64,000 nucleotides of DNA from Pseudomonas vanderleydeniana. Its GTDB lineage: Bacteria; Pseudomonadota; Gammaproteobacteria; Pseudomonadales; Pseudomonadaceae. Below, in pieces: positions 1-64,000 of this stretch. A program made the position numbers and the translations under genes. Numbering within the stretch: position 1 is the first letter of the stretch; every line of letters begins with the position of its first letter. The notes below the pieces were generated by a model. The model was not told the origin of the DNA and searched no databases. It was given only the letters and a program-made list of their open reading frames with translations. The stretch covers positions 2,344,001 through 2,408,000 of the forward strand of contig NZ_CP077093.1 of the NCBI RefSeq assembly GCF_014268755.2. Reading direction: 5' to 3'.

Positions 1-1
1 C

Positions 2-247
2 GTCGATGGCGGGCAGAACAACGCCAGCGGTCGTCATCTCAAGCTCAGTAGCGGTACTTCGCTACTGGCCTACCAGCTGTACAGCGATATCGGCCTGAGC
101 CAGACGGTGGGCGTCGGCCAGAACATCAACGTGGCCTATAGCAATCCGAACAACATCACCCTGCCACTGTATGGCCGGGTGCTTTTACCGGGGAATCTGC
201 CTGCGGGGACCTACAGCGACGTGCTGCAGGTGCAGCTGTCCTGGTAG
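2..247 (+). CDS. CupE/Csu-type pilin (spore coat U domain), C-terminal part
   Basis: The reading frame is open from the left window edge and stops at the TAG at 245-247, so only about 81 C-terminal residues are visible. They begin with DGGQNNASGRHLKL and end with PAGTYSDVLQVQLSW, the usual tail of spore coat U (SCPU) pilin domains, whose last beta strand carries the YSD(x)n signature. Such proteins are secreted subunits of Csu/CupE archaic chaperone-usher pili. The chaperone gene follows 35 bp downstream. The identity of the domain is fairly clear; which subunit of the pilus it is cannot be told from the fragment. Confidence 0.8.
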   Translation, partial: VDGGQNNASGRHLKLSSGTSLLAYQLYSDIGLSQTVGVGQNINVAYSNPNNITLPLYGRVLLPGNLPAGTYSDVLQVQLSW

Positions 248-282
248 GGAGCAATTGAATTGAAGGAACAAGGAGCTTTCGT

Positions 283-1077
283 ATGCATTCATCCTCCTGG
301 CGCCGGCCGGCCGTACGCTACGGTCTGCTGGCAGCGGCTCTGCTCGGTACGGGCGGGGTCCAGGCGGCGAGTTCGGTACTGATCTGGCCGATCGATCCAG
401 TGCTGGAGGCCGACCAACAGGCCAGCGCATTGTGGCTGGAGAATCGCGGCAACGACACGGCCAACCTGCAGATCCGGGTGTTCGGCTGGACCCAGAGCGG
501 TTTCGACGACCAGTACCAGAATCAGCGCGATGTGATCGGCAGTCCGCCGGTGGCCCGCATCGAGCCCGGACAGAAACAACTGGTGCGCCTGACCCGGACC
601 CGCGAATTGCCGCCGGGGAGCGAGCAGGCCTATCGCATCATCATCGACGAGATTCCGCCGGCGAAGCGCCCGGAGGATGCGAGTGCCGATGGCAAGACCT
701 CGGCGGCGATCCAGTTCCAGATGCGCTATTCGGTGCCGCTGTTCGCCTATGGCGCGGGGCTGTGGAGCAAGGAGGACGCCAGCCGCCCGCGCGACCCCAA
801 GAGTGCCGGGGTGCCCGAGCTGAGCTGGCGCAAGGTGGCCGAAGGGGGCCGTTCCTACATCGAGATCCGCAACCGGGGGGCCGTGCATGCCCGCCTGACG
901 GACGTGACGGTCAGGCAGGGTGGCCAGCTCCGACCGGTGGCCGAAGGCCTGATGGGCTATGTGCTGCCAGGCGCGACCATGCGCTGGCCGGTGCCTGAGC
1001 CCCTGGCCAGCGGCCAGGAGCTGGTGCTGCGGGTCAACGGTGCGCCGCAGACCCAGAGTGTCCGGGCGGGGCAGTGA
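283..1077 (+). CDS. Periplasmic pilus chaperone, CupE4/CsuC-like
   Basis: 264 residues with an N-terminal signal peptide (basic start, hydrophobic stretch, cleavage likely after VQA near residue 28). The body begins SSVLIWPIDPVLEADQQASA and contains the two immunoglobulin-like lobes of PapD-family chaperones, with the conserved ARIEPGQKQLVRLTR strand and the YRIIIDEIPP segment. It would bind pilin subunits in the periplasm by donor-strand complementation and hand them to the usher. It sits between an SCPU pilin and the usher, as in cupE/csu operons. AAGGAG upstream of the ATG is a good ribosome-binding site. Confidence 0.9.
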   Translation: MHSSSWRRPAVRYGLLAAALLGTGGVQAASSVLIWPIDPVLEADQQASALWLENRGNDTANLQIRVFGWTQSGFDDQYQNQRDVIGSPPVARIEPGQKQLVRLTRTRELPPGSEQAYRIIIDEIPPAKRPEDASADGKTSAAIQFQMRYSVPLFAYGAGLWSKEDASRPRDPKSAGVPELSWRKVAEGGRSYIEIRNRGAVHARLTDVTVRQGGQLRPVAEGLMGYVLPGATMRWPVPEPLASGQELVLRVNGAPQTQSVRAGQ

Positions 1078-1096
1078 CGAACGGGGAGTAGTCCGA

Positions 1097-3445
1097 GTGT
1101 CGGTTCGTCGGATCCAACGCCGGCCATGGGGGGCCATGGGCTATTGCTGGCTGATGCTGGTCACGGCATCCGAGGCCGGCGAACTGCCGCCGCCACCGAC
1201 CAGCCTGGAGGCGATGCCCGATGCTCAGTTGTACCTCGAACTGCTGGTCAACCAGATGGACACCGGCAAGGTCATCGTCGTCGAGCAGCGCGCCGGGCGG
1301 CTGTTCCTGTCGGCCGGCGACCTGCTGGCGGTCGGCATGAAGCTGCCGACGCCGGTCGCCGCCGAAGTGGCACTCGACCAGGTGCCGGGCTTGCACAGCG
1401 ACTACGACAGCCAGGGCCAGCGCCTGCTGCTGAGTGTGCCACCGGACTGGCTGCCGGCGCAGTTCCTCGGCAATCGCCAGGCCTACCCGCGTAGCCCGGC
1501 GCTGACCAGCTTCGGCGCCATGCTCAACTATGACGTGTACCTGAACGACACCGACGACGCCGGGACCTATCTGGCGGCCTGGAACGAACTGCGGGTGTTC
1601 GACACCTGGGGCACCGTGTCCAACACCGGGCAGTACCGACGCAGTTTCGGTGCCAATGCGGGCAACGGCCTGAACAACGGCTATCGGCGCTATGACACCA
1701 CCTGGCGCTTCTCCGATGACGAGCGGATGTTGACCTACGAGGCCGGCGACGTGGTCAGCGGGGCCTTGCCCTGGAGCAGTTCGGTGCGCCTGGGCGGGGT
1801 GCAGTTCTCACGCGACTTCGGTGTGCGCCCGGACCTGGTGACCTATCCGTTGCCGCAGTTCGCCGGAGAAGCGGCGGTGCCGTCCTCGGTGGACCTGTTC
1901 ATCAATGGCTTCAAGTCTTCCAGCGATCGCGTGCAGCCAGGCCCCTATACCCTGACCAACATTCCGTTCATCAACGGTGCGGGCGAGGCGGTGGTGGTGA
2001 CCACCGACGCCCTCGGCCGGCAGGTTTCCACCACCGTGCCGTTCTATGTCACCAGCAGCCTATTGCAAAAGGGGTTGTCGGACTTCTCGGTGGCGGCCGG
2101 TACCCTGCGTCGCGACTACGCCTTGCGCGACTTCGGCTACGGCCCCGGCGTGACCTCCGGCAGCCTGCGTTACGGCGTCACCGACAGCTTTACCCTGGAG
2201 AGTCACGCCGAGGCCGCCAGCGACCTGACCCTCGCTGGCGTCGGTGGCAACCTGCGCCTGGGCAACTTCGGGGTCCTCAACAGCGCCGTCAGCCAGAGCC
2301 GCTTCGACGGTCGCCAGGGCCAGCAGTTGAGCCTCGGCTACCAGTACAGCAACCAGCGCTACAGCCTGTCCTACCAGCGACTGGAACGGCGCGACGAGTA
2401 TGCCGACCTGTCGGTGATCGACAGCCCCTTTATCACCTTGAGCAAACGCAGCGAGCAGGTCACGGCCAGCGTCAATCTCGACAGCTGGGGCAGCCTGGGC
2501 GCCGGCTATTTCGATATCCGCGCTGCCGACGATACCCGTACCCGGCTGGTGAACCTGAGCTGGAGCCGGGCCCTGTGGGGTGGCAGCAGCTTCTATCTGT
2601 CGGCCAACCGCGAAATCGGCGACAGCAACTGGGCGGTGCAGGCCCAGGTGGTGATTCCCTTCGACCTCAGCGGCAGCCTGAGCATGAGTGTCGAACGCAG
2701 TACCAGTGGGCAGACCCGCGAGCGGGTCAACTTCAGCCGGGCGGTGCCGACCCAGGGCGGCCTCGGCTACAACCTCGGTTATGCCCATGGCCAGGGCCCG
2801 GACTACCGCCAGGCCGACCTGACCTGGCGCCTGCAGTCGGTGCAACTGCAGGCCGGCGTCTACGGCAGCAGCGACGCCGAGACCCGTTGGGCGGATGCCA
2901 GTGGCTCGCTGGTCTGGATGGACCGGCAGGTATTCGCCGCCAACCGCATCAACGACGCCTTCGTGGTGGTCAGCACCGACGGTCATGCGAAGGTGCCGGT
3001 GCGCTACGAGAACCAGTTGGTCGGCGAAACCGACAGCTCCGGGCGGCTGCTGGTGCCGTGGAGCAGTGGCTACTACAGCGGCAAGTACGAGATCGACCCG
3101 CTGAACCTGCCGGCCGACATCCGCAGTCCCAAGGTCGAGCAGCGGGTTGCGGTTCGTCGGGGCAGCGGCTACCTGTTGCAGTTCCCGCTGACGCGTATCG
3201 TCGCCGCCAGCGTCGAGCTGGTCGACGCCCGTCACCAGCCGCTGCCGCTGGGGGCCAACGTCATTCATGAGCAGTCCGGTACGGCGGCGGTGGTCGGCTG
3301 GGATGGGCTGGTCTACCTGGAAAACCTGGCGAAGCAGAACACATTGAACGTGACTCTGGCCGATGGTGGCACCTGCCAGGTGCAGTTCGCCCTGGCGGAG
3401 TCCGACGGGCAGGTACCGCTGATCGGTCCATTGGTGTGTCAGTAG
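1097..3445 (+). CDS. Outer membrane usher protein, CupE5/CsuD-like
   Basis: About 782 residues. The frame is open from 959, but that would overlap the chaperone gene by 118 bp. A GTG at 1097 preceded by GGGGAG eight bases away gives a short basic start, a hydrophobic segment (MGYCWLMLVTASEAG) and then the mature N-domain, so GTG 1097 is preferred; ATG 1136 is the alternative. The FimD/PapC-type plug region (PYTLTNIPFINGAGEAVVVTTD, about residues 275-300) and the long beta-barrel with repeated LSWSR/QAQVVIPF strands are visible. It forms the secretion pore and assembly platform for the pilus. Length is normal for ushers. Confidence 0.9.
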   Translation: MSVRRIQRRPWGAMGYCWLMLVTASEAGELPPPPTSLEAMPDAQLYLELLVNQMDTGKVIVVEQRAGRLFLSAGDLLAVGMKLPTPVAAEVALDQVPGLHSDYDSQGQRLLLSVPPDWLPAQFLGNRQAYPRSPALTSFGAMLNYDVYLNDTDDAGTYLAAWNELRVFDTWGTVSNTGQYRRSFGANAGNGLNNGYRRYDTTWRFSDDERMLTYEAGDVVSGALPWSSSVRLGGVQFSRDFGVRPDLVTYPLPQFAGEAAVPSSVDLFINGFKSSSDRVQPGPYTLTNIPFINGAGEAVVVTTDALGRQVSTTVPFYVTSSLLQKGLSDFSVAAGTLRRDYALRDFGYGPGVTSGSLRYGVTDSFTLESHAEAASDLTLAGVGGNLRLGNFGVLNSAVSQSRFDGRQGQQLSLGYQYSNQRYSLSYQRLERRDEYADLSVIDSPFITLSKRSEQVTASVNLDSWGSLGAGYFDIRAADDTRTRLVNLSWSRALWGGSSFYLSANREIGDSNWAVQAQVVIPFDLSGSLSMSVERSTSGQTRERVNFSRAVPTQGGLGYNLGYAHGQGPDYRQADLTWRLQSVQLQAGVYGSSDAETRWADASGSLVWMDRQVFAANRINDAFVVVSTDGHAKVPVRYENQLVGETDSSGRLLVPWSSGYYSGKYEIDPLNLPADIRSPKVEQRVAVRRGSGYLLQFPLTRIVAASVELVDARHQPLPLGANVIHEQSGTAAVVGWDGLVYLENLAKQNTLNVTLADGGTCQVQFALAESDGQVPLIGPLVCQ

Positions 3446-3462
3446 GGGCAAGGAGGTGTTCG

Positions 3463-4434
3463 GTGAGGATATGCGCGATGGTATCGGGCGTGCTGTTGAG
3501 CGTGCTGGCCTGCCAGGCCCATGCACTGTGCTCGACCGTGGCGACGACGCCTGTGGGCTTCGGTTCGGTCAGTTCGATCGTGGCCCGGACCACGGTGCAG
3601 CCGTCCTCGACCCTCAATGCCGGGCTGCGTTGCAGTGGCTCGCTGCTGAGCGTGCTGGCGCTCAATGATCATGTCTACGCCACGGTGACGTCGACCAGGG
3701 CCGGCCTGGTTGGCCCTACCGGCGACGTCATCACCTACAACATCTACGCCACCAACAACACCGGTGCCGTCTACCTGATCAACCGCGGTACCCAGTACGA
3801 TTTCGCCCGTAACAGCATTCTCGACCTGCTGGGGTTGCTGGGTAGCGTCACGCCGAAGACCGTGCCGATGTATTTCGGCACGATCACCGGCAACAATGTC
3901 GCGGCTGGGGTCTATACCGAAACCCTGAGCATCTTCTGGGACTGGAATTACTGCTCCGGCATCGGTGCCCTGGGGGCCTGCCTAGGGCGGGATATCAACT
4001 CGGGAACGGTCACGCTCACGGTCAGCATGACCGTCAACAACGACTGCACGGTGAGCGCGCCGAACATCAGCTTTGGCGGGGCCCCGGTGGTCAGTGGCTT
4101 CAGCACCATCAACCAGAGCATCAATATTTCCTGTACCAAGGGCAGTCCCTACACGGTGGGCCTGGATGCCGGGCAGAACGCCAGTGCCGGACGGCGGCGC
4201 ATGGTGTCCGGGAGCAACTCCCTTTCCTACGACATCTTCAAGGGGGCCGGGACCACGGTCTGGGGCAGCGTTGGCGCGGCGCGGCGGTCGAGCAGCGACG
4301 CCGAGGTCAACCCCGGCAACGGCCTCGGCATTGGCAGCCAGGTGTTCAACTACAACGCCAAGGTCTATACCGACCAACTGACACCGGCGGCCGGCAGCTA
4401 CCTGGACAACGTGATCCTCGACGTCGGGTTCTGA
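3463..4434 (+). CDS. Spore coat U domain protein, probable pilus tip subunit (CupE6/CsuE-like)
   Basis: 323 residues from the GTG at 3463, chosen because AAGGAGGT lies five bases upstream; the longer frame would overlap the usher stop. The protein has a signal peptide (ends near CQAHA) and two SCPU-like halves: an N-terminal one starting LCSTVATTPVGFGSVS and a C-terminal one starting NDCTVSAPNISFGG with the typical later C(T)KGSPYTVGLDAG. Two-domain SCPU proteins cap Csu/CupE pili and act as tip adhesins in the families where this has been studied. It is last in the operon, directly after the usher. Function as adhesin is inferred from order and architecture. Confidence 0.85.
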   Translation: MRICAMVSGVLLSVLACQAHALCSTVATTPVGFGSVSSIVARTTVQPSSTLNAGLRCSGSLLSVLALNDHVYATVTSTRAGLVGPTGDVITYNIYATNNTGAVYLINRGTQYDFARNSILDLLGLLGSVTPKTVPMYFGTITGNNVAAGVYTETLSIFWDWNYCSGIGALGACLGRDINSGTVTLTVSMTVNNDCTVSAPNISFGGAPVVSGFSTINQSINISCTKGSPYTVGLDAGQNASAGRRRMVSGSNSLSYDIFKGAGTTVWGSVGAARRSSSDAEVNPGNGLGIGSQVFNYNAKVYTDQLTPAAGSYLDNVILDVGF

Positions 4435-4467
4435 ACCTTCGGGCACAACCCCACGGCTTGCGCTCGC

Positions 4468-5520
4468 CTAGCGTTCGATACTGCGGTTCCAGCGGGCGTT
4501 CCATTCCGGACGCAGCAGGTTGACCTGGTCCCAGTCGATCGCCACGGCAGTTTCCAGATACTGCTTCATTGCCTCGACCTGGCCACGGGTGCGGTCGGTC
4601 GTCGGGGTATTGGGGTTGGACGGGATCTGGTCGCCATCCTCCAGCGCTGCCGCCTGGGCCTGGGGCGTAAGCAGGAACTCGGCGAGTTTCTGCGCCAGTT
4701 CCGGCTGGTTGTTATTGGCGATCGCACATTCGGCGACGTTGAGCACCACCGCGCCCTCCTTGGGTTGCGCGTACTCTACCGGGATGCCCTTGAGCTTGAG
4801 CGCGGTGACCTGGGTCGGCGTCAAGGGGAACAGCGCCGCCTCGTCGGTCTGGACCATTTCCGACAGTTTGGCCGAGCTGGGGATGTACTCCAGCACGTTG
4901 CGTCCCACGCTCGTTGGCCAGGCCTTGAAGCCCGGGTCGACGTTGGTCTCGTTGCCGCCCTGGAGTCGGTTGAACATCAGGAAACCGTGCAGGCCGAACG
5001 TTGACGAGGACATCGACTGGAACACCAGCCTGTCCTTGTACTTGCTGTCCGCCATGTCCATCCACGAGGTGGGGGCGGACCAGCCCTTTTCCTTGAACAG
5101 GCGGGTGTTGTAGGCCAGCCCCGTCACGCCCAGGCTGACGGCCACCGCTTCGTCCTTGATCCGGCCCTTGGCGGGGATCTGTGCCAGGGTCGGGTTGTCC
5201 TGCAGCTTGCTGCACAGACCCATGGAAATCGCCCGGTACATGATCCCGTCATCGAGGAAGATCACATGCAACTGCGGGTTGTCCTTGCTCGCCTGGACCT
5301 TGGCGAGGATGTCGGCGGAGGTGCCGGGGACGATCACCACCTTCACGTTATTGGCCTTTTCGAAGGGCGGCAGCACCTTGTCGGCATACAGCCGTTCCAT
5401 GGTCCCGCCGTTCATGCCCAGGTAGAGCGTCGGCTCGGCCTGGGCCGGAGTGGCCAGGAGCAGGGCGGCGAGAGGCAGGCAGGACAAACCGATCAGGGCA
5501 TTGCGTGGGGCATTGTTCAT
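4468..5520 (-). CDS. ABC transporter periplasmic substrate-binding protein (polyamine/opine type)
   Basis: 350 residues with a clear signal peptide cut after TPAQA. The mature part (EPTLYLGMNGGTMERLYADK) and the C-terminal segment with EFLLTPQAQAAALEDGDQIP are typical of type 2 extracellular solute-binding proteins of the PotD/Fe(III)/opine cluster. It is the last gene of a minus-strand operon whose other members are two permeases, an ATPase and a three-subunit oxidoreductase, so the imported compound is probably the dehydrogenase substrate. Which compound it is cannot be read from the sequence; polyamines, opines and amino-acid derivatives are possible. Confidence 0.85.
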   Translation of the reverse strand: MNNAPRNALIGLSCLPLAALLLATPAQAEPTLYLGMNGGTMERLYADKVLPPFEKANNVKVVIVPGTSADILAKVQASKDNPQLHVIFLDDGIMYRAISMGLCSKLQDNPTLAQIPAKGRIKDEAVAVSLGVTGLAYNTRLFKEKGWSAPTSWMDMADSKYKDRLVFQSMSSSTFGLHGFLMFNRLQGGNETNVDPGFKAWPTSVGRNVLEYIPSSAKLSEMVQTDEAALFPLTPTQVTALKLKGIPVEYAQPKEGAVVLNVAECAIANNNQPELAQKLAEFLLTPQAQAAALEDGDQIPSNPNTPTTDRTRGQVEAMKQYLETAVAIDWDQVNLLRPEWNARWNRSIER

Positions 5521-5553
5521 GGCGCGATCTTCCTCTGGGTTCTGACGGCCCGC

Positions 5554-6669
5554 TCAAGCGGCGGGAGTGGCTTGGAAACGTTGGATGGAAAAAGCCTCGA
5601 TCGGCGTCGAGGACTGGCCCTGGCAAACCAGTTCGGCGAGTACTTCGCCGACCGCCGGGCCGATCTGGAAGCCGGCCCCGGCGAAACCGAACGCATGCAG
5701 CAGGCCGGGTTGGGTCGAGCTCGGGCCGATCACCGGCTGGCGATCGGGCAGGTAGCCTTCGGTACCGCTCCAGGTGCGGATCGCCTGGGCGCCTTTCAGA
5801 AACGGATAGAGTTCGACGGCCTGGCGGAGAATTTCCAGGACGGCGCCCTGTCCCGGTCGGGCACGGGCGCTGTCGAGGGCAAAGCCCTGGCCACCGCCCA
5901 GCACACAGTTGCCGCGTGCGACCTGGCGGGCGTAGATACCGCCGCCCTCGACGCCGGTGCTGGCGTTCATCACCCATGGCAGCGGTTCGGTCACCAGCAT
6001 CGCCGGATGACCGGAGTGGATCGGTACCGCCTCGCCAAAGCGGGCGGCGAGGGTGCCGGCCCAGGCTCCGGCGCAATTGAGCAGCCAATCGCAACGGATC
6101 TCCCGACCATCGCGGGTATGCAGGTGGAAGCGCCGGCCGTCGTGCTCGACCTGGCTGACTTCGCTTTGTTCCAGGACGTTGGCGCCGAGACGACGCGCAG
6201 CCCGGGCAAAGGCCGGCGACACCAGGCGCGGGTTGGCGTGCCCGTCGTCAGGGCAGAAGGAGGCGCCCTCGGCGATCTGCCCCACCCAGGGAAAGCGCTG
6301 GTGCAGTTGCGTGCGGTCCAGTATCTGCAGGTCGAGCCCCAATCCCCGGCTGCTCTCGGCATAGGCCTGCAGGGCGGCCAGGTCCTCGGGGCTGCGAGCG
6401 AGCTTTAGATGCCCGCAACGCTGGTACTCGCCGTCAATGCCGATCAGTTCGGGCAGGCGGCTCCAGATCCCGTGGGCACGTTGCGACAGCGGCAACTGCG
6501 ACAGCGGTCGGCCCTGGCGACGGACTCCACCATAATTCACGCCGCTGGAGTGGCTGCCACAGAAGTCCCGTTCCAGCAGGGCCACGCTTCGACCCTGGCG
6601 ACTCAGGGCCAGGGCCGCCGAGGAACCGACAATGCCGCCCCCCAGGATGGCTACCTCGACCTCGATCAT
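5554..6669 (-). CDS. FAD-dependent oxidoreductase, DAO family, HcnC-like beta subunit
   Basis: 371 residues. The N terminus VAILGGGIVGSSAALALSRQG is a Rossmann FAD-binding motif, followed by a DAO-family body (FCGSHSSGVNYGGVR; later TWSGTEGYLPDRQPVIGPS and HAFGFAGAGFQIGPAVGEVLAEL). This is the fold of HcnC, opine oxidase B subunits and D-amino acid or hydroxyproline dehydrogenases, and it would hold the substrate site. It overlaps the preceding gene by four bases (ATGA), which implies translational coupling with the 451-residue subunit. The substrate is unknown; the neighbouring importer suggests an amine or N-alkylated amino acid. Confidence 0.85.
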   Translation of the reverse strand: MIEVEVAILGGGIVGSSAALALSRQGRSVALLERDFCGSHSSGVNYGGVRRQGRPLSQLPLSQRAHGIWSRLPELIGIDGEYQRCGHLKLARSPEDLAALQAYAESSRGLGLDLQILDRTQLHQRFPWVGQIAEGASFCPDDGHANPRLVSPAFARAARRLGANVLEQSEVSQVEHDGRRFHLHTRDGREIRCDWLLNCAGAWAGTLAARFGEAVPIHSGHPAMLVTEPLPWVMNASTGVEGGGIYARQVARGNCVLGGGQGFALDSARARPGQGAVLEILRQAVELYPFLKGAQAIRTWSGTEGYLPDRQPVIGPSSTQPGLLHAFGFAGAGFQIGPAVGEVLAELVCQGQSSTPIEAFSIQRFQATPAA

Positions 6670-8021
6670 GGCGCGACCTCCACGCCGAACGGCAACGGTT
6701 TGATCGGCGCCTGGGCCCGCAGTCGGCCGATGGCATCCAGGGGGCGGCCGCTTTCACGGGCAATGATCTCCGCCGCTGCCGCACCGCAGATCCGGCCCTG
6801 GCAGCGCCCCATGCCGACCCGGCAATGGGCCTTGACCCGGTTGATCTCCCAATGCCCCTCGCGAACCACCGTGCGGACTTCACCGACCCGCACCTCCTCG
6901 CAGCGGCAGAGCACCAATTCATCCGGCGCTTCGTGCGCCCAATGCTCGGGAAAGGGGAAGGCGTTCTCCAGGCCCGTGCGAAACCGGCCGATGCGCGCCA
7001 GGCATGCTTCCAGATCGGCGCTACGGATGGCGTCGACGGTGTAGCCCTGGTCTTCCAGCAGTGCCAGGGCGGCGCGTTCGCCGGCCCGCTCCGCGGCATC
7101 GGCACCCATGATGCCGGCACCGTCGCCGGCCAGGTAGATCCCGGCCACGCTGCTGCGCCCGGCGCGATCGCGCTCCGGCAGCCAACTGCGGTTCAACGGG
7201 TCCCAGTCGAACCGGCAACCCAGCAGGTCGGCCAGTTGGGTTTCGCTGCGCAGGCCATGGGCGAAGGCTACGGCATCGCATTCAAGCGAATGCGCCTGGC
7301 CAGCCTGGTGCCAGTGCAATGCCTGCACCTGCTGGTCGCCTTCGATGCGTTGCAGGTGCGCGGCCTGGTGCACGGGCACTCCATGGGCACCCAGCCAGCC
7401 CCGGTAGTACACGCCCTTGGCGAGGGTCAGCGGTTGCCCGAGCAGCCCCGGCAGCGCCTTGCATTGTGCGCTGAAGGGCGCGCTGTCGAGCACCGCCACG
7501 ACTTTGGCCCCGGCCTTGGCGTACTGGTAGGCCACCAGGTAGAGCAGGGGGCCGCTGCCGGCGAAGACCACCCGTTCGCCGATGGCGCACCCCTGGAACT
7601 TCAGGGCGATCTGCGCCGCCCCGAGGCTGTAGGCACCTGGCAGGGTCCAGCCGGGCACCGGCAGTACGCGATCGGTGGCGCCGGTGGCGACGATCACCGC
7701 CGAGTATTCGAGGTGCTCGGTACGGCCCCGGCACAAGGTATCGAGCGCGCCGTGTTCGGCGTTCCACACCAGGGTTTCGGGGCGATAGTCCAGCTGCCCG
7801 CGCAACTTGTCGAGGGCCTGGTGGATGGCCCCGGCCTTGGTGGCCTCGAAGCCATACAACTGCTCGGGTGAGCGGCGGAAATTCTCCGGTTGCTGCCGAT
7901 AGATCTGTCCGCCCCCTCGGGGCGACTCGTCCAGCAGCACCGGTCGCAGGCCATGTTCGACCAGGGTCTGGGCGGCGCGAATGCCGGCCGGCCCGGCACC
8001 GACGATCAGCACGGGTTTCAT
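6666..8021 (-). CDS. NAD(P)/FAD-dependent oxidoreductase with BFD-like Fe-S domain, HcnB-like alpha subunit
   Basis: 451 residues. It starts VLIVGAGPAGIRAAQTLVEHG (FAD-binding GxGxxG) and has a second nucleotide-binding segment around VVFAGSGPLLYLVAYQYAKAG. The C-terminal 90 residues carry Cys ligands in LVLCRCEEV and HCRVGMGRCQGRIC, the arrangement of the BFD-like [2Fe-2S] domain in HcnB and OoxA/NoxA opine oxidase subunits. It would pass electrons between the partner flavoprotein and the small ferredoxin-like subunit. It overlaps both neighbours by four bases. It is a paralogue of the hcnB at 40584-41981 within the same window. Confidence 0.87.
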   Translation of the reverse strand: MKPVLIVGAGPAGIRAAQTLVEHGLRPVLLDESPRGGGQIYRQQPENFRRSPEQLYGFEATKAGAIHQALDKLRGQLDYRPETLVWNAEHGALDTLCRGRTEHLEYSAVIVATGATDRVLPVPGWTLPGAYSLGAAQIALKFQGCAIGERVVFAGSGPLLYLVAYQYAKAGAKVVAVLDSAPFSAQCKALPGLLGQPLTLAKGVYYRGWLGAHGVPVHQAAHLQRIEGDQQVQALHWHQAGQAHSLECDAVAFAHGLRSETQLADLLGCRFDWDPLNRSWLPERDRAGRSSVAGIYLAGDGAGIMGADAAERAGERAALALLEDQGYTVDAIRSADLEACLARIGRFRTGLENAFPFPEHWAHEAPDELVLCRCEEVRVGEVRTVVREGHWEINRVKAHCRVGMGRCQGRICGAAAAEIIARESGRPLDAIGRLRAQAPIKPLPFGVEVAP

Positions 8022-8308
8022 GATCGCACGCTCCCTTCGCGGTTCACCTGTTGCCCGGCTTCGAGCATCGTCGAGCAGGCGCGGACCCGGCGCCCGTCGG
8101 CCAGGCGGACCCAGCAGTCCTGGCAGGCGCCCATCAGGCAGAAGCCTGCACGGGGCTCACCGCTGAAGTCGCTGTGGCGCAGGTGTTCACCGGCGGTCAG
8201 CAGCGCGGTCAGCAGGGTATCGCCCTGCAGGCCGCTGGCCGGCTGGCCGTCGAGGGTAAAGTCCAGGGCCGGGCGTTCCGTCTCGGCCAGTCGTTTCAGC
8301 AGCGCCAT
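8018..8308 (-). CDS. Small [2Fe-2S] ferredoxin-like subunit, HcnA-like gamma subunit
   Basis: 96 residues. Residues from LDFTLDGQPASGLQGDTLLTALL form the ubiquitin-like ferredoxin fold seen in HcnA, and the cluster ligands are in GFCLMGACQDC with a further Cys in RVRACSTML. It is the electron-carrying subunit of the trimeric dehydrogenase encoded downstream, and its stop overlaps the next start by four bases. Compared with HcnA the N terminus is shorter (no DIQPLPRADM segment), consistent with a role outside cyanogenesis. Confidence 0.85.
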   Translation of the reverse strand: MALLKRLAETERPALDFTLDGQPASGLQGDTLLTALLTAGEHLRHSDFSGEPRAGFCLMGACQDCWVRLADGRRVRACSTMLEAGQQVNREGSVRS

Positions 8309-8315
8309 AGCAGCC

Positions 8316-9110
8316 TCATTGTTTGCCTACCAGGACCCGATCGAGGCCGTAGACCCGGTCGAGCAGAATCATCGTCAGTGCCGTGAGCGCGATCACCAGT
8401 GCCGAGACCGCCGCCATCATCGGGTCGATGGACTCGGTGGCGTACACGTACATGCGCACCGGCAGTGTCTGGGTCGCGGGCGAGGTGACGAAGATCGACA
8501 GGGTCACCTCGTCGAAGCTGTTGATGAACGCCAGCAGCCAGCCACCGGCGACACCCGGCAGGATCATCGGCAGGGTGATCTGGCGAAACAGCGTGAAACG
8601 TCCCGCACCGAGGGATTCGGCGGCCTGCTCGGCGCTGCGGTCCAGGCCGATGGCGGCCGCCAGCACCAGGCGCAGCACGTAGGGGGTGATCACCAGCACG
8701 TGGGCCAGGATCAGCCAGCTGAAGCTGCCATTGACGCCCATCAGGGCGAACAGCCGCAGCAGTGCCACCCCGAGCACCAGGTGCGGAATGATGATCGGGG
8801 AGAGGAACAGACCGTTGAGAAAGTCCCGCCCGGGGAACCGGTGACGGGTCATCGCGAGGGCCGCCGGAACGGCGATCAGGGTCGCCAGGCTGGCGGCGCT
8901 GAAGGCCAGCAGCAGGCTGTTGTAGAACGCCTGGACGAAGTCCGCCCGCTCGAACACTGCACGGAACCAGCGCAGGGAAAAGTTCGTGGTCGGCAGGCTC
9001 AGGGTGTTTTCCGGAGTGAACGCCACCAGGCATACCACGACCAGCGGTGCGAGCATGAACACCACGATCAGGCTATGGAACAGCAGGGCCAACGGGCCGT
9101 TTCTGGACAT
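8316..9110 (-). CDS. ABC transporter inner-membrane permease (PotC-like)
   Basis: 264 residues with about six hydrophobic segments, beginning LALLFHSLIVVFMLAPLVVVCLVAF. The EAA loop is visible as EQAAESLGAGRFTLFRQITLP, the contact site for the ATPase. It pairs with the adjacent 291-residue permease to form the membrane channel for the importer. The start abuts the stop of the upstream permease (TAA at 9111-9113), so the two are probably translationally coupled. Confidence 0.9.
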   Translation of the reverse strand: MSRNGPLALLFHSLIVVFMLAPLVVVCLVAFTPENTLSLPTTNFSLRWFRAVFERADFVQAFYNSLLLAFSAASLATLIAVPAALAMTRHRFPGRDFLNGLFLSPIIIPHLVLGVALLRLFALMGVNGSFSWLILAHVLVITPYVLRLVLAAAIGLDRSAEQAAESLGAGRFTLFRQITLPMILPGVAGGWLLAFINSFDEVTLSIFVTSPATQTLPVRMYVYATESIDPMMAAVSALVIALTALTMILLDRVYGLDRVLVGKQ

Positions 9111-9986
9111 TTACATGGCCCCCAGGGATTTCTTGTAGCGACGTTCGATCATCCGGTTCCACGACAGCATGATCAGCAGGTTGAGCAACAGCAGCGTCAC
9201 CGCGATTGCCGCGCCCATCGGCCAGTTGAGTTCCGACAGGTACTGGTCGTAGACCAGCGTCGCGACCATCTTCAGCCGGCGTCCGCCGAGCAGACCGGGA
9301 ATCGCGAAGGAGCTGGCGGACAGGCCGAACACGATCAGCGTGCCGGACAGCACGCCGGGCATGACCTGGGGCAGGACCACCAGGCGCATCACCCTGGCGT
9401 GACTGGCGCCGAGGGACAGGGCGGCCTGTTCGGCAGCCGGGTCGAGTTTCTGCAATGAGGTCCAGACCGGGATGATCATGAACGGCAACATCACATGGAC
9501 CAGGGCGATCACTACCGCGAAGGGCGTGTAGAGCAGCTTCATCGGCGCCAGGCCGATGGCCTGCAGGCTCTGGTTGACCAGGCCGTCGGCGCCCAGCAGC
9601 AGGCTCCAGCCGAAGGCCCGCACCACCACCGAGATCAGTAGCGGGGTGAGGATCAGGATCAGGAAGATCGAACGCCACGGGCGGCCCATGCGGCTGAGGA
9701 TGTAGGCTTCGGGCACGCCGATCAGCACGCAGAGCAGGGTGGTCAGGCCGCTGATCCAGAAGGTGCGCAGGAAAATCTCGTAGAAGTACGGGTCGCTGAA
9801 CAGCACACCGTAGTGTTCCAGGGTATAGGCGTTGTCCTGGACACCGCTCTGGTAGTCGAAGACGTTGAGCGACAGCACGGCGGTCAACCCCAGCGGCAGT
9901 ACCAGCAGGCCGATGTACAGGGCCAGTGCCGGTGCCGACAGCAGGTAGCCATGTCGGCCCTGGCGCATCCGCGCCAGCAGGCTCAT
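9111..9986 (-). CDS. ABC transporter inner-membrane permease (PotB-like)
   Basis: 291 residues with six predicted membrane segments, the first being LALYIGLLVLPLGLTAVLSL. The EAA loop is EQAALSLGASHARVMRLVVLP. Length and order (ATPase, this permease, then the PotC-like one) match polyamine/opine/iron-type importers. The start overlaps the stop of the ATPase gene by four bases. Confidence 0.9.
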   Translation of the reverse strand: MSLLARMRQGRHGYLLSAPALALYIGLLVLPLGLTAVLSLNVFDYQSGVQDNAYTLEHYGVLFSDPYFYEIFLRTFWISGLTTLLCVLIGVPEAYILSRMGRPWRSIFLILILTPLLISVVVRAFGWSLLLGADGLVNQSLQAIGLAPMKLLYTPFAVVIALVHVMLPFMIIPVWTSLQKLDPAAEQAALSLGASHARVMRLVVLPQVMPGVLSGTLIVFGLSASSFAIPGLLGGRRLKMVATLVYDQYLSELNWPMGAAIAVTLLLLNLLIMLSWNRMIERRYKKSLGAM

Positions 9987-11011
9987 GCTGGCACCTCGCC
10001 GGTTTCCAGTACCCGCAGCAGTTCGGCAGGCCAGTCCAGGCCGACCGCGCTGCCTTCCTCCAGCGGTGCCGAGCCATCGTTGCGGCGGACCACGCTGAGT
10101 TCACCGAGGGCGGTGTCGACGCGGTACAGCCATTGGCTGCCGAGGAAGAAGCGTGTGCGGATTCGTCCGGGCAGGCGCCCGGAACCGGCGGCCAGCAGGT
10201 CGATCTTTTCCGGGCGCAGGCTCAGGGTCAGGGTGCCTTCGCCCGGCACTTGGCGGACCTGTGGACAGCCATGGACGTCACGGTCTCCCGGCAACAGGTT
10301 GGCCTTGCCGACGAAGCCGGAGATGAAGCGGGTGCGCGGGTGTTCGTAGAGGCGATAGGGTTCGTCGACCTGGGTGATACGCCCGGCCTGCATCACCACC
10401 ACGCGATCGCTGACGGACAGCGCCTCGGCCTGGTCGTGGGTGACCATCAGGGTGGTGATGCCGACCTCGCGCTGGATGCGACGAATCTCGAACTGCATTT
10501 CCTCGCGCAGGTTGGCGTCGAGGTTCGACAGCGGCTCATCGAGCAGCAGCACCGGTGGCTCGATCACCAGAGCGCGGGCCAGGGCGACACGCTGGCGCTG
10601 ACCACCGGAGAGCTCGCGCGGATAACGCTCGGCATGCCGATCCAGGCGCACCAGTTGCAGCACCGTCGCCACACGCCGCTGCACCTCGGCCGCCGCAACC
10701 TTGCGCATGCGCAGGCCGAAGGCGACGTTGTCCGCGACGGTCATGTGGGGAAACAGGGCGTAACTCTGGAATACCACGCCCAAGCCCCGGCTGCTGGGCT
10801 TGGCATGGGTGATATCGCGCTGGCCGAGCAGGATCCGCCCGGCACTGACCTCGACGAAACCGGCGATCATCTGCAGGGTCGTGGTCTTGCCGCAACCGGA
10901 GGGGCCAAGCAGCGAGACGAACTCGCCCTTGTCCACCGCCAGGTCGGTGGCGACCACCGCTTCGAGGGCGCCATAGCGTTTGCACACGCCTTCAAGTCGT
11001 AGAAAGGCCAT
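9983..11011 (-). CDS. ABC transporter ATP-binding protein (PotA-like)
   Basis: 342 residues from the ATG at 11011. The frame is open to 11065, but the start at 11011 has AAGGTGG nine bases upstream and gives the usual N terminus MAFLRLEGVCKRYGALEAV. Walker A is GPSGCGKTT, the signature is LSGGQRQRVALARAL, Walker B is VLLLDEPLSNLD and the H-loop is VTHDQAEAL. A C-terminal TOBE-like beta domain (about residues 250-342, with LSLRPEKIDLL) is typical of PotA/FbpC-type subunits. It is the first gene of the seven-gene minus-strand operon and powers uptake. Confidence 0.93.
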   Translation of the reverse strand: MAFLRLEGVCKRYGALEAVVATDLAVDKGEFVSLLGPSGCGKTTTLQMIAGFVEVSAGRILLGQRDITHAKPSSRGLGVVFQSYALFPHMTVADNVAFGLRMRKVAAAEVQRRVATVLQLVRLDRHAERYPRELSGGQRQRVALARALVIEPPVLLLDEPLSNLDANLREEMQFEIRRIQREVGITTLMVTHDQAEALSVSDRVVVMQAGRITQVDEPYRLYEHPRTRFISGFVGKANLLPGDRDVHGCPQVRQVPGEGTLTLSLRPEKIDLLAAGSGRLPGRIRTRFFLGSQWLYRVDTALGELSVVRRNDGSAPLEEGSAVGLDWPAELLRVLETGEVPA

Positions 11012-11184
11012 AACTGCGTTCCACCTTGGGTTGTTGTGCACGGCGAGGTGCACGTTTCTTGTCATGGGCAGAGACGAAGGGGCGTTGCGTGGGTGCGTGG
11101 TGCTCGACGGCGGTCGGCTACCGGTGTTGTTCGAATCGCCCCTTGTGGACGCAGAGTAGGACGAAGCCTAGGATGTGCGAAAGG

Positions 11185-11277
11185 GTGAATTTCACTGAAA
11201 GAATGACTATTTTCACTTTCATTCATTCAGCAGATTAATAGGTGAGAAATTGAATAATGAATTCCACTGAGCGGAAT
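11185..11277. promoter_or_regulatory. Divergent promoter/operator region with short palindromes (IclR candidate sites)
   Basis: Between the ABC operon and the IclR gene there is a perfect palindrome GTGAATTTCAC (11185-11195), an inverted pair GAATGA...TCATTC just after it, and ATTCC-N7-GGAAT over the IclR start codon region. IclR regulators usually bind near divergent promoters and control their own gene and the adjacent operon. Which of these is the operator is inference. Confidence 0.45.
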
Positions 11278-12093
11278 GAAAAGTCGAACGAAGTCGGTGT
11301 GGGGGCGGTCTCCCGCTTGTTTGCGGTGTTGCGCAGCCTCGGTGACTCGCCGGAGGGCGGCGAGCGGGTCACGCAACTGGCCGAGCGCATCGGCCTGTCG
11401 CAGCCGACCACCCATCGCCTGCTGCGCAGCCTCATGGAGGAGGGCATGGTCGAACAGGATGCTCGCAGCAAGCGCTACCGCCTGAGTCTGGAGTTCTTCG
11501 CCCTGGCCGCCCGGGCCGGGCGCAGCGGCAACCTGCGTGAACTGGTCCGTCCGGCGTTGCTGCGATTGTCCGCCTCGTTGGGCGACTCGCTGTTTCTGCT
11601 GGCGCGCAGCGGTTTCGATGCGATCTGCCTGGATCGCAGCGAGGGGCCCTTCCCGATTCGCACCTTTACCGGCGATATCGGCGGGCGCGTGGCCCTGGGC
11701 GTCGGGCAGGGGAGCCTGGCGATTCTGGCCTACCTGCCGGAAGACGAGCGGGAAACGGTGATTCGCTACAACCTGCCACGGCTGCGCGACTTTCACCTGT
11801 ACGACGAGGTGTTCCTGCGTTCGGAGGTCGAGAATGTACGCAAGCTCGGTTATGCCGGGCGCAATACCGGCGTGTTGCAGGGTATGGCGGGGCTGGCCGT
11901 GCCGATCCTCGATCGTGAGGGCCGGGCGGTCGCGGCCTTGAGCGTGGCGACCATTACCGATCGCCTCGGGCCGGACCGTTTGCCAACGGTGGTGGAGTTG
12001 CTCAAGCGCGAGGCGGCGGCAATCGGCCCGCGGATCAATCCGTTCGATCCCCTGCTGCGCAGGCCTTCGCAGATTTTCGCAACCCCGGAGTAG
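11257..12093 (+). CDS. IclR family transcriptional regulator
   Basis: 278 residues. The N-terminal winged helix-turn-helix (about 15-75) reads RVTQLAERIGLSQPTTHRLLRSLMEEG, and the C-terminal two thirds is the IclR effector-binding domain (SLGDSLFLLARSGFDAICLD; RNTGVLQGMAGLAVPI). It is transcribed divergently from the importer/dehydrogenase operon, so it most likely senses the operon's substrate or a breakdown product and controls both units. GGTGAG lies ten bases upstream of the ATG. Confidence 0.9.
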   Translation: MNSTERNEKSNEVGVGAVSRLFAVLRSLGDSPEGGERVTQLAERIGLSQPTTHRLLRSLMEEGMVEQDARSKRYRLSLEFFALAARAGRSGNLRELVRPALLRLSASLGDSLFLLARSGFDAICLDRSEGPFPIRTFTGDIGGRVALGVGQGSLAILAYLPEDERETVIRYNLPRLRDFHLYDEVFLRSEVENVRKLGYAGRNTGVLQGMAGLAVPILDREGRAVAALSVATITDRLGPDRLPTVVELLKREAAAIGPRINPFDPLLRRPSQIFATPE

Positions 12094-12174
12094 CGGCTTC
12101 TGCTGGTCCTTGCGCGGGCCTCAAGATCGGCTCGCGGATGAACCCGCGAACGGTTTCTCTCAAGCCCCGAGCCG

Positions 12175-12924
12175 CTAGAACGGTGTGGTCTGCTGCAGCA
12201 CCTGCGCCACCGGGGTGTCGGCCGGCGCCACCATCGCGTAGTTGTAGCCGGGGCTGGACCAGTACTCGGCCTGCAATTCGCCATCGCGGCGGCGGCCACG
12301 CTCCAGCAGATGATTCTGAGGTCCTGGCGGGCGCATGTAGTAGGTGATCCGCTGTCCTTGCGGGCCTTCGTACAGCACCATCGCCGCTGCACCCTGTTCG
12401 GTGCTCAGCAGGCGTGCGCTGACCGGCTTGAAACCGGCGCTGTCCAGGTTCGGCAGGCGGTTGGCCCGGCTGAAGTAGCGGTCGAGCCAGCCCTGCAGGT
12501 CGCCGTTCTGCTCGACCTTGAAGTCCGCCGGCAGGATGTCCTGGGTGGCGAACATCCGGTAGGCCTGCACGGCATCGGCCATGGGCAGTGGGCTCGGCAG
12601 GGTCAACTGGCGGGCCTGCCAGCCGCTCACGCCGCCGACACTCACGGCGATCAGCAGCACCGCTGCGCTGGCCAGGTAGCGTCGGGAACGTTCACCTCGA
12701 CGCTGGCGGATGACCGCCGGGTCCAGCTCGGGATTGGCCGGCATCTGCAGGGCACCGCCGAGGGCCGCGCGCAGGTGCTGGGCATCCTGTTGCCAGGCGC
12801 GGACCTGGCGGGCCACGTCGGGGTGGCTGGCGAGGTAGGTGTCCATCAATTGCCGGTCGGCATCGCTGAGCCGATGGTCGACGTAGGCATGCAGGTCGCG
12901 TTCGCTGGGAGGCATGGTGATCAT
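12175..12924 (-). CDS. Membrane anti-sigma factor
   Basis: 249 residues. The cytoplasmic N-terminal part (about 1-80, starting PPSERDLHAYVDHRLSDADR) resembles anti-sigma domains but lacks the HxxxCxxC zinc motif. One membrane segment follows (about 83-100, YLASAAVLLIAVSVGGVSGW), and the rest is a periplasmic domain of about 145 residues. The start overlaps the sigma factor stop (ATGA), the typical arrangement for an ECF sigma with its inhibitor. ATG 12915 is a possible alternative start. What the periplasmic domain senses is unknown; the divergent peroxidase suggests oxidative stress. Confidence 0.85.
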   Translation of the reverse strand: MITMPPSERDLHAYVDHRLSDADRQLMDTYLASHPDVARQVRAWQQDAQHLRAALGGALQMPANPELDPAVIRQRRGERSRRYLASAAVLLIAVSVGGVSGWQARQLTLPSPLPMADAVQAYRMFATQDILPADFKVEQNGDLQGWLDRYFSRANRLPNLDSAGFKPVSARLLSTEQGAAAMVLYEGPQGQRITYYMRPPGPQNHLLERGRRRDGELQAEYWSSPGYNYAMVAPADTPVAQVLQQTTPF

Positions 12925-13427
12925 TTCAGTATCCGCAGGGAAGGGCTGGTGATTTCGCCGTCGCTGAGCTGGCGCAGGGCCTGGCGGGCGCGGGACAGGC
13001 GCGACATCACGGTGCCGATGGGGACGTCGAGGATTTCGGCGACTTCCTTGTAGCTCAGACCCTCCACCGAGACCCAGAGCAGCAGCGCCCGCTGTTCCAC
13101 CGGCAGGCGTTCGAAGGACTCCAGGGTCGATTGTGCCACCACCGTGCGTTCCACCGAAGGCTCGCTGTCATCGCGGCCGGTGAAGAACTCCAGCATCCGC
13201 GCATAGCGACGCTGGCGCCGATGGGCGTCGAGGAACTGCCGGTAGAGGATCGAGAACAGCCAGGCGCGCAGGTCGCCGTCGGGACGTTTCCTGCCCCAGC
13301 TGGACAGCGCCCGCTCCAGGCTGGCCTGGACCAGGTCGTCGGCGCTGCTCGGGTTGCGGGTCAGCGACACGGCAAAGCGCCGCATGCGGGGGATCAGTTC
13401 ACGTAACTGTTCGTCGAGTTCGTTCAT
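12921..13427 (-). CDS. ECF RNA polymerase sigma factor
   Basis: 168 residues. Region 2 is visible as SADDLVQASLERALSSW followed by LRAWLFSILYRQFLDAHRR, and region 4 as LSYKEVAEILDVPIGTVMSRLSRARQALRQL, which is the -35-reading helix-turn-helix. A short linker separates the two, as in other group 4 sigma factors. It directs core RNA polymerase to a small regulon and is held inactive by the membrane anti-sigma encoded next to it. The two promoter-like sites at 13473-13497 and 13541-13565 are its likely targets. Confidence 0.93.
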   Translation of the reverse strand: MNELDEQLRELIPRMRRFAVSLTRNPSSADDLVQASLERALSSWGRKRPDGDLRAWLFSILYRQFLDAHRRQRRYARMLEFFTGRDDSEPSVERTVVAQSTLESFERLPVEQRALLLWVSVEGLSYKEVAEILDVPIGTVMSRLSRARQALRQLSDGEITSPSLRILK

Positions 13428-13472
13428 GGAAACCTGCTGGAGCCTGGCCAGTCACTACGCTTGGGAGAGGAA

Positions 13473-13497
13473 GACGTCCGTGGCTGAAGGTTATTCC
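13473..13497 (-). promoter_or_regulatory. ECF-type promoter for the sigma/anti-sigma operon
   Basis: On the minus strand the sequence reads GGAATAACC (from 13497 downwards) followed by CGTC (13476-13473). GGAAT and CGTC are 16 bp apart, a normal spacing for ECF promoters. The same -35 string and the same spacing to CGTC occur on the plus strand at 13541-13565. This implies positive autoregulation. Confidence 0.75.
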
Positions 13498-13540
13498 AGT
13501 CTGCGGAAAAATAATGATCAAAAAAAATTATCGGGGCCTG

Positions 13541-13565
13541 GGAATAACCCATGACGGCCTGCGTC
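13541..13565 (+). promoter_or_regulatory. ECF-type promoter for the catalase-like/cytochrome b561 operon
   Basis: GGAATAACC at 13541 and CGTC at 13562-13565, separated by 16 bp after GGAAT, point toward the peroxidase gene starting at 13613. It matches the mirrored site at 13473-13497 exactly in both elements. This makes the peroxidase operon the likely direct target of the divergent ECF sigma. Confidence 0.75.
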
Positions 13566-13612
13566 CTACTCGCTCCCCAACCGTGTGGCCGCCCAGGGCC
13601 CTGGAGTTTTTC

Positions 13613-14692
13613 ATGGTAGATCACACCCCGCCGCCACTGAGCGGTACGAGCAAGGTTCTGCGCCTGTCCGCCATCGCCGTGGTCGTCGCGGTGCTGGCCG
13701 GCGCCTTCGGCTATGTCGGTGGCCGGCTCGATCCGCAGCGCCTGACACCGGCGCGCATCGTCGACAAGCTGGAAAGCAACAGCGGCCACTATCCGGGGCT
13801 GCGGCGCAACCATGCCAAGGGCGTCTGTGTCGCCGGCTATTTCGAAAGCAGCGATGAAGCCCGCCCGTATTCGACCGCCAGGGTCTTCGCCGAGGGCAGC
13901 GTGCCGGTTGAAGGCCGGTTTGCCTTGCCCGGCGGCAACCCCTACGCGCCGGACAGCAGTGTGCCGATCCGCAGCCTGGGGTTGCGCTTCATTCTCGCCA
14001 ATGGCCAGCAATGGCGGACCGGCATGAACAGCATGCCGGTGTTCCCGGTGAGCACGCCGCAAGCCTTCTACGAGCAGCTCAAGGCCTCCGCGCCGGACCC
14101 GGCGACCGGCAAGCCGAACCCGGCGGCGATGGCGGCGTTCTTTGCCGCGCATCCGGAAACCGCCCAGTTCCTGCAGTGGGTCAAGACCGCCAAGCCATCG
14201 GCGAGCTACGCCACCGAGAGCTACAACGCGCTGAACGCGTTCTACCTGGTCAATGCCGCGGGCCAGCGCCAGGCGGTCCGTTGGGGCTATGTGCCGTTGA
14301 GCCAGGATGCCCCGGGGGCGGTGGCGCCGGCCGGTGCCGATTATCTGGAACAGGACCTGGTACAGCGCCTGGCGGCCGGTCCGCTGAAATGGACGTTGCG
14401 CATCACCCTGGCCAACCCCGGCGATCCGGTCGACGACGCGAGCAAGGCCTGGACCGGCGAGCACAAGGTGCTCAATGCCGGCACCCTGGTGCTGGAGAGC
14501 ACACAGCCGCAGGACAGTGGCGATTGCCGTGACATCAACTACGACCCGCTGGTCCTGCCCAGTGGTATCGAGGCTTCGGCCGACCCGTTGCTGGCGGCGC
14601 GCTCGGCGGCGTATGCCAGTTCCTACCTGCGTCGTACCAGTGAGGTCGGCCAATTGCCTGCCAGCCACGCCAAACAGGAGTCCCGCCCATGA
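13613..14692 (+). CDS. Catalase-family peroxidase, membrane-anchored or exported (SrpA-like)
   Basis: 359 residues from ATG 13613 (GGAG upstream); the frame is open from 13514, but that part overlaps the promoter. An uncleaved or cleaved hydrophobic segment (VLRLSAIAVVVAVLAGAFGYVGG) precedes the catalase fold. GLRRNHAKGVCVAGYF contains the distal His of catalase-related peroxidases, and the FALPGGNPYAPDSSVPIRSLGLRF strand is characteristic. At about 35 kDa it is much smaller than a full catalase. It overlaps the cytochrome b561 gene by four bases, so the pair may use membrane electrons to reduce peroxides in the periplasm. That pairing is inference. Confidence 0.88.
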   Translation: MVDHTPPPLSGTSKVLRLSAIAVVVAVLAGAFGYVGGRLDPQRLTPARIVDKLESNSGHYPGLRRNHAKGVCVAGYFESSDEARPYSTARVFAEGSVPVEGRFALPGGNPYAPDSSVPIRSLGLRFILANGQQWRTGMNSMPVFPVSTPQAFYEQLKASAPDPATGKPNPAAMAAFFAAHPETAQFLQWVKTAKPSASYATESYNALNAFYLVNAAGQRQAVRWGYVPLSQDAPGAVAPAGADYLEQDLVQRLAAGPLKWTLRITLANPGDPVDDASKAWTGEHKVLNAGTLVLESTQPQDSGDCRDINYDPLVLPSGIEASADPLLAARSAAYASSYLRRTSEVGQLPASHAKQESRP

Positions 14693-15228
14693 GCGCCCCG
14701 TTGAAGCATTTCGTCCCCCTGGCGCGCCTGCTGCACTGGCTGATGGCGCTGATGATCCTGGCCATGCTGTTCATCGGCGCCGGGATGGTGGCGTCGGTTT
14801 CGGCGCGGCACGAGTGGCTGATCGACCTGCACAAGCCGCTGGGCATCGCGATCCTGGGGTTGGCGATCGTGCGGCTTGGCGTACGCTTCGGCACGCGCCA
14901 GCCGGCGTTGCCCCGGGACCTGCCTGCCTGGCAGGTGCTGTCGGCGAAGCTCTCCCATGTGGTGCTGTATGGGTTGATGCTGGTGCTGCCGCTGCTGGGA
15001 TGGGCGATGATTTCCGCGGCCGGTGATCCGGTGATGCTCGGCAGTTCGATCCGCTTGCCGGCGCTGCTGTCGGCCGATGCCGCGACCTTCGCCTTCCTGC
15101 GCAAGGCCCATGGCTACCTGGCCTACCTGTTGTTCCTGACCGTGCTGGTGCATCTGGCGGCGGCGCTGTTCCATGGCTGGATTCGTCGGGATGGGGTGCT
15201 GGAGAGCATGCTGCGGGGCAAGAACTGA
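14689..15228 (+). CDS. Cytochrome b561
   Basis: 179 residues with four membrane helices. Candidate haem-ligating His residues lie in RLLHWLMALM, LIDLHKPLG, KLSHVVLYG and the last helix (VLVHLAAALFHG), the YodB/CybB pattern of the cytochrome b561 family. It would move electrons from the quinone pool to a periplasmic acceptor. The four-base overlap with the catalase-like gene indicates that the two form one functional unit under the ECF promoter. Confidence 0.9.
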   Translation: MSAPLKHFVPLARLLHWLMALMILAMLFIGAGMVASVSARHEWLIDLHKPLGIAILGLAIVRLGVRFGTRQPALPRDLPAWQVLSAKLSHVVLYGLMLVLPLLGWAMISAAGDPVMLGSSIRLPALLSADAATFAFLRKAHGYLAYLLFLTVLVHLAAALFHGWIRRDGVLESMLRGKN

Positions 15229-15248
15229 GGTTCGTGCCGGTCATGCGA

Positions 15249-15360
15249 GCCTCTTCGCGGCGGTTCGGCGCCCCGACAAGCCCTGCTCCTGCAGTCATGG
15301 GGCGTGCCCAAGAGCCGCGACTCTGAACTGTAGGAGCAGGGCTTGCCCGCGAAGAGGGCT
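15249..15360. repeat. REPIN (inverted pair of REP sequences)
   Basis: Between cytochrome b561 and the MFS gene, AAGCCCTGCTCCT (15278-15290) is matched by its exact reverse complement at 15332-15344. Outer arms (GCCTCTTCGCGG and CCGCGAAGAGGGC) also pair with small mismatches. This is the arrangement of Pseudomonas REP doublets. Confidence 0.8.
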
Positions 15361-15379
15361 CCCCTGACTCAACGCGGTT

Positions 15380-16582
15380 TCATCCTCTCAGCGACCACCA
15401 CCAGTACACCAGCGCAGTGGCACTGATTGCCGCCCCCAGCAGGCAGACCCCCGTCCACCCGGCCCAGGCATACATCGCGGTGGCGCCAACGGCACCGCTG
15501 GCGCTGCCGATCGAGTAGAACAGCATGTAGCCCGCCGCCAGCCGGCTCTGCGCCTGGGGCCGGACGCCATAGATGAGCGCCTGGCTGGTCACGTGCACCG
15601 CCTGCAGGCCCAGGTCCAGGGCGATCACCCCGAGCAGCAGGGCCCAGAGCGAGGATTGGGTAAAGGCGATCGGCAGCCAGGACAGCAGCATCATCGCCAG
15701 TGACAGGCCGCTCACCCACTGGGCCCGACCACGATCGGCCCAATGCCCGGCGCGCGCCGCGCCCAATGCACTGGCCGCGCCGGCCAGGCCGAACAGGCCG
15801 ATCTCGGTATGCGACAACGACAGTGGCGGGGCGCTCAGGGGCAGCACCAGCGGGGTCCACAACACGGTCCCGGCGGCGAAGATCAGCATCGCCAGCACCG
15901 CTCGGTCGCGCAGGACCTTTTCCTCGCGGAACAACCCGAACAGCGAGGCGATCAGCGCGCCGTAGCCCTGGCGTGGCTTGACCGGCTCGTGGCGAGGCAG
16001 GACCTGCCAGAGTGCCACGGCCATCAGCAGCGTCAGCAGCGCCGACAGCAGGTAGACCGAGCGCCAGCCGGCCAGGTCGGCCATGCCGCCGGCGACGGTG
16101 CGGGCCAGCAGCAGGCCGACGACGATGCCACTGGTGACGCTGCCGACGACCTGCCCGCGCTCAGCCGGCGCGGCCAACTGCGCGGCATAGGCCACCAGGG
16201 TCTGGGTCACCACCGCCAGCAGGCCGACCAGGCTCATGCCCAGCAACAGCCAGGCACTGCCGGGGGCCAGGGCAACGAGCAGCAGGGCCGCGACCGACAA
16301 CAGCATCTGGCCGACGATCAGGCGCCGACGGTTGAGCAGGTCGCCCAGCGGTACCAGCAGCAACAGGCCCAGGCCGTAGCCGACCTGGCTGAGGCTGACC
16401 ACGATGCCCACGGTGGCGTGGTCCATGGCGAAGGTATCGGCCATCGCATCCAGCAGTGGCTGGGCGTAATACACGTTGCCCACCGACAGGCCGCAGGCGA
16501 TGGCGAAGAGCAGGACGGTCATGCCGGAAAGCCGGCTGCCGGCCTGCGCGATGGCCTGGTCGGCCTGGGCTTCAAGCGCCAT
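15380..16582 (-). CDS. MFS transporter (drug/sugar efflux type)
   Basis: 400 residues with 12 hydrophobic segments. The N-terminal half has the MFS motif between helices 2 and 3 (LVPLGDLLNRRRLI) and helix 1 reads LLFAIACGLSVGNVYYAQPLL, as in YnfM/ArsJ-like exporters of the DHA1 group. It is an inner-membrane proton-driven transporter with unknown substrate. It is divergent from an HxlR regulator, and two matching operator-like repeats lie between them, so it is probably derepressed by an electrophile or drug sensed by that regulator. Confidence 0.85.
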   Translation of the reverse strand: MALEAQADQAIAQAGSRLSGMTVLLFAIACGLSVGNVYYAQPLLDAMADTFAMDHATVGIVVSLSQVGYGLGLLLLVPLGDLLNRRRLIVGQMLLSVAALLLVALAPGSAWLLLGMSLVGLLAVVTQTLVAYAAQLAAPAERGQVVGSVTSGIVVGLLLARTVAGGMADLAGWRSVYLLSALLTLLMAVALWQVLPRHEPVKPRQGYGALIASLFGLFREEKVLRDRAVLAMLIFAAGTVLWTPLVLPLSAPPLSLSHTEIGLFGLAGAASALGAARAGHWADRGRAQWVSGLSLAMMLLSWLPIAFTQSSLWALLLGVIALDLGLQAVHVTSQALIYGVRPQAQSRLAAGYMLFYSIGSASGAVGATAMYAWAGWTGVCLLGAAISATALVYWWWSLRG

Positions 16583-16603
16583 TGAAGGGCTCCTCGAATA
16601 ACT

Positions 16604-16657
16604 GGTTTCAATTTAAAACCACTTGTACCCTAGAGAGACCGGTTTTACATTGCAACC
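16604..16657. promoter_or_regulatory. Paired 17-bp inverted repeats, probable HxlR operators
   Basis: GGTTTCAATTTAAAACC (16604-16620) and GGTTTTACATTGCAACC (16641-16657) both have the form GGTTT-N7-(A)AACC and are 37 bp apart centre to centre. They fill the region between the MFS and HxlR start codons. Binding by the adjacent HxlR protein is inferred. Confidence 0.6.
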
Positions 16658-16683
16658 ACATTTTTCTGTCGAGGGGCCGTGCC

Positions 16684-17130
16684 ATGGTCAAACGTTCCAG
16701 CCTGGAAGCCGCCGAGTGCCCGGTGGCGCGCTCGGTGGGAGCCATCGGTGATGGTTGGTCCTTGCTGATCATTCGCGACGCGTTCGACGGCATTCGCCGC
16801 TTCTGCGATTTCCAGCGCAACCTGGGCGTGGCGAGGAATGTGCTGGCTACGCGCTTGAAGAGCCTGGTGGGGCATGGGGTGCTGGTCGTCGTTCCGGCGT
16901 CGGATGGCAGTGCCTACCAGGAGTACGTGTTGACGGAAAAGGGCAGGGGGCTGTTCAACCTGATCATCGGGCTGCGCCAGTGGGGCGAGGCGCATTTCTA
17001 CGGACCCCAGGAGCCGCATTCGGTGATGGTCGACCGTGAGCGCGGAATGCCGCTCAGACCGCTGGAATTGCGGGCCGAAGACGGTCGCCTGGTGGGGCCG
17101 GACGACTGCCGGCGCATTCCGGCCGATTGA
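16684..17130 (+). CDS. HxlR family transcriptional regulator
   Basis: 148 residues from ATG 16684; an upstream open frame exists but would run through the MFS promoter. The N-terminal ECPVARSVGAIGDGWSLLIIRDA, with a single Cys before the first helix, and the wing FCDFQRNLGVARNVLATRLKSLVGHG are the HxlR signature. Family members such as YodB and HypR sense quinones or oxidants through that Cys. It probably represses the divergent MFS exporter and itself. Confidence 0.9.
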   Translation: MVKRSSLEAAECPVARSVGAIGDGWSLLIIRDAFDGIRRFCDFQRNLGVARNVLATRLKSLVGHGVLVVVPASDGSAYQEYVLTEKGRGLFNLIIGLRQWGEAHFYGPQEPHSVMVDRERGMPLRPLELRAEDGRLVGPDDCRRIPAD

Positions 17131-17163
17131 CCGTTCATGCGCCGGCAGTGGGCGACGGTCAGC

Positions 17164-17817
17164 CTAGAGCGGGACCCGATTGAACAGCGTCACGGCGATG
17201 ATCCGCGCGCCATCGACACGCACCTGCAGCAGTCCCCTTGGCACCGGCTGGCCCTGCTGGTAACTCTCCACCAGCACCCGGTCCGCTGCCGTCGTGGTCG
17301 CCAGCAGGCGGTGCGGTGGCCGCAACAGGGCCCGTATCGCCGGCGAGATCGGAAAGTGCTCGCGGTCGTCCCGCACCGCCTCGCAGAACTCCAGCACCAC
17401 GGCACGGGGTGCGGGGGGCGGGGGCGAGGTCATGCCTGCTTCGGTGAACAGCTGGTTCAGGCGGTCGGCGGTGGCGACAGCCCTGGGGAAACCGGTGAAC
17501 GCCGAAGCCTGCAACAGCAGTTCGGTGTATTCGCCCGGTGCCAGTCCGGAGGCCAGGCCGGTCTTGAAATGCACACCCAGGGGCGGCCCGACCATGCCCG
17601 AGGCGATGATCGCGGCAAGGGTAGCCGCCTCGCGCAGCCGCGGATCGAGGCCGGGGCGCTGGTGCAGGTGGCCGTAGACCACGCCGACGGCCAGTTCGCC
17701 GAGGGCGGGCGTGGTGTGGAACAGGGCATCCAGGCGGGCACCGCCGTCGGGTACGAGTTCGATGAATTGCCTGCGGCCTTCGCGGTAGAGCGTGGCCATG
17801 GGGTCGTTGTCGTGCAT
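17164..17817 (-). CDS. Carboxymuconolactone decarboxylase (CMD) family protein
   Basis: 217 residues from ATG 17817, chosen because GGAGA lies five bases upstream; the longer frame overlaps the divergent gene. The first 110 residues match CMD/AhpD-like proteins (RREGRRQFIELVPDGGARLDALF; GELAVGVVYGHLHQRPGLDPRLREAATLAAI), but the CxxC of AhpD is absent. The last 80 residues (VVLEFCEAVRDDREHFPIS...) resemble a SnoaL/NTF2-like fold. The substrate is unknown. Its divergent neighbour is a DapF-like protein. Confidence 0.75.
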   Translation of the reverse strand: MHDNDPMATLYREGRRQFIELVPDGGARLDALFHTTPALGELAVGVVYGHLHQRPGLDPRLREAATLAAIIASGMVGPPLGVHFKTGLASGLAPGEYTELLLQASAFTGFPRAVATADRLNQLFTEAGMTSPPPPAPRAVVLEFCEAVRDDREHFPISPAIRALLRPPHRLLATTTAADRVLVESYQQGQPVPRGLLQVRVDGARIIAVTLFNRVPL

Positions 17818-17980
17818 GCTGTCTCCATTGGCGATCGTGAGCAAGCGTTCGCGCGTCGACGACAGCAGGACATCGACAGCTGGCAGACTAGCCAATCCGC
17901 GCGAAAATGCTAGCGCGAGGGTGTTCTGCCGCGGCCGGATCGCGGCTAGAGTGGTGGCTTTGCCTGAACGGAGCGGGACC

Positions 17981-18973
17981 ATGGCGACGTTTTACGATGC
18001 ACGCGGGAACATCTATGCGGTGGCCAGTCCTGACGAACTGCGCGGACTGGGGCTGGCGGTGCCGGCCGATGCCGCGCAGGCGGCGTTGCAGCGGCGCGAC
18101 TGGTCCGTCGCGGCGGTGGAGGCCTTGTGCGGCTGGGCGGGCCAGGAACCGGGGCGCGCTGGCAAGCACCATCGCTCCGACGGGCTGCTGGTCGGGCCGT
18201 TCCAGTGCGCAGCACCGTTCGATCTGCTGATCGTCAATACCGACGGCACCCTGGCCGAGCGCAGTGGCAACGGCCTGACGATCTTTTCCCAGGCCCTGAG
18301 CGAGCAGGGGCTGCTGCCGGCTGAGGGCAGCAGCCTGTTGCGCGTCCATCATGATCAGCCGGGTGGTCTCTCTCCCGTCGCGACGGCGGTCGAGCCGGCA
18401 CAGGTCGAGGGGCAGCCGGGTTTCTGGCTGGCCCTGGGCAGGCCAGAGTTCGGCCCTGCGGCGGTAGGCGCCCGTGGTGCCGGGCAGGCTGGGTTGAATG
18501 GGCGCCAATTGAGTCGTGTGGCTTCTCTGGCGGAGTTGAATGACGCCTGGCAGCGTAGCCAGTTCGTGCGTGTCGGCAACCCCCATTGTGTGACGCTGGT
18601 CGAGGATGTCTCGGCCCTGCCGAGCAATGCGCAAATGCTGGAAGCAACCCTGGAACCAGGTCTGACCGCGATTGCCTTTGCGCCACCGCTGGGCAGCGGC
18701 GAGCCATGCCCGGCCGGGGTCAACCTGCAGTGGGCGACGCTCGAGGCTCCCGGGCAGTTGCAGGCGCGAGTGTTCGAGCGTGGCGAGGGCCCGACAGCCT
18801 CTTCGGGCACCAGCGCCAGCGCGGTGGCCTGTGCGGCCTGGCGGGTGGGTTGGGTCGCCGCCGGCGAAGTGCGGGTGAGCATGCCGGGTGGCACCGCACC
18901 GATTCGCCTGCTGGAGCAGGCCGGCGAACTGCAGAGTGTCCAGCTGTTCGGCGCGGCCCGGCGCCAGGTCTGA
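17981..18973 (+). CDS. DapF-like epimerase-fold protein with both catalytic cysteines replaced by serine
   Basis: 330 residues from ATG 17981. The two halves follow the diaminopimelate epimerase pattern: NTDGTLAERSGNGLTIF at about 86-102 corresponds to the first active-site loop, and RVGNPHCVTLVEDV plus ERGEGPTASSGTSASA (about 267-281) to the second. In DapF the loops carry Cys (xCGNG and xCGTG); here they are Ser95 and Ser275. Two-base racemases of this fold normally use a Cys thiol pair, so classic DAP epimerase activity is unlikely. It may be a different isomerase, a dehydratase-like member or a binding protein. It is not in a lysine operon. Confidence 0.8.
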   Translation: MATFYDARGNIYAVASPDELRGLGLAVPADAAQAALQRRDWSVAAVEALCGWAGQEPGRAGKHHRSDGLLVGPFQCAAPFDLLIVNTDGTLAERSGNGLTIFSQALSEQGLLPAEGSSLLRVHHDQPGGLSPVATAVEPAQVEGQPGFWLALGRPEFGPAAVGARGAGQAGLNGRQLSRVASLAELNDAWQRSQFVRVGNPHCVTLVEDVSALPSNAQMLEATLEPGLTAIAFAPPLGSGEPCPAGVNLQWATLEAPGQLQARVFERGEGPTASSGTSASAVACAAWRVGWVAAGEVRVSMPGGTAPIRLLEQAGELQSVQLFGAARRQV

Positions 18974-19137
18974 TCGTGACGAGCAAACACCCCTGACGTG
19001 TTGTTCGGATTCTCCTTGCCCGCCGGCGGGACCTTGTGTCCTTGTCCGGGCCGGGCGCTTTTTGGCTTGATGGATCGAGGGGCCGGCGGGTGAAAACGCA
19101 CGGCCCGGACTCTCGACTCGATCAAAGGGAATTTGCG

Positions 19138-19713
19138 ATGAAAGCACTCAAGGGTGTGTGCGGTACGTTGTTGTGCGTGGGCCTGATGTTCACGCTGGAG
19201 GCCCGCTCCGGGCAGGCGCGGGAGGAGCAGATCGCGGCGTCCTCCACGGCTCCGGACGGTGTCGAACCGACGCCGGCGGAGGTGCTGGGCGGTGTTCGCA
19301 CCGACTACTTCTCCTGCTCGGTCGGGCATTTCAGGGGCGAGCTGGAGGCGCGGGTGGCCTTCGCCTCGGCCGGCAGCTCGGCCTACTTCGATGTCAGCAC
19401 GGTCCGCTACCGGATCGTGCGCAGCGGTGGCGAGGGGGGCGGCAACAAGGCCAACATCAATTTCCACCTGGACACGCTCAATCGCCAGGGCGTGGTCAGG
19501 GGCAACGATGTCTACCATTCGCCGGATTCACTCAAGCAGGACGGCAATTGGCATCTGCTGGACGTCAACCGGATCGTACGCACCGACTACCAGGGAGCGG
19601 TGACCTTCGAGTTCGTCTTCGACCGCTCCAAGGCCAGTGACAGCCGTTGTGCGGCCCACAAGACCTACCAGTGGGCCGGTGCCGCGACCACCCGAACTGC
19701 CCCGGCCGAGTAA
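19138..19713 (+). CDS. Exported protein of unknown function
   Basis: 191 residues with a signal peptide (MKALKGVCGTLLCVGLMFTL, cleavage near GQA). The mature part is rich in beta-strand-like segments (YFSCSVGHFRGELEARVAFASAGSSAYFDV) and has two Cys that could form a disulfide (in YFSCSVG and SRCAAHK). I do not recognise a family. AGGGA precedes the ATG. It ends five bases before the end of a convergent gene. Confidence 0.7.
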   Translation: MKALKGVCGTLLCVGLMFTLEARSGQAREEQIAASSTAPDGVEPTPAEVLGGVRTDYFSCSVGHFRGELEARVAFASAGSSAYFDVSTVRYRIVRSGGEGGGNKANINFHLDTLNRQGVVRGNDVYHSPDSLKQDGNWHLLDVNRIVRTDYQGAVTFEFVFDRSKASDSRCAAHKTYQWAGAATTRTAPAE

Positions 19714-19718
19714 ACCGC

Positions 19719-20687
19719 TCAAGGTGTCTCGAGGGCCGAAGCTTCGCGAATCAGGAAGTGATCCAGGTTTTCGATTTCACAGCTGAAGACGCTGAAGGTC
19801 TGTTCCGGATTCTTCTTGCTTGGCACCTGTTTCAGCTCCGGTGTCACCCCGTAGAAAAAGCAGTACAGGTCATCGGCCTGGTCGATCACGCTCTTGATCT
19901 CTTCAAGGAATGCCGTGCGCTGGCGGTAGTTTTCGATCAGGCTCTTGCTCAGGTAGACATTCACCGAGTAGCGCTTGCGGTCGGCCCACACCGGCTTGTC
20001 GAAGACCACGCTGAAGCTGCTCTTGTAGTCCTTGATCTCCTTGATCCTGCCCCAGTAGATCAGCCCACTGCGGTCCTGGCAGTACTCGACCCTCTTGAAG
20101 AACGCGTTGTAGTTCAGGCTCAGCTCGCCGATGGTCAGCGGCATGCGCTTGAGCAGCTCCTTGTTGGCGAAGTTGGAGACGAAACACTCCACCGGGTGGG
20201 CGAACACACTGGTGCGGTTGGGTGTTTGCCTTGGCGCGTTGTTGGGGGTGCCCTCGGGCGCAGGGCGCGTCACCTCCCGAGGCTCTGCCTGGGCGGGTGC
20301 TGCGGGTGTGGCGGGCTTGCGGCTGTAGACGCGACGGCTCAGCAGCAGCTCCACCGGGAAGTTCTGCTCGCCTTCGACCTCGTCCGCTGCCTGGTCCGGG
20401 TCGAGCAGGCCGGGCGCGGTTTCCGGGCTGAGGTAGGGGCAGTCGGCCAGGTGCCGGGTGCTCGGCGTGTTCTTGAAGTGTGGGGTGCGCTTGAAGCGGA
20501 CCCGACGGGCATTGAAGGTGGTCAGGTGGTTGCTGCGGTCGAACGCGTTGCGACAGGCATCGTTGGGGCACTGGAAGGTTTCCGTGTCCGAATCGAAGGG
20601 CACGGTCTCATCGAAGTTCAGGTCGCGAACATCGTAGATCGTCAGTTTCTCGTCGAGACTGACGCAATAGGCTTTGTCGAATTTCAT
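19719..20687 (-). CDS. Uncharacterised protein with an N-terminal Cys-rich (zinc-ribbon-like) region
   Basis: 322 residues from ATG 20687. The N-terminal part contains FQCPNDACRNAF and, 40 residues later, HLADCPY, which together could bind a zinc ion in the manner of CoiA-type or ribbon domains. A proline/alanine-rich linker (about 130-160) follows, then a C-terminal domain with conserved-looking GLIYWGRIKEIKDYKSSFSV and DDLYCFFYG. No family is recognised. The style (metal ribbon, linker, basic C-terminal domain) would fit a nucleic-acid-associated protein, but nothing nearby supports a specific role. Confidence 0.7.
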   Translation of the reverse strand: MKFDKAYCVSLDEKLTIYDVRDLNFDETVPFDSDTETFQCPNDACRNAFDRSNHLTTFNARRVRFKRTPHFKNTPSTRHLADCPYLSPETAPGLLDPDQAADEVEGEQNFPVELLLSRRVYSRKPATPAAPAQAEPREVTRPAPEGTPNNAPRQTPNRTSVFAHPVECFVSNFANKELLKRMPLTIGELSLNYNAFFKRVEYCQDRSGLIYWGRIKEIKDYKSSFSVVFDKPVWADRKRYSVNVYLSKSLIENYRQRTAFLEEIKSVIDQADDLYCFFYGVTPELKQVPSKKNPEQTFSVFSCEIENLDHFLIREASALETP

Positions 20688-20771
20688 GCTCGGTCCATCG
20701 GCGGTGCGTAGGGCCATTAATAACACAGGCCCTCTGGCGTCGTGTACCTGCCGATCAGGTCCGCTGCCGTT

Positions 20772-21527
20772 TCAGTAGTCGGTGGGCGAACGGCCCAGGG
20801 TACGACGGAACATGGTCGAGAAGGCGGCCGGGCTCTGGTAGCCGAAGTCCAGGGCAATGCGCGTCACCGCCTCACCCTCGGCCAGCCGCGCCAACGCCAG
20901 GACCACGCAGACCCGCTGGCGCCACTGGGAAAAGCTCAAGGCGGTCTGGCTGTGGAACAGGCGGCCGAAACTGCGCAGGCTCAGGTGCAGGTGCCCTGCC
21001 CAGGCTTGGGGGGACTGGCGGATATCCGGCTGTTCGATGAAGGCCTGGCACAGCAGCAGCAGGCGCGGGTCCTGGGGCAGGGGGATATGCAGCGGCAGGC
21101 TGCCGGCGGCGGCCAGTTCATGCAGCAGCAGGCTGACCAGTGCAGCGTCGCGGCCCTGTTCGGCGTATTCCACCGGCATTTCGACGGCGGCGAGCAGCAG
21201 TTGGCGCAGCAGCGGTGAAACCTCCAGCACCTGGCAGGCGGGGCTCATGGTCGTGACGGCCGTGGGCTCGATGTACAGGCTGCGGGTGCTGACGCCGAGC
21301 ATCAGCACCTGGTGGGGTACGCCTGGAGGAATCCAGACCGCCCGTTGTGGCGGCACGATCCAGTTGCCGTCGTCGGTCAGCACGTGCATCACACCGGTGG
21401 CGCCGTACAGCAGTTGGGCTCGCCGGTGCCGGTGGCGGGCCAGCAGGTGACCCTGGGGATAGTCGGTGCCGATGGCGATCACCGCCTGGGGCAGGTGGTC
21501 GTACCGGTCGAGCGGCAGGTTGTACAT
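20772..21527 (-). CDS. AraC family transcriptional regulator
   Basis: 251 residues from ATG 21527; a TTG at 21557 in frame is an alternative. The N-terminal cupin domain reads HLLARHRHRRAQLLYGATGVMHV and WIVPPQRAVWIPPGVPHQV. The C-terminal DNA-binding domain has two helix-turn-helix units (LHLSLRSFGRLFHSQT; AVTRIALDFGYQSPAAFSTMFRRTLGRSP). It is divergent from a TauE/SafE-type transporter, which it probably regulates. Confidence 0.9.
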   Translation of the reverse strand: MYNLPLDRYDHLPQAVIAIGTDYPQGHLLARHRHRRAQLLYGATGVMHVLTDDGNWIVPPQRAVWIPPGVPHQVLMLGVSTRSLYIEPTAVTTMSPACQVLEVSPLLRQLLLAAVEMPVEYAEQGRDAALVSLLLHELAAAGSLPLHIPLPQDPRLLLLCQAFIEQPDIRQSPQAWAGHLHLSLRSFGRLFHSQTALSFSQWRQRVCVVLALARLAEGEAVTRIALDFGYQSPAAFSTMFRRTLGRSPTDY

Positions 21528-21631
21528 GGGCAGTCTGTTTGGCCGAAACACGAACAATCTTGACTGACTTGCGTAGGCGCGCCAAGTGTCGCGCCCTCAG
21601 GATGGGGTCTTTCTTCCTGAAAGGACCTGAC

Positions 21632-22444
21632 ATGATGCTCTACGGGCTGTTGGCGTTGTTTGGTGGGCTGGCCGGCGTGACCAGCGTGCTGTTCGGTTTC
21701 GGGGGGGGCTTCGTGGTGGTGCCGTTGTTGTACCGGGCGCTGAGTGCCAGTCCGGATCCCGCGGTCAGTGGCGCGGCGATGCAGATTGCCGTGGCGACCT
21801 CGACCTGCGTGATGATCGTCAATGCGCTGCTCGCCACCGCCAAGCACCGGCGTGCAGGCAACCTGCGGCGAGCCTGGATCTGGCCGTTGGCCGGGTTCAT
21901 CGGCCTCGGCGCGATACTGGGGGCGGTGCTGGCCAGCGGGTGCAGCAGCGAGGTGCTGCGCTGGGCCTTCATTGTCTACCTGGGGCTGACCTTGCTCGAC
22001 TGCCTGGCGCGGCGGGGGTTCATCCAGCAGGCGACGATCCGTCCGATTCGCCCGCTGACGCCGGTCGTGACGGTGCTGGGCGGGGTGTTGATCGGTAGCG
22101 TGGCGACCTTTCTCGGGGTGGGTGGCAGCGTCATGACCGTGCCGCTGTTGCGGCGCAGTGGCCTGAGCATGACGCTCGCCACGGCCATGGCCAACCCGTT
22201 GAGCGTGCCGGTGGCGGTGGTCGGTACGCTGACCTACGTGGCCCTGGCCGGCGTTCATCCCCTGGGCTTGGGCCCCGGGTTCGCCGGCTATGTGGACCTG
22301 TTGGCGTTCGTCCTGCTGATCTTCGGCGCGCTGCTCGGCATGCGCCTGGCGACGCCCCTGATCGGACGTATCCCGGACCGCCTGCACGCCGGAATCTACA
22401 TCGGTTTGCTGGGGCTGGTGCTGCTGGCGATGGTGCTTGGTTGA
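21632..22444 (+). CDS. TauE/SafE (TSUP) family membrane transporter
   Basis: 270 residues with eight or so hydrophobic segments. The family hallmarks are the paired glycine-rich entries GLAGVTSVLFGFGGGFVVVP and LIGSVATFLGVGGSVMTVP, one in each half. Members export sulfite, sulfoacetate or other organosulfur anions. AAGGA precedes the start; ATG 21635 is equally possible. It is divergent from an AraC regulator. Confidence 0.9.
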   Translation: MMLYGLLALFGGLAGVTSVLFGFGGGFVVVPLLYRALSASPDPAVSGAAMQIAVATSTCVMIVNALLATAKHRRAGNLRRAWIWPLAGFIGLGAILGAVLASGCSSEVLRWAFIVYLGLTLLDCLARRGFIQQATIRPIRPLTPVVTVLGGVLIGSVATFLGVGGSVMTVPLLRRSGLSMTLATAMANPLSVPVAVVGTLTYVALAGVHPLGLGPGFAGYVDLLAFVLLIFGALLGMRLATPLIGRIPDRLHAGIYIGLLGLVLLAMVLG

Positions 22445-22465
22445 GGGTCGCGTCGACAGTGAGAG

Positions 22466-22557
22466 GCTTCGCGGGCAAGCCCGCTCCTACAAGAGCATCG
22501 GCCGAGCATGGAGTCGTGCCTGGCTCAAGCCTGTGGGAGCGGGCTTGCCCGCGAAGC
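22466..22557. repeat. REPIN (GCGGGCAAGCCCGC class)
   Basis: A 22-bp arm (22466-22487) beginning GCTTCGCGGGCAAGCCCG is matched perfectly by its reverse complement at 22536-22557. Each arm also contains the smaller palindrome GCGGGCAAGCCCGC. It lies between the convergent TSUP transporter and uvrB. Confidence 0.88.
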
Positions 22558-22570
22558 GCTTCAAGCGCAC

Positions 22571-24586
<2,016 letters not shown>

Positions 24587-24923
24587 AACGTACCTCTTGC
24601 ATGTGCCCCAGAGGCACTGCTGCCCGGCAGGCGCGCAGCGAGGAAAAAGATCGTCCACGACGGCATGTCGCGGAAAAAAGCATCATAAGCCTGGAAGTGG
24701 TGTTTCGTCCGATTGCTTTCAAGGCAAGCGTCTGTCGGACGTAACGTTACATTTCGACTGTCGGGCGTAAAATAAATCAAAAAAACTTCTCGGATTCCGA
24801 CAATAGTCGGTCGCCCTCGCCATTGATGGCCTCTATACTAGCTCCCCGTTTGTGCACCGCTCTAGTGCAATCGGCTGGAGCGCTGTCACGCCCGATCATC
24901 CTCCATTCAGAGCCGCCGCAATA
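24587..24923. promoter_or_regulatory. Divergent intergenic region between uvrB and the aminotransferase, with GTCGG repeats
   Basis: No gene is seen here. It holds direct repeats CTGTCGGACGTAA (24732-24744) and CTGTCGGGCGTAA (24758-24770), and a perfect inverted repeat CCGAC-AATA-GTCGG (24797-24810), all sharing the GTCGG core. A TATACT -10-like hexamer lies at about 24834 in front of the aminotransferase. The regulator is unknown. Confidence 0.5.
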
Positions 24924-26120
24924 ATGAGCCTGTTCTCCGCTGTCGAAATGGCACCACGCGATCCTATCCTGGGCCTCAACGAAGCATTCAATGCCGATAC
25001 CCGCACCGACAAGGTCAACCTGGGCGTGGGCGTCTACTGTGACGAAAGTGGCAAGATCCCACTGTTGCGTGCCGTTGTCGAAGCCGAGACCCAGCGCGCG
25101 GCGCAGCATGCTTCCCGTGGCTACCTGCCGATCGACGGTATCGCCGCCTACGACAAGGCCGTGCAGACCCTGCTGTTCGGTCAGGACTCGCCGCTGATCG
25201 CTGCCGGTCGCGTGCTCACCACCCAGGCTGTCGGTGGTACCGGCGCGCTGAAGATCGGTGCCGACTTCCTCAAGCAACTGCTGCCGAACGCCACCGTGGC
25301 GATCAGCGACCCGAGCTGGGAAAACCACCGTGCGCTGTTCGAAACCGCCGGTTTCCCGGTGCAGAACTATCGCTACTACGATGCCGCCAGCAATGGTGTG
25401 AACCGTGCCGGCCTGCTGGAAGACCTCAACGCGCTGCCAGCCAAGTCGATCGTCGTGCTGCACGCCTGCTGCCACAACCCGACCGGTGTCGACCTGACGC
25501 CCGAGGACTGGCAGGACGTGCTGGACGTGGTCAAGTCCAAGGACCTGGTACCGTTCCTCGACATGGCCTACCAGGGCTTTGGCGCAGGTATCCATGAAGA
25601 CGCCGCCGCCGTGCGCCTGTTCGCCGAGTCGGGCCTGACCTTCTTCGTTTCCAGCTCGTTCTCCAAGTCGTTCTCGCTGTACGGCGAGCGCGTCGGCGCG
25701 CTGTCGATCGTCAGCGAGTCGAAGGAAGAGACCGCCCGCGTCCTGTCCCAGGTCAAGCGCGTGATCCGTACCAACTACTCCAACCCGCCCACCCACGGCG
25801 CGACCATCGTCGCTACCGTGCTGAACAACCCTGAGCTGCGTGCCCAGTGGGAAGCGGAACTGGCCGAGATGCGCGATCGCATCCGCGACATGCGCATGCA
25901 GATGGTCGAGCTGCTGGCCAAGCACGGTGCCAAGCGTGACTTCAGCTTCGTCGGTCGCCAGCGTGGCATGTTCTCCTACTCCGGCCTGACCGTGGAGCAG
26001 GTGGCACGCCTGAAGAGCGAGTTCGGCATCTATGCCCTGGATACCGGTCGTATCTGTGTGGCTTCGCTGAATCAGCGCAACATCGAGGCTGTGGTCAAGG
26101 CTATTGTTCAGGTGATCTGA
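24924..26120 (+). CDS. tyrB: Aromatic amino acid aminotransferase
   Basis: 398 residues from ATG 24924. It is a class I aminotransferase of the AspC/TyrB type: DTRTDKVNLGVGVYCDESG near the start, the cofactor-contacting HACCHNPTGVDLT, and the PLP lysine in SSSFSKSFSLYGERVG. It interconverts aromatic amino acids and their 2-oxo acids with 2-oxoglutarate/glutamate. Its position beside uvrB is common in Pseudomonas. The choice between aspartate and aromatic preference cannot be settled from sequence alone, so the symbol is by convention. Confidence 0.93.
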   Translation: MSLFSAVEMAPRDPILGLNEAFNADTRTDKVNLGVGVYCDESGKIPLLRAVVEAETQRAAQHASRGYLPIDGIAAYDKAVQTLLFGQDSPLIAAGRVLTTQAVGGTGALKIGADFLKQLLPNATVAISDPSWENHRALFETAGFPVQNYRYYDAASNGVNRAGLLEDLNALPAKSIVVLHACCHNPTGVDLTPEDWQDVLDVVKSKDLVPFLDMAYQGFGAGIHEDAAAVRLFAESGLTFFVSSSFSKSFSLYGERVGALSIVSESKEETARVLSQVKRVIRTNYSNPPTHGATIVATVLNNPELRAQWEAELAEMRDRIRDMRMQMVELLAKHGAKRDFSFVGRQRGMFSYSGLTVEQVARLKSEFGIYALDTGRICVASLNQRNIEAVVKAIVQVI

Positions 26121-26163
26121 TCGCGGGGCGGGACGTTTCCCGCCGCTGTTTTCGGATGAAGAG

Positions 26164-26190
26164 GGCCCGCAGCGATGCGGGCCTTTTTGT
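26164..26190 (+). terminator. Rho-independent terminator after the aminotransferase
   Basis: GGCCCGCA, a GCGA tetraloop and TGCGGGCC form an eight-base-pair stem followed by TTTTTGTTT. Confidence 0.93.
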
Positions 26191-26219
26191 TTCTGGCCGA
26201 GATGGCTGGGGCGCGCGCG

Positions 26220-26323
26220 GGCCCTTTCGCGGATAAATCCGGCTCCCACGGTGCTCGCGCCGTGCATGAATCCCGCGAACGACGCTGGCACTTGTGGGAG
26301 CCGGATTTATCCGCGAAAGGGCC
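26220..26323. repeat. REPIN with perfect 30-bp arms (GCGGATAAATCC class)
   Basis: The left arm (26220-26249, core CGCGGATAAATCCGGCTCCC) and right arm (26294-26323) are exact reverse complements over 30 bp, with a 44-bp middle. It belongs to the same broad family as the element at 57021-57129 but differs at the base after GCGGAT (A versus G). Confidence 0.9.
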
Positions 26324-26579
26324 ATCAGCCTCACCCGAACACCTTCATGCACCACCCGTGCATACCAGCGCTCTGACAGATACTCGAGCATCCGAGAAAT
26401 GATTCATAAATTGTTACAAATACCGTAAAGCACTTTTATCAAATCCTTGTTTGTCAGGCTCAAGAGCCTGGACATAAGCTTCCCAGAGCTTCGAAAGTCA
26501 ACCTGAGCGCCTGCGTCCACGGTTTGAACAATGGCCTCGTTGTCCTCTTCCAGTGCAAGTTGAGAAGTAAGGATTCCCG
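26324..26579 (+). promoter_or_regulatory. Long upstream region of cfa
   Basis: This 256-bp stretch is AT-richer than its surroundings and has no gene. It contains a 16-bp palindrome CAGGCTC-AA-GAGCCTG at 26455-26470. A long leader in front of cfa would allow RpoS- or RNA-based control, which is known for cfa genes in other bacteria, but no promoter is obvious here. Confidence 0.4.
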
Positions 26580-27767
26580 ATGCAGTCAAAGTGCGAAGAT
26601 TCTTTAGTCTCCCGTTCCTGCAATACCCCCGACACTTCCTCCGAAAGTATTCCGCGCAGCGGTTCCCATCGCCTGGCCGAAGAGCTGCTTGACAAGGCCG
26701 GCCTGCGCCTGGACGGTCGCGCGCCGTGGGACATGCGCCTCAACCGCCCGGGCGTACCGGAGCGCGCCCTGTCCGAAGGCAGCCTGGGGCTGGGCGAGGC
26801 CTACATGGACGGCGACTGGGATGCCGAGCAGTTGGATGAATTCTTTGCCCGCCTGCTGCGCTCGGGGCTGGCCGATGGGGTCAACCCGATGGCCATGCTG
26901 TTCCATGCCGCGCGGGTCAAGTTGCTCAACCTGCAGAACCGCAAGCGGGCCTGGCAGGTCGGTGAACAGCATTACGACCTGGGCAGCGATTTCTACGCGA
27001 GCATGCTCGACCCGCGCATGGCCTACACCTGTGGCTACTGGCGCGAGGCCGACAACCTGGCCGAGGCACAGGATGCCAAGCTTGACCTGATCTGCCGCAA
27101 GCTGCGCCTGGAACCCGGCATGCGGGTGCTGGACATCGGTTGTGGCTGGGGCAGCTTCATGTCCTATGCGGCGCAGCACTATGGTGTCGAATGCGTCGGC
27201 GTGACCATTTCCCGGGACCAGGCCGAGTGGGCCCGGCAGCGTTATGCCGGGCTGCCGCTGGAGTTCCGCCTGCAGGACTACCGTGATGTCGACGAACCGT
27301 TCGATCACATCGTCAGCATCGGCATGTTCGAGCATGTCGGGCGCAAGAATCATCGGGTCTACATGGAAACCGCCGCGCGCTGCCTCAAGGATGACGGGCT
27401 GTTCCTGTTGCACACCATCGGCAAGAACCGGCGCCACTCCACCACCGATCGCTGGATCGACAAGTACATCTTCCCCAATGGCGACCTGCCTTCCATTGGC
27501 CAGATCGGCGATGCCGTCGACGGCCTGTTCGTCGTCGAGGACCTGCACAACTTCGGCGCCGACTACGACAAGACCCTGATGGCCTGGTACGACAACTTCG
27601 AAGCGGCCTGGCCGCGCTTTGCCGGGCAGATGGGCGAGCGCTTCCGTCGCATGTGGCGTTACTACCTGTTGTCCTGTGCCGGTGCATTCCGCGCCAGGGA
27701 CATCCAGCTCTGGCAGTGGGTGCTGTCGAAGAAAGGTGTGGTGGGCGGTTACCAGCGTGTGTCCTGA
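26580..27767 (+). CDS. cfa: Cyclopropane-fatty-acyl-phospholipid synthase
   Basis: 395 residues. After about 100 residues of N-terminal lipid-binding domain, the protein has QVGEQHYDLGSDFYASMLDPRMAY, the SAM-binding LDIGCGWGSF and the late EDLHNFGADYDKTLMAWYDNF, all diagnostic of CFA synthases. It methylenates double bonds of membrane phospholipid acyl chains using S-adenosylmethionine, typically on entry into stationary phase. AAGGA lies upstream of the ATG. Confidence 0.96.
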   Translation: MQSKCEDSLVSRSCNTPDTSSESIPRSGSHRLAEELLDKAGLRLDGRAPWDMRLNRPGVPERALSEGSLGLGEAYMDGDWDAEQLDEFFARLLRSGLADGVNPMAMLFHAARVKLLNLQNRKRAWQVGEQHYDLGSDFYASMLDPRMAYTCGYWREADNLAEAQDAKLDLICRKLRLEPGMRVLDIGCGWGSFMSYAAQHYGVECVGVTISRDQAEWARQRYAGLPLEFRLQDYRDVDEPFDHIVSIGMFEHVGRKNHRVYMETAARCLKDDGLFLLHTIGKNRRHSTTDRWIDKYIFPNGDLPSIGQIGDAVDGLFVVEDLHNFGADYDKTLMAWYDNFEAAWPRFAGQMGERFRRMWRYYLLSCAGAFRARDIQLWQWVLSKKGVVGGYQRVS

Positions 27768-27781
27768 GCACCTGGCAGCGT

Positions 27782-27825
27782 CGAGTTAATTATCGATGAA
27801 GAATCTTTCATGGCTAATTAACTCG
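27782..27825. repeat. Long near-perfect hairpin downstream of cfa
   Basis: CGAGTTAATTA (27782-27792) and TAATTAACTCG (27815-27825) are exact reverse complements; inside them ATGAA and TTCAT pair again. There is no T tract on either side, so it is not a classical terminator. It may be a transcript stabiliser or a protein site. Confidence 0.6.
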
Positions 27826-28124
27826 TCGAGCATTAATGGAAAAATATATATAGAAACCGGCAGTAAAAATAACAACAGGGGCCCCTGGTCGGTGGCCTGA
27901 AGTTTTCCGGTTTCTCTTGCAAACGCCCCCAGGGCGCGCACCGGAGCGCGACAGACAAAGCCCGGCCGGATCCCCGCTTCTGCATTCTTGAAGATTGTCT
28001 TTGGCCTTCGGGCACCTCTGCCATTCAGTGCTCCACGTTTCCACTCTCCGCGCGGATGACAGCGTGTGCGCCGTCGTTCGCTCCAACAAAAGAGTGAAAC
28101 TTCATTAACCAGGGGATAATAACG
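27826..28124 (+). promoter_or_regulatory. Long leader/promoter region of the OprD-type porin, with A-rich Hfq/Crc-like motifs
   Basis: About 300 bp without a gene. It holds AAAAATAACAACA near 27866 and AACAAAAGAG about 30 bases before the porin start, both close to the A-rich (ARN)n motif bound by Hfq/Crc in Pseudomonas catabolite repression. A GGGGCCCC block lies between. Translation control of a nutrient porin through the second site is plausible but inferred. Confidence 0.4.
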
Positions 28125-29450
28125 ATGTCGGTAAAGATCAACTTGCTCACACTGGCGGTTTCACTGGGCCTGGCCCAGGTCGCGATGGCCGACTCCATCG
28201 CCGACCAGAGTGACGCCAAGGGCTTCGTCGAAGACAGCAGCCTCAACCTGCACCTGAAGAACCAGTACTTCGACCGTGACCGCAAGGATGGCAAATCCGA
28301 CCTCAAGGATTGGACCCAGGGCATCTTCGGCAACTACAGCTCCGGCTTCACCCAGGGCACCGTCGGGTTCGGCGTGGATGCCTTCGGTTACTGGGGCATC
28401 AAGCTCGACGGCGGCCCGGGGACCGCGGGTACCGGCAACCTGCCAATCGGCCGCGACGGTTCTCCCGAGGATGACTACGCCAAGGCCGGTGCCGCGCTCA
28501 AGCTGCGGGTCTCCAAGACCGAATTGCGTTACGGCGACATGCAGCCGACCGCTCCGGTCTTCGCTGCCGGCGGCACCCGGCTGATCCCGGAAACCGCCAC
28601 CGGCTTCGATCTGCAGAGCAGCGAGATCAAGGGGCTGGACCTGGAGGCCGGGCATTTCACCAGCGGCACCGGTGTGGTCACCACCAGTCATGACCACGAC
28701 CTGTACGCGACCTACGCCAACGTTCCCACCAACGCGGTCAGCTTCCTGGGTGGCAAGTACAGCGTCAATGACGACCTGAGTTTCACCCTCTACGGTTCCG
28801 AGTTCCAGGATATCTGGCGCCAGTACTACACCAACGCCAACTACACCCTGCCGCTCTCGCCGGGGCAATCGCTGAACTTCGACTTCAACCTCTACCGCAC
28901 GCTCGACGAGGGCCAGGCCAAGGCCGGTGCGATCAACAACACCACCTTCTCCTTCGCGACCGCCTACACCTTCCTGACCGCCCACACGGTGACCCTGGCG
29001 TTCCAGAAGGTGCACGGCGATACGCCGTTCGACTACGCCGGCTTCGGTACCAATGGCCCCGGTGACGGTGGCGACTCGATCCTGCTGGCCAACTCCGTGC
29101 AGTACTCGGACTTCAACGGCCCGGGCGAGAAATCCTGGCAGGCGCGCTACGACCTGAACATGAAGAGCTATGGCGTGCCGGGGCTGAGCTTCATGACCCG
29201 CTACATCCACGGCGATGACATCGATGGCACCAAGATGGCTGCGGACAGCCCCTACCGGGCCTATGGCTATGGCGCCAACGGCGAGCACCATGAGACCGAC
29301 GTCGAGGCCAAGTACGTGGTCCAGGGAGGGCCGGCCAAGGACCTGTCCCTGCGCCTGCGCCAATCGTTCCACCGGGGCAACGCCGACCAGGCCGAAGGCA
29401 ACAACAACGAGCTGCGGCTGATCGCCGACTACCCGATCTCGATCTTCTGA
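28125..29450 (+). CDS. OprD-family outer membrane porin
   Basis: 441 residues with a signal peptide ending AQVAMA. The mature start ADSIADQSDAKGFVEDSSLNLHLKNQYF is close to the OprD consensus, and the body has the family strands TQGTVGFGVDAFGYWGIKLDGG and GLSFMTRYIHGDDIDG. It forms an 18-strand substrate-specific channel for amino acids, peptides or aromatic acids; the substrate cannot be read. The stop codon lies directly next to the stop of the convergent diguanylate cyclase gene, so the two transcripts must overlap. Confidence 0.93.
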   Translation: MSVKINLLTLAVSLGLAQVAMADSIADQSDAKGFVEDSSLNLHLKNQYFDRDRKDGKSDLKDWTQGIFGNYSSGFTQGTVGFGVDAFGYWGIKLDGGPGTAGTGNLPIGRDGSPEDDYAKAGAALKLRVSKTELRYGDMQPTAPVFAAGGTRLIPETATGFDLQSSEIKGLDLEAGHFTSGTGVVTTSHDHDLYATYANVPTNAVSFLGGKYSVNDDLSFTLYGSEFQDIWRQYYTNANYTLPLSPGQSLNFDFNLYRTLDEGQAKAGAINNTTFSFATAYTFLTAHTVTLAFQKVHGDTPFDYAGFGTNGPGDGGDSILLANSVQYSDFNGPGEKSWQARYDLNMKSYGVPGLSFMTRYIHGDDIDGTKMAADSPYRAYGYGANGEHHETDVEAKYVVQGGPAKDLSLRLRQSFHRGNADQAEGNNNELRLIADYPISIF

Positions 29451-30251
29451 TCAGGCGGCGGGGGAGGCGTGTTCTTCTCCCGCCGGTTGCACAGTATCCG
29501 GCTGCGCCGCTTCCACGCGGTTCCTGCCGGCGCGCTTGGCCTGGTACAACGCCGCATCCGCCCGGCCGTAGGCACAGTCGAAGCTGGTGCCCATCGGGCT
29601 GGCGCTGACACCGAAGCTCGCGGTGATCTGCCGGTTCACCGGCTGCCCGAAGACGTGGGCGGCAATCGCTGCACGCAGGCTTTCGGCCAACGCCAGGCCG
29701 GCCTCAAGCGTCCCGCCAGGAATCAGTACGGTGAACTCCTCGCCACCGACACGACCAATGAACCCGGCATTGCCGACGATCTGCCGCAGGCAACTGACGA
29801 TGCCCTGGATCACCGCATCGCCGGCGGGATGGCCGAACTCGTCGTTGATGTGCTTGAAGTGATCGATGTCCAGCACCACCATCACCGCACCGGTCTTCTG
29901 CAGGGCCTGCACGGTCAGGTCGATGACCGCGCCGCGGTTCAGCACGCCGGTGAGGGCATCGTGGGTGGCCCGGTATTCAAGCTGGCGCGCCAAGGTCTGC
30001 AACTGGGTGTTGAGTGCGTTCATTTCACGCTCGGCGCGGTCGCTGCGCCGGATCAGCCGGCGCGTTTCGCGCATCAGGCGTTCGAAGTGGGCGGTCAGAT
30101 CGGCGAGCGCCTGCTGGTACACCGGTGCATCGGCTTCAGTCAGGGCCAGGATCGAACGGGCGTGTTCGAGGGCGTCAGTTTCGCTGCGGAACAGGTCGTG
30201 TTCGGGCTCATCCTGTGCCGGTGCGCCTACGCGAGTGACTGAAGCGGTCAT
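29451..30251 (-). CDS. siaD: Diguanylate cyclase, SiaD-like
   Basis: 266 residues from ATG 30251 (AAGG upstream); the frame is open to 30293, which would overlap the siaC-like stop. A predicted coiled coil (about 70-105) precedes a GGDEF domain with FDALTG-type start ATHDALTGVLNRG and the active site RVGGEEFTVLIPGG. No RxxD inhibitory site is seen at the usual place. In SiaABCD the cyclase is switched on by dephosphorylated SiaC binding its N-terminal stalk. It is the last gene of a four-gene operon with that composition. Confidence 0.9.
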   Translation of the reverse strand: MTASVTRVGAPAQDEPEHDLFRSETDALEHARSILALTEADAPVYQQALADLTAHFERLMRETRRLIRRSDRAEREMNALNTQLQTLARQLEYRATHDALTGVLNRGAVIDLTVQALQKTGAVMVVLDIDHFKHINDEFGHPAGDAVIQGIVSCLRQIVGNAGFIGRVGGEEFTVLIPGGTLEAGLALAESLRAAIAAHVFGQPVNRQITASFGVSASPMGTSFDCAYGRADAALYQAKRAGRNRVEAAQPDTVQPAGEEHASPAA

Positions 30252-30273
30252 GCTCATCATCCTTGTCGGGGAG

Positions 30274-30663
30274 TCATTGTGGGGTCGTGGCATGATCGTT
30301 GAAGACGATCGCGGTGAAGTCGGCCTTCAGTTCTTCACCGAATTCGAAAATGGTCTCGTCCTCCTCGTCGTGGTACCAGTTCACCTGCATTTCGTTACCC
30401 GACTGGGCGGCCTGGTCCAGGGCGTCGAAGATGCTGAACAGCATCTTGGTGCTCGAGCTGTTGAAGTAGGCCAGCGCAATGTGGGTGGTGATCACGGTGT
30501 CCTCGCGGGAGGCGAGGTAGGTACGCAGTTGCTGGATGACCGGGGCATAGAAGGCGGCGGCATTTTCCGGGTAGGACTCGCCCTTGATCGTCAGCAGGTC
30601 CTGATCGAAACGAAAGTCGACTTCCGGCGAGGTGGCGGTTGCTTCGATGTAGAAATTGTCCAT
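30274..30663 (-). CDS. siaC: SiaC-like regulatory phosphoprotein (DUF1987)
   Basis: 129 residues. The N terminus FYIEATATSPEVDFRF and the central ALAYFNSSSTKMLFSIFDAL match the SiaC/DUF1987 family. The phosphorylation site of SiaC is a threonine in this loop, so Ser69 to Thr72 are the candidates here. Phosphorylated SiaC is inactive; the PP2C phosphatase frees it to activate the cyclase. It sits 19 bp after the kinase gene. Confidence 0.9.
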   Translation of the reverse strand: MDNFYIEATATSPEVDFRFDQDLLTIKGESYPENAAAFYAPVIQQLRTYLASREDTVITTHIALAYFNSSSTKMLFSIFDALDQAAQSGNEMQVNWYHDEEDETIFEFGEELKADFTAIVFNDHATTPQ

Positions 30664-30682
30664 GGTGATTGCGTCACTCTGA

Positions 30683-31252
30683 TCAGATAGTTGCTTTGAG
30701 GCAGAACAGCGTGGTGCCCGGTTCGTCCGCTCTTGGGAAAAACGCGAACTCCAGCGGTGCGCTGGCGTCGCGCGCCATGGTCAGGAACCCCAGGCCCGCG
30801 CCCTTGCTTTCCGCGGGTGTCTCCGCCCGCAGGGTGACCTTGTAGGCCTGCTTGATCTCTTCAAGGGACATGTTGCGCAGCGGTTCGAGCTTTGCCCGCA
30901 GGCGGTCGACGTCGTGGGTGGCGATGGGGTTGGCGCACAGCATCAGGTGGCGGTCACCTTCGCTGCTGATGCACACCGCGCCCTGGCGCAGCGCCGACTC
31001 TTCGCCGGGCTCGTTGGGCAACGAGTCGGAGGAGTAGTGAATGATGTTCTGCGACAGTTCGACGAAGGAGGAGAACAGCTTGCGTCGCGTCGGTCCGTTC
31101 ACCCCGGAGATCTCCAACTGCAGCCTGACCACCTCGGCCATCGCGCTGACGATGGTGTGGGAGAAATACCCCATGTGATAGAAGATCACGTTGCGCTGCT
31201 GGGCCAGATCGAAGAAGTGGTAGTCGGGGTGGGCAGCATTCGAATTGATCAT
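30683..31252 (-). CDS. siaB: SiaB-like protein kinase (GHKL-type)
   Basis: 189 residues. FSSFVELSQNIIHYSSDS is an N-box-like helix of a GHKL ATPase fold, and AESKGAGLGFLTMARDAS is the G-rich lid, as in SiaB. In the characterised system SiaB phosphorylates SiaC and so lowers c-di-GMP output. Its start overlaps the phosphatase stop by four bases. Confidence 0.88.
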   Translation of the reverse strand: MINSNAAHPDYHFFDLAQQRNVIFYHMGYFSHTIVSAMAEVVRLQLEISGVNGPTRRKLFSSFVELSQNIIHYSSDSLPNEPGEESALRQGAVCISSEGDRHLMLCANPIATHDVDRLRAKLEPLRNMSLEEIKQAYKVTLRAETPAESKGAGLGFLTMARDASAPLEFAFFPRADEPGTTLFCLKATI

Positions 31253-32493
31253 GGTCGGTTTCCAAGACGCGCACAGAAAAGGGTGAGGTCGTCACGCCGG
31301 GCCTGCTCTCCTTGCCAATTGGCCAGCGTGCGTTGCAGGGCATCGCAGATGACGGTCGCCGGCTGATTGCGGTGCTCCAGTATCGTGTTGAACGCCTTGC
31401 TCTTGCCGAAGGCGATGTTGCGCGGGCCGCCGATCTGGTCGGTCAGGCCGTCGGTGGCGATGAACACCAGGCTGGCCGGGGCCAGCGTGATGCGGTTCAG
31501 CGGCCATTGGTAGTCGATGGCGCTGTCCACGTAGCCGACGCCGACCCGTTGTCCGGCCAGGGTTTCCATCTGCTCGGCGCTGGGTGGCAGGACGTGGAGG
31601 GCCATGCGCGCACCGGCGAAACTCAGGGTCTGGGTGGCGTTGTCGAACCAGAGGAAGGCGGCGTCCAGACCGTCGTCGGATTCGGGCGTGCCCTCGCTGC
31701 CATGCACTTGTCCCAGCAGTTCCTTGACGCTGCGGTTGACCGCCGCCAGCAATGCGCCGGGGTCGCGGGGACCGAGCCGTGCGAGGGCCTGGGTCAGTGA
31801 CGAGGAGGCGATGAGGGTCATGAATGCGCCGGGAACGCCGTGGCCGGTGCAGTCGGCGATCGCGCCGAACCAGCCATCGTGGTACGCGCAGAAGTGATAG
31901 AAGTCACCACCGACGACATCCCGCGGTTCCCATAGCAGGACCGCGTCTTCCAGGGTCGACTTGAGGGTATCGCGCGAGGCGCGCAGCATCGAGCGCTGGA
32001 TAACGCTCGCGTACTCGATGCTCTGCATGATCTGGCGATTCTTCTCGGCCTGCATCGCGGCGACCACCGCCATCAGTTGCAGGCCGCTGCCGAGTCCGGC
32101 GAAGCGTCCGTCACGGGTGACGATGAAACCGTCGGACAGGGCCTTTTCGCCGGACTCGACGGTCTTGAAGGTCAGTTCCTCGATGCTCATTCCGGCGTCG
32201 ACGATCAGCGGCTCCTTGTCCATGAAGGCAATGCAGCTTTTCTTGTCGTACAGCTCGCGATGAAACGGCTTGCTCATCATCGACAGGAAGATGTTGCGAT
32301 TGATCAGGCCGATGGGACGGGCGTCTTCGACCACTGCCAGGCACACCATTTCCTTCTGCGAACTGAAGGTCTCCATCACCAGGGCGTTGGTGCTGTCGGC
32401 CTCGATCGCCGGCATCTGCATGCAGAGATCACCGGCACAACGGTGGTCTCTGGAGCGTTGTGGACGCATGAAGGAGAAGCTTTCTGCACGCAT
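31249..32493 (-). CDS. PP2C-type phosphatase with N-terminal CBS-like domain (SiaA-like variant)
   Basis: About 414 residues from ATG 32493; in-frame starts at 32523 (GTG), 32469 and 32421 are possible and the choice is uncertain. The C-terminal SpoIIE/PP2C domain is clear: VVGGDFYHF, ADCTGHGVPGAFMTLIASS and the late FIATDGLTDQIGG metal-site motif. The N-terminal 150 residues look like a CBS-type pair (MVCLAVVEDARPIGLINRNIFL; DGFIVTRDGRFAGLGSG). Characterised SiaA of P. aeruginosa is a longer membrane protein with periplasmic sensor and HAMP; no membrane segment is present here. The input is therefore cytoplasmic, possibly a nucleotide. Confidence 0.88.
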   Translation of the reverse strand: MRAESFSFMRPQRSRDHRCAGDLCMQMPAIEADSTNALVMETFSSQKEMVCLAVVEDARPIGLINRNIFLSMMSKPFHRELYDKKSCIAFMDKEPLIVDAGMSIEELTFKTVESGEKALSDGFIVTRDGRFAGLGSGLQLMAVVAAMQAEKNRQIMQSIEYASVIQRSMLRASRDTLKSTLEDAVLLWEPRDVVGGDFYHFCAYHDGWFGAIADCTGHGVPGAFMTLIASSSLTQALARLGPRDPGALLAAVNRSVKELLGQVHGSEGTPESDDGLDAAFLWFDNATQTLSFAGARMALHVLPPSAEQMETLAGQRVGVGYVDSAIDYQWPLNRITLAPASLVFIATDGLTDQIGGPRNIAFGKSKAFNTILEHRNQPATVICDALQRTLANWQGEQARRDDLTLFCARLGNRP

Positions 32494-32621
32494 GCTGGGA
32501 GTCGCCGGGCAAAGTGAAGGCACAACGCTATCTATCCAATATGACGCTTGTATGACGATCTCGCGTTTGCTCCCCGAACCTGCTGCTTCCTGGCAGAAAT
32601 GACCTGGCCGGCCTGCGGCTG

Positions 32622-32699
32622 TGTATCACAGTGTGTACGCAGCATTGGCTGATACATCCCGCGACTTCCTGGCCGGTTGCCCGACACAGAGGGGATACA
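32622..32699 (+). promoter_or_regulatory. Motif pair upstream of the bufferin operon: TGTATCACAGTGTGT and GGATACA
   Basis: TGTATCACAGTGTGT at 32622-32636 and GGATACA starting at 32693, with a further TGATACA at 32650. The same 15-mer, on the strand of the GST gene, occurs at 39222-39236, with GGATACA starting 70 bp after it (71 bp here). Both elements point toward their genes. A common regulator is the natural explanation. Confidence 0.65.
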
Positions 32700-32785
32700 C
32701 GCCTGCGATTAACTTTGCTCGTCGAACAGCGCAGCCGGTCGGGCCGCTGATTCGCTCACCCCATCGTTGATCAAGGAGAAGACCC

Positions 32786-33061
32786 ATGAAGAGCAAATAC
32801 GCCGCCCTCGCAGCCACCCTCGCCATTTCCCTCGGCGCGTTCGCGGTCAATGCCCACGCCGCCGATGACCAGGCGCCCAAGGAGAAGTGCTACGGCGTGT
32901 CCAAGGCCGGCCAGAACGATTGCGCCGCCGGTGCCGGCACCTCTTGCGCGGGTACCGCCAAGACCGATTACCAGGGCAACGCCTGGGTCCTGGTGGACAA
33001 GGGCACCTGCACCCAGATCAAGACACCCAAGGGCTTCGGCTCCCTGACGGAGCAGCCATGA
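32786..33061 (+). CDS. bufA1: Bufferin precursor, BufA1-like (DUF2282)
   Basis: 91 residues with a signal peptide ending VNAHA. The mature core starts [22 protein letters not shown] and has four Cys (35, 46, 54, 75), the DUF2282 pattern. In bufferins, the MNIO enzyme BufB with BufC converts core cysteines to thiooxazole-type heterocycles and the exported peptide binds copper. AAGGAGAAGACCC upstream gives a strong ribosome-binding site. It is first in an operon that also encodes a second precursor, DoxX, BufB and BufC. Modification here is inferred from the family. Confidence 0.9.
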
Positions 33062-33495
33062 ACCGCACCTGCGGGGCCGTGACCGCCGGCCTCGGCCGGC
33101 TGTTGCCCGAGTCCCTGTTGTTGCTGGTGGCCCGGGTCGGGATCGCTTCGGTGTTCTTCCTGTCGGGACGGACCAAGGTCGAGGGCCTGCTGACCATCAA
33201 GCCAACGACCTACTTCCTGTTTCGTTCGGAGTACGCATTGCCGCTGGTGTCGCCCGAGTTGGCGGCCCACCTGGCGACCTATGCCGAGCACCTGTTCCCG
33301 ATCCTGCTGGTGCTGGGGTTGCTGACCCGGCCGGCGGCGCTGGCCCTGCTGGGCATGACGGCGGTGATCGAGGTGTTCGTCTACCCCGACGCCTGGCCGA
33401 CGCACCTGACCTGGGCTGGCCTGCTGTTGCCACTGATCGCCTACGGCGGCGGCAAGTGGTCGCTGGACGGGCTGTTGCGCCGCGGATCGAACTGA
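33058..33495 (+). CDS. DoxX family membrane protein
   Basis: 145 residues with four hydrophobic segments ([42 protein letters not shown]). It overlaps the bufA1-like stop by four bases. DoxX proteins are common partners in bufferin operons, where they have been named BufD; their role there is not settled, with electron transfer or redox support at the membrane suggested for other DoxX proteins. Confidence 0.88.
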
Positions 33496-33541
33496 CCCGG
33501 CGCTCCAACGCCCTCTCAACCGATGATTTTCAACCACAACA

Positions 33542-33560
33542 TCAAGCCATGACGGCTTGA
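33542..33560 (+). other. Small hairpin between the DoxX gene and the hydrolase gene
   Basis: TCAAGCC-ATGAC-GGCTTGA is a perfect seven-base-pair stem, 12 bases before the next start codon. It could modulate the mRNA ratio within the operon; there is no T tract. Confidence 0.5.
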
Positions 33561-33571
33561 GGAGAAGCAGC

Positions 33572-34339
33572 ATGCGCAAGTTACCCATCCTGGCCCTGAG
33601 CGCCCTGGCCCTGGCTGCACCGATGTTCGCCAGTGCCGCGGCGGAGCCGGCCGCGCCGGCAGGTGCCAAGAACATCGTCATCGTCCATGGCTCGTTTGTC
33701 GACGGCTCCGGCTGGCGGGTGGTTCACGACATCCTGATCCACAAGGGCTACCACGTCACCGTGGTGCACCAGCCGGCCACCAGCCTGGACGCCGACGTCG
33801 CCGCCACCCGGGAAATCCTCGACCAGCAGGTCGGCCCGGTGGTGCTGGTCGGCCACAGTTCCGGCGGCGCGGTGATCGGTATTGCCGGTGACCGCGACAA
33901 GGTCAAGGCACTGGTCTATGTCGCCGGCCTGCAACCGGAAGTCGGCGAGACCCTGGGCCAGTTGCTGAGCTCCATGCCGTCGCCGAGCAACGATATCCAT
34001 GCCACCCGTGACGGCCTGCTGTTCGTCGATCGGGCCAAGTTCGGCGAGGACTTCGCCGCCGACCAGACCACCAACCGCACCGACTTCCTGGCGGCCTCCC
34101 AGGTACCGGCCGCTGCCGCGACCTTCGGCACCCAGAACTGGGCGGCCGCCTGGCACAAGAAACCCAGCTACGGGATCGTCGCCACCGATGACAAGGCCCT
34201 GAACCCGGACCTGCAGCGCTGGATGTACAAGCGTGCCGGTTCCAAGGTGACCGAGATCAAGGCCAGCCACACCGTGTACATCTCGCAGCCTGAGGCGGTG
34301 GCGAAAGTCATCGAGCAGGCCGCGCTGAACGCCAAGTAA
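33572..34339 (+). CDS. Exported alpha/beta hydrolase inside the bufferin operon
   Basis: 255 residues from ATG 33572 with a signal peptide (MRKLPILALSALALAAPMFASA). The fold is clear: oxyanion region VIVHGSFVDGSGWR, nucleophile elbow GHSSGGAV and catalytic His in IKASHTVYIS. It resembles the EstC/pyrethroid-hydrolase branch of alpha/beta hydrolases. It lies between the DoxX gene and the second bufferin precursor, which is not part of the minimal bufferin operon. A periplasmic role connected to copper or redox stress is only a guess. Confidence 0.88.
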   Translation: MRKLPILALSALALAAPMFASAAAEPAAPAGAKNIVIVHGSFVDGSGWRVVHDILIHKGYHVTVVHQPATSLDADVAATREILDQQVGPVVLVGHSSGGAVIGIAGDRDKVKALVYVAGLQPEVGETLGQLLSSMPSPSNDIHATRDGLLFVDRAKFGEDFAADQTTNRTDFLAASQVPAAAATFGTQNWAAAWHKKPSYGIVATDDKALNPDLQRWMYKRAGSKVTEIKASHTVYISQPEAVAKVIEQAALNAK

Positions 34340-34389
34340 ATCCACCGACCCACATCGCTTCACCCACTTCATTTATCTGGAGATACACC

Positions 34390-34656
34390 ATGACCACTAC
34401 CGCTTCCCGCCTGAGCCTCGCCACTGCCGCCGCCCTGATCGCCCTGGCGTCCGCGTCCTTCACCGTCTCGGCCAGTGCCGCCGACAAGGAGCAACCGGGT
34501 CGCTGCTACGGCGTCAACAGCTGCAAGGGTGAAAGCCTGTGTGCCACCGCCAAGAACGACTGCAAGGGCCTCAACGGCTGCAAGGGCCAGGGCGTCGTGG
34601 TGAAAACCCCGAGCGAGTGCCTGAAGGCCGGCGGCACCCTGACCGAGCCGAAGTAA
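34390..34656 (+). CDS. bufA2: Bufferin precursor, BufA2-like
   Basis: 88 residues with a signal peptide ending VSASA. The mature part has six Cys (39, 45, 51, 58, 64, 77) in the spaced pattern RCYGVNSCKGESLC...NDCKGLNGCKG, which is the BufA2 type with repeated CKG units and not the DUF2282 type. GGAG lies 12 bases before the ATG. It is directly upstream of the MNIO gene and is the most probable main substrate of BufB/BufC. Confidence 0.9.
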   Translation: MTTTASRLSLATAAALIALASASFTVSASAADKEQPGRCYGVNSCKGESLCATAKNDCKGLNGCKGQGVVVKTPSECLKAGGTLTEPK

Positions 34657-34699
34657 ACACCACAGGGTGAGGGGGCCGATGGGTGAGCCCCCATTGTTC

Positions 34700-34730
34700 G
34701 ATCGTTCCCACGCCGAGCGTGGGAACGATC
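34700..34730. repeat. Perfect 13-bp inverted repeat between bufA2 and bufB
   Basis: GATCGTTCCCACG, the loop CCGAG and CGTGGGAACGATC form a perfect hairpin. This sequence type (GTTCCCACG...CGTGGGAAC) is a dispersed repeat in many Pseudomonas genomes. Inside an operon it may act as an RNA stability or attenuation element separating the abundant precursor from the enzymes. Confidence 0.8.
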
Positions 34731-34795
34731 ATCACGGGTTGCGGGGGGCACCGACTCACGCACCCGCCCACACTTCTCTCAAGCGAGCACCTGCG

Positions 34796-35644
34796 ATGTC
34801 AGTATCCACTTCTTTCTCGGGCTTCGGCCTGGGCCTGCGCAAGGAACACTATCGGGACTTCCTGGAGACCGAGGTTCCGGTCGATTTCGTCGAAGTCATC
34901 TCCGAGAACTTCATGGTCGACGGTGGTCAGCCACGACACATCCTGCGCCAGGTCCGCGAGCGGCATCCGGTGGTGCTGCATGGCGTCTCCATGTCCATCG
35001 GCTCGGCCGACGGCCTGAACCCGGACTACCTGCGTCGCCTCAGGCAACTGGTCGACGAGATCGACCCGCTGTTCGTTTCCGATCACCTGAGCTGGTCGCG
35101 CATCGGCGGCTTCAACTCCCACGACCTGCTGCCGGTACCCTACACCGAAGAGGCGCTGGAGATCGTCTGCCGCAATATTTCCATGGCCCAGGATGTCCTC
35201 GGCCGTTCCATGCTGTTCGAAAACCCGTCGAGCTACCTGGCCTTCGACGGTGCCTCGATGACCGAATGGGAGTTCATCGGCGCCATGGCCGAACGCACCG
35301 GCTGCGGGCTGTTGCTCGACGTCAACAATGTCTTCGTCAGTGCCAGCAACCACGGTTTCGATGCCCTGGCCTTTCTCGACGGGTTGCCCGCCGACCGCGT
35401 GCGGCAGATGCACCTGGCCGGGCACAGCCAGGGCGAGCACCTGCTGATCGATACCCACGACAGTCCGGTTTGTGAAGATGTCTGGGCACTGTATGCCGAG
35501 GCGGTGTCGCGGTTCGGCACGGCCGCCACCCTGATCGAGCGCGACGACCACATCCCGCCGCTGGCCGAACTGCTCGCGGAGCTGGACATCGCCCGTTCCA
35601 TCGGTGCGGCGAATGCCCGTGGCGGACTGCGGAGGGCGGTATGA
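34796..35644 (+). CDS. bufB: MNIO (DUF692) multinuclear iron oxygenase, BufB
   Basis: 282 residues from ATG 34796. The TIM-barrel DUF692 family is recognised by GFGLGLRKEHY at the start and by a full set of metal-ligand candidates: His62, Asp96-His97 (FVSDHLSW), Glu142 (FENPSSY), Asp175/Asn177 (LLDVNNVF), His186, His210 (LAGHSQG), Asp219/His221 and Glu248. These enzymes use two or three iron ions and O2 to modify Cys residues of RiPP precursors. The stop overlaps the bufC start by four bases. Confidence 0.95.
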   Translation: MSVSTSFSGFGLGLRKEHYRDFLETEVPVDFVEVISENFMVDGGQPRHILRQVRERHPVVLHGVSMSIGSADGLNPDYLRRLRQLVDEIDPLFVSDHLSWSRIGGFNSHDLLPVPYTEEALEIVCRNISMAQDVLGRSMLFENPSSYLAFDGASMTEWEFIGAMAERTGCGLLLDVNNVFVSASNHGFDALAFLDGLPADRVRQMHLAGHSQGEHLLIDTHDSPVCEDVWALYAEAVSRFGTAATLIERDDHIPPLAELLAELDIARSIGAANARGGLRRAV

Positions 35645-36387
35645 ACCTGGCCCAGTTGCAGCAGCAGTTCCAGCAGTGGCTGGTGACCGGTTCCGACGAG
35701 TTTGCCCGCTCCCTCGGGGACGGCCTGGAGGCGGGCCTGGCGGTCTACCAGAACAACTACCGGGCACAGCTGGTAGGTTGCCTGGAGCAGGCATTTGCGC
35801 AGGTGCGCCGGTGGATCGGCGACGAGGCCTTTCTCGCGGCGGCGATCGCCCATATCGACCGGCAGCCACCCCATGCCTGGACGCTGGATGCCTACCCCGA
35901 GGGCTTCCACGCCAGCCTGGTCGAATTGTTCCCGAACAATCCCGACCTGCATGAACTGGCCTGGATCGAGGCGGCGGTCAATGACGCTTTCGTTGCCGAG
36001 GACGCCCAGGCCCTGTCGCTGGACGCCCTGGCGACCATCGATTGGGACACCGCGCGGTTGCGCCTGACACCGTCGTTGCGCAGCCATGCATTGACGACCA
36101 ATGCCGAACCGATCTGGGCGGCGCTGTGCGAAGAGACACCGCCGCCGGAAAGCGAAATGCTCGCCGAGCCGGGTGGGGTGATCGTCTGGCGTCGGCAGTT
36201 CACTTCACGCCTGCGTCCGCTGGAAGCCCTGGAATACCAGGCGCTGCTGCACCTGCAGGCAAATGGCAGTTTCGCCGCCCTGTGCCAGTGGCTGGTCGAG
36301 CGTCTCGGCGAGTCCGAGGGCGTCGCGCGGGCCGGTGCGCTGCTGGCCGGCTGGCTCGCCAGCGAACTGATCGTCGCGATCGACTGA
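35641..36387 (+). CDS. bufC: DUF2063 protein, BufC partner of the MNIO enzyme
   Basis: 248 residues. The N-terminal DUF2063 domain reads LQQQFQQWLVTG... AGLAVYQNNYRAQLVGCLEQAF, and the C-terminal part would form the wHTH-like RiPP recognition element that binds the precursor. It is required with BufB for modification in studied systems. The ATGA overlap couples it to bufB. Confidence 0.93.
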   Translation: MNLAQLQQQFQQWLVTGSDEFARSLGDGLEAGLAVYQNNYRAQLVGCLEQAFAQVRRWIGDEAFLAAAIAHIDRQPPHAWTLDAYPEGFHASLVELFPNNPDLHELAWIEAAVNDAFVAEDAQALSLDALATIDWDTARLRLTPSLRSHALTTNAEPIWAALCEETPPPESEMLAEPGGVIVWRRQFTSRLRPLEALEYQALLHLQANGSFAALCQWLVERLGESEGVARAGALLAGWLASELIVAID

Positions 36388-36420
36388 CCCCCCATTTTCT
36401 CTTTGCCAAGGAACTGCATC

Positions 36421-37470
36421 ATGTCCGAGTACCTGTTCAATCGTCGTCGTTTCCTGTTGTCCGCCGCCGCCGGTGCAGCCGCCATCGGCCTGGCCGACGT
36501 GCCGTCGGCGCTGGCCTCGACGGGGCAGGGCACGACCCCCCGCACCGGCAAGCCGCTGGCGCACCTGCCTATTCGCCAGGTGCGTACCGACGTGCTGGAC
36601 ATCGGTTATCACGAGACCGGCCCGGAGAACGGTCGCCCGGTGATCCTGCTGCACGGCTTTCCCTACGATATCCACAGTTACGCCGAGGTCGCGCCGTTGC
36701 TCGCGGCCCAGGGGTTTCGGGTGATCGTGCCGCACCTGCGTGGACACGGCAGCACCCGTTTCCTCGACAGCGCCACGCCGCGCTCAGGCCAGCAGGCGGC
36801 ACTCGGCCAGGATGTACTGGACCTGATGAACGAGCTGCATATCCCCGAGGCGGTGCTTGCCGGCTATGACTGGGGCGGTCGTGCGGCCTGCGTCGCGGCG
36901 GCGTTGCGGCCAAGCCGCTGCGTGGGGCTGGTGTCGGTCAACGGCTACCTGATCCAGGACATCGCCAAGGCCGCCAGCCCGTTGCCGGCCGAGGTCGAAT
37001 GGGGGTTGTGGTACCAGCATTATTTCCAGACCGAGCGTGGGCGTGCGGGGCTGGCGGCCAATCGTCGCGACATCGCGCGAATTCTCTGGCGCAACAATTC
37101 GCCGACCTGGCACTTCGACGACCCGACCTTCGAGCGGGCGGCCGAGGCGTTCGACAACCCCGATTACGTCGATGTGGTCATTCATTCCTATCGGCACCGC
37201 ATGGGGCTGGCCGAGGGCGATCCGAACTATGCCGAAGCCGAGCAGAAGCTTGCCCTGTTGCCGGCGCTCGGCGTGCCGACCATCACCCTCGACGGCATGG
37301 CCGACGGGGTTGTTCCGGCCACCGATGGCCGGGCGTCCGCGGCCCGCTTCAGCGGGGCGCGCAGCCACCGGCAGGTTCCCGGTGTCGGCCACAACCTGCC
37401 CCAGGAGGCGCCCGGGGTCTTCGCCGATGCGGTGGCCGACCTGGTGCATGGCGGCCAATGGCGCACCTGA
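36421..37470 (+). CDS. Tat-exported alpha/beta hydrolase (epoxide hydrolase/dehalogenase type)
   Basis: 349 residues from ATG 36421 (AAGGA upstream). The N terminus FNRRRFLLSAAAGAAAIG is a twin-arginine signal. The catalytic domain has LLHGFPYDIHSYAEVAPLL, the nucleophile elbow AGYDWGGRAA with an Asp nucleophile as in epoxide hydrolases and haloalkane dehalogenases, and the His in GVGHNLPQEAPG. It follows bufC by 33 bp and is probably cotranscribed. Its link with bufferin is unknown. Confidence 0.88.
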   Translation: MSEYLFNRRRFLLSAAAGAAAIGLADVPSALASTGQGTTPRTGKPLAHLPIRQVRTDVLDIGYHETGPENGRPVILLHGFPYDIHSYAEVAPLLAAQGFRVIVPHLRGHGSTRFLDSATPRSGQQAALGQDVLDLMNELHIPEAVLAGYDWGGRAACVAAALRPSRCVGLVSVNGYLIQDIAKAASPLPAEVEWGLWYQHYFQTERGRAGLAANRRDIARILWRNNSPTWHFDDPTFERAAEAFDNPDYVDVVIHSYRHRMGLAEGDPNYAEAEQKLALLPALGVPTITLDGMADGVVPATDGRASAARFSGARSHRQVPGVGHNLPQEAPGVFADAVADLVHGGQWRT

Positions 37471-37730
37471 GCGGGTCCATTTCGAGAGGCCCTTCTCGGC
37501 AGACTGTTCTGGATAAGGCGTGATACAACTTTCGTTGGCGATGGTTAGCGGGAGAGGGGTATACAGGCGATCATCGGATCTTGAATGGACGCGTCCAGAC
37601 CGGCTCGTTTGCAGCCGGCAGGTGCGCGCTGATCATGAAAGTTCGCAGCGCTGCGTACAAGAAACTTGGCTCGGGCCGAGACGTGGTGCTACAAGAGTCG
37701 ATGAAAACGTCATCCTGTTCAGAGGTCGCC
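37471..37730. other. Intergenic region before the signal peptidase gene
   Basis: 260 bp. A short open frame in line with the peptidase begins at 37581, but without good initiation signals. A few GGA trinucleotides occur, though not in the repeated stem-loop array of Rsm RNAs. Nothing else is recognised. Confidence 0.4.
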
Positions 37731-38399
37731 ATGAAACGCTGGATCGTCAATAACCGTGGGCTGCTGATCTTTCTCCTGTGTTTCGGCATCTTCCGGACGT
37801 CCATGGCGGACTGGAACCCGATCCCCTCGGGTTCCATGCGTCCAACCCTGCTGGAAGGCGACGTGGTGCTGGTCAATCGGCTGGCCTATGACCTCAAGCT
37901 GCCCTTGAGCGATATTTCCCTGGCGGCGTTGGCTAACCCGCAGCGCGGTGACGTGGTGACATTCACCTCGCCCAAGGATGGTGTACGGCTGATCAAGCGG
38001 CTGGTCGGCGTCCCGGGGGATGTGCTGGAAATGCGTAACGAGGTGCTGTTCGTCAATGGCGTTGCGGCGCACTACAGCGACAATCAGGAAATCACCGAGC
38101 CAGGTGGCCATGGCGTGAATATCCCCGGGGTATCGGTAACCGAGGCGTCGGACAACAGCGTGCGCCGGGTGCAGTTTCTGCACGGCGTGGCGGCTGCCCG
38201 TGATTTCGGACCAGTCACGGTACCGGCGGACAGCTATTTCATGCTCGGCGACAATCGCGACGACAGCGCCGACTCGCGCTACATCGGCTTCGTGCCACGC
38301 CGCCTGCTGATCGGCCGGGCCCACCATATCGTAGTGTCGGCCGACATCCTCGGCCACTGGATGCCACGTCTGGACCGTACCGCCAAGCCGATTCTGTAA
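37731..38399 (+). CDS. Signal peptidase I (additional, short form)
   Basis: 222 residues from ATG 37731 (AGAGGT upstream), shorter than housekeeping LepB of gamma-proteobacteria (about 280-325). One membrane segment (7-24) precedes the catalytic Ser35 in PIPSGSMRPTLLEGD; Lys89 in VRLIKRLVGVPGD is the general base, and GDNRDDSADSRYIGFV is box E. It has no lepA next to it, so it is not the main copy. Its position after the bufferin operon, rich in exported proteins, may be coincidental. Confidence 0.9.
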   Translation: MKRWIVNNRGLLIFLLCFGIFRTSMADWNPIPSGSMRPTLLEGDVVLVNRLAYDLKLPLSDISLAALANPQRGDVVTFTSPKDGVRLIKRLVGVPGDVLEMRNEVLFVNGVAAHYSDNQEITEPGGHGVNIPGVSVTEASDNSVRRVQFLHGVAAARDFGPVTVPADSYFMLGDNRDDSADSRYIGFVPRRLLIGRAHHIVVSADILGHWMPRLDRTAKPIL

Positions 38400-38413
38400 A
38401 GAGCACAGACATG

Positions 38414-38446
38414 AAAAGGCCCGCCCCAGAACGGCCTGGAGCGGGC
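38414..38446 (-). terminator. Terminator of the GST gene
   Basis: On the minus strand GCCCGC-T-CCAG-gccgtt-CTGG-G-GCGGGC forms a stable stem, followed by CTTTT. It lies just beyond the GST stop. Confidence 0.75.
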
Positions 38447-38465
38447 TGGTTGCAGAGCTTGGGAC

Positions 38466-39086
38466 TCAGGGCTGGGTCGACTTGAAGCTCGGCAGCGCCT
38501 GCACCTGTTCCCACCACTGGGCAAAGCCCTCGACATCAAACAGCCGCTCGGCATCCGGGGTCTGCGCGATGTAGCTGCAGAACGGTACCAGGTAGAAGTC
38601 TGCCAGGGACTGGGTCGGGCCGGCGATGAAGCGGTCCTGGCCCCTGATCTTCATCAGCTCGCGCAGCACCTGGCGCGACTTTTCGATACCGGCCTCGCGG
38701 GCAGCCTCGTTCTTGCCGCCGATGAAGTCGGGGAACAGGTGATAACCGGCCACCGCCACCAGCGCGTTGTAACCGTAGGAATCGTAGATGCCGATCGCCA
38801 TGTTGGCGCGGGCCCGACCCTGGGCGGTGTCCGGCAGCAGCGACGGGCCCGGCAGGACTTCGTTCAGGTAGTGGGTGATGGCACCGGTTTCGATCACCTT
38901 GAAGCCGTCATGTTCGAGCACTGGCACCTTGCCGAATGGATGACGCAGCAGGTGTTCGGGGTGATGGGGCTCGCCCTGGATGACGTCCACCGGGACCTGC
39001 CGATAGTCCGCGCCTTTTTCGGCGAGAAGCATTCTGACGGTACGGACATAGGTGCTGCCGCTGAAGCCGTAAAGGGTGATGCTCAT
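38466..39086 (-). CDS. Glutathione S-transferase
   Basis: 206 residues from ATG 39086 (GGAG eight bases upstream). The thioredoxin-like N-terminal domain has ITLYGFSGSTYVRTVRMLL and the glutathione-binding FGKVPVLEHDGFKVIETGAI; the helical C-terminal domain has FIAGPTQSLADFYLVPF. It conjugates or reduces with glutathione in the cytoplasm. Its upstream region shares a 15-bp element and its spacing to GGATACA with the bufferin operon promoter, which suggests coregulation by the same stress signal. Confidence 0.92.
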   Translation of the reverse strand: MSITLYGFSGSTYVRTVRMLLAEKGADYRQVPVDVIQGEPHHPEHLLRHPFGKVPVLEHDGFKVIETGAITHYLNEVLPGPSLLPDTAQGRARANMAIGIYDSYGYNALVAVAGYHLFPDFIGGKNEAAREAGIEKSRQVLRELMKIRGQDRFIAGPTQSLADFYLVPFCSYIAQTPDAERLFDVEGFAQWWEQVQALPSFKSTQP

Positions 39087-39159
39087 GCTGATGATCTCCG
39101 TGGGGTGGTCAGTCCACCCGTCGTGGGTGACTGAGGACCGGTCTAGTTCATCGCGTCGA

Positions 39160-39236
39160 TGTATCCGGGATGTGTTCGGTGTTCGCGGAAAATCGAGTGA
39201 GTGTGTCGCCACGCAGCTGAGACACACTGTGATACA
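39160..39236 (-). promoter_or_regulatory. Motif pair upstream of the GST gene, same as in front of the bufferin operon
   Basis: Read toward the GST gene, TGTATCACAGTGTGT (39236-39222) is followed 70 bp later by GGATACA (39166-39160). The pair at 32622-32699 has the same order, orientation and nearly the same spacing (71 bp). Confidence 0.65.
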
Positions 39237-39278
39237 TGAACACGGCCAGGAGAGTGGCCGAGAGTCCTCGATCAGGGG

Positions 39279-39306
39279 TTGACTTCTCTTTTTATATCAG
39301 TAACAT
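39279..39306 (+). promoter_or_regulatory. Sigma-70 promoter of tRNA-Asn
   Basis: TTGACT (39279-39284), 16 bp, TAACAT (39301-39306), ending ten bases before the tRNA. Confidence 0.75.
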
Positions 39307-39315
39307 AGAGGCCAT

Positions 39316-39391
39316 TCCGCAATAGCTCAGTTGGTAGAGCAAATGACTGTTAATCATTGGGTCCCTGGTTCGAGTCCAGGTTGTGGAGCCA
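39316..39391 (+). tRNA. tRNA-Asn (GTT)
   Basis: 76 nt. The acceptor stem TCCGCAA pairs with TTGTGGA, the anticodon loop is CTGTTAA with GTT at 39349-39351, the T loop is GGTTCGAGTCC and the CCA end is encoded. A terminator follows ten bases later, so it is a single-gene unit. Confidence 0.97.
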
Positions 39392-39400
39392 GATAGAAGA

Positions 39401-39430
39401 AAAAACCTGCAGCGATGCAGGTTTTTTTTT
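39401..39430 (+). terminator. Terminator after tRNA-Asn
   Basis: AAACCTGCA, GCGA loop, TGCAGGTTT followed by a run of T residues. Confidence 0.93.
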
Positions 39431-39484
39431 GCCCGGAATTCAGGTGGCTGCGGCTGGCGGTCGCCTACAGTCGAGGAAATCAGC

Positions 39485-39907
39485 ATGGCGGAAATACCTC
39501 AGCAGGACGATCTGTTTCAGGTGGACAAGCGGCTTTCCCTCAAGCCCGTGATGGACTTCAACGCCTTCCTGCTCCAGGCGTTCGCCGATGGTCCGTGCCA
39601 GTGCCAGCGCTGCGCGGCGAACTCGGGTGCCGAGACCGGCTAAGCCTTCCAACACACCTTCGAGTTGGGCAAGGTGGTCAATCGCCAATTTGCCCGGACC
39701 ACACCGAGTGACGTGTTGCTGGCGCTGAAAAAGGCCTGGCTGTCGTTCTTCAAGACCGATCTGGAAGTGCCCGGCCTGCTGGACCTGCCCCGGGTGCAGG
39801 AGTTCGTCAAACCCGAACTGCACATCCGCCTGCGTCCGTTGTTGCTGGCCTCTGGGCTGATCGTGGAGCGGGACGGCGAGTGGCTGCTGCAGGCGGTCGC
39901 CGACTGA
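39485..39907 (+). pseudogene. Unrecognised gene interrupted by one in-frame TAA stop
   Basis: ATG 39485 has GGA upstream and opens a frame that reads MAEIPQQDDLFQVDKRLSL to a TAA at 39641-39643. The same frame then continues open, as AFQHTFELGKVVNRQFARTT, to the TGA at 39905-39907. Together it would encode about 140 residues with an even protein-like composition on both sides. A single C-to-T change (CAA to TAA) would explain it. The family is unknown; CQCQRC may bind a metal. Stop readthrough or sequencing error are alternatives to a real pseudogene. Confidence 0.6.
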
Positions 39908-39942
39908 CGCCCAAGCCACTTCCGCGTACGGCACAGTCTCCT

Positions 39943-40030
39943 GTAGGAGCCGGCTTGCTGGCGATAGCGGTAGGCCAGTTGGCATTTTCATCGACTGACA
40001 CATCGCAATCGCCAGCAAGCCGGCTCCCAC
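39943..40030. repeat. REPIN (GCTGGCGAT class)
   Basis: GGAGCCGGCTTGCTGGCGAT (39946-39965) is exactly reverse-complemented at 40008-40027, separated by 42 bp. It is a different REP class from the other elements in the window. Confidence 0.88.
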
Positions 40031-40092
40031 GAGCTATGGCGTCAGTCTTGATCCACTGGCACTGACGGCCGGTAGGGTTTTCCCCATCTTTA

Positions 40093-40134
40093 CTGGCCTG
40101 GGTCAAGGTTTTGCACTGCACAACCCCTTAACGT
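40093..40134 (+). promoter_or_regulatory. hcnA promoter with ANR-like box
   Basis: CTGGC-CTGG-GTCAA (40093-40106) differs by two bases from the TTGGC-N4-ATCAA form of the ANR box described for hcnA. A -10-like TAACGT lies at 40129-40134, which places the box centre about 41.5 bp before the expected start point near 40141, the class II position for FNR/ANR activators. Confidence 0.6.
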
Positions 40135-40254
40135 GAATGCGCACCGGTTCACCGCGCGGCGGCGAACCACCACTCTGTGGCCGCCATGCGCGCCCTGTGT
40201 GTTGCGGCCAGGCCAGGAAGAGCCCGGCGCAGGGTGGCAGTCCACTCACGTCAA

Positions 40255-40264
40255 TCATGGATGA
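40255..40264 (+). promoter_or_regulatory. RsmA/RsmE binding site over the hcnA ribosome-binding site
   Basis: TCATGGATGA matches the (A/U)CANGGANG(U/A) consensus. Its GGA is also the Shine-Dalgarno element for the ATG at 40273, so the bound regulator would block translation. This matches the known Gac/Rsm control of hcnA. Confidence 0.75.
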
Positions 40265-40272
40265 TGCAGAAC

Positions 40273-40587
40273 ATGCAGAACCTGGATCGAAAATACGATA
40301 TCCAGCCGCTTCCCCGCGCGGATATGACCCTCCACCTCAATGGCCAGGACGTGCCCGCGGCAGAAGGCGAGACCGTGCTGTCGGTGTTGCAGTCGGTTGG
40401 ATTGCGCCAGGTCTCGCGCAATGACCATGGGCAACTGGCCGGTGCCTTCTGCGGCATGGGCGTGTGCCAGAGTTGCCTGGTGTCGATTGATGGCCGGCTC
40501 AAGCGCCGGGCCTGCCAGACCCTGGTGAAACCGGGCATGCGTATCGAAACCGGGGTCAGCCGGTTTGCCGCGCTGGAGGTGCTATGA
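40273..40587 (+). CDS. hcnA: Hydrogen cyanide synthase subunit HcnA
   Basis: 104 residues from ATG 40273. Several in-frame ATGs lie upstream (40261, 40264), but the start MQNLDRKYDIQPLPRADMTL lines up with known HcnA. The [2Fe-2S] ligands are in GAFCGMGVCQSC and RRACQTL. HcnABC is a membrane-associated complex that oxidises glycine to HCN and CO2 under low oxygen and at high cell density. The stop overlaps hcnB (ATGA). Confidence 0.96.
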   Translation: MQNLDRKYDIQPLPRADMTLHLNGQDVPAAEGETVLSVLQSVGLRQVSRNDHGQLAGAFCGMGVCQSCLVSIDGRLKRRACQTLVKPGMRIETGVSRFAALEVL

Positions 40588-41981
40588 GCCAGCTCCCGGT
40601 CATTGTCGGCGGTGGGCCGGCGGGCATGTCCGCCGCCATCGAGCTGGCTCGCCATGGCGTGTCCAGCGTGCTGTTCGAAGAGGCCTCGCGCCTGGGTGGG
40701 GTGGTCTATCGCGGTCCCTTGCGCAGCGGGGTCGACCTTGAATACCTGGGCGCGCGCTACAGCTCGACCCTGGAGAAACTGCATGGCGAGTTCGCCACCT
40801 GTGCGGACCGGGTCGATGTGCGCCTCAACACCCGCATCGTCGGTGGCGAGGGCGCCCGGACGCTGATGGCGCTGGATGCCGCCGAGTCCCTGTATTCGGT
40901 CGAGTATCCGCAACTGTTGCTGGCTTCCGGCTGCCATGAGCGCAACGTGCCGTTTCCCGGCTGGACCCTGCCCGGCGTGATGTTGCTGGGTGGTTTGCAG
41001 TTGCAGATCAAGAGTGGCGTGGTCAAGCCACTGGGAGCCACGGTCATCGCCGGTACCGGGCCGCTGCTGCCGCTGGTGGCCTGCCAGCTGCATGCGGCGG
41101 GCGTGCCGGTGGCGGGCATCTACGAAGCCAGTGCCTTTGGCCGCATTGCCCGGGAAAGCCTGGCTCTGCTCAACAAACCGCAGATGTTCCTCGATGGCCT
41201 GAGCATGCTCGCCTACCTGAAATTGCACGGCATACCGATGCACTATGGCTGGGGCGTGGTCGAGGCGCAGGGCCAGGATGAGCTGGCGCAGGTGACCCTG
41301 GCGCCGTACTCCGAGGATTGGCAGCCGGACCTGACCCGTGCGCATCAGGTGGAAGCCCAGACCCTCGCCGTCGGCTACGGCTTCATTCCACGCACCCAGC
41401 TCAGCCAGCAGATGGGCCTGGCCCATGCCTTCAATGCCGACGGCTATCTGTGCGCCGAGACCAATATCTGGCAGCAGAGCAGTGAGCCGCATATCCATCT
41501 GGCCGGCGACATGGGCGGGATTCGCGGTGGCGAAGCGGCGATGCTGGCTGGGCGAATCGCCGCAGTCTCCATCCTGATGCAGCGTGACGTGCTCGGGGCC
41601 GATGCGGCCCTGGCACTGCGCCGGGGCTATCTCGACCGCTTGGCGAAGATCCGCAGGTTCCGCTCCGGCATCGATCGCTATACCCGGCGAGGTACCCGGC
41701 AGATCGACCTGGCCAGGCCCGACACGGTGATCTGTCGTTGCGAACACGCGACCCGTGCCGACATCGATCTGGCGCTGTCCCAGGGCGTGCAGGACATGGC
41801 CGCGCTGAAGATGCGCACTCGCGTGAGCATGGGCGATTGCCAGGGGCGGATGTGTGTCGGCTATTGCAGCGACCGCCTGCGCGATGCCACCGGGCGCGCC
41901 GATGTCGGCTGGTTGCGACCACGCTTTCCCATCGAGCCGATTCCCTTTTCCGCCTTCGAACAACTGGGCAAGGACGCCTGA
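40584..41981 (+). CDS. hcnB: Hydrogen cyanide synthase subunit HcnB
   Basis: 465 residues. The N-terminal FAD motif is VIVGGGPAGMSAAIELARHG, a second nucleotide-binding site is near VIAGTGPLLPLVACQLHAAG, and the C-terminal BFD-like Fe-S domain has VICRCEHATRAD and SMGDCQGRMCVGYC. It is the electron-transferring flavoprotein of the cyanide synthase. It follows hcnA with a four-base overlap and precedes hcnC by three bases. Confidence 0.97.
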   Translation: MSQLPVIVGGGPAGMSAAIELARHGVSSVLFEEASRLGGVVYRGPLRSGVDLEYLGARYSSTLEKLHGEFATCADRVDVRLNTRIVGGEGARTLMALDAAESLYSVEYPQLLLASGCHERNVPFPGWTLPGVMLLGGLQLQIKSGVVKPLGATVIAGTGPLLPLVACQLHAAGVPVAGIYEASAFGRIARESLALLNKPQMFLDGLSMLAYLKLHGIPMHYGWGVVEAQGQDELAQVTLAPYSEDWQPDLTRAHQVEAQTLAVGYGFIPRTQLSQQMGLAHAFNADGYLCAETNIWQQSSEPHIHLAGDMGGIRGGEAAMLAGRIAAVSILMQRDVLGADAALALRRGYLDRLAKIRRFRSGIDRYTRRGTRQIDLARPDTVICRCEHATRADIDLALSQGVQDMAALKMRTRVSMGDCQGRMCVGYCSDRLRDATGRADVGWLRPRFPIEPIPFSAFEQLGKDA

Positions 41982-41984
41982 ACC

Positions 41985-43253
41985 ATGAGCAGAACCTATG
42001 ATGTCGTGATTGCCGGTGGCGGTGTGATCGGTGCTTCCTGCGCCTATCACCTGTCCCGTGAGAAGAACCTGCGGATCGCCCTGATCGACGCCAAGCGTCC
42101 GGGTAACGCGACCCGCGCCTCAGCGGGCGGCCTGTGGGCCATCGGTGAGTCGGTCGGCCTGGGTTGCGGGGTGATCTTCTTTCGCATGATGTCCGCCCGG
42201 CGTCGTCGCGAGGCCCATGGTGCGGCGGTAGTGGTGGATTCCAGTACCCCGCATATCCTGCCGCAGTCGTTTTTCGACTTCGCCCTGCAGTCCAATGCGT
42301 TGTACCCGCAACTGCATCGCGAGTTGCTCGAACGCCATGGCATGGATTGCAAGTTCGAACGCACCGGCCTGAAGTACGTGATCTATGACGAGGAGGATCG
42401 CCTCTACGCCGAACATATCGTCTCGCATATTCCGCACCTGGCCGACCAGTTGCGTTGGCTGGACCGCGAGGCCCTGCGTGAGGCCGAGCCGGCGGTCAGC
42501 GGCGAGGCGCAAGGTGCGCTGGAGTTCCTCTGCGACCATCAGGTCAGCCCGTTCCGCCTGGCCGATGCCTATACCGAGGGCGCGCGGCAGAACGGTGTCG
42601 ACCTGTTCTTCAACACCAATGTCACGGATGTGCTGCACCAGGGGGGGCGCGTCAGCGGCGTGCGGACAGCGGAAGAGGGCGAGTTCCATTGCTCGACCCT
42701 GATCAACGCCGCAGGAGCCTGGGCTGCCGAACTCAGCCAGCAGGCCACCGGGATCGCGATTCCGGTCAAGCCGGTCAAGGGACAGATCCTCCTGACCGAG
42801 CGCATGCCCGGCCTGCTGCGGGGGTGCCTGACCACCAGCGACTGTTACATGGCACAGAAGGACAACGGCGAGATCCTGATCGGCAGCACCACCGAGGACA
42901 AGGGGTTCGATGTGAGCACCACCTTCCCCGAAGTGGCCGGGCTGGTGCAGGGCGCCGTGCGCTGCGTACCGGAACTGCAGGGCATCAACCTCAAGCGCTG
43001 CTGGGCCGGCCTGCGCCCGGGCTCGCCCGACGAGTTGCCGATCCTCGGGCCGATGGCGGGAGTCGAGGGCTACCTCAACGCCTGCGGGCATTTCCGCACC
43101 GGGATCCTGACCTCGGCAATCACCGGGGTGATGCTCGAGCGCCTGGTCAACGAGCAGCCGCTGCCGCTGGATATCACACCGTTCCTGGCGGACCGGTTCG
43201 ACGCTGCGGCGACTGTGGAGTCAGGGGCGCATAAGACGCTTGAACTCGCCTGA
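41985..43253 (+). CDS. hcnC: Hydrogen cyanide synthase subunit HcnC
   Basis: 422 residues. It begins YDVVIAGGGVIGASCAYHLS and contains the HcnC-specific ATRASAGGLWAIGESVGLGC and CDHQVSPFRLADAYTEGARQ. It is the glycine-oxidising DAO-family subunit. Length and motifs are complete, so the operon should be functional, making this a cyanogenic strain. Confidence 0.97.
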   Translation: MSRTYDVVIAGGGVIGASCAYHLSREKNLRIALIDAKRPGNATRASAGGLWAIGESVGLGCGVIFFRMMSARRRREAHGAAVVVDSSTPHILPQSFFDFALQSNALYPQLHRELLERHGMDCKFERTGLKYVIYDEEDRLYAEHIVSHIPHLADQLRWLDREALREAEPAVSGEAQGALEFLCDHQVSPFRLADAYTEGARQNGVDLFFNTNVTDVLHQGGRVSGVRTAEEGEFHCSTLINAAGAWAAELSQQATGIAIPVKPVKGQILLTERMPGLLRGCLTTSDCYMAQKDNGEILIGSTTEDKGFDVSTTFPEVAGLVQGAVRCVPELQGINLKRCWAGLRPGSPDELPILGPMAGVEGYLNACGHFRTGILTSAITGVMLERLVNEQPLPLDITPFLADRFDAAATVESGAHKTLELA

Positions 43254-43291
43254 GACCGATTGGGAGCGGGTTGCCGCTCCCAGCCTTCCAC

Positions 43292-43510
43292 TCAGCGAAG
43301 CGAGGCCAGGTGTTCTACCGTCTCCGGGTATTTCTCAACCAGCCGGATCAGGGTGGTGGCCTGGGCATTGGGGCGGGCCCGGCCCTGTTCCCAATTCTCC
43401 AGGGTGCGGGTATTGGTGCGCAGGTACATGGCGAACACCGCCCGTGACAGTTTCAATTGGGTACGGATCGCCACCAGTTCCTCGGCCCCGAGCGGCTGCA
43501 GTTTGCTCAA
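43292..43510 (-). CDS. Small helix-turn-helix (XRE-type) protein
   Basis: 72 residues from a TTG at 43510 (no ATG is available; a stop closes the frame 16 codons upstream). The helix-turn-helix LKLSRAVFAMYLRTNTRTLENWEQGRARP is of the HigA/NadS antitoxin type. No RelE/HigB-like partner is found on either side, so it is either an orphan antitoxin or a stand-alone regulator. GGTCA palindromes lie upstream between it and the chemoreceptor gene. Confidence 0.75.
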   Translation of the reverse strand: MSKLQPLGAEELVAIRTQLKLSRAVFAMYLRTNTRTLENWEQGRARPNAQATTLIRLVEKYPETVEHLASLR

Positions 43511-43676
43511 CTGGACCTTGTATAGAATGGAAGACAGGCTTTGTATCTGTTCTTCACCCTAGTCGAGCCCAGGTGGCCATCCTGTCAGTTGTTTCCTAGA
43601 GTCGAGTGGCCTTTGGAGATAGCGACAGCGTTGGTCAAGGTTGCGGCCCTTATCCTTCGGGGAGGCCCCCAGGGAG

Positions 43677-43733
43677 GGTCATACTGACCCGTGTAGTCGA
43701 TATGACCATTGATCTCCCAGGGTCATAATGACC
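43677..43733. promoter_or_regulatory. Cluster of GGTCA-N3-TGACC palindromes
   Basis: GGTCATACTGACC (43677-43689) and GGTCATAATGACC (43721-43733) are perfect inverted repeats, 44 bp apart centre to centre (about four helical turns). A degenerate third copy (AGTCGATATGACC) lies between at 43695-43707. They precede the chemoreceptor gene. Confidence 0.65.
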
Positions 43734-43767
43734 ACGTGCAGGCTGCAGCGCCCTGTTTTCAGGGGGT

Positions 43768-44931
43768 ATGCACTTGGCATGGATGATGAGTGGCAATACG
43801 ACATTAATCTCCGTCGGAATCATGCCCATGCTGTTCGTACGTGCCAGCCACCACCGCTCCCTGCTCCAGGACAATGCCCGACTGCGTGAAGAACTGGACC
43901 AGGCCCGTCAACGCATTGCCATACTCGAGGCCGCCCAGATTGAGGGGGAGCAGCAAGCGGTCCCCGCCGATCAATTGGCCTTCTACCAGGGGCTCGCCGG
44001 CAACCTGCTGCTGTTCGGCCGCTCCATCTCCCATGTCGGCGAGTCCTTCGACTATCTCAACCTGCGGCTGGTGGACAACAACCAGCGGGCCACGAGCGTG
44101 GCGGCCGCGGCGATCCAGAACCGGCAGAAGTTCGGTGTGCTGCAGGAACAGGCCCATGTCATGGAGGATGGCCTGGCGGACCTCAACGAACAGATTGCGC
44201 AACTGGTGATCCGCGCCAGCGAGATCGACCGGATCGTCGGCCTGATCAGTTCCATCGCCAACATGACCAACCTGCTGGCCCTCAACGCGGCCATCGAGGC
44301 GGCGCGGGCCGGCGAGTCGGGGCGCGGTTTCGCGGTGGTCGCCAGCGAGATTCGCGACCTGGCGGAAAAGACCGCCAGCGCCACCCAGGACATCATCCGT
44401 GAAACCGCCGATATCAAGGCCATGATCGGTGTCGCCCGGGAGGGCATCCAGCAGCAGGCCGGTACCGCCGGCGCCTTTCACAGGCTGACCACCGAGGCGA
44501 GCGGGGCGATGTACGAGGTCTACTCGCTGGCCCAGCGCATGCAGCGGGAGATGAACCAGTCCTGCTTCCGGGCCTCCATCGAACAGGCCAACCTGGCCGA
44601 GCTGGCGCTGAAGGTTTCGGTCTATGAAGGTGTGCTGGGTGAAGGGCAGGACAGTGCGCTGATCAGCGACCATGATTGCCCGTTCGGACGCTGGTACTAC
44701 GGCGAAGGCAACCAGCAACTCAAGAGCTACCAGGCCTTCAGCCGCATCGAGCGCCCCCATGGCCTGGTGCATTCGGCGGGCGCCGAGGCGCTGCTGGCCC
44801 ACCGCGAGGGTCGTCTGGAAGACACCCTCGGCCACCTGGATATCATGGAACGTTCGAATGTGGAGGTGATGGACATCATCAAGCATGTGCTCGCCGAACA
44901 CGAGCGACGTGAGCAGGCCAGCCTGGCCTGA
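43768..44931 (+). CDS. Soluble methyl-accepting chemotaxis-type protein with C-terminal CZB domain
   Basis: Up to 387 residues; ATG 43783 and 43822 are alternative starts. There is no strong membrane segment. A coiled-coil start ([20 protein letters not shown]) leads to a receptor signalling hairpin whose tip reads [30 protein letters not shown]. The last 110 residues form a chemoreceptor zinc-binding (CZB) domain with [14 protein letters not shown] and later HGLVHSAG. This is the TlpD-like architecture, which senses oxidants such as hypochlorite through a Zn-bound Cys in studied cases. Confidence 0.88.
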
Positions 44932-44934
44932 AAC

Positions 44935-45798
44935 TCAGATCATCGGGTCCCAGCGCTGGGACCAGTCGGTATCGGCCTTGACGATGTCGCGCAGCAGCTC
45001 GAAGGCTTTCTGCAGCGCGGCCGAATCCCGCTCGCGGGCATACACCAGGTAGGTCGGGTAGCTGAACTCGGGAGCCTTGGGCACCCGTTCCATCACCCCG
45101 CTGTCCAGGTAGCTCTGGACCACGCGGGTGCGGAAGTAGCCGGAGCCGCCGTTACCGAGGATGAACTGCAGGGCTACCGGGCCGAGGTTGAAGCTGGCGG
45201 CGGCCCGAGCCTTGTCCGGCAGGGCGGCGTCGTGCTGGCGGCGAAAGCTCTCGCCCCAGTCGATGTACACGTAGGGCTCGGGGTTTTCCGCCAGGCGTAC
45301 CAGGATCAGCTTTTCCTCCAGCAACTGCTCGACCTGCAGTCCCGGCCAGTAGGTCGGCTGGTAGACCAGTGCAGCATCGAGCACGCCCAGTTCGAGCTGG
45401 CGCAGCAGTTGCTCGCCGTCGCGGATTTCCGTGCGCAGGGCGTGGGTCGGAATATGCTCGCGCAGGGCCTTGGCCCAACTGAGGATCAGCGGGTTGCACA
45501 GGCTGACTTCGCCGCCGATGTGCAGCACGTTGTTGAAGCCTTCCGGCAGTGGCAGGTCACGGCGGGCGGCATCCCAGGTCTGCACCAGCTGGTTGGCGTA
45601 GACCACGAAGGCTTCTCCGTCGGCGGTCAGCCGGGCGCCGGCGCGATTGCGCACGAACAGCCTGGCATCGAGCTGGCTTTCGAGTTTCTGCACCCGGGCG
45701 GTGATCGCGGTCTGGGTCACGTGCAGTTTCTCGGCGGCGGCCACCAGGCTGCCGCAGCGGGCGATTTCGAGGAAGGTGCGGGCGAGGTCGATATCCAT
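44935..45798 (-). CDS. LysR family transcriptional regulator
   Basis: 287 residues. The N-terminal HTH reads TFLEIARCGSLVAAAEKLHVTQTAITARVQKLE and the effector domain follows (NVLHIGGEVSLCNPLIL; LGVLDAALVYQPTYWPG). No divergent gene adjoins it closely, so its target is not evident. It converges on the chemoreceptor gene. Confidence 0.92.
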   Translation of the reverse strand: MDIDLARTFLEIARCGSLVAAAEKLHVTQTAITARVQKLESQLDARLFVRNRAGARLTADGEAFVVYANQLVQTWDAARRDLPLPEGFNNVLHIGGEVSLCNPLILSWAKALREHIPTHALRTEIRDGEQLLRQLELGVLDAALVYQPTYWPGLQVEQLLEEKLILVRLAENPEPYVYIDWGESFRRQHDAALPDKARAAASFNLGPVALQFILGNGGSGYFRTRVVQSYLDSGVMERVPKAPEFSYPTYLVYARERDSAALQKAFELLRDIVKADTDWSQRWDPMI

Positions 45799-46232
45799 GG
45801 GGTGTCCCGGGGCAAGGGGAGGACAGTGTAATCGCTAACGGTCCGAACGGGTCCATGCCGGCATGGCGTCGGCGCCAGTGGTCACCGGGCGGGTACATAG
45901 AACTGTCTGGAAGAACGGTATCGGCGCAGATACCGATTTCGTATAGCGACGATTCGCTGGGGCCGGCAGCTGTCGTATATAGTCAAACGCAGTAGTCCTC
46001 CAACTGCTCCTGGCGTGTGGCGGTTCCTGGGTTCCAGGGCCGCGGTGCGGGCCAGGTGTCGGTTTCAGCTGGAGTCGGTCAGCGGCACGCGGGTGCCGGA
46101 TCGGCCCTGTCGTATTGAATGCATTACCGGGTGTCGTGAGCAGGTGGTCGTGCCGAAAGGTACGTTCCAGCGCCGTCCCTTGCGGACTGTCGTGGAGCGT
46201 GTGGCGATCAGACCGACTCGCGAGGCCGTCCG
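45799..46232. promoter_or_regulatory. Long intergenic region before the protease gene
   Basis: 434 bp. It contains an inverted repeat CGGTATC-GGCGCA-GATACCG (45916-45935) and a TATATA -10-like hexamer near 45974. An open frame of 73 codons (46015-46236) overlaps the protease start but shows no protein-like features. No RNA gene is recognised. Confidence 0.45.
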
Positions 46233-48779
46233 ATGAAACTGTTCCTGACGTCTCTGTTTTTGTCCCTCCAGGCCCTGGCCACGGGCGTTGGCGCTGCCGG
46301 CTCCGATGCCGTGATCGTGTTGTTGCGGGCCAATCCCCAGGTGGCCGCCACCCGTACACAAGACTCCGACGCGTTGCGCCAGTTGCAGGCCGAGCCCGGT
46401 TTTGCCCCGGTGTTCCAATTGCCGGCGGCGCGCTCCGTGGCCGATACCCACGCCTTTGAACGCCATCGCCTGGACCGCTACTACCGGATCACCATCACCG
46501 GCCGGTCGGATGCGGATGTCCAGGCATTGCTCGACCAGCTCAAGCTCAACCCGCTGGTGCAACGGGCCTATGTCGAGCCCGAGCCCGTCAGCCTGGAGCA
46601 GGGCGAGCCGCCGCGTGTACCGGAGCCGGAGATGGCCCGGCAGGCCGGCCAGCGCAGCACGCCGCCCGACTACATCAGTCGGCAGAACTACCTGATGTCG
46701 CCGGAGCCGGTCGAGCCCTACAAGCTTGGCGGGCTGGATGCACTCGCGCTCAGGCGCTATCCGGGTGGGTACGGAGAGAATGTGCGGGTCATTTCCGATG
46801 AGATCGACCATTGGGCCTATGATCATGTCGACCTGCCCAAGCCCTTCATCACCCACTGGAAACTGCGTGAGCATGAGGTCGGCCACCACGATACGGCGAG
46901 TGCCGGGGTGATGTTCTCCCTGGACAACGACTATGGCACCGTCGGGTTCGTGCCCAGGGCCATGGCCGGCTACACGAAGTTCGGTACTGGCGGTTTGCTG
47001 GACCTGGGGCCGCAGTTGAAACCGGGAGACGTGGTGCAGGTCGGGGTTCACTACAGCGTTGGCCGACTGCCGGAGTCGGTCTGTCCGGCGACTCCCTGCT
47101 ACATGCCGGTTGAATACAGCGACGCCATCCTGGACGAGATCTCCTGGTTGACCCAGGAAAAGGGCGTGCATGTGGTGATCGCCGCCGCCAACGGCAATAT
47201 CAACCTGGACGATCCGTATTTTGGCGGGCGCTATGATCCGCAACTGCTGGATTCCGGGTCGATCTATGCCGGTGGAGCCTACCCGACGACGGGGGCCCGT
47301 GCGTGGTACAGCGAGTACGGCAAGCGTGTCGGGATGTTCAGCTGGGGCTCCAACGTGACCAGCACCAGCTATTCGCCAGCCAACCCGACGACGCTCTATA
47401 CCCATACCTACAGTGGCACGTCGTCGGCCAACCCGATCCTGGCCGGGGCGGTGGCCCTGATGCAGAGTATCGCCAATGCCAATGGCATCGGCCCGGTACC
47501 TCCGAAGATCATGCGCCGGATTCTCCAGGAGACCGGCCACCCCTTGCCCTTTCCCGACAAGAACAAGCCTATCGGAGTGCAGCCGGACCTGAAACTGGCG
47601 GTGGAGAAACTCCTGCGCGACTACAGTGGCAGCCCGCCTCTTGGCCAGTTGGCCAGCCCGGGGGAGATCGAGTCACAGTCGTCCTTCACCCTCAAGGTGG
47701 TGCTGTCCAACCCCGATGCCCGGCCCGTCGATTACCAATGGCACACCGAGGGCCTGACCGGCACGCCCGGCAATGCCGAGGAAGTTCGCCTGAGCGCGCC
47801 CCGGGTGGAGGACGACACCCCGATTCCGATCGCCGTGGATGTCACTCGCGGCGGGCAAACGCTCCGGCTGGAAGATACCTTGCTGGTCAGGAAGGTTGCC
47901 AATCAGCCGTTGCCCCCCACGGTGGTCATCGCCGGCCCATCCGCGGTGTCGGCCGGTGCACCGGTGGAACTCGATGCCTCGGCTTCCAGCTCCGCCAACC
48001 CCGGGGCCTCGCCGCTGCATTTCGACTGGCGCATCCCCGGCGGTATCGTCGGTGCCGTGCCCGATGGGCCTCGGCTGCGCTTTAGCGCACCGGCATTCGG
48101 CAGCACCCCTGAATATCGCTTCGAGGTGACCGTCGATGATGGCCTGGCCAGTGCCAGCCAGACGCACAACCTGCGGATCCTGCCGCCGGTGATTGCGCCG
48201 CCGGTGGCGGTGGTGTCCGGTGAAAGCCGGGTCGAGGCAGGCAAGCTGCTCAACCTGTCCGGTACCGGCTCGACCGGCGCCGACCTCAGGTATGCCTGGT
48301 CCGCCAGCGGTTTCACTCCGTCCACTTCGACCGCCTCCAGCGCTGCCTTCACGGCGCCTGCCAGCGCCGGCCCGCGTACCGTGGTGCTGACCGTGACCGA
48401 CTCGCAGAGCCGCACCAGCCGTGCCTCTCACTCGGTCACCGTTACCGCGGGCAGTGGCGGTGGCGATGACTGCGCGCCCAGCGATCCGGCCGCCGGCCAG
48501 TACCGGCCATGGGAATCGGCCAAGACCTACGTCGGCGGCGACATGGTGCAATACAACGGCGTGGTCTGGCGGGCTGGCTGGTCGACCCGTGGCATGGCGC
48601 CGGACCGGGTCGATGCCTTTGCGCTGGTCAGCAACCTGCCGGTGCCCTGGCAGTCGCGGCCCTACGTCGCGGGCAACCAGGTGATCCACCAGGGCCAGCT
48701 GTACCAGGCCAAGTACTGGGTGAACCGGGCACCGCCGGGTGTCGAGTGGACGCTGCTGGGTGAACACGCCTGCCCGTGA
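46233..48779 (+). CDS. Exported subtilisin-family (S8) protease with PKD-like and chitin-binding-type modules
   Basis: 848 residues with a signal peptide ending GVGAAG. An I9-like prodomain (about 25-120) precedes an S8 domain of the Asp-x-x-x-x-Trp subtype: Asp189 in VRVISDEIDHWAYDHVDL, His219 in GHHDTASAGVM, the oxyanion Asn in AAANGN and Ser397 in YSGTSSANPILAGA. Two PKD/Ig-like domains (about 565-745) follow, then two CBM5/12-like repeats (YRPWESAKTYVGGDMVQYNG; PWQSRPYVAGNQVIHQG). The tail modules would hold the enzyme on chitin or other polysaccharides. Secretion to the outside, probably by type II, is inferred. Confidence 0.88.
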   Translation: MKLFLTSLFLSLQALATGVGAAGSDAVIVLLRANPQVAATRTQDSDALRQLQAEPGFAPVFQLPAARSVADTHAFERHRLDRYYRITITGRSDADVQALLDQLKLNPLVQRAYVEPEPVSLEQGEPPRVPEPEMARQAGQRSTPPDYISRQNYLMSPEPVEPYKLGGLDALALRRYPGGYGENVRVISDEIDHWAYDHVDLPKPFITHWKLREHEVGHHDTASAGVMFSLDNDYGTVGFVPRAMAGYTKFGTGGLLDLGPQLKPGDVVQVGVHYSVGRLPESVCPATPCYMPVEYSDAILDEISWLTQEKGVHVVIAAANGNINLDDPYFGGRYDPQLLDSGSIYAGGAYPTTGARAWYSEYGKRVGMFSWGSNVTSTSYSPANPTTLYTHTYSGTSSANPILAGAVALMQSIANANGIGPVPPKIMRRILQETGHPLPFPDKNKPIGVQPDLKLAVEKLLRDYSGSPPLGQLASPGEIESQSSFTLKVVLSNPDARPVDYQWHTEGLTGTPGNAEEVRLSAPRVEDDTPIPIAVDVTRGGQTLRLEDTLLVRKVANQPLPPTVVIAGPSAVSAGAPVELDASASSSANPGASPLHFDWRIPGGIVGAVPDGPRLRFSAPAFGSTPEYRFEVTVDDGLASASQTHNLRILPPVIAPPVAVVSGESRVEAGKLLNLSGTGSTGADLRYAWSASGFTPSTSTASSAAFTAPASAGPRTVVLTVTDSQSRTSRASHSVTVTAGSGGGDDCAPSDPAAGQYRPWESAKTYVGGDMVQYNGVVWRAGWSTRGMAPDRVDAFALVSNLPVPWQSRPYVAGNQVIHQGQLYQAKYWVNRAPPGVEWTLLGEHACP

Positions 48780-48796
48780 GCGTGCGTGGAGCGAGC

Positions 48797-48816
48797 GCCC
48801 CGGTCATGGCCGGGGC
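48797..48816. terminator. Hairpin between the convergent protease and mntH genes
   Basis: GCCCCGG-TCATGG-CCGGGGC is a perfect seven-base-pair stem. There is no T tract, so it is a weak terminator candidate. Confidence 0.45.
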
Positions 48817-48825
48817 ATCCTCTCG

Positions 48826-50145
48826 TCAGTCGCTGAAGACCTGGGCGATCAGCCAGATGTTCGCCGCGCTGATCGCCACGAACAGCAGCCAGGCCAGGCC
48901 CTTGGTGTACCAGCGATTGACGAACTCGCCCATCAGGCGCTCGTCACTGGTCATGCGGATCAACGGGTACAGGGCGAACGGCAGTTGCAGGCTCAGCACC
49001 ACCTGGCTCAGTACCAGCAGCTTGCCGACGGCACCTTCGCCCATCAGCCAGACACCGATGAACGCCGGGATCAGCGCCAGGCCACGGGTGATCAGGCGGC
49101 GCTGCCAGCAGGGGATCTTCAGGTTCAGGTAGCCTTCCATGATCACCTGGCCGGCGATGGTGCCGGTGAAGGTCGAACTCTGCCCCGAAGCGAGCAGCGC
49201 GATGCCGAACAGGATACTGGCGAAGGCGCCGCCCACCAGCGGATCGAGCAGGTGGTAGGCATCCTGGATCTCTACCACGTCGGTGTGACCGGACTGATGG
49301 AAGGCCGCTGCCGCGAGGATCAGGATCGCCGCATTCACCAACAGCGCCAGGGCCAGCGAACCGATGGTGTCGAAGCGTGCCAGGCGCACCGCATCGCGAC
49401 GGCTTTCGAGGTCCCGGCCGACCAGGCGGGTCTGCACGATCGAGGTATGCAGGTAGAGGTTGTGCGGCATCACCGTGGCGCCGAGGATACCGATCGCCAG
49501 GTACAGCGGAGCCGCTTCGCTCAGGGCCGAGACCGATGGCTTGAACCCGCTGAACACGTCCGGCCAATACGGCTTGATCAGTAGCAGCTCGATGAAGAAG
49601 CACACGCCGATGGTCGCCACCAGCACCAGCATGATTGCTTCCAGGCGCCGGAAACCACGGTTCTGCAAGGCCAGGATCAGTAGGGTGTCGAAGGCCGTCA
49701 GGACGATGCCGAAGGTCAGCGAACAGCCCAGCAGCAGGTGGAAGGCCAGGGCGCAACCGAGCACTTCGGCCAGGTCCGTGGCGATGATGGAGATTTCCGC
49801 GAGCAGCCATTGGGCCTTCGCCGAACGGGGGCTGTAGCGGTCGCGACAGAGTTGCGCCAGGTCCCGGCCGGTGGCGATGCCCAGGCGCGAGCACAGGCAT
49901 TGCACGGCCATGCCGGCCAGGCTCGCCAGCAACACCACGAACAGCAGGCTGTAGCCATAGCGCGAGCCAGCCTCGATCGCCGTGGCCCAGTTGCCCGGGT
50001 CCATGTAGCCGATGGAAACCAGCAGCCCGGGGCCGGCGAAGCGCAGCACGCGCTTGAGGAACGGCGCGCCGCTGTCGACTGCGATCGAGCCGTTCACTTC
50101 AGAAGGGCAGAAGGGGGCGGTGGCAACTTTCGGCAGGCTGAATTT
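48826..50145 (-). CDS. mntH: NRAMP family divalent metal (Mn2+/Fe2+) transporter
   Basis: 439 residues from GTG 50145 (GGAT six bases upstream); TTG 50160 is an alternative. The NRAMP hallmarks are GYMDPGNWATAIEAGS in helix 1 and GATVMPHNLYLHTSIVQTR in helix 6, both part of the metal site, within 11 hydrophobic segments. It imports manganese with protons. An AT-rich region with direct repeats lies upstream. Confidence 0.95.
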   Translation of the reverse strand, partial: KFSLPKVATAPFCPSEVNGSIAVDSGAPFLKRVLRFAGPGLLVSIGYMDPGNWATAIEAGSRYGYSLLFVVLLASLAGMAVQCLCSRLGIATGRDLAQLCRDRYSPRSAKAQWLLAEISIIATDLAEVLGCALAFHLLLGCSLTFGIVLTAFDTLLILALQNRGFRRLEAIMLVLVATIGVCFFIELLLIKPYWPDVFSGFKPSVSALSEAAPLYLAIGILGATVMPHNLYLHTSIVQTRLVGRDLESRRDAVRLARFDTIGSLALALLVNAAILILAAAAFHQSGHTDVVEIQDAYHLLDPLVGGAFASILFGIALLASGQSSTFTGTIAGQVIMEGYLNLKIPCWQRRLITRGLALIPAFIGVWLMGEGAVGKLLVLSQVVLSLQLPFALYPLIRMTSDERLMGEFVNRWYTKGLAWLLFVAISAANIWLIAQVFSD

Positions 50146-50279
50146 CACACGGCGATCCAAGGCTTGGGGAATAGGTCCCCCAGCTTAGACGCTTGCAGGC
50201 TTCGGCCCAAGCCCGGTGGAGGGTGCCTGGCATCTTGCGGGTACTCCAGTTTGCGCGAACTTGTCGGATTTCAATCTAT

Positions 50280-50315
50280 ATAATAATCATTTACATAAAT
50301 AGATAAAAATCATTT
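50280..50315 (-). promoter_or_regulatory. AT-rich direct repeats upstream of mntH
   Basis: ATAATAATCATTT (50280-50292) and ATAAAAATCATTT (50303-50315) differ at one base and are 23 bp apart. They resemble half Fur/Mur boxes (AATCATT), though neither is a full 19-bp consensus. Control of mntH by Mn or Fe through them is plausible. Confidence 0.45.
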
Positions 50316-50380
50316 GCGATTAAGCGCCGATCATCCGAGGGGTGGACGCAATGCGTTAGGCAAGGGAGAGGAGCAGCAGG

Positions 50381-50407
50381 CGCCCGTGGCGGGTTGCGCC
50401 ACGGGCG
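50381..50407 (-). terminator. Hairpin after the hypothetical gene at 50420
   Basis: CGCCCGTGGC and GCCACGGGCG form a ten-base-pair stem with a seven-base loop just downstream of the stop. No T tract follows. Confidence 0.5.
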
Positions 50408-50419
50408 GGGGCAAGGCAA

Positions 50420-50923
50420 TCAGGCCTTGGTGTCGATGGAGATGCTGGCGCCGGAGTTGGCGAACTGCTGCAGGTTGAGCATCACGCTGATCGCCCGCTT
50501 GTACTCGGGAATCATGACGTTGGCGAACGGCTCGTTCTTGCTCGGACCGCTCTGCAGCGTGCTGATCTGGTTGGCGAAGTAGTCCAGGGCATTGAACTTC
50601 TCGTTCGGCTTCTTCTGCGTGCCGGCACTGGACAGCAGGTTCGCCGTGGAAGCGCTGATCAGCCCCTGTTCCTTGAGGATGTCACTGTATTTGGACAGTT
50701 GCTCGGGGGTGACCGCCTTCGGATCGAAACCCTGGAACTTCGACTGCAGTTTTTCCTTGGCCATCTTGGCCGTATCGAGCGCCTTCGGGTCCGGCTTGAT
50801 GTCCTTGAGGACCTCGTCGGTCTTGACCTTCTGCTTGGCGGCTTTTTCCGCGGCGGCGGTCCCCTGCTGGAGTACCCGCGAGCGCATTTCGGTGGCCCAG
50901 GCGGTGATCGAACCTACGCTCAT
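50420..50923 (-). CDS. Hypothetical protein, alpha-helical, charged
   Basis: 167 residues, no signal peptide. It is rich in Lys and Gln with helical stretches (AAAEKAAKQKVKTDEVLKDIKP; YFANQISTLQSGPSKNEPFANV). I do not recognise a family. It stands alone between mntH and the GH15 gene and has its own probable terminator hairpin. Confidence 0.65.
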   Translation of the reverse strand: MSVGSITAWATEMRSRVLQQGTAAAEKAAKQKVKTDEVLKDIKPDPKALDTAKMAKEKLQSKFQGFDPKAVTPEQLSKYSDILKEQGLISASTANLLSSAGTQKKPNEKFNALDYFANQISTLQSGPSKNEPFANVMIPEYKRAISVMLNLQQFANSGASISIDTKA

Positions 50924-51109
50924 ACCCGACCTCCAGTGCTCAGGTGGCTGGCGGCCTTGGCGTCCTGCCAGGTTTCTGGTGAGAAAACCATGGGAAATAT
51001 CCTGTCGAATGTAGGGTTGTTGAAAGAGTTCTAACCCAGTGTATCGACGGGGTAATCAATATATTCAGTTTCGTTACAAACTTCATACAAACGCTGCAGG
51101 CCTTGCCAT

Positions 51110-52936
51110 TCAAGGCTGCCAGGGCGTGACGTCGCCGCTGAGCTTACGGTCCAGGAAGCACGCCGCGCTGATCAGTGCCAGGTGGGTGAGTGCCTGTGGG
51201 GTGTTGCCCAGGTGCCGGGCCTGGGGATCGAACTCCTCGGCATACAGCCCCAACGGGTTGGCGTAGCGCAGCAACTGTTCGAACTCCAGGTGGGCCTGGT
51301 CCACGCGCCCGGCGCGGGCCAGGCACTCGACGTACCAGAACGAGCAGGCGGCGAAGGCGCCTTCGTTGCCCGGCAGGCCATCGATGGGGTGATCATCGTT
51401 GCGGTAGCGGTAGACCAGGCCGTCGCGCACCAGGGTCTTCTCTATCGCATCCAGGGTCGCCAGCCAGTGCGGGTCGGTGGCGCCGACGAAGCGTACCAGC
51501 GGCATCAGCAGCATTGAGCCGTCCAGGCCGGTGCCGCCGGTGTGCTGGACGAAGTGCCCGCGTTCGGCGTTCCAGAAATTGTTCCAGATATCGTTGTGGA
51601 TCGCCTGGCGAGCTTCGTCCCAGCGGGCGAATGGCGCCGGCAGCGAGCGTTTGGAGGCCAGGCGGATGGCGCGATCGAGGGCCACCCAGCACATCAGCCG
51701 CGAGTGCAGGAAATGGTGCTTGCCACCGCGCATCTCCCAGATGCCGACATCCGGCTTGTTCCAGTTGGCACAGACATGATCGATGACCTGGCCGACGCGC
51801 AGCCAACCCTGGTGGGAAATCGCTTCGCCATACTTGTTGGTCAGGTACACCGCATCCATCAGCTCGCCGAAGATATCCAGCTGCACCTGTTCCCACGCCT
51901 GGTTGCCGATGCGTACCGGGCGGGCATTGCCGTGGCCGGACAGGTGCGTCAGCTCGACCTCGGGCAGCTCCTGGGTACCGTCGATGGCATACAGGACATT
52001 GAGCTTGATGGACTGGTCGCAACCATCGTCGATACGCCGGCGCAGCCAGCGCATGAAATTGTTGGCGACCTCGACATAACCCAGGCGCATGAAGGCGTAG
52101 ATGGTGAACGAGGCGTCGCGGATCCAGGTGTAGCGATAGTCCCAGTTGCGTTGCCCGCCGGGGCTTTCCGGCAGGCCGAAGGTCGCGGCGGCGAGGATCG
52201 CGCCGTGCTTGCGCGAGGTCAGCAGCTTGAGGGCCAGCGCCGAGCGGTTGACCGCTTCGCGCCAGCGGCCACGATAGGTGGACTGGCCGATCCAGTGCTG
52301 CCAGAAGGTGATGGTGTGTTGCAGGGCCAGGTGGCCGTCGCCAAGCTTGACCCGTGGGTCGTCGAGGGCGCCGAGGAGGAACTCGGCCTCCTGTCCCTGG
52401 CCCAGGTGGAAGCTGGCGATGGCGGCGTTCTGTTCAACCCGCAGTGGTTGGTCGGCGCGCAGGCGCAGGCTCGGTTGGCCCGGTGCGTCGAAGCAGACAT
52501 CGTCGTCATCCAGGCGGGCCGTGGTCGCGGCGCGGGCATAGTCGTGGCGTACCGCGCAACGCAGGTGGAAGGTGGCCTGGCCGCTGACCACCCGCACGCA
52601 ACGGACCAGCAGCGGCAGGTCGTCCACGTCGTCGCTGACCGGCAGCAGGTCGGTGATTTCCACCACCGCCTGGGCACTCAGCCAGCGGGTGCGCAGGATG
52701 TTGGTGTCGGGCAGGTAGATCTGCTCGCGGCGCGCGTCGGGCAGGTCCGGGGCCAGCTGGAAAATCCCGGCGTCGGGGCTGTCGAGCAGGGCACAGAAGA
52801 TCGCCGGGCTGTCGAAGGCCGGCCAGCAGAAAAAGTCGACGCTACCCCGGTCGTTGATCAGCGCGGCGCTGCCCATGTCGCCGATGATGCCATGGGCTTC
52901 GATGGGGCTCTGGGGTTCGCTGGGGTGATCGGTCAT
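51110..52936 (-). CDS. Glycoside hydrolase family 15 protein (trehalase/glucoamylase-like)
   Basis: 608 residues from ATG 52936. The N-terminal beta domain starts EAHGIIGDMGSAALINDRGSVDFFCWPAFD, and the (alpha/alpha)6 barrel includes LPESPGGQRNWDYRYTWIRDASFTIYAF, the GH15 signature; ALTHLALISAA is near the C terminus. Proteins of this branch hydrolyse trehalose or short alpha-glucans in the cytoplasm. The substrate is not certain. It is not in an operon with trehalose genes here. Confidence 0.9.
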   Translation of the reverse strand: MTDHPSEPQSPIEAHGIIGDMGSAALINDRGSVDFFCWPAFDSPAIFCALLDSPDAGIFQLAPDLPDARREQIYLPDTNILRTRWLSAQAVVEITDLLPVSDDVDDLPLLVRCVRVVSGQATFHLRCAVRHDYARAATTARLDDDDVCFDAPGQPSLRLRADQPLRVEQNAAIASFHLGQGQEAEFLLGALDDPRVKLGDGHLALQHTITFWQHWIGQSTYRGRWREAVNRSALALKLLTSRKHGAILAAATFGLPESPGGQRNWDYRYTWIRDASFTIYAFMRLGYVEVANNFMRWLRRRIDDGCDQSIKLNVLYAIDGTQELPEVELTHLSGHGNARPVRIGNQAWEQVQLDIFGELMDAVYLTNKYGEAISHQGWLRVGQVIDHVCANWNKPDVGIWEMRGGKHHFLHSRLMCWVALDRAIRLASKRSLPAPFARWDEARQAIHNDIWNNFWNAERGHFVQHTGGTGLDGSMLLMPLVRFVGATDPHWLATLDAIEKTLVRDGLVYRYRNDDHPIDGLPGNEGAFAACSFWYVECLARAGRVDQAHLEFEQLLRYANPLGLYAEEFDPQARHLGNTPQALTHLALISAACFLDRKLSGDVTPWQP

Positions 52937-53042
52937 GGCCACGAGACTCCGGGTCGAGGAACAGGCTGCGGTGAGTGCGCGGCTTGGCGGCACTCACTGA
53001 GCTGACCGGTTTTGCTCGACGGAAGTTCAGGCCAATGGCGGT

Positions 53043-53462
53043 TTACTGTCCTGGAGTATCTTCCGGCATGTTTTCCGCTGCGTCGTCCGGCTCCAGGTTG
53101 CCACCCAGGTGATCGCCGAGCTTGAGACGGCTTTCCTCGATCCAGCCGGTGAAGTCCTTACCGCCCTTGGCGACGTACATGACCTGGGCCCAATCGTCCT
53201 GGGTGCTGGCATAGATGGTGACGCTGTCGCCGGGAATGATGAAGACTTTCTTGTCGAGACAGGCGCTGTTGGGCGCACTGTGAAAATAGACGCGCCCCTG
53301 GCCGATGACAGTACCTTCGATAGGGGGACGCCAACTGCCGGCTTCGGCATTGGCCTTGGTATCCAGCGCCGCGCAATCGATCGGCGCCTCGGCGGCTTGG
53401 GTCAGGGGCGCAAGGCTCAGCAGCAGGCAGGCAAGGGGTAGCGGCCGGGAAAGGCGTTCCAT
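53043..53462 (-). CDS. Periplasmic SH3-like domain protein
   Basis: 139 residues with a signal peptide ending LTQAA. The mature part (GTVIGQGRVYFHSAPNSACLDKKVFIIPGDSVTIYASTQDDWAQVMY) has the SH3b layout: strand, PN-x-C, then DWAQVMY and FTGWIEESRL. Such domains bind peptidoglycan or proteins in the envelope. No partner gene is evident. Confidence 0.8.
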   Translation of the reverse strand: MERLSRPLPLACLLLSLAPLTQAAEAPIDCAALDTKANAEAGSWRPPIEGTVIGQGRVYFHSAPNSACLDKKVFIIPGDSVTIYASTQDDWAQVMYVAKGGKDFTGWIEESRLKLGDHLGGNLEPDDAAENMPEDTPGQ

Positions 53463-53520
53463 GCAGGCAGTATCCGTAGGGGAGGGAGGGGGCGATCATA
53501 GCCTATCGCCCCGTGGGGTA

Positions 53521-54465
53521 TCACTCGGGCAAGGCAACGGGCGTGAGTACCGGTTGGCCGGAAAAATACGCCAGCAGGTTTTGCGCCACCAGGCTGACCG
53601 TCGCCTCCGAGGCCTCCGGCGACAGGCCGGCGACGTGGGGTGTCAGCACCACATTGGGCAGCTCCTTGAGCACGTCCGGCACGTTCGGCTCATCGTCGAA
53701 GACATCCAGTGCCGCACCGGCGATCCGGCCTTGTTCCAGGGCCGCCACCAGTTCGTCGGTCAGCACCACGCTGGCGCGGGCGATATTGACGATGAAACCC
53801 TCAGGCCCCAGGGCGTCCAGCTCCGGTTTGCCGATCAGGCCGTTGGTGGCGGCACCCCCGGGTGTGGCGATGATCAGGAAGTCGGACGCCGCGGCCAGCT
53901 CGGCCGGCGTTGCGCAGTAGGCATACTCGATGTCTTCGCGTTGACGGCGATTGTGGTAGCTCACCGACATGCCGAAGCCGAGCGCGGCACGTTGGGCAAT
54001 CGCCGCGCCGACGGCGCCCATGCCGAGAATGCCCAGGCGCTTGCCGCCCAGCGACGGACGCATCAGCTTGCGCCATTCGCCACGGCGCACCGAGGCGTCG
54101 GCCCGAGGGATGTCGCGGACCAGCGACAGCAGCAGGGCCATGGCGTGGTCGGCCACCGACGAGGCGTTGGCGCCGGCGCCGTTGGTCACGACGATGCCGC
54201 GCTGCTTCGCCGCGTGCAGGTCGACCTTTTCATAGCCGGCGCCGATCACACAGATGATTTCCAGCAGCGGCAGGGCCGCGATTTCATCGGCGAACAGGCC
54301 GAGCGGGCCACGGGTCAGCACGGCCTTGATGCGTCCGCCATGAGCGGCGATGGCTTCGGCGCGCAGGGCGCTGGTGGGGGCGAGGATCAGTTCGAAGCCG
54401 TGGCGCTCGATGATCGGCAGGTATTCGTTGACGGTCTCCGTCAACACCAGTACTACGTGGGGCAT
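53521..54465 (-). CDS. D-isomer-specific 2-hydroxyacid dehydrogenase
   Basis: 314 residues from ATG 54465. The NAD-binding motif is GILGMGAVGAAIAQRA, the catalytic Arg/Glu/His triad is in IVNIARASVVLTDE, VFDDEPNVPDVL and VLTPHVAGLSPEA. It resembles GhrB/hydroxypyruvate and glyoxylate reductases. The next gene on the same strand upstream is an aldehyde dehydrogenase, 112 bp away. Confidence 0.9.
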   Translation of the reverse strand: MPHVVLVLTETVNEYLPIIERHGFELILAPTSALRAEAIAAHGGRIKAVLTRGPLGLFADEIAALPLLEIICVIGAGYEKVDLHAAKQRGIVVTNGAGANASSVADHAMALLLSLVRDIPRADASVRRGEWRKLMRPSLGGKRLGILGMGAVGAAIAQRAALGFGMSVSYHNRRQREDIEYAYCATPAELAAASDFLIIATPGGAATNGLIGKPELDALGPEGFIVNIARASVVLTDELVAALEQGRIAGAALDVFDDEPNVPDVLKELPNVVLTPHVAGLSPEASEATVSLVAQNLLAYFSGQPVLTPVALPE

Positions 54466-54577
54466 GCGGCTCTCCGCCAGTTGGCCAGTGAATGTCGGCC
54501 AACCTACCGCCGAGGGCCCGCCTGGGCAAGCCTGTCCGTTCATCCTGATTGCACCGGCCCCTGCAGGGGATCGTATT

Positions 54578-56002
54578 TCAGGCCGGCAGTCCGAGCAGCG
54601 CCTTGGGCTCAAGAAAGGCCTCCATCCCGTACGTGCCGTACTCGCGGCCGATCCCCGATTGCTTGAACCCACCGAACGGTGCCTGGGGTTCATGGGCGAG
54701 GGTATTGACCAGCACGCGCCCGGCCTCGATCTGTCCGGCGACCCGGCGGGCCCGTTCGATATCGTTGCCCAGTACATAGGCCTGTAGGCCGTATGGCGTG
54801 TCGTTGGCGATACGCAGGGCATCGGCCTCGTCACGGTAGGTGATGATCGACAGCACCGGTCCGAATATCTCCTCACGGGCGATGGTCATGTCGTTGGTCA
54901 CCCCGCTGAACACCGTTGGCCGGACGAACCAGCCGCTGTCCAGGCCCTCGGGCAGGCCTTCGCCGCCGCTCAACAGGCGCGCGTCGCTGTCGAGGCCGAT
55001 ACGGATATAGCGCTGCACTCGCTGCCACTGTTTCTCGCTGACCATCGGCCCGATGTGGGTGTCCGTCGCCCGCGGATCGCCGCTGCGGAATCCGTCGATG
55101 ACCTTGAGCACGGTCGCTTCGGCTTCTGCCAGGCGCTGCTGCGGGACCAGGATCCGGCTGCCGGCGATGCAGGCCTGGCCGCTGTTCATGAAGCCGGCCT
55201 GCAGCGCCAGGGGAATGGCCTGGTCGAAGTCGGCATCGTCGAGGATCAGGACCGGTGATTTGCCGCCAAGCTCCAGGGTGACCCGTTTCAGGGTGTCGGC
55301 TGCCGTGCGCAGGAGGTGCTTGCCGACAGCGGTCGAGCCGGTAAAGGAAATCTTCGCCACGTCCGGGTGATCGCTGATCCGCGCGCCGACGGTCTCGCCG
55401 CGACCGGTGACGATGTTGAACACCCCGGGTGGCAGCCCGGCCTCATGCAGCGCCTCGGTGACGATGCGGGTCTGCAGTGCACTCATCTCGCTGGGCTTGA
55501 TCACCGCTGTGCAGCCGGCGGCGATCGCCGCTGCGAGCTTGCCGCAGATGAAGCCGGCATTGCTGTTCCAAGGGGTGATCAGGCCGGCGACCCCGAGCGG
55601 TTGCATGCTGACCTGGGCGCTGCAGGCCTGGCGGATGAAGTCGTAGTCCTGCAGGACCCTGGCCGCTTCCTGCAGCACGTTCGCCGCATGCCGGGCCATC
55701 CAGCGTGAACGCGAGGTGGGTGCGCCGTATTCCTCGATGATCGCTTCGTTGAGTTGCTCCTCGCGGGCGGCAATGGCCGCGTGCATGCGCAGCAGCATGG
55801 CTCCGCGCTCGGCCTTGCCGGTTCGCGAGAAGGCCGGGAAGGCGGCCTTGGCGGCAGCGATCGCCGCATCGGCGTCGTGTTCGTCGGCAAGGCGAACCTG
55901 GCCGATGACCTGGGCGGTGGCCGGGTTGAACAGGTCGAACCATTCCTGGCCATGGGGGGCGACAAAGTTGCCGTTGATGTAGATCCGGTCGATGCGGTGC
56001 AT
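54578..56002 (-). CDS. NAD(P)-dependent aldehyde dehydrogenase
   Basis: 474 residues. The catalytic Glu is in VTLELGGKSPVLIL and the catalytic Cys in NSGQACIAGSRILV; the cofactor region is ISFTGSTAVGKHLL and the C terminus has FGGFKQSGIGREYG. The substrate is unknown. It is divergent from a LysR regulator, which is the probable controller. Confidence 0.93.
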   Translation of the reverse strand: MHRIDRIYINGNFVAPHGQEWFDLFNPATAQVIGQVRLADEHDADAAIAAAKAAFPAFSRTGKAERGAMLLRMHAAIAAREEQLNEAIIEEYGAPTSRSRWMARHAANVLQEAARVLQDYDFIRQACSAQVSMQPLGVAGLITPWNSNAGFICGKLAAAIAAGCTAVIKPSEMSALQTRIVTEALHEAGLPPGVFNIVTGRGETVGARISDHPDVAKISFTGSTAVGKHLLRTAADTLKRVTLELGGKSPVLILDDADFDQAIPLALQAGFMNSGQACIAGSRILVPQQRLAEAEATVLKVIDGFRSGDPRATDTHIGPMVSEKQWQRVQRYIRIGLDSDARLLSGGEGLPEGLDSGWFVRPTVFSGVTNDMTIAREEIFGPVLSIITYRDEADALRIANDTPYGLQAYVLGNDIERARRVAGQIEAGRVLVNTLAHEPQAPFGGFKQSGIGREYGTYGMEAFLEPKALLGLPA

Positions 56003-56105
56003 GGCTGCTCCAGAACGTAGGCGGGTGGTGTCGAATACGGTAAGGGACTAGCATTGGCCTGATAAGTGGGATAACTCGGCATGACTTGATGAGTGATTTG
56101 GGATA

Positions 56106-57005
56106 ATGCGCACGTCGGGACTCAGTGAACTGGAAGCGGTGCTGGCGGTGGCCCGCCACCGAAGTTTTCGCGCGGCGGCGGCCGAGCTGGATGTGTCGAC
56201 CTCGGCATTGAGCCATGCGGTCTCGGCGCTGGAAGGCCGGATCGGTGCCCGGCTGTTCAATCGCACGACCCGCAGCGTGGCGCTGTCCGAGGCCGGGGCG
56301 CAGTTCGTCGAGAGTATTTCGCCGGCGCTGTCGACCATTCGCCAGGCCATGGAGCAGGCCGGCAGCCATTCCGGTGTTCCCACGGGCACCTTGCGGATCA
56401 ACACCTCGACGGGGGCGGCGAACCAGGCGATGTCCTTGTTCATCGAGTACATGCGGCGTTATCCGCAGATGAACGTGGACATCGTCACCGAGAGCAAGCT
56501 GATCGATATCGTGGTGGAAGGCTTCGATGCCGGGATTCGCCTGCACGAGAGCGTGCCCCAGGACATGATCGCCATCCCCCTGGGCCTGCCGTTGCGCTTG
56601 CTGGTGCTGGGCAGTCCGGAGTACCTGGCGCGACACCCGTTGCCACAGACGCCGAGCGATCTGCACCAGCACCGTTGCATTCGCCTGCGTATGCCGACCG
56701 GGCGGATCTACCACTGGGAGCTTTCGCGTCACGGCCAGAGCCTGGAGGTGGATGTGCCGGGCGTGCTGACCCTGGATGAGCCGAGCCTGGTGCTGGAAGC
56801 CGCACGGGCCGGGTTGGGGTTGGCTTTCATCTCGCAGTGGAATGCGGCGGCCGATATGGCGGCGGGCACCTTGGTTCCCGTCCTGCAGGACTGGACCCCG
56901 CCGCTGGATGGCCTGTCGCTGTACTACCCCGGCCGCCGGCACGTGCCGGCGGGTTTGCGCGCGCTGATCGAACTGATCCGCGAGCGGGGTGGGCAGCCTT
57001 TGTGA
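56106..57005 (+). CDS. LysR family transcriptional regulator
   Basis: 299 residues. The HTH reads LEAVLAVARHRSFRAAAAELDVSTSALSHAVSALEGRIG and is of the AaeR/CrgA-like subgroup, with effector domain LRINTSTGAANQAMSLFIEYM. It lies divergent to the aldehyde dehydrogenase gene with 103 bp between the starts, so it probably controls it. Confidence 0.92.
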   Translation: MRTSGLSELEAVLAVARHRSFRAAAAELDVSTSALSHAVSALEGRIGARLFNRTTRSVALSEAGAQFVESISPALSTIRQAMEQAGSHSGVPTGTLRINTSTGAANQAMSLFIEYMRRYPQMNVDIVTESKLIDIVVEGFDAGIRLHESVPQDMIAIPLGLPLRLLVLGSPEYLARHPLPQTPSDLHQHRCIRLRMPTGRIYHWELSRHGQSLEVDVPGVLTLDEPSLVLEAARAGLGLAFISQWNAAADMAAGTLVPVLQDWTPPLDGLSLYYPGRRHVPAGLRALIELIRERGGQPL

Positions 57006-57020
57006 TCATCTGTTGCCTGT

Positions 57021-57129
57021 GCCGGCCCCTTCGCGGATGAATCCGGCTCCCACAGAGGATAGCAGTGCTCACAAGGTCGGTGAACACCACAAAACCGTGG
57101 GAGCCGGATTCATCCGCGAAGGGGCCGGC
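57021..57129. repeat. REPIN with perfect 33-bp arms (GCGGATGAATCC class)
   Basis: The left arm (57021-57053, core TCGCGGATGAATCCGGCTCC) and right arm (57097-57129) are exact reverse complements over 33 bp. Confidence 0.9.
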
Positions 57130-57205
57130 ACCTGTTGGTGGGGGGCGGCGGTCCGGCGCTCCGGTTCATCCGCGAACAGGCCCGCCGCGAACGGCAGGGC
57201 TGGGC

Positions 57206-58756
57206 TCAATGCGCCTCTCCAGCCTTGATCCCGGCGGGCAGCGCCTTGGTCAGCAGTACCGCCAGCATGCTCACCCCCAGGGCGATCCCGACGAGATGGA
57301 AGGCGTCGTTGTAGGCCATGATCAGCGCCTGCTGGTGGGTGATTTCACTGAGCTTGCCCAGTGCCGCCGTGTCGCTGCCCAGTTTCTCCGCCAGCAGCGC
57401 CAGGCGTTCGGCCACTTGCGGGTTGGCCGGGACGATGGCTTCGCGCAGGTAGTCGAAGTATTCCTTGGTTCGCGCATCGAGCAGGGTGGCGAGCAGGGCG
57501 ATGCCGATCGCGCCGCCGAGGTTGCGCAGGATGTTGAACAGGCTGGAAGCGGACCCGGCATCCTGGGGCAGGATGTAGGCAGTGGCGATCAGCGAGATGG
57601 TCACCATGATCAGTGGCTGGCCGAGGGCGCGGATGATCTGGATCTGGTTGAACTGCGGGCCGGCGAAATCCGGGTTGAGCACCCCCGAGGAAAAACTCGC
57701 CAGACCGAACAGGCCAAAACCCAGGGCACAGAGCAGCTTCGGCGAGACGAACTTCATCAGCTTGGGCACCAGCGGAATCAGGAACAGCTGCGGCACGCCC
57801 ATCCACATGATCACCTCGCCGATCTGCAGGGCGTTGTAGTTCTGGATCTGCGCCAGGTACAGCGGCAGCAGATAGATCGAACCGTACAGGCCGACCCCCA
57901 TGCCCAGGCTGGCGATACTCGACAGGCCGAAGTTGCGGTTGCGCAGGATACGCAGGTTGATCAGCGGGTTGGACCTGGACAGTTGCAGGATGACGAAGGT
58001 GATCAGGCTCAGCAGGGCGATGCTGCCCAGGCTCAGGATCAGTTGTGACTCCAGCCAGTCCTTGCGGTGGCCTTCCTCAAGGAACACCTGCAGGCAGCCC
58101 AGGCCGATGCCGAGGCTGACGATACCGGCGTAGTCGGTGCTCTTGAGCAGCTCCCAATGCGCCTCCTTCTTCTCCAGGCCGTAGAGCAGGCCGGCGATCA
58201 TGATCAGGCCGGGTGGAATGTTGATGTAGAAGATGTATTCCCAGCCCCAGTTCTCCGTCAGCCAGCCGCCCAGGGTCGGGCCGATCGACGGGGCGAAGGT
58301 GGCGGTCATGGCGAACATCGCCATGCCCTTGGCACGGTGGTGTTCCGGCAGCTTGATCAGGGTCAGGGTGAACGCCAGCGGGATCAGTGCGCCGCCGGTG
58401 AAACCTTGCATGGCGCGGAACACGATCATGCTTTCCAGGTTCCAGGCCATCGAGCACAGCAGTGACGAAGCGAGGAACCCCAGCGAGACCCAGGCCGCCA
58501 GGCGCCGGGCCGAGAGCAACTGTACCAGCCAGGCGGTCAGCGGGATCATGATGATCTCCGCGACCAGGTACGAGGTGGAGATCCACGAGCCTTCCTCCAG
58601 GGTCGCCGACAGGGCGCCCTGGATGTCCTTGAGCGAGGAGTTGGTGATCTGGATGTCGAGTACGGCCATGAAGGCACCGAGCATCACGCTCATCACCGCG
58701 ATCCAGTCGCGCCGGGTCGGTTCGCCGACCCGGCGGATCAGCGCATCACCGGCCAT
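57206..58756 (-). CDS. EmrB/QacA-type MFS multidrug transporter (DHA2)
   Basis: 516 residues with 14 hydrophobic segments. ALDIQITNSSLKDIQGALSA-type motif D1 is visible near residue 32 (AVLDIQITNSSLKDIQ), motif C as GPTLGGWLTENWGWEYIF. It forms the inner-membrane part of a tripartite pump with the adjacent EmrA-like adaptor and an outer membrane channel encoded elsewhere. Its start overlaps the adaptor stop by 11 bases. Confidence 0.93.
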   Translation of the reverse strand: MAGDALIRRVGEPTRRDWIAVMSVMLGAFMAVLDIQITNSSLKDIQGALSATLEEGSWISTSYLVAEIIMIPLTAWLVQLLSARRLAAWVSLGFLASSLLCSMAWNLESMIVFRAMQGFTGGALIPLAFTLTLIKLPEHHRAKGMAMFAMTATFAPSIGPTLGGWLTENWGWEYIFYINIPPGLIMIAGLLYGLEKKEAHWELLKSTDYAGIVSLGIGLGCLQVFLEEGHRKDWLESQLILSLGSIALLSLITFVILQLSRSNPLINLRILRNRNFGLSSIASLGMGVGLYGSIYLLPLYLAQIQNYNALQIGEVIMWMGVPQLFLIPLVPKLMKFVSPKLLCALGFGLFGLASFSSGVLNPDFAGPQFNQIQIIRALGQPLIMVTISLIATAYILPQDAGSASSLFNILRNLGGAIGIALLATLLDARTKEYFDYLREAIVPANPQVAERLALLAEKLGSDTAALGKLSEITHQQALIMAYNDAFHLVGIALGVSMLAVLLTKALPAGIKAGEAH

Positions 58757-59792
58757 CGGCGTGGTCGCGGATGTCGACCTTGACGTAGACCGACATGCCC
58801 GGGCGGATCAGGCCGTGCAGCGGGTTGTCGGCGGCGAAGACCAGCTTGACCGGAATCCGCTGCACCACCTTGGTGAAGTTGCCGGTGGCATTGTCCGGCG
58901 GCAGCAGGCTGAACTGCGCGCCGGAGGCGGCGAACAGGCTGTCGACGCGGCCCTGGATCGGCGTGTCCTCGTAGGCGTCGAACAGCAGCGTGGCGTTCTG
59001 GCCGGGGCGCATGTGGCCGATCTGGGTTTCCTTGAAGTTGGCCTGCACCCAGATGTCCTGGTCCGGCACGATCGACAGCAGGTAGGCGCCGGTCTGTACG
59101 TACTGGCCGTTGCGGGCCGCGCGCTGGCCGACCAGGCCGCTGATCGGCGCGCGGATCTCGCTGCGGCTCAGGTTCAGCTCGGCCTGGGCCAGTTCGGCGC
59201 GGGCGCTGGCGATCTGGCCGTCAAGGCGCTTGAGCTCGGCCGTCAGGGCGTTGACCTGCTGGCGCTGGCTCTGCAGGTCGGCCTGGGCCTTGGCGACCTG
59301 GGAGCGGGCGATGTGGTTGTCGGCGGACAGGCTGGTGACCCGCTCTTCGGAAACGTAGCCCGGCTTGCGCAGGGTCTGGGCCCGCGACAGGTCGAGTTGC
59401 GAACGACCCAGGCTGGCCTGGCTGGAGGCGACCTGGGCGTCGGCGGCGGCGATCAGGCTGGCCTGCTGGGTCAGCTTGCTCTGCGCCTGCAGCCGCTCGG
59501 CCTCGCGGGTGGCGAGGGTGGCATTGGCCCGCTCGACGGCGAGCTGGAAGTCGGCACCTTCGAGCCGCACCAGCAACTGGCCCTGCTCGACATGCTGGTT
59601 GTCGGCTACCAGCACCTGGTCGATGCGTGCCGCAAGCTGGCTGGAGACCCGGGTAATCTCGCCCTGGACATAGGCGTTATCGGTGCTTTCATAAAAGCGC
59701 CCGTGCCAGAACCACTCGGCGAAGAAGCCGAGGGCGATCAGCAGGACAAGCAGCAGGAACACGAACAGGCGGCGTTTGAGTTGGGCGGGCAT
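58746..59792 (-). CDS. EmrA/HlyD-type membrane fusion protein
   Basis: 348 residues from ATG 59792. One N-terminal membrane segment (LFVFLLLVLLIALGFFAEWFW) is followed by a lipoyl half (STDNAYVQGEITRVSSQLAARI), a long coiled coil (about 90-200) and the second half (LNLSRSEIRAPISGLVGQR). It is the periplasmic adaptor of the EmrAB-like pump. No local regulator is seen. Confidence 0.92.
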   Translation of the reverse strand: MPAQLKRRLFVFLLLVLLIALGFFAEWFWHGRFYESTDNAYVQGEITRVSSQLAARIDQVLVADNQHVEQGQLLVRLEGADFQLAVERANATLATREAERLQAQSKLTQQASLIAAADAQVASSQASLGRSQLDLSRAQTLRKPGYVSEERVTSLSADNHIARSQVAKAQADLQSQRQQVNALTAELKRLDGQIASARAELAQAELNLSRSEIRAPISGLVGQRAARNGQYVQTGAYLLSIVPDQDIWVQANFKETQIGHMRPGQNATLLFDAYEDTPIQGRVDSLFAASGAQFSLLPPDNATGNFTKVVQRIPVKLVFAADNPLHGLIRPGMSVYVKVDIRDHADGR

Positions 59793-60020
59793 GGGCAGGC
59801 AACGATCAGGGTAATTAGTGAACTTCTCGGTAGACAAATCTGGCACAGCGCAATTAGTGGGTAAATGCCAGCAACGGATAAAGCCCGGTTTTAGTGGCCT
59901 GGCGCCATTTTTAGACCGAAGCTTGGCTTATATGCCCTCTGCCTGCCGCCCATGCTGGAGACGAGGGCGGTCGGCCTGTTACCATTCGCCCTTTGTTTTA
60001 TCTCTATTTCGAGACCACCC

Positions 60021-61502
60021 ATGACCACTGTCCGCACTCGCATCGCGCCATCCCCGACCGGCGATCCCCACGTTGGTACCGCCTACATCGCCCTGTTCAA
60101 CTACTGCTTTGCCAAGCAGCACGGTGGCGAGTTCATCCTGCGGATCGAAGATACCGACCAGTTGCGTTCGACCCGCGAGTCCGAACAGCAGATTTTCGAT
60201 GCGCTGAACTGGCTGGGCATCACCTGGGCCGAAGGTCCGGACGTCGGTGGTCCGCATGGCCCGTACCGGCAGAGCGAGCGGAGCGAGATCTACAAGAAGT
60301 ACACCCAGCAGCTGGTCGACATGGGCCATGCCTTCCCGTGCTTCTGCACTGCCGAAGAGCTGGACCAGATGCGTGCCGAGCAGATCGCCCGTGGCGAGAC
60401 CCCGCGCTACGACGGTCGTGCGCTGTTGCTGTCGAAAGAGGAGGTGGCCCGTCGCCTGGCCGCCGGCGAACCCCATGTGATCCGCATGAAGGTGCCGAGC
60501 GAGGGTGTCTGCGTGGTGCCGGACATGCTGCGTGGCGATGTCGAGATTCCGTGGGACCGCATGGACATGCAGGTGCTGATGAAGACCGATGGCCTGCCGA
60601 CCTACTTCCTGGCCAACGTGGTCGACGACCACCTGATGGGCATCACCCACGTGCTGCGTGGTGAAGAGTGGCTGCCATCGGCACCCAAGCTGATCCTGCT
60701 CTACGAATACTTCGGCTGGGAACAACCGAAGCTGTGCTACATGCCGCTGCTGCGCAACCCGGACAAGAGCAAGCTGTCCAAGCGCAAGAACCCGACCTCG
60801 GTGACCTTCTACGAGCGCATGGGCTTCATGCCCCAGGCAATGCTCAACTACCTGGGCCGCATGGGCTGGTCGATGCCGGACGAGCGCGAGAAGTTCTCGC
60901 TGCAGGAAATGGTCGACAACTTCGACCTGTCCCGCGTCTCCCTGGGCGGGCCGATCTTCGATATCGAGAAGCTGTCCTGGCTCAATGGCCAGTGGCTGCG
61001 CGACCTGCCGGTGGAAGAGTTCGCCAGCCGCGTGCAGAACTGGGCGTTCAACCCCGAGTACCTGATGAAGATCGCGCCGCTGGTGCAGAGCCGCGTCGAG
61101 ACCTTCAGCCAGGTCGCGCCACTGGCGAATTTCTTCTTTGCCGGCAGCCTGCCGCTGGATCCCAAGCTGTTCGAACACAAGAAGCTGTCGCCGGAAGATG
61201 TGCGCAAGCTGATGCAACTGATCCTGTGGAAGCTGGAAAGCCTGCGCCAGTGGGAGAAGGACAGCATCACCGCGACCATCCAGGCCGTGGTCGATGCCCT
61301 GGAGCTGAAGCTGCGTGATGCCATGCCGCTGATCTTCGCCTCGATCACCGGGCAGGCCAGCTCGGTATCGGTGCTCGATGCGATGGAAATCCTTGGTCCG
61401 GACCTGACGCGTTTCCGTCTGCGCCAGGCGCTGGAGCTGCTGGGTGGCGTGTCGAAGAAAGAAAACAAGGAATGGGAAAAGCTGCTGGGCACCATCGCCT
61501 GA
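60021..61502 (+). CDS. gltX: Glutamate--tRNA ligase
   Basis: 493 residues from ATG 60021. The class I signature motifs are [16 protein letters not shown] (HIGH-type) and [10 protein letters not shown] (KMSKS-type). It charges tRNA-Glu, and two tRNA-Glu genes lie just downstream. Length is normal. Confidence 0.98.
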
Positions 61503-61643
61503 GTGAGCGCCTGAGCCGGTAGTGGCCACGCCGCAGCCGTATTCATCGGTTGCAGGTGTGGCCAACAACCCCCGGTTTTCCGGGGGATTGCGGTAAGTGA
61601 TTGTTATCGCGGAAAAAATTTTTGAAAAATGTTCAAAAAAAGT

Positions 61644-61672
61644 TTGACAGGGGAGTGGGTCGCACTTAATAT
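61644..61672 (+). promoter_or_regulatory. Strong sigma-70 promoter of the Ala/Glu tRNA cluster
   Basis: TTGACA (61644-61649), 17 bp, TAATAT (61667-61672), followed by the GC-rich discriminator GCGCCCCG, which is typical of stringently controlled stable-RNA promoters. Confidence 0.9.
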
Positions 61673-61740
61673 GCGCCCCGTCCACAAGACAACACGGAAA
61701 CACAGCGACAACGCTGAGATGAAGTGAAGTCTGACACTGT

Positions 61741-61816
<76 letters not shown>

Positions 61817-61901
61817 AATTAGAAGCTTCAGGTTGCGCTACACTGACCTGGAGTTTGTACCGCGAATCGGAACCAGCGCCGATAGGGTACACAAGGGTTA
61901 C

Positions 61902-61977
61902 GTCCCCTTCGTCTAGTGGCCTAGGACACCGCCCTTTCACGGCGGTAACAGGGGTTCGAGTCCCCTAGGGGACGCCA
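61902..61977 (+). tRNA. tRNA-Glu (TTC), copy 1
   Basis: 76 nt with encoded CCA. Acceptor GTCCCCT pairs with AGGGGAC; the anticodon loop holds CTTTCAC with TTC. Confidence 0.97.
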
Positions 61978-62033
61978 GTTTCACACAAGTTACATTGCAG
62001 GTTGATGTCGCTGCGCCGCGAGGCGAAAAATCT

Positions 62034-62109
62034 GGGGCTATAGCTCAGCTGGGAGAGCGCCTGCATGGCATGCAGGAGGTCAGCGGTTCGATCCCGCTTA
62101 GCTCCACCA
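62034..62109 (+). tRNA. tRNA-Ala (GGC), copy 2
   Basis: 76 nt with encoded CCA. Same anticodon as copy 1; anticodon stem CCTGC/GCAGG and T stem AGCGG/CCGCT replace CTTGC/GCAAG and GACGG/CCGTC. Confidence 0.97.
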
Positions 62110-62232
62110 ATTTAGGTTCAAGGTCTGGCCACACCGGCCTTGAATCGATGTTGCAGGATACCGCAGGTGCATGAGTCACCAGGCGGTAGAAAGTCGCCAA
62201 AAGCCGACTCCTGTAATGTTAGAAGGGTTTGC

Positions 62233-62308
62233 GTCCCCTTCGTCTAGTGGCCTAGGACACCGCCCTTTCACGGCGGTAACAGGGGTTCGAGTCCCCTAGG
62301 GGACGCCA
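62233..62308 (+). tRNA. tRNA-Glu (TTC), copy 2
   Basis: 76 nt, identical to copy 1 at 61902-61977. Confidence 0.97.
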
Positions 62309-62314
62309 CGATTG

Positions 62315-62369
62315 CCCGCTCTGCGGGATTTTTAAGGGTCATTCATCATTGAATGGCCCTTTTGTTTTT
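62315..62369 (+). terminator. Tandem terminators after the tRNA cluster
   Basis: CCCGC-TCT-GCGGG followed by ATTTTT, and then AAGGGTCATTC-ATCATT-GAATGGCCCTT followed by a T-rich tract. Confidence 0.88.
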
Positions 62370-62464
62370 CCGGCGTTTATCCCTTTCGCCCTGAGTCCTG
62401 AATCCCCTTTCGCACTGTTCAGACGGACCAATGGTCATGCAAAGCCCTTGCGAAAAAATATTAT

Positions 62465-62479
62465 GAGAATAATATTCTC
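62465..62479. promoter_or_regulatory. Palindromic operator upstream of the TetR gene
   Basis: GAGAATA-A-TATTCTC is a perfect inverted repeat ending 22 bases before the start codon. It is the expected kind of site for TetR autorepression. Confidence 0.65.
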
Positions 62480-62501
62480 GAGGTAATAGCTGGAGATGGC
62501 A

Positions 62502-63041
62502 ATGAACGACAAAAAGGCCCAGACCCGTGAACGCATCCTGCAGGCTGCCAGCGCCGCGCTGATCCAGCATGGCCCGGCCGAGCCGAGTGTCAGTGAAGTG
62601 ATGGCGGCCGCCGGCTTGACCGTGGGTGGCTTCTACGCGCATTTCGAGAGCAAGGATGCGTTGATGCTCGAGGCATTCAAGCAACTGCTCGCGCAACGGC
62701 GGGCGAAGATCGAAGAAGTCGACAATGAATTGGATGGCGAGGCGCGACGCGCCCTGATCGCGGCGTTCTACCTGTCGCGCAAGCACCGCGATGCTGTCGA
62801 CCATGCCTGCCCGCTGCCGGCGGTGATAGGGGAAATCGGCAGCCTGCCGGCGTGCTTTCGCGAGGCGCTCAACGAACATGTGGAATTGATGGTCGCACAA
62901 CTGGCGGCCAGCCCCGAGGACACCGACAAGGCCCTCGCCGATATCGCCCTGATGATCGGTGGCCTGGCCGTGGCCCGGGCGCTGGGGCCCGGGGAGCTGT
63001 CCGATCGATTGCTGCGCGCGGCCAAGTCGGCGGTGCGCTGA
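62502..63041 (+). CDS. TetR/AcrR family transcriptional regulator
   Basis: 179 residues from ATG 62502 (GGAG seven bases upstream); ATG 62496 is the alternative. The HTH reads RERILQAASAALIQHGPAEPSVSEVMAAAGLTVGGFYAHFESKDAL, a standard TetR domain; the C-terminal part is helical. It is followed after 30 bp by an alpha/beta hydrolase gene that it probably regulates together with itself. Confidence 0.93.
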   Translation: MNDKKAQTRERILQAASAALIQHGPAEPSVSEVMAAAGLTVGGFYAHFESKDALMLEAFKQLLAQRRAKIEEVDNELDGEARRALIAAFYLSRKHRDAVDHACPLPAVIGEIGSLPACFREALNEHVELMVAQLAASPEDTDKALADIALMIGGLAVARALGPGELSDRLLRAAKSAVR

Positions 63042-63071
63042 AGGTTTCGAACTGCCCTGAGGGGATATCCG

Positions 63072-63905
63072 ATGAATACTTTGCACTGGATTCGTGGCAT
63101 CAACGGCACCTTGGGGCGAGTGGCACCCGAGGTTGCGGCGAGTCGGATGCGTCAGGTGTTCATGACGCCCCGCGAGCGTTCGCCGCGGGACTGGGAGCTG
63201 CCATTGCTGGCGACGGCGGAAAGGATCACCCTGCGCTTCGGCTTGTCCGCACTGCGTTGGGGGCAGGGGCCGACCGTGCTGCTGATGCATGGCTGGGAAG
63301 GGCGGCCGACCCAGTTCGCCAGCCTGATCGAGGCCCTGGTGGCGGCCGGTTATACCGCCGTGGCGCTCGACGGGCCGGCCCATGGCCAGTCGCCCGGGCA
63401 TGAGGCGAACGTGGTGGCATTCGCCCGCGCGCTGCTCGAGGCGGCGGCCGAGTTGCCAGCGCTGAGGGCCGTGATCGGTCATTCCATGGGCGGTGCCAGC
63501 GCGATGCTGGCGACCCAGCTCGGGCTGCGTACCGAGGCGCTGGTCAGTATTGCCGCTCCGGCGCGAGTGCTGGGCGTGCTGCGCGGCTTCGCCCGCTACG
63601 TCGGATTGCCGCCACGGGCGCGCTCGGCATTCATCCGGGCCGTCGAGCGCAATGTCGGCATGCGGGCCGAGCACCTGGACATCGAGCACTACCAGATGGA
63701 CATGCCGGGGCTGATCGTCCATGCCGAGGACGATCAACTGGTGGCGGTCGATGAATCACGGCGTATTCACGAGGCCTGGTTCGACAGCCGTCTGCTGCGC
63801 CTCGACAGTGGCGGCCACCAGCGGGTGCTGGCCGATCCACGGGTGATCGACGGTGTGCTCGCGCTGTTGGCCAGCCTTGGCGTGGCGCAGCGCCAGTCGG
63901 CCTGA
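63072..63905 (+). CDS. Alpha/beta hydrolase
   Basis: 277 residues. The fold shows VLLMHGWEGRPTQFASLIEAL (oxyanion region), the nucleophile elbow AVIGHSMGGASAML, the acid in LIVHAEDDQLVAVD and the His in LDSGGHQRVLAD. The substrate is unknown. It forms an operon with the TetR gene. Confidence 0.9.
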   Translation: MNTLHWIRGINGTLGRVAPEVAASRMRQVFMTPRERSPRDWELPLLATAERITLRFGLSALRWGQGPTVLLMHGWEGRPTQFASLIEALVAAGYTAVALDGPAHGQSPGHEANVVAFARALLEAAAELPALRAVIGHSMGGASAMLATQLGLRTEALVSIAAPARVLGVLRGFARYVGLPPRARSAFIRAVERNVGMRAEHLDIEHYQMDMPGLIVHAEDDQLVAVDESRRIHEAWFDSRLLRLDSGGHQRVLADPRVIDGVLALLASLGVAQRQSA

Positions 63906-63948
63906 TCCGTTACACTGCCCCGGTCTTTGAATCGACCGGGAGCGGTAC

Positions 63949-64000
63949 ATGAGCTGGGATCTGGCGACACCCTTCATCCTCGACCTGCAGGTGGCCGCCG
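63949..64000 (+). CDS. Start of a further gene, possibly a 4HBT-type acyl-CoA thioesterase
   Basis: Only 17 codons are in the window (MSWDLATPFILDLQVAA), with GGGAGC before the ATG. The sequence resembles the N terminus of YbgC-like hotdog thioesterases, but the family motif lies beyond the window edge. Confidence 0.4.
   Translation, partial: MSWDLATPFILDLQVAA

Follow-up and report, generated by a model that had tools for sequence, protein, structure and literature searches.

Described relatives and composition of the locus

The closest described systems are the Buf1 and Buf2 bufferin operons, including those of Caulobacter vibrioides, which encode Sec-exported cysteine-containing precursors, a BufB-type MNIO, a DUF2063 partner and DoxX (PMC12452194). 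The accessible part of that report already describes or proposes precursors in tandem and a single MNIO acting on more than one precursor. It leaves open whether one MNIO-partner pair modifies several precursors, and gives other conserved genes of bufferin biosynthetic gene clusters (BGCs) only at extremely low proportions. Sigma/NrsF genes are given there for Buf1 and not for Buf2 BGCs; mixed sphingomonad loci carry them nearby. The BGC "Pep4" of soil isolates from the P. fluorescens group has the same genes in the same order as the operon studied here: DUF2282 peptide, DoxX, hydrolase, short peptide, DUF692, DUF2063 and hydrolase (eLife 2021, PMC8719888). In the available portion of its source, Pep4 appears among the putative BGCs of an appendix list, its second peptide has "no conserved domain", and the entry comes without distribution, catalytic or regulatory analysis, unlike the present work. 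The efhP-PA4106-PA4105 operon of P. aeruginosa is a further relative, in which we take PA4106 to be a DUF692 MNIO and PA4105 a DUF2063 protein. According to the accessible text of PMC8025907 and PMC4148453, PA4107 is EfhP, BfmR directly activates this operon (consensus TACAA-N3-GATACA) and efhP is the top BfmR target; the operon studied here is a putative BfmR target only. It also differs from the P. aeruginosa operon as described there, which has one EGKCG/EF-hand-type precursor and no hydrolase among its three genes.

The operon occupies positions 32786-37470 of the window (the whole stretch of 64,000 nucleotides that was analysed). The gene list proposed by the sequence-only reading was confirmed throughout:

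32786..33061, + strand: BufA1, DUF2282-type bufferin precursor with 4 Cys (PF10048, 89.1 bits; cut-off 22.4)
33058..33495, + strand: DoxX-family membrane protein (PF07681, 64.7 bits)
33572..34339, + strand: HydA, alpha/beta hydrolase, Sec-like (PF12697, Abhydrolase_6, 78 bits)
34390..34656, + strand: BufA2, Cys-Lys-type bufferin precursor with 6 Cys and three CKG (NF050166, 89.3 bits; cut-off 60)
34796..35644, + strand: BufB, MNIO (DUF692) maturase of the Buf2-type clade (PF05114, 371 bits; NF050167 MNIO_BufB, 384, cut-off 310)
35641..36387, + strand: BufC, DUF2063 partner (PF09836, 70 bits; ATGA overlap with BufB)
36421..37470, + strand: HydB, epoxide-hydrolase-like, Tat-like (5BOV, E 5.3e-95)

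The start of DoxX lies within the BufA1 stop (ATGA overlap), and DoxX is found at a distance of at most 6.5 kb at 74 of the 80 fetched loci. For BufB the ATG at 34796 was taken instead of the GTG at 34667 given in the ORF listing. Both precursors have the features expected in a bufferin BGC, namely cysteines, profile scores above the cut-offs and a Sec-like signal (judged by eye). The bufABC order is kept for BufA2-BufB-BufC, matching the Buf1/Buf2 operons in the part of PMC12452194 available, while BufA1 is set apart by DoxX, HydA and BufA2. Unlike the operons described there, this one combines both precursor classes with one MNIO and adds exported hydrolases; it thus departs from the single-precursor Buf1 or Buf2 operon with one precursor class per MNIO. 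A LepB-like gene (37731-38399) was considered as a system member and dropped, L034 and L035 being the only fetched loci besides the window that have it.

The same gene order was found again in Pseudomonas, Burkholderiales and Xanthomonadales; its recurrence across many species shows that the operon is not a chance assembly. Sphingomonads have the two-precursor, one-MNIO set without the hydrolases. Both precursors are present at 69 of the 80 loci (29 co-directional, 40 divergent), and the MNIO clade of the operon occurs in 15 of 199 Pseudomonas genomes. The dual-precursor bufferin operon is a conserved branch of Buf2-type systems. Its composition had been called unusual from the sequence, a description that does not hold because Pep4 has, as listed in the accessible part of PMC8719888, an identical gene list; tandem precursors had likewise been reported or proposed. 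For the system as a whole we lean, with modest confidence, towards a dual-precursor bufferin operon with one MNIO-DUF2063 pair, hydrolases acting in the same stress and a BfmR-type switch.

One maturase pair and two precursor classes

A single BufB/BufC pair probably serves both BufA1 and BufA2, as the sequence-only reading had suggested. Besides the 69 loci with both precursors, this view rests on genome content: in 24 of the 50 genomes searched whole, the MNIO of the dual locus is the sole MNIO and exactly one DUF2282 gene is present, and all 24 have a BufA2 match. Cupriavidus necator A5-1 (L051) is an example of a strain with a single MNIO. These counts cover the genomes of 50 of the 80 loci, together with L112, L089, L064 and L083, chosen for an apparently missing precursor. 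It rests further on genomes that retain one precursor class: G227 keeps the dual-type MNIO with BufA2 and without DUF2282, and G249, a possibly incomplete metagenome-assembled genome, keeps it with DUF2282 and without BufA2.

The affiliation of BufB points first to BufA2. The BufB tree, built without six near-duplicates and without 7 of the 15 Buf2 loci, groups all 90 dual-locus rows in a single clade (SH-aLRT 97) whose sister group is eight Pseudomonas Buf2 MNIOs. In BufB the catalytic Asp is also followed by another Asp, which 86 of 95 rows share and which has been linked with Cys-Lys substrates (PMC13097082). BufA2 is therefore the expected substrate, and modification of BufA1 by BufB would come in addition. 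The same two observations suit an alternative in which BufB and BufC act on BufA2 alone, BufA1 being an unmodified, plain thiol or copper carrier or being modified in trans by another MNIO. The position of BufA2 directly upstream of BufB and its retention alone in G227 fit this proposal, as do two other Buf1-type MNIO operons of this genome (G000), whose enzymes could act in trans; at L094, L099 and L107 a second MNIO adjoins BufA1. Against it, 24 genomes in which no other MNIO was found nevertheless keep one DUF2282 gene, G249, although metagenome-assembled, has the MNIO and DUF2282 but lacks BufA2, and each BufA1 Cys column is conserved in 86-87 of 87 rows (the six BufA2 Cys in 89 of 89). 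We regard action on BufA2 alone as unlikely.

Under the preferred reading, one MNIO-DUF2063 pair would modify both precursors ahead of Sec export. By analogy with the bufferin family, the exported products would be periplasmic peptides with thiooxazole on Cys that bind copper. Natural losses of either precursor class and genomes with one MNIO and two classes make the multi-precursor question directly testable.

The exported hydrolases

HydA has a Sec-like N-terminus (by eye) and the Ser nucleophile motif GHSSGG; its nearest solved relatives are hydroxynitrile-lyase/SABP2-like (best E 5e-8). HydB combines an RRRFLL twin-arginine N-terminus (by eye) with an Asp nucleophile (GYDWGG), a His in GHN, a cap and the C-terminus GGQWRT, so that by sequence the window copy is a full-length protein with epoxide-hydrolase residues. 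Its best solved relative is 5BOV, a putative epoxide hydrolase of Klebsiella pneumoniae whose title names no bufferin link. Both triads are intact in the window copies.

Placement across Pseudomonas had been proposed as the check on whether the hydrolases belong to the system, and the two genes behave differently. HydA orthologues (at least 71% identity) occur in exactly the 15 of 199 genomes that carry the dual-operon MNIO clade, and HydA is fixed in the beta/gamma version of the operon. HydB is full length, dead, truncated or absent in relatives, which marks it as an accessory member. Catalytic residues are not consistently retained in either: 9 of 43 HydA rows (42 loci, L036/L115 being duplicates) lack the catalytic Ser with the gene retained, and 15 of 25 operon HydB relatives lack the Asp or are truncated (the position filter missed L085, whose HydB is intact and full length, so that this locus is not counted).

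The shortest form, mini-HydB, has 150 amino acids and lacks the cap and the His, unlike 5BOV, which is still its top fold match; usually the nucleophile is missing as well. Its frame, signal and C-terminus are intact in nine Pseudomonas genomes, and all nine copies among the 199 genomes are located at bufferin loci. The median dN/dS of 0.16 (21 pairs, hand-chosen sets) is far below 1 and near that of BufC (0.12), so mini-HydB is under purifying selection, although its value is the highest of the six genes compared (0.16 vs 0.07-0.12). A single origin was not rejected (p-AU 0.146), and independent losses are therefore not claimed. The mini-HydB series represents a stepwise record of an enzyme shedding catalysis while retained in the operon.

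We suppose that the beta- and gamma-proteobacterial operon acquired an exported HydA of Ser-hydrolase fold and, more loosely, a Tat-exported HydB of epoxide-hydrolase fold. Both would act in the envelope under the same stress, where they probably bind or remove compounds that are oxidised or electrophilic; in numerous lineages one or both would now do without catalysis of their own. A plainer explanation is that they are an ordinary active esterase and epoxide hydrolase that detoxify electrophiles formed under stress, dead or truncated copies merely decaying. The intact triads in the window agree with this, and so do the relatively high dN/dS of mini-HydB and the paralogues, cytochrome P460, OsmC and GST genes behind the same operator (see below). 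A further operator copy precedes a full-length HydB-like gene in 7 of the 9 mini-HydB genomes, which may make the gene in the operon redundant. Simple decay is at odds with the intact reading frames, the low dN/dS and the exclusive location of mini-HydB at bufferin loci, or with HydA genes that stay despite Ser loss. Ordinary active enzymes are a serious possibility that we nonetheless doubt. We hold still more tentatively, as rather unlikely, a version of the favoured system (one Buf2-type MNIO pair, both precursors, BfmRS control) in which both hydrolase folds are non-catalytic exported partners and the selected mini-HydB perhaps receives, holds or protects thiooxazole peptides.

Metal binding by mini-HydB was also considered and set aside; few Cys or His are present (by eye).

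A shared operator and a proposed stress response

The operon and a neighbouring gene are each preceded by a similar site:

32622..32699, no strand: two-sided operator, BfmR-box-like, TGTATC-N4-TGTGTA ... GACACA-N5-GATACA, 87 bp upstream of the BufA1 ATG
38466..39092, - strand: GST-like protein (PF02798, 72 bits), operator 68 bp upstream
39160..39236, no strand: second operator copy, upstream of the GST gene

The strict pattern GTGTATC-N4/5-TGTGT has only two sites in the 7.03-Mb genome, these two, and the GST-like gene would be a co-regulated neighbour outside the operon. Across 17 Pseudomonas loci, one of them the window, the operator is conserved, and it lies upstream of BufA1 in all 15 dual-operon genomes among the 199. 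Of 30 genomes, 21 contained a looser two-sided pattern, and none matched the backwards pattern used as a control. The pattern was absent at 74 of the 75 loci L039-L113, all non-Pseudomonas except L040, a contig end (the same as L117). Other copies precede HydA/HydB paralogues, cytochrome P460, OsmC, DoxX and other MNIO operons, and one lies ahead of an efhP-like gene for an EGKCG/EF-hand precursor.

Protection against copper or oxidants had been suggested for the operon. The copper part would follow from the bufferin family itself, and the operator common to redox and detoxification genes favours envelope oxidant or electrophile stress. No copper-specific regulator was recognised beside the operon, the upstream gene being SiaA-like on the opposite strand. 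SCO1 and PCuAC, tried as regulon members, both adjoin an operator copy in G000, yet the two genes stop short of that copy, which leaves the operator with no demonstrated copper gene behind it.

In Pseudomonas the operon would be activated by a response regulator of the OmpR family, for which BfmR is the likeliest candidate; the GST gene, further MNIO operons and genes for redox functions, detoxification and hydrolases would respond with it. Sharing of the operator would make the bufferin operon part of a single regulon with redox/detoxification genes, exported hydrolases and further MNIO operons, and would connect RiPP metallophores with the BfmRS system. Our literature search recognised no paper on this operon through a TGTATC-type operator or a hypochlorite/OsmC/DoxX/P460 context, and found none combining BfmR and MNIO.

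Similar direct repeats are bound by many OmpR-family regulators, and the operator agrees with the BfmR consensus in no more than 9 of 11 bases (at 32622 and 39223); when the upstream region was shuffled 2000 times, 62 of the shuffled sequences matched that score. Both points would suit another regulator of this family, which we consider somewhat unlikely. BfmR is favoured by the operator copy upstream of the efhP-like gene, efhP being its top target in the accessible reports cited above, and by operator copies near BfmR-like regulator genes in L180 (adjoining) and L187, where the response regulator shares 90% identity with a protein named BfmR. This proximity proves little alone because the operator lies beyond the gene's stop in L180 and 3.1 kb away in L187. 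Genomes G100 and G150 contain BfmR-like regulators, and at 12 beta/gamma loci a regulator with 71-77% identity is encoded no more than about 7 kb from the dual operon.

Composition and distribution of the operon

The operon at window positions 32786–37470 is real. All seven of its genes match family models, namely those of the precursors BufA1 (DUF2282) and BufA2 (Cys-Lys type), DoxX, the Sec-like alpha/beta hydrolase HydA, the MNIO BufB, its DUF2063 partner BufC and the Tat-like epoxide-hydrolase-like HydB, as the sequence-only reading had it. ATGA overlaps of BufA1 with DoxX and of BufB with BufC suggest coupled translation of each pair. The unusual composition also proposed there was not borne out: it is conserved across loci, and the appendix of PMC8719888 has, in the part available, the same gene list as “Pep4”, so that the composition as such is not new. 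Within the literature searched, no earlier account was found of the argument for dual precursors from a single MNIO, of the stepwise catalytic loss in retained hydrolases or of the operator linking the operon with further envelope-stress genes.

The 7.03 Mb host genome (G000) codes three MNIOs. The one in the window shares 97–98% identity with the MNIOs of two P. fuscovaginae records. The other two belong to ordinary Buf1 operons:

L002: BufA1-MNIO-DUF2063
L003: BufA1-MNIO-DUF2063-DoxX

An MNIO is present in 164 of 199 Pseudomonas genomes, at least 78% identical to that of the window in 15 (next best 54%). Among named genomes, the 80 nearest loci (L034–L113) are the best 80 of at least 554 relatives; they were picked by similarity to the window MNIO and their counts therefore describe that clade, not MNIOs overall. 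These best 80 include Pseudomonas, Burkholderia/Caballeronia, Cupriavidus, Massilia, Duganella, Undibacterium, Luteibacter, Dyella, sphingomonads, Caulobacter and others; one bin bears the label Actinobacteria. Both precursors are found at 69 of them (co-directional at 29, divergent at 40); the other 11, contig ends among them, have BufA1 alone (4), BufA2 alone (6) or neither (1). DoxX lies at most 6.5 kb away at 74 of the 80, HydA is inside the operon at 29 (all beta/gamma, none sphingomonad-type; a mere fragment in L045) and a HydB-like gene is found 3′ of BufC at 16.

Two neighbours of the window operon were also recorded:

30274–32523 (−): SiaA/SiaB/SiaC-like biofilm signalling genes, immediately upstream
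37731–38399 (+): additional signal peptidase I (S26), flanked by HydB and a GST gene; of the fetched loci, L034, L035 and the window alone have it beside the operon

One BufB/BufC pair and two precursors

Whole-genome searches for MNIO, DUF2282 and BufA2 covered 50 of the 80 genomes, and the counts rest partly on possibly incomplete drafts. A single MNIO was found in 25. Of these, 24 have just one DUF2282 gene, which shares the contig of the MNIO and lies within ~4 kb of it, and all 24 have a BufA2 match; the 25th, a Sphingomonas (G227), has BufA2 and no DUF2282. Three genomes were added for an apparently missing precursor: G250 and G251 each carry a single MNIO and a single DUF2282, with BufA2 matches partly away from the locus; in G249, an Erythrobacter MAG, one MNIO accompanies two DUF2282 and BufA2 is missing. 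Each of the four BufA1 cysteines is conserved in 86–87 of 87 aligned rows; for BufA2, all six are conserved in 89 of 89.

In a BufB tree of 103 rows, built by a quick method and flagged by the program for long branches and a non-monophyletic outgroup, the 90 dual-locus MNIOs form one clade (support 97), sister to eight Pseudomonas Buf2 MNIOs (99) and apart from Buf1 MNIOs. An Asp directly follows the catalytic Asp in 86 of 95 BufB rows, a feature reported for Cys-Lys MNIOs in the accessible part of PMC13097082. Because of this residue and the Buf2-clade placement, BufA2 would be the expected first substrate of BufB. BufA1 would then be expected as the second, unless it is unmodified or, where other MNIOs exist, served in trans. 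The proposal that one BufB/BufC pair serves both precursors gains from the 24 of 50 genomes with a single MNIO, one DUF2282 and BufA2. We infer that the one-MNIO form came from loss of Buf1's own pair; L099 and L107 carry two complete operons back to back, and gain of a second pair there is equally possible.

Retention and decay of the hydrolases

A conserved place for both hydrolases had been anticipated, which holds for HydA but less for HydB. HydA is tied to the operon: orthologues of at least 71% identity occur in exactly the 15 of 199 Pseudomonas genomes with the window-type MNIO, at that locus (in G141 on an abutting contig end), and the next homologue has 51%. HydB is more loosely associated, lying behind BufC in 25 of the 43 rows (42 loci) with HydA in the operon, in which catalytic residues were counted. 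The nucleophile Ser of HydA is absent from 9 of the 43 (five have Gly, four Asp), Cupriavidus being an example of a Ser-less HydA beside an intact HydB; both are dead in L039 and L060.

The 25 HydB comprise 10 full-length proteins with the nucleophile Asp, two without it and 13 shortened forms lacking the His motif. Twelve of the 13 span 149–209 aa; in L039 an Ala-rich linker adds length. The short forms have a twin-arginine start and the fold's N-terminal half but no cap or His, and 11 of the 12 end in the C-terminal xWR(T). The Asp remains only in L046, L124 and L126, and the form in L045, cut short, may be a broken gene. Simple Nei-Gojobori counts over seven Pseudomonas mini-HydB genes (~150 aa; 21 pairs) gave a median dN/dS of 0.16, the highest of six genes (HydA 0.07, BufB 0.09, BufA1 0.09, DoxX 0.10, BufC 0.12) and far below 1. 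All nine mini-HydB genes found in the 199 genomes are at bufferin loci; apart from one frame of 165 aa in G135, the remaining matches listed are longer and lie elsewhere. Database homologues number 332 at E ≤ 1e-5, and among the 120 listed many have 149–213 aa and many are longer pieces of full-length relatives. AlphaFold predicts the 150-aa form with fair confidence (pLDDT 81.7 for the best and 60.7 for the worst of five models, pTM 0.77), its best structural match being part of 5BOV, a putative Klebsiella pneumoniae epoxide hydrolase. Mini-HydB may have arisen once or several times.

An acetamidase/formamidase gene lies 3′ of HydB at L043, L066 and L114 (three genera) and recurs behind the operator with MNIO genes. 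HydB-like, cytochrome P460 and HydA-like genes cluster without MNIO at L128:4852–12158, followed by genes recognised by eye as SDR, catalase and OsmC, and by coordinates HydA/HydB-like genes neighbour each other in at least 10 Pseudomonas genomes.

A shared operator and its candidate regulator

A two-sided element upstream of BufA1 is common to 17 Pseudomonas loci, window included. Its window copies are:

32622–32699: TGTATC-N4-TGTGTA...GACACA-N5-GATACA, upstream of BufA1
39160–39236: second copy, 68 bp upstream of the GST gene

Across the whole genome the strict pattern GTGTATC-N4/5-TGTGT has only two occurrences, both within the BufA1 promoter. A looser two-sided pattern matched 21 of 30 genomes, 15/15 with the operon (each with a copy before BufA1) and 6/15 without, and read backwards none of the 30. 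The matches at G000 5149262, in G018 and in G067 C3 look unlike the others and may be due to chance. Further copies lie between BufA2 and BufB in P. putida 700447 (L038:9878) and downstream of HydB in Cupriavidus necator A5-1 (L051:13377), the only match among the 75 loci L039–L113.

Genes were identified in 20 fetched regions around other copies.

Genes directly behind operator copies
G000: cytochrome P460
G141: OsmC
G100: DoxX-GST-DLH
G150: DoxX
G100: formamidase with EGKCG precursor, MNIO, DUF2063
G059: formamidase and DLH
G100: EGKCG/EF-hand precursor
G150: MNIO
G100, twice, L180:3466–3876 (−) and L181:3815–4210 (+): small exported protein with repeated GGSDRLQQNRVAE-like units

By coordinates, G059 and G048 have a HydA-like gene less than 0.5 kb from a copy, and in eight genomes HydB-like genes lie directly behind one. 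SCO1, PCuAC and a DsbD/AhpC-like gene adjoin G000 copies yet end before them. OsmC-like genes occur at 14 fetched loci, and OsmC is immediately upstream of BufA1 in nine Luteibacter and Dyella loci. In our judgement, the operator probably connects the operon with a broader envelope-stress gene set.

An OmpR-family regulator gene adjoins the copy in L180 at its stop end, and another, 90% identical to a protein named BfmR, is 3.1 kb from that in L187; at 12 beta/gamma loci, relatives (71–77% identical) are found no more than ~7 kb from the dual operon. According to the portions seen of PMC8025907 and PMC4148453, BfmR activates efhP-PA4106-PA4105 and binds TACAA-N3-GATACA. The window sites match 9 of the 11 bases of this consensus, which makes a link between operator and BfmR likely, not proven. 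BfmR is not mentioned in the main text of either of the two bufferin papers searched.

Genes of the ECF sigma factor family are present at 45 and NrsF-like genes at 17 fetched loci (L061–L113; one representative each confirmed with Pfam). They are near Buf2-type MNIO loci here, whereas PMC12452194, in the part available, gives sigma/NrsF for Buf1 and not Buf2 clusters.
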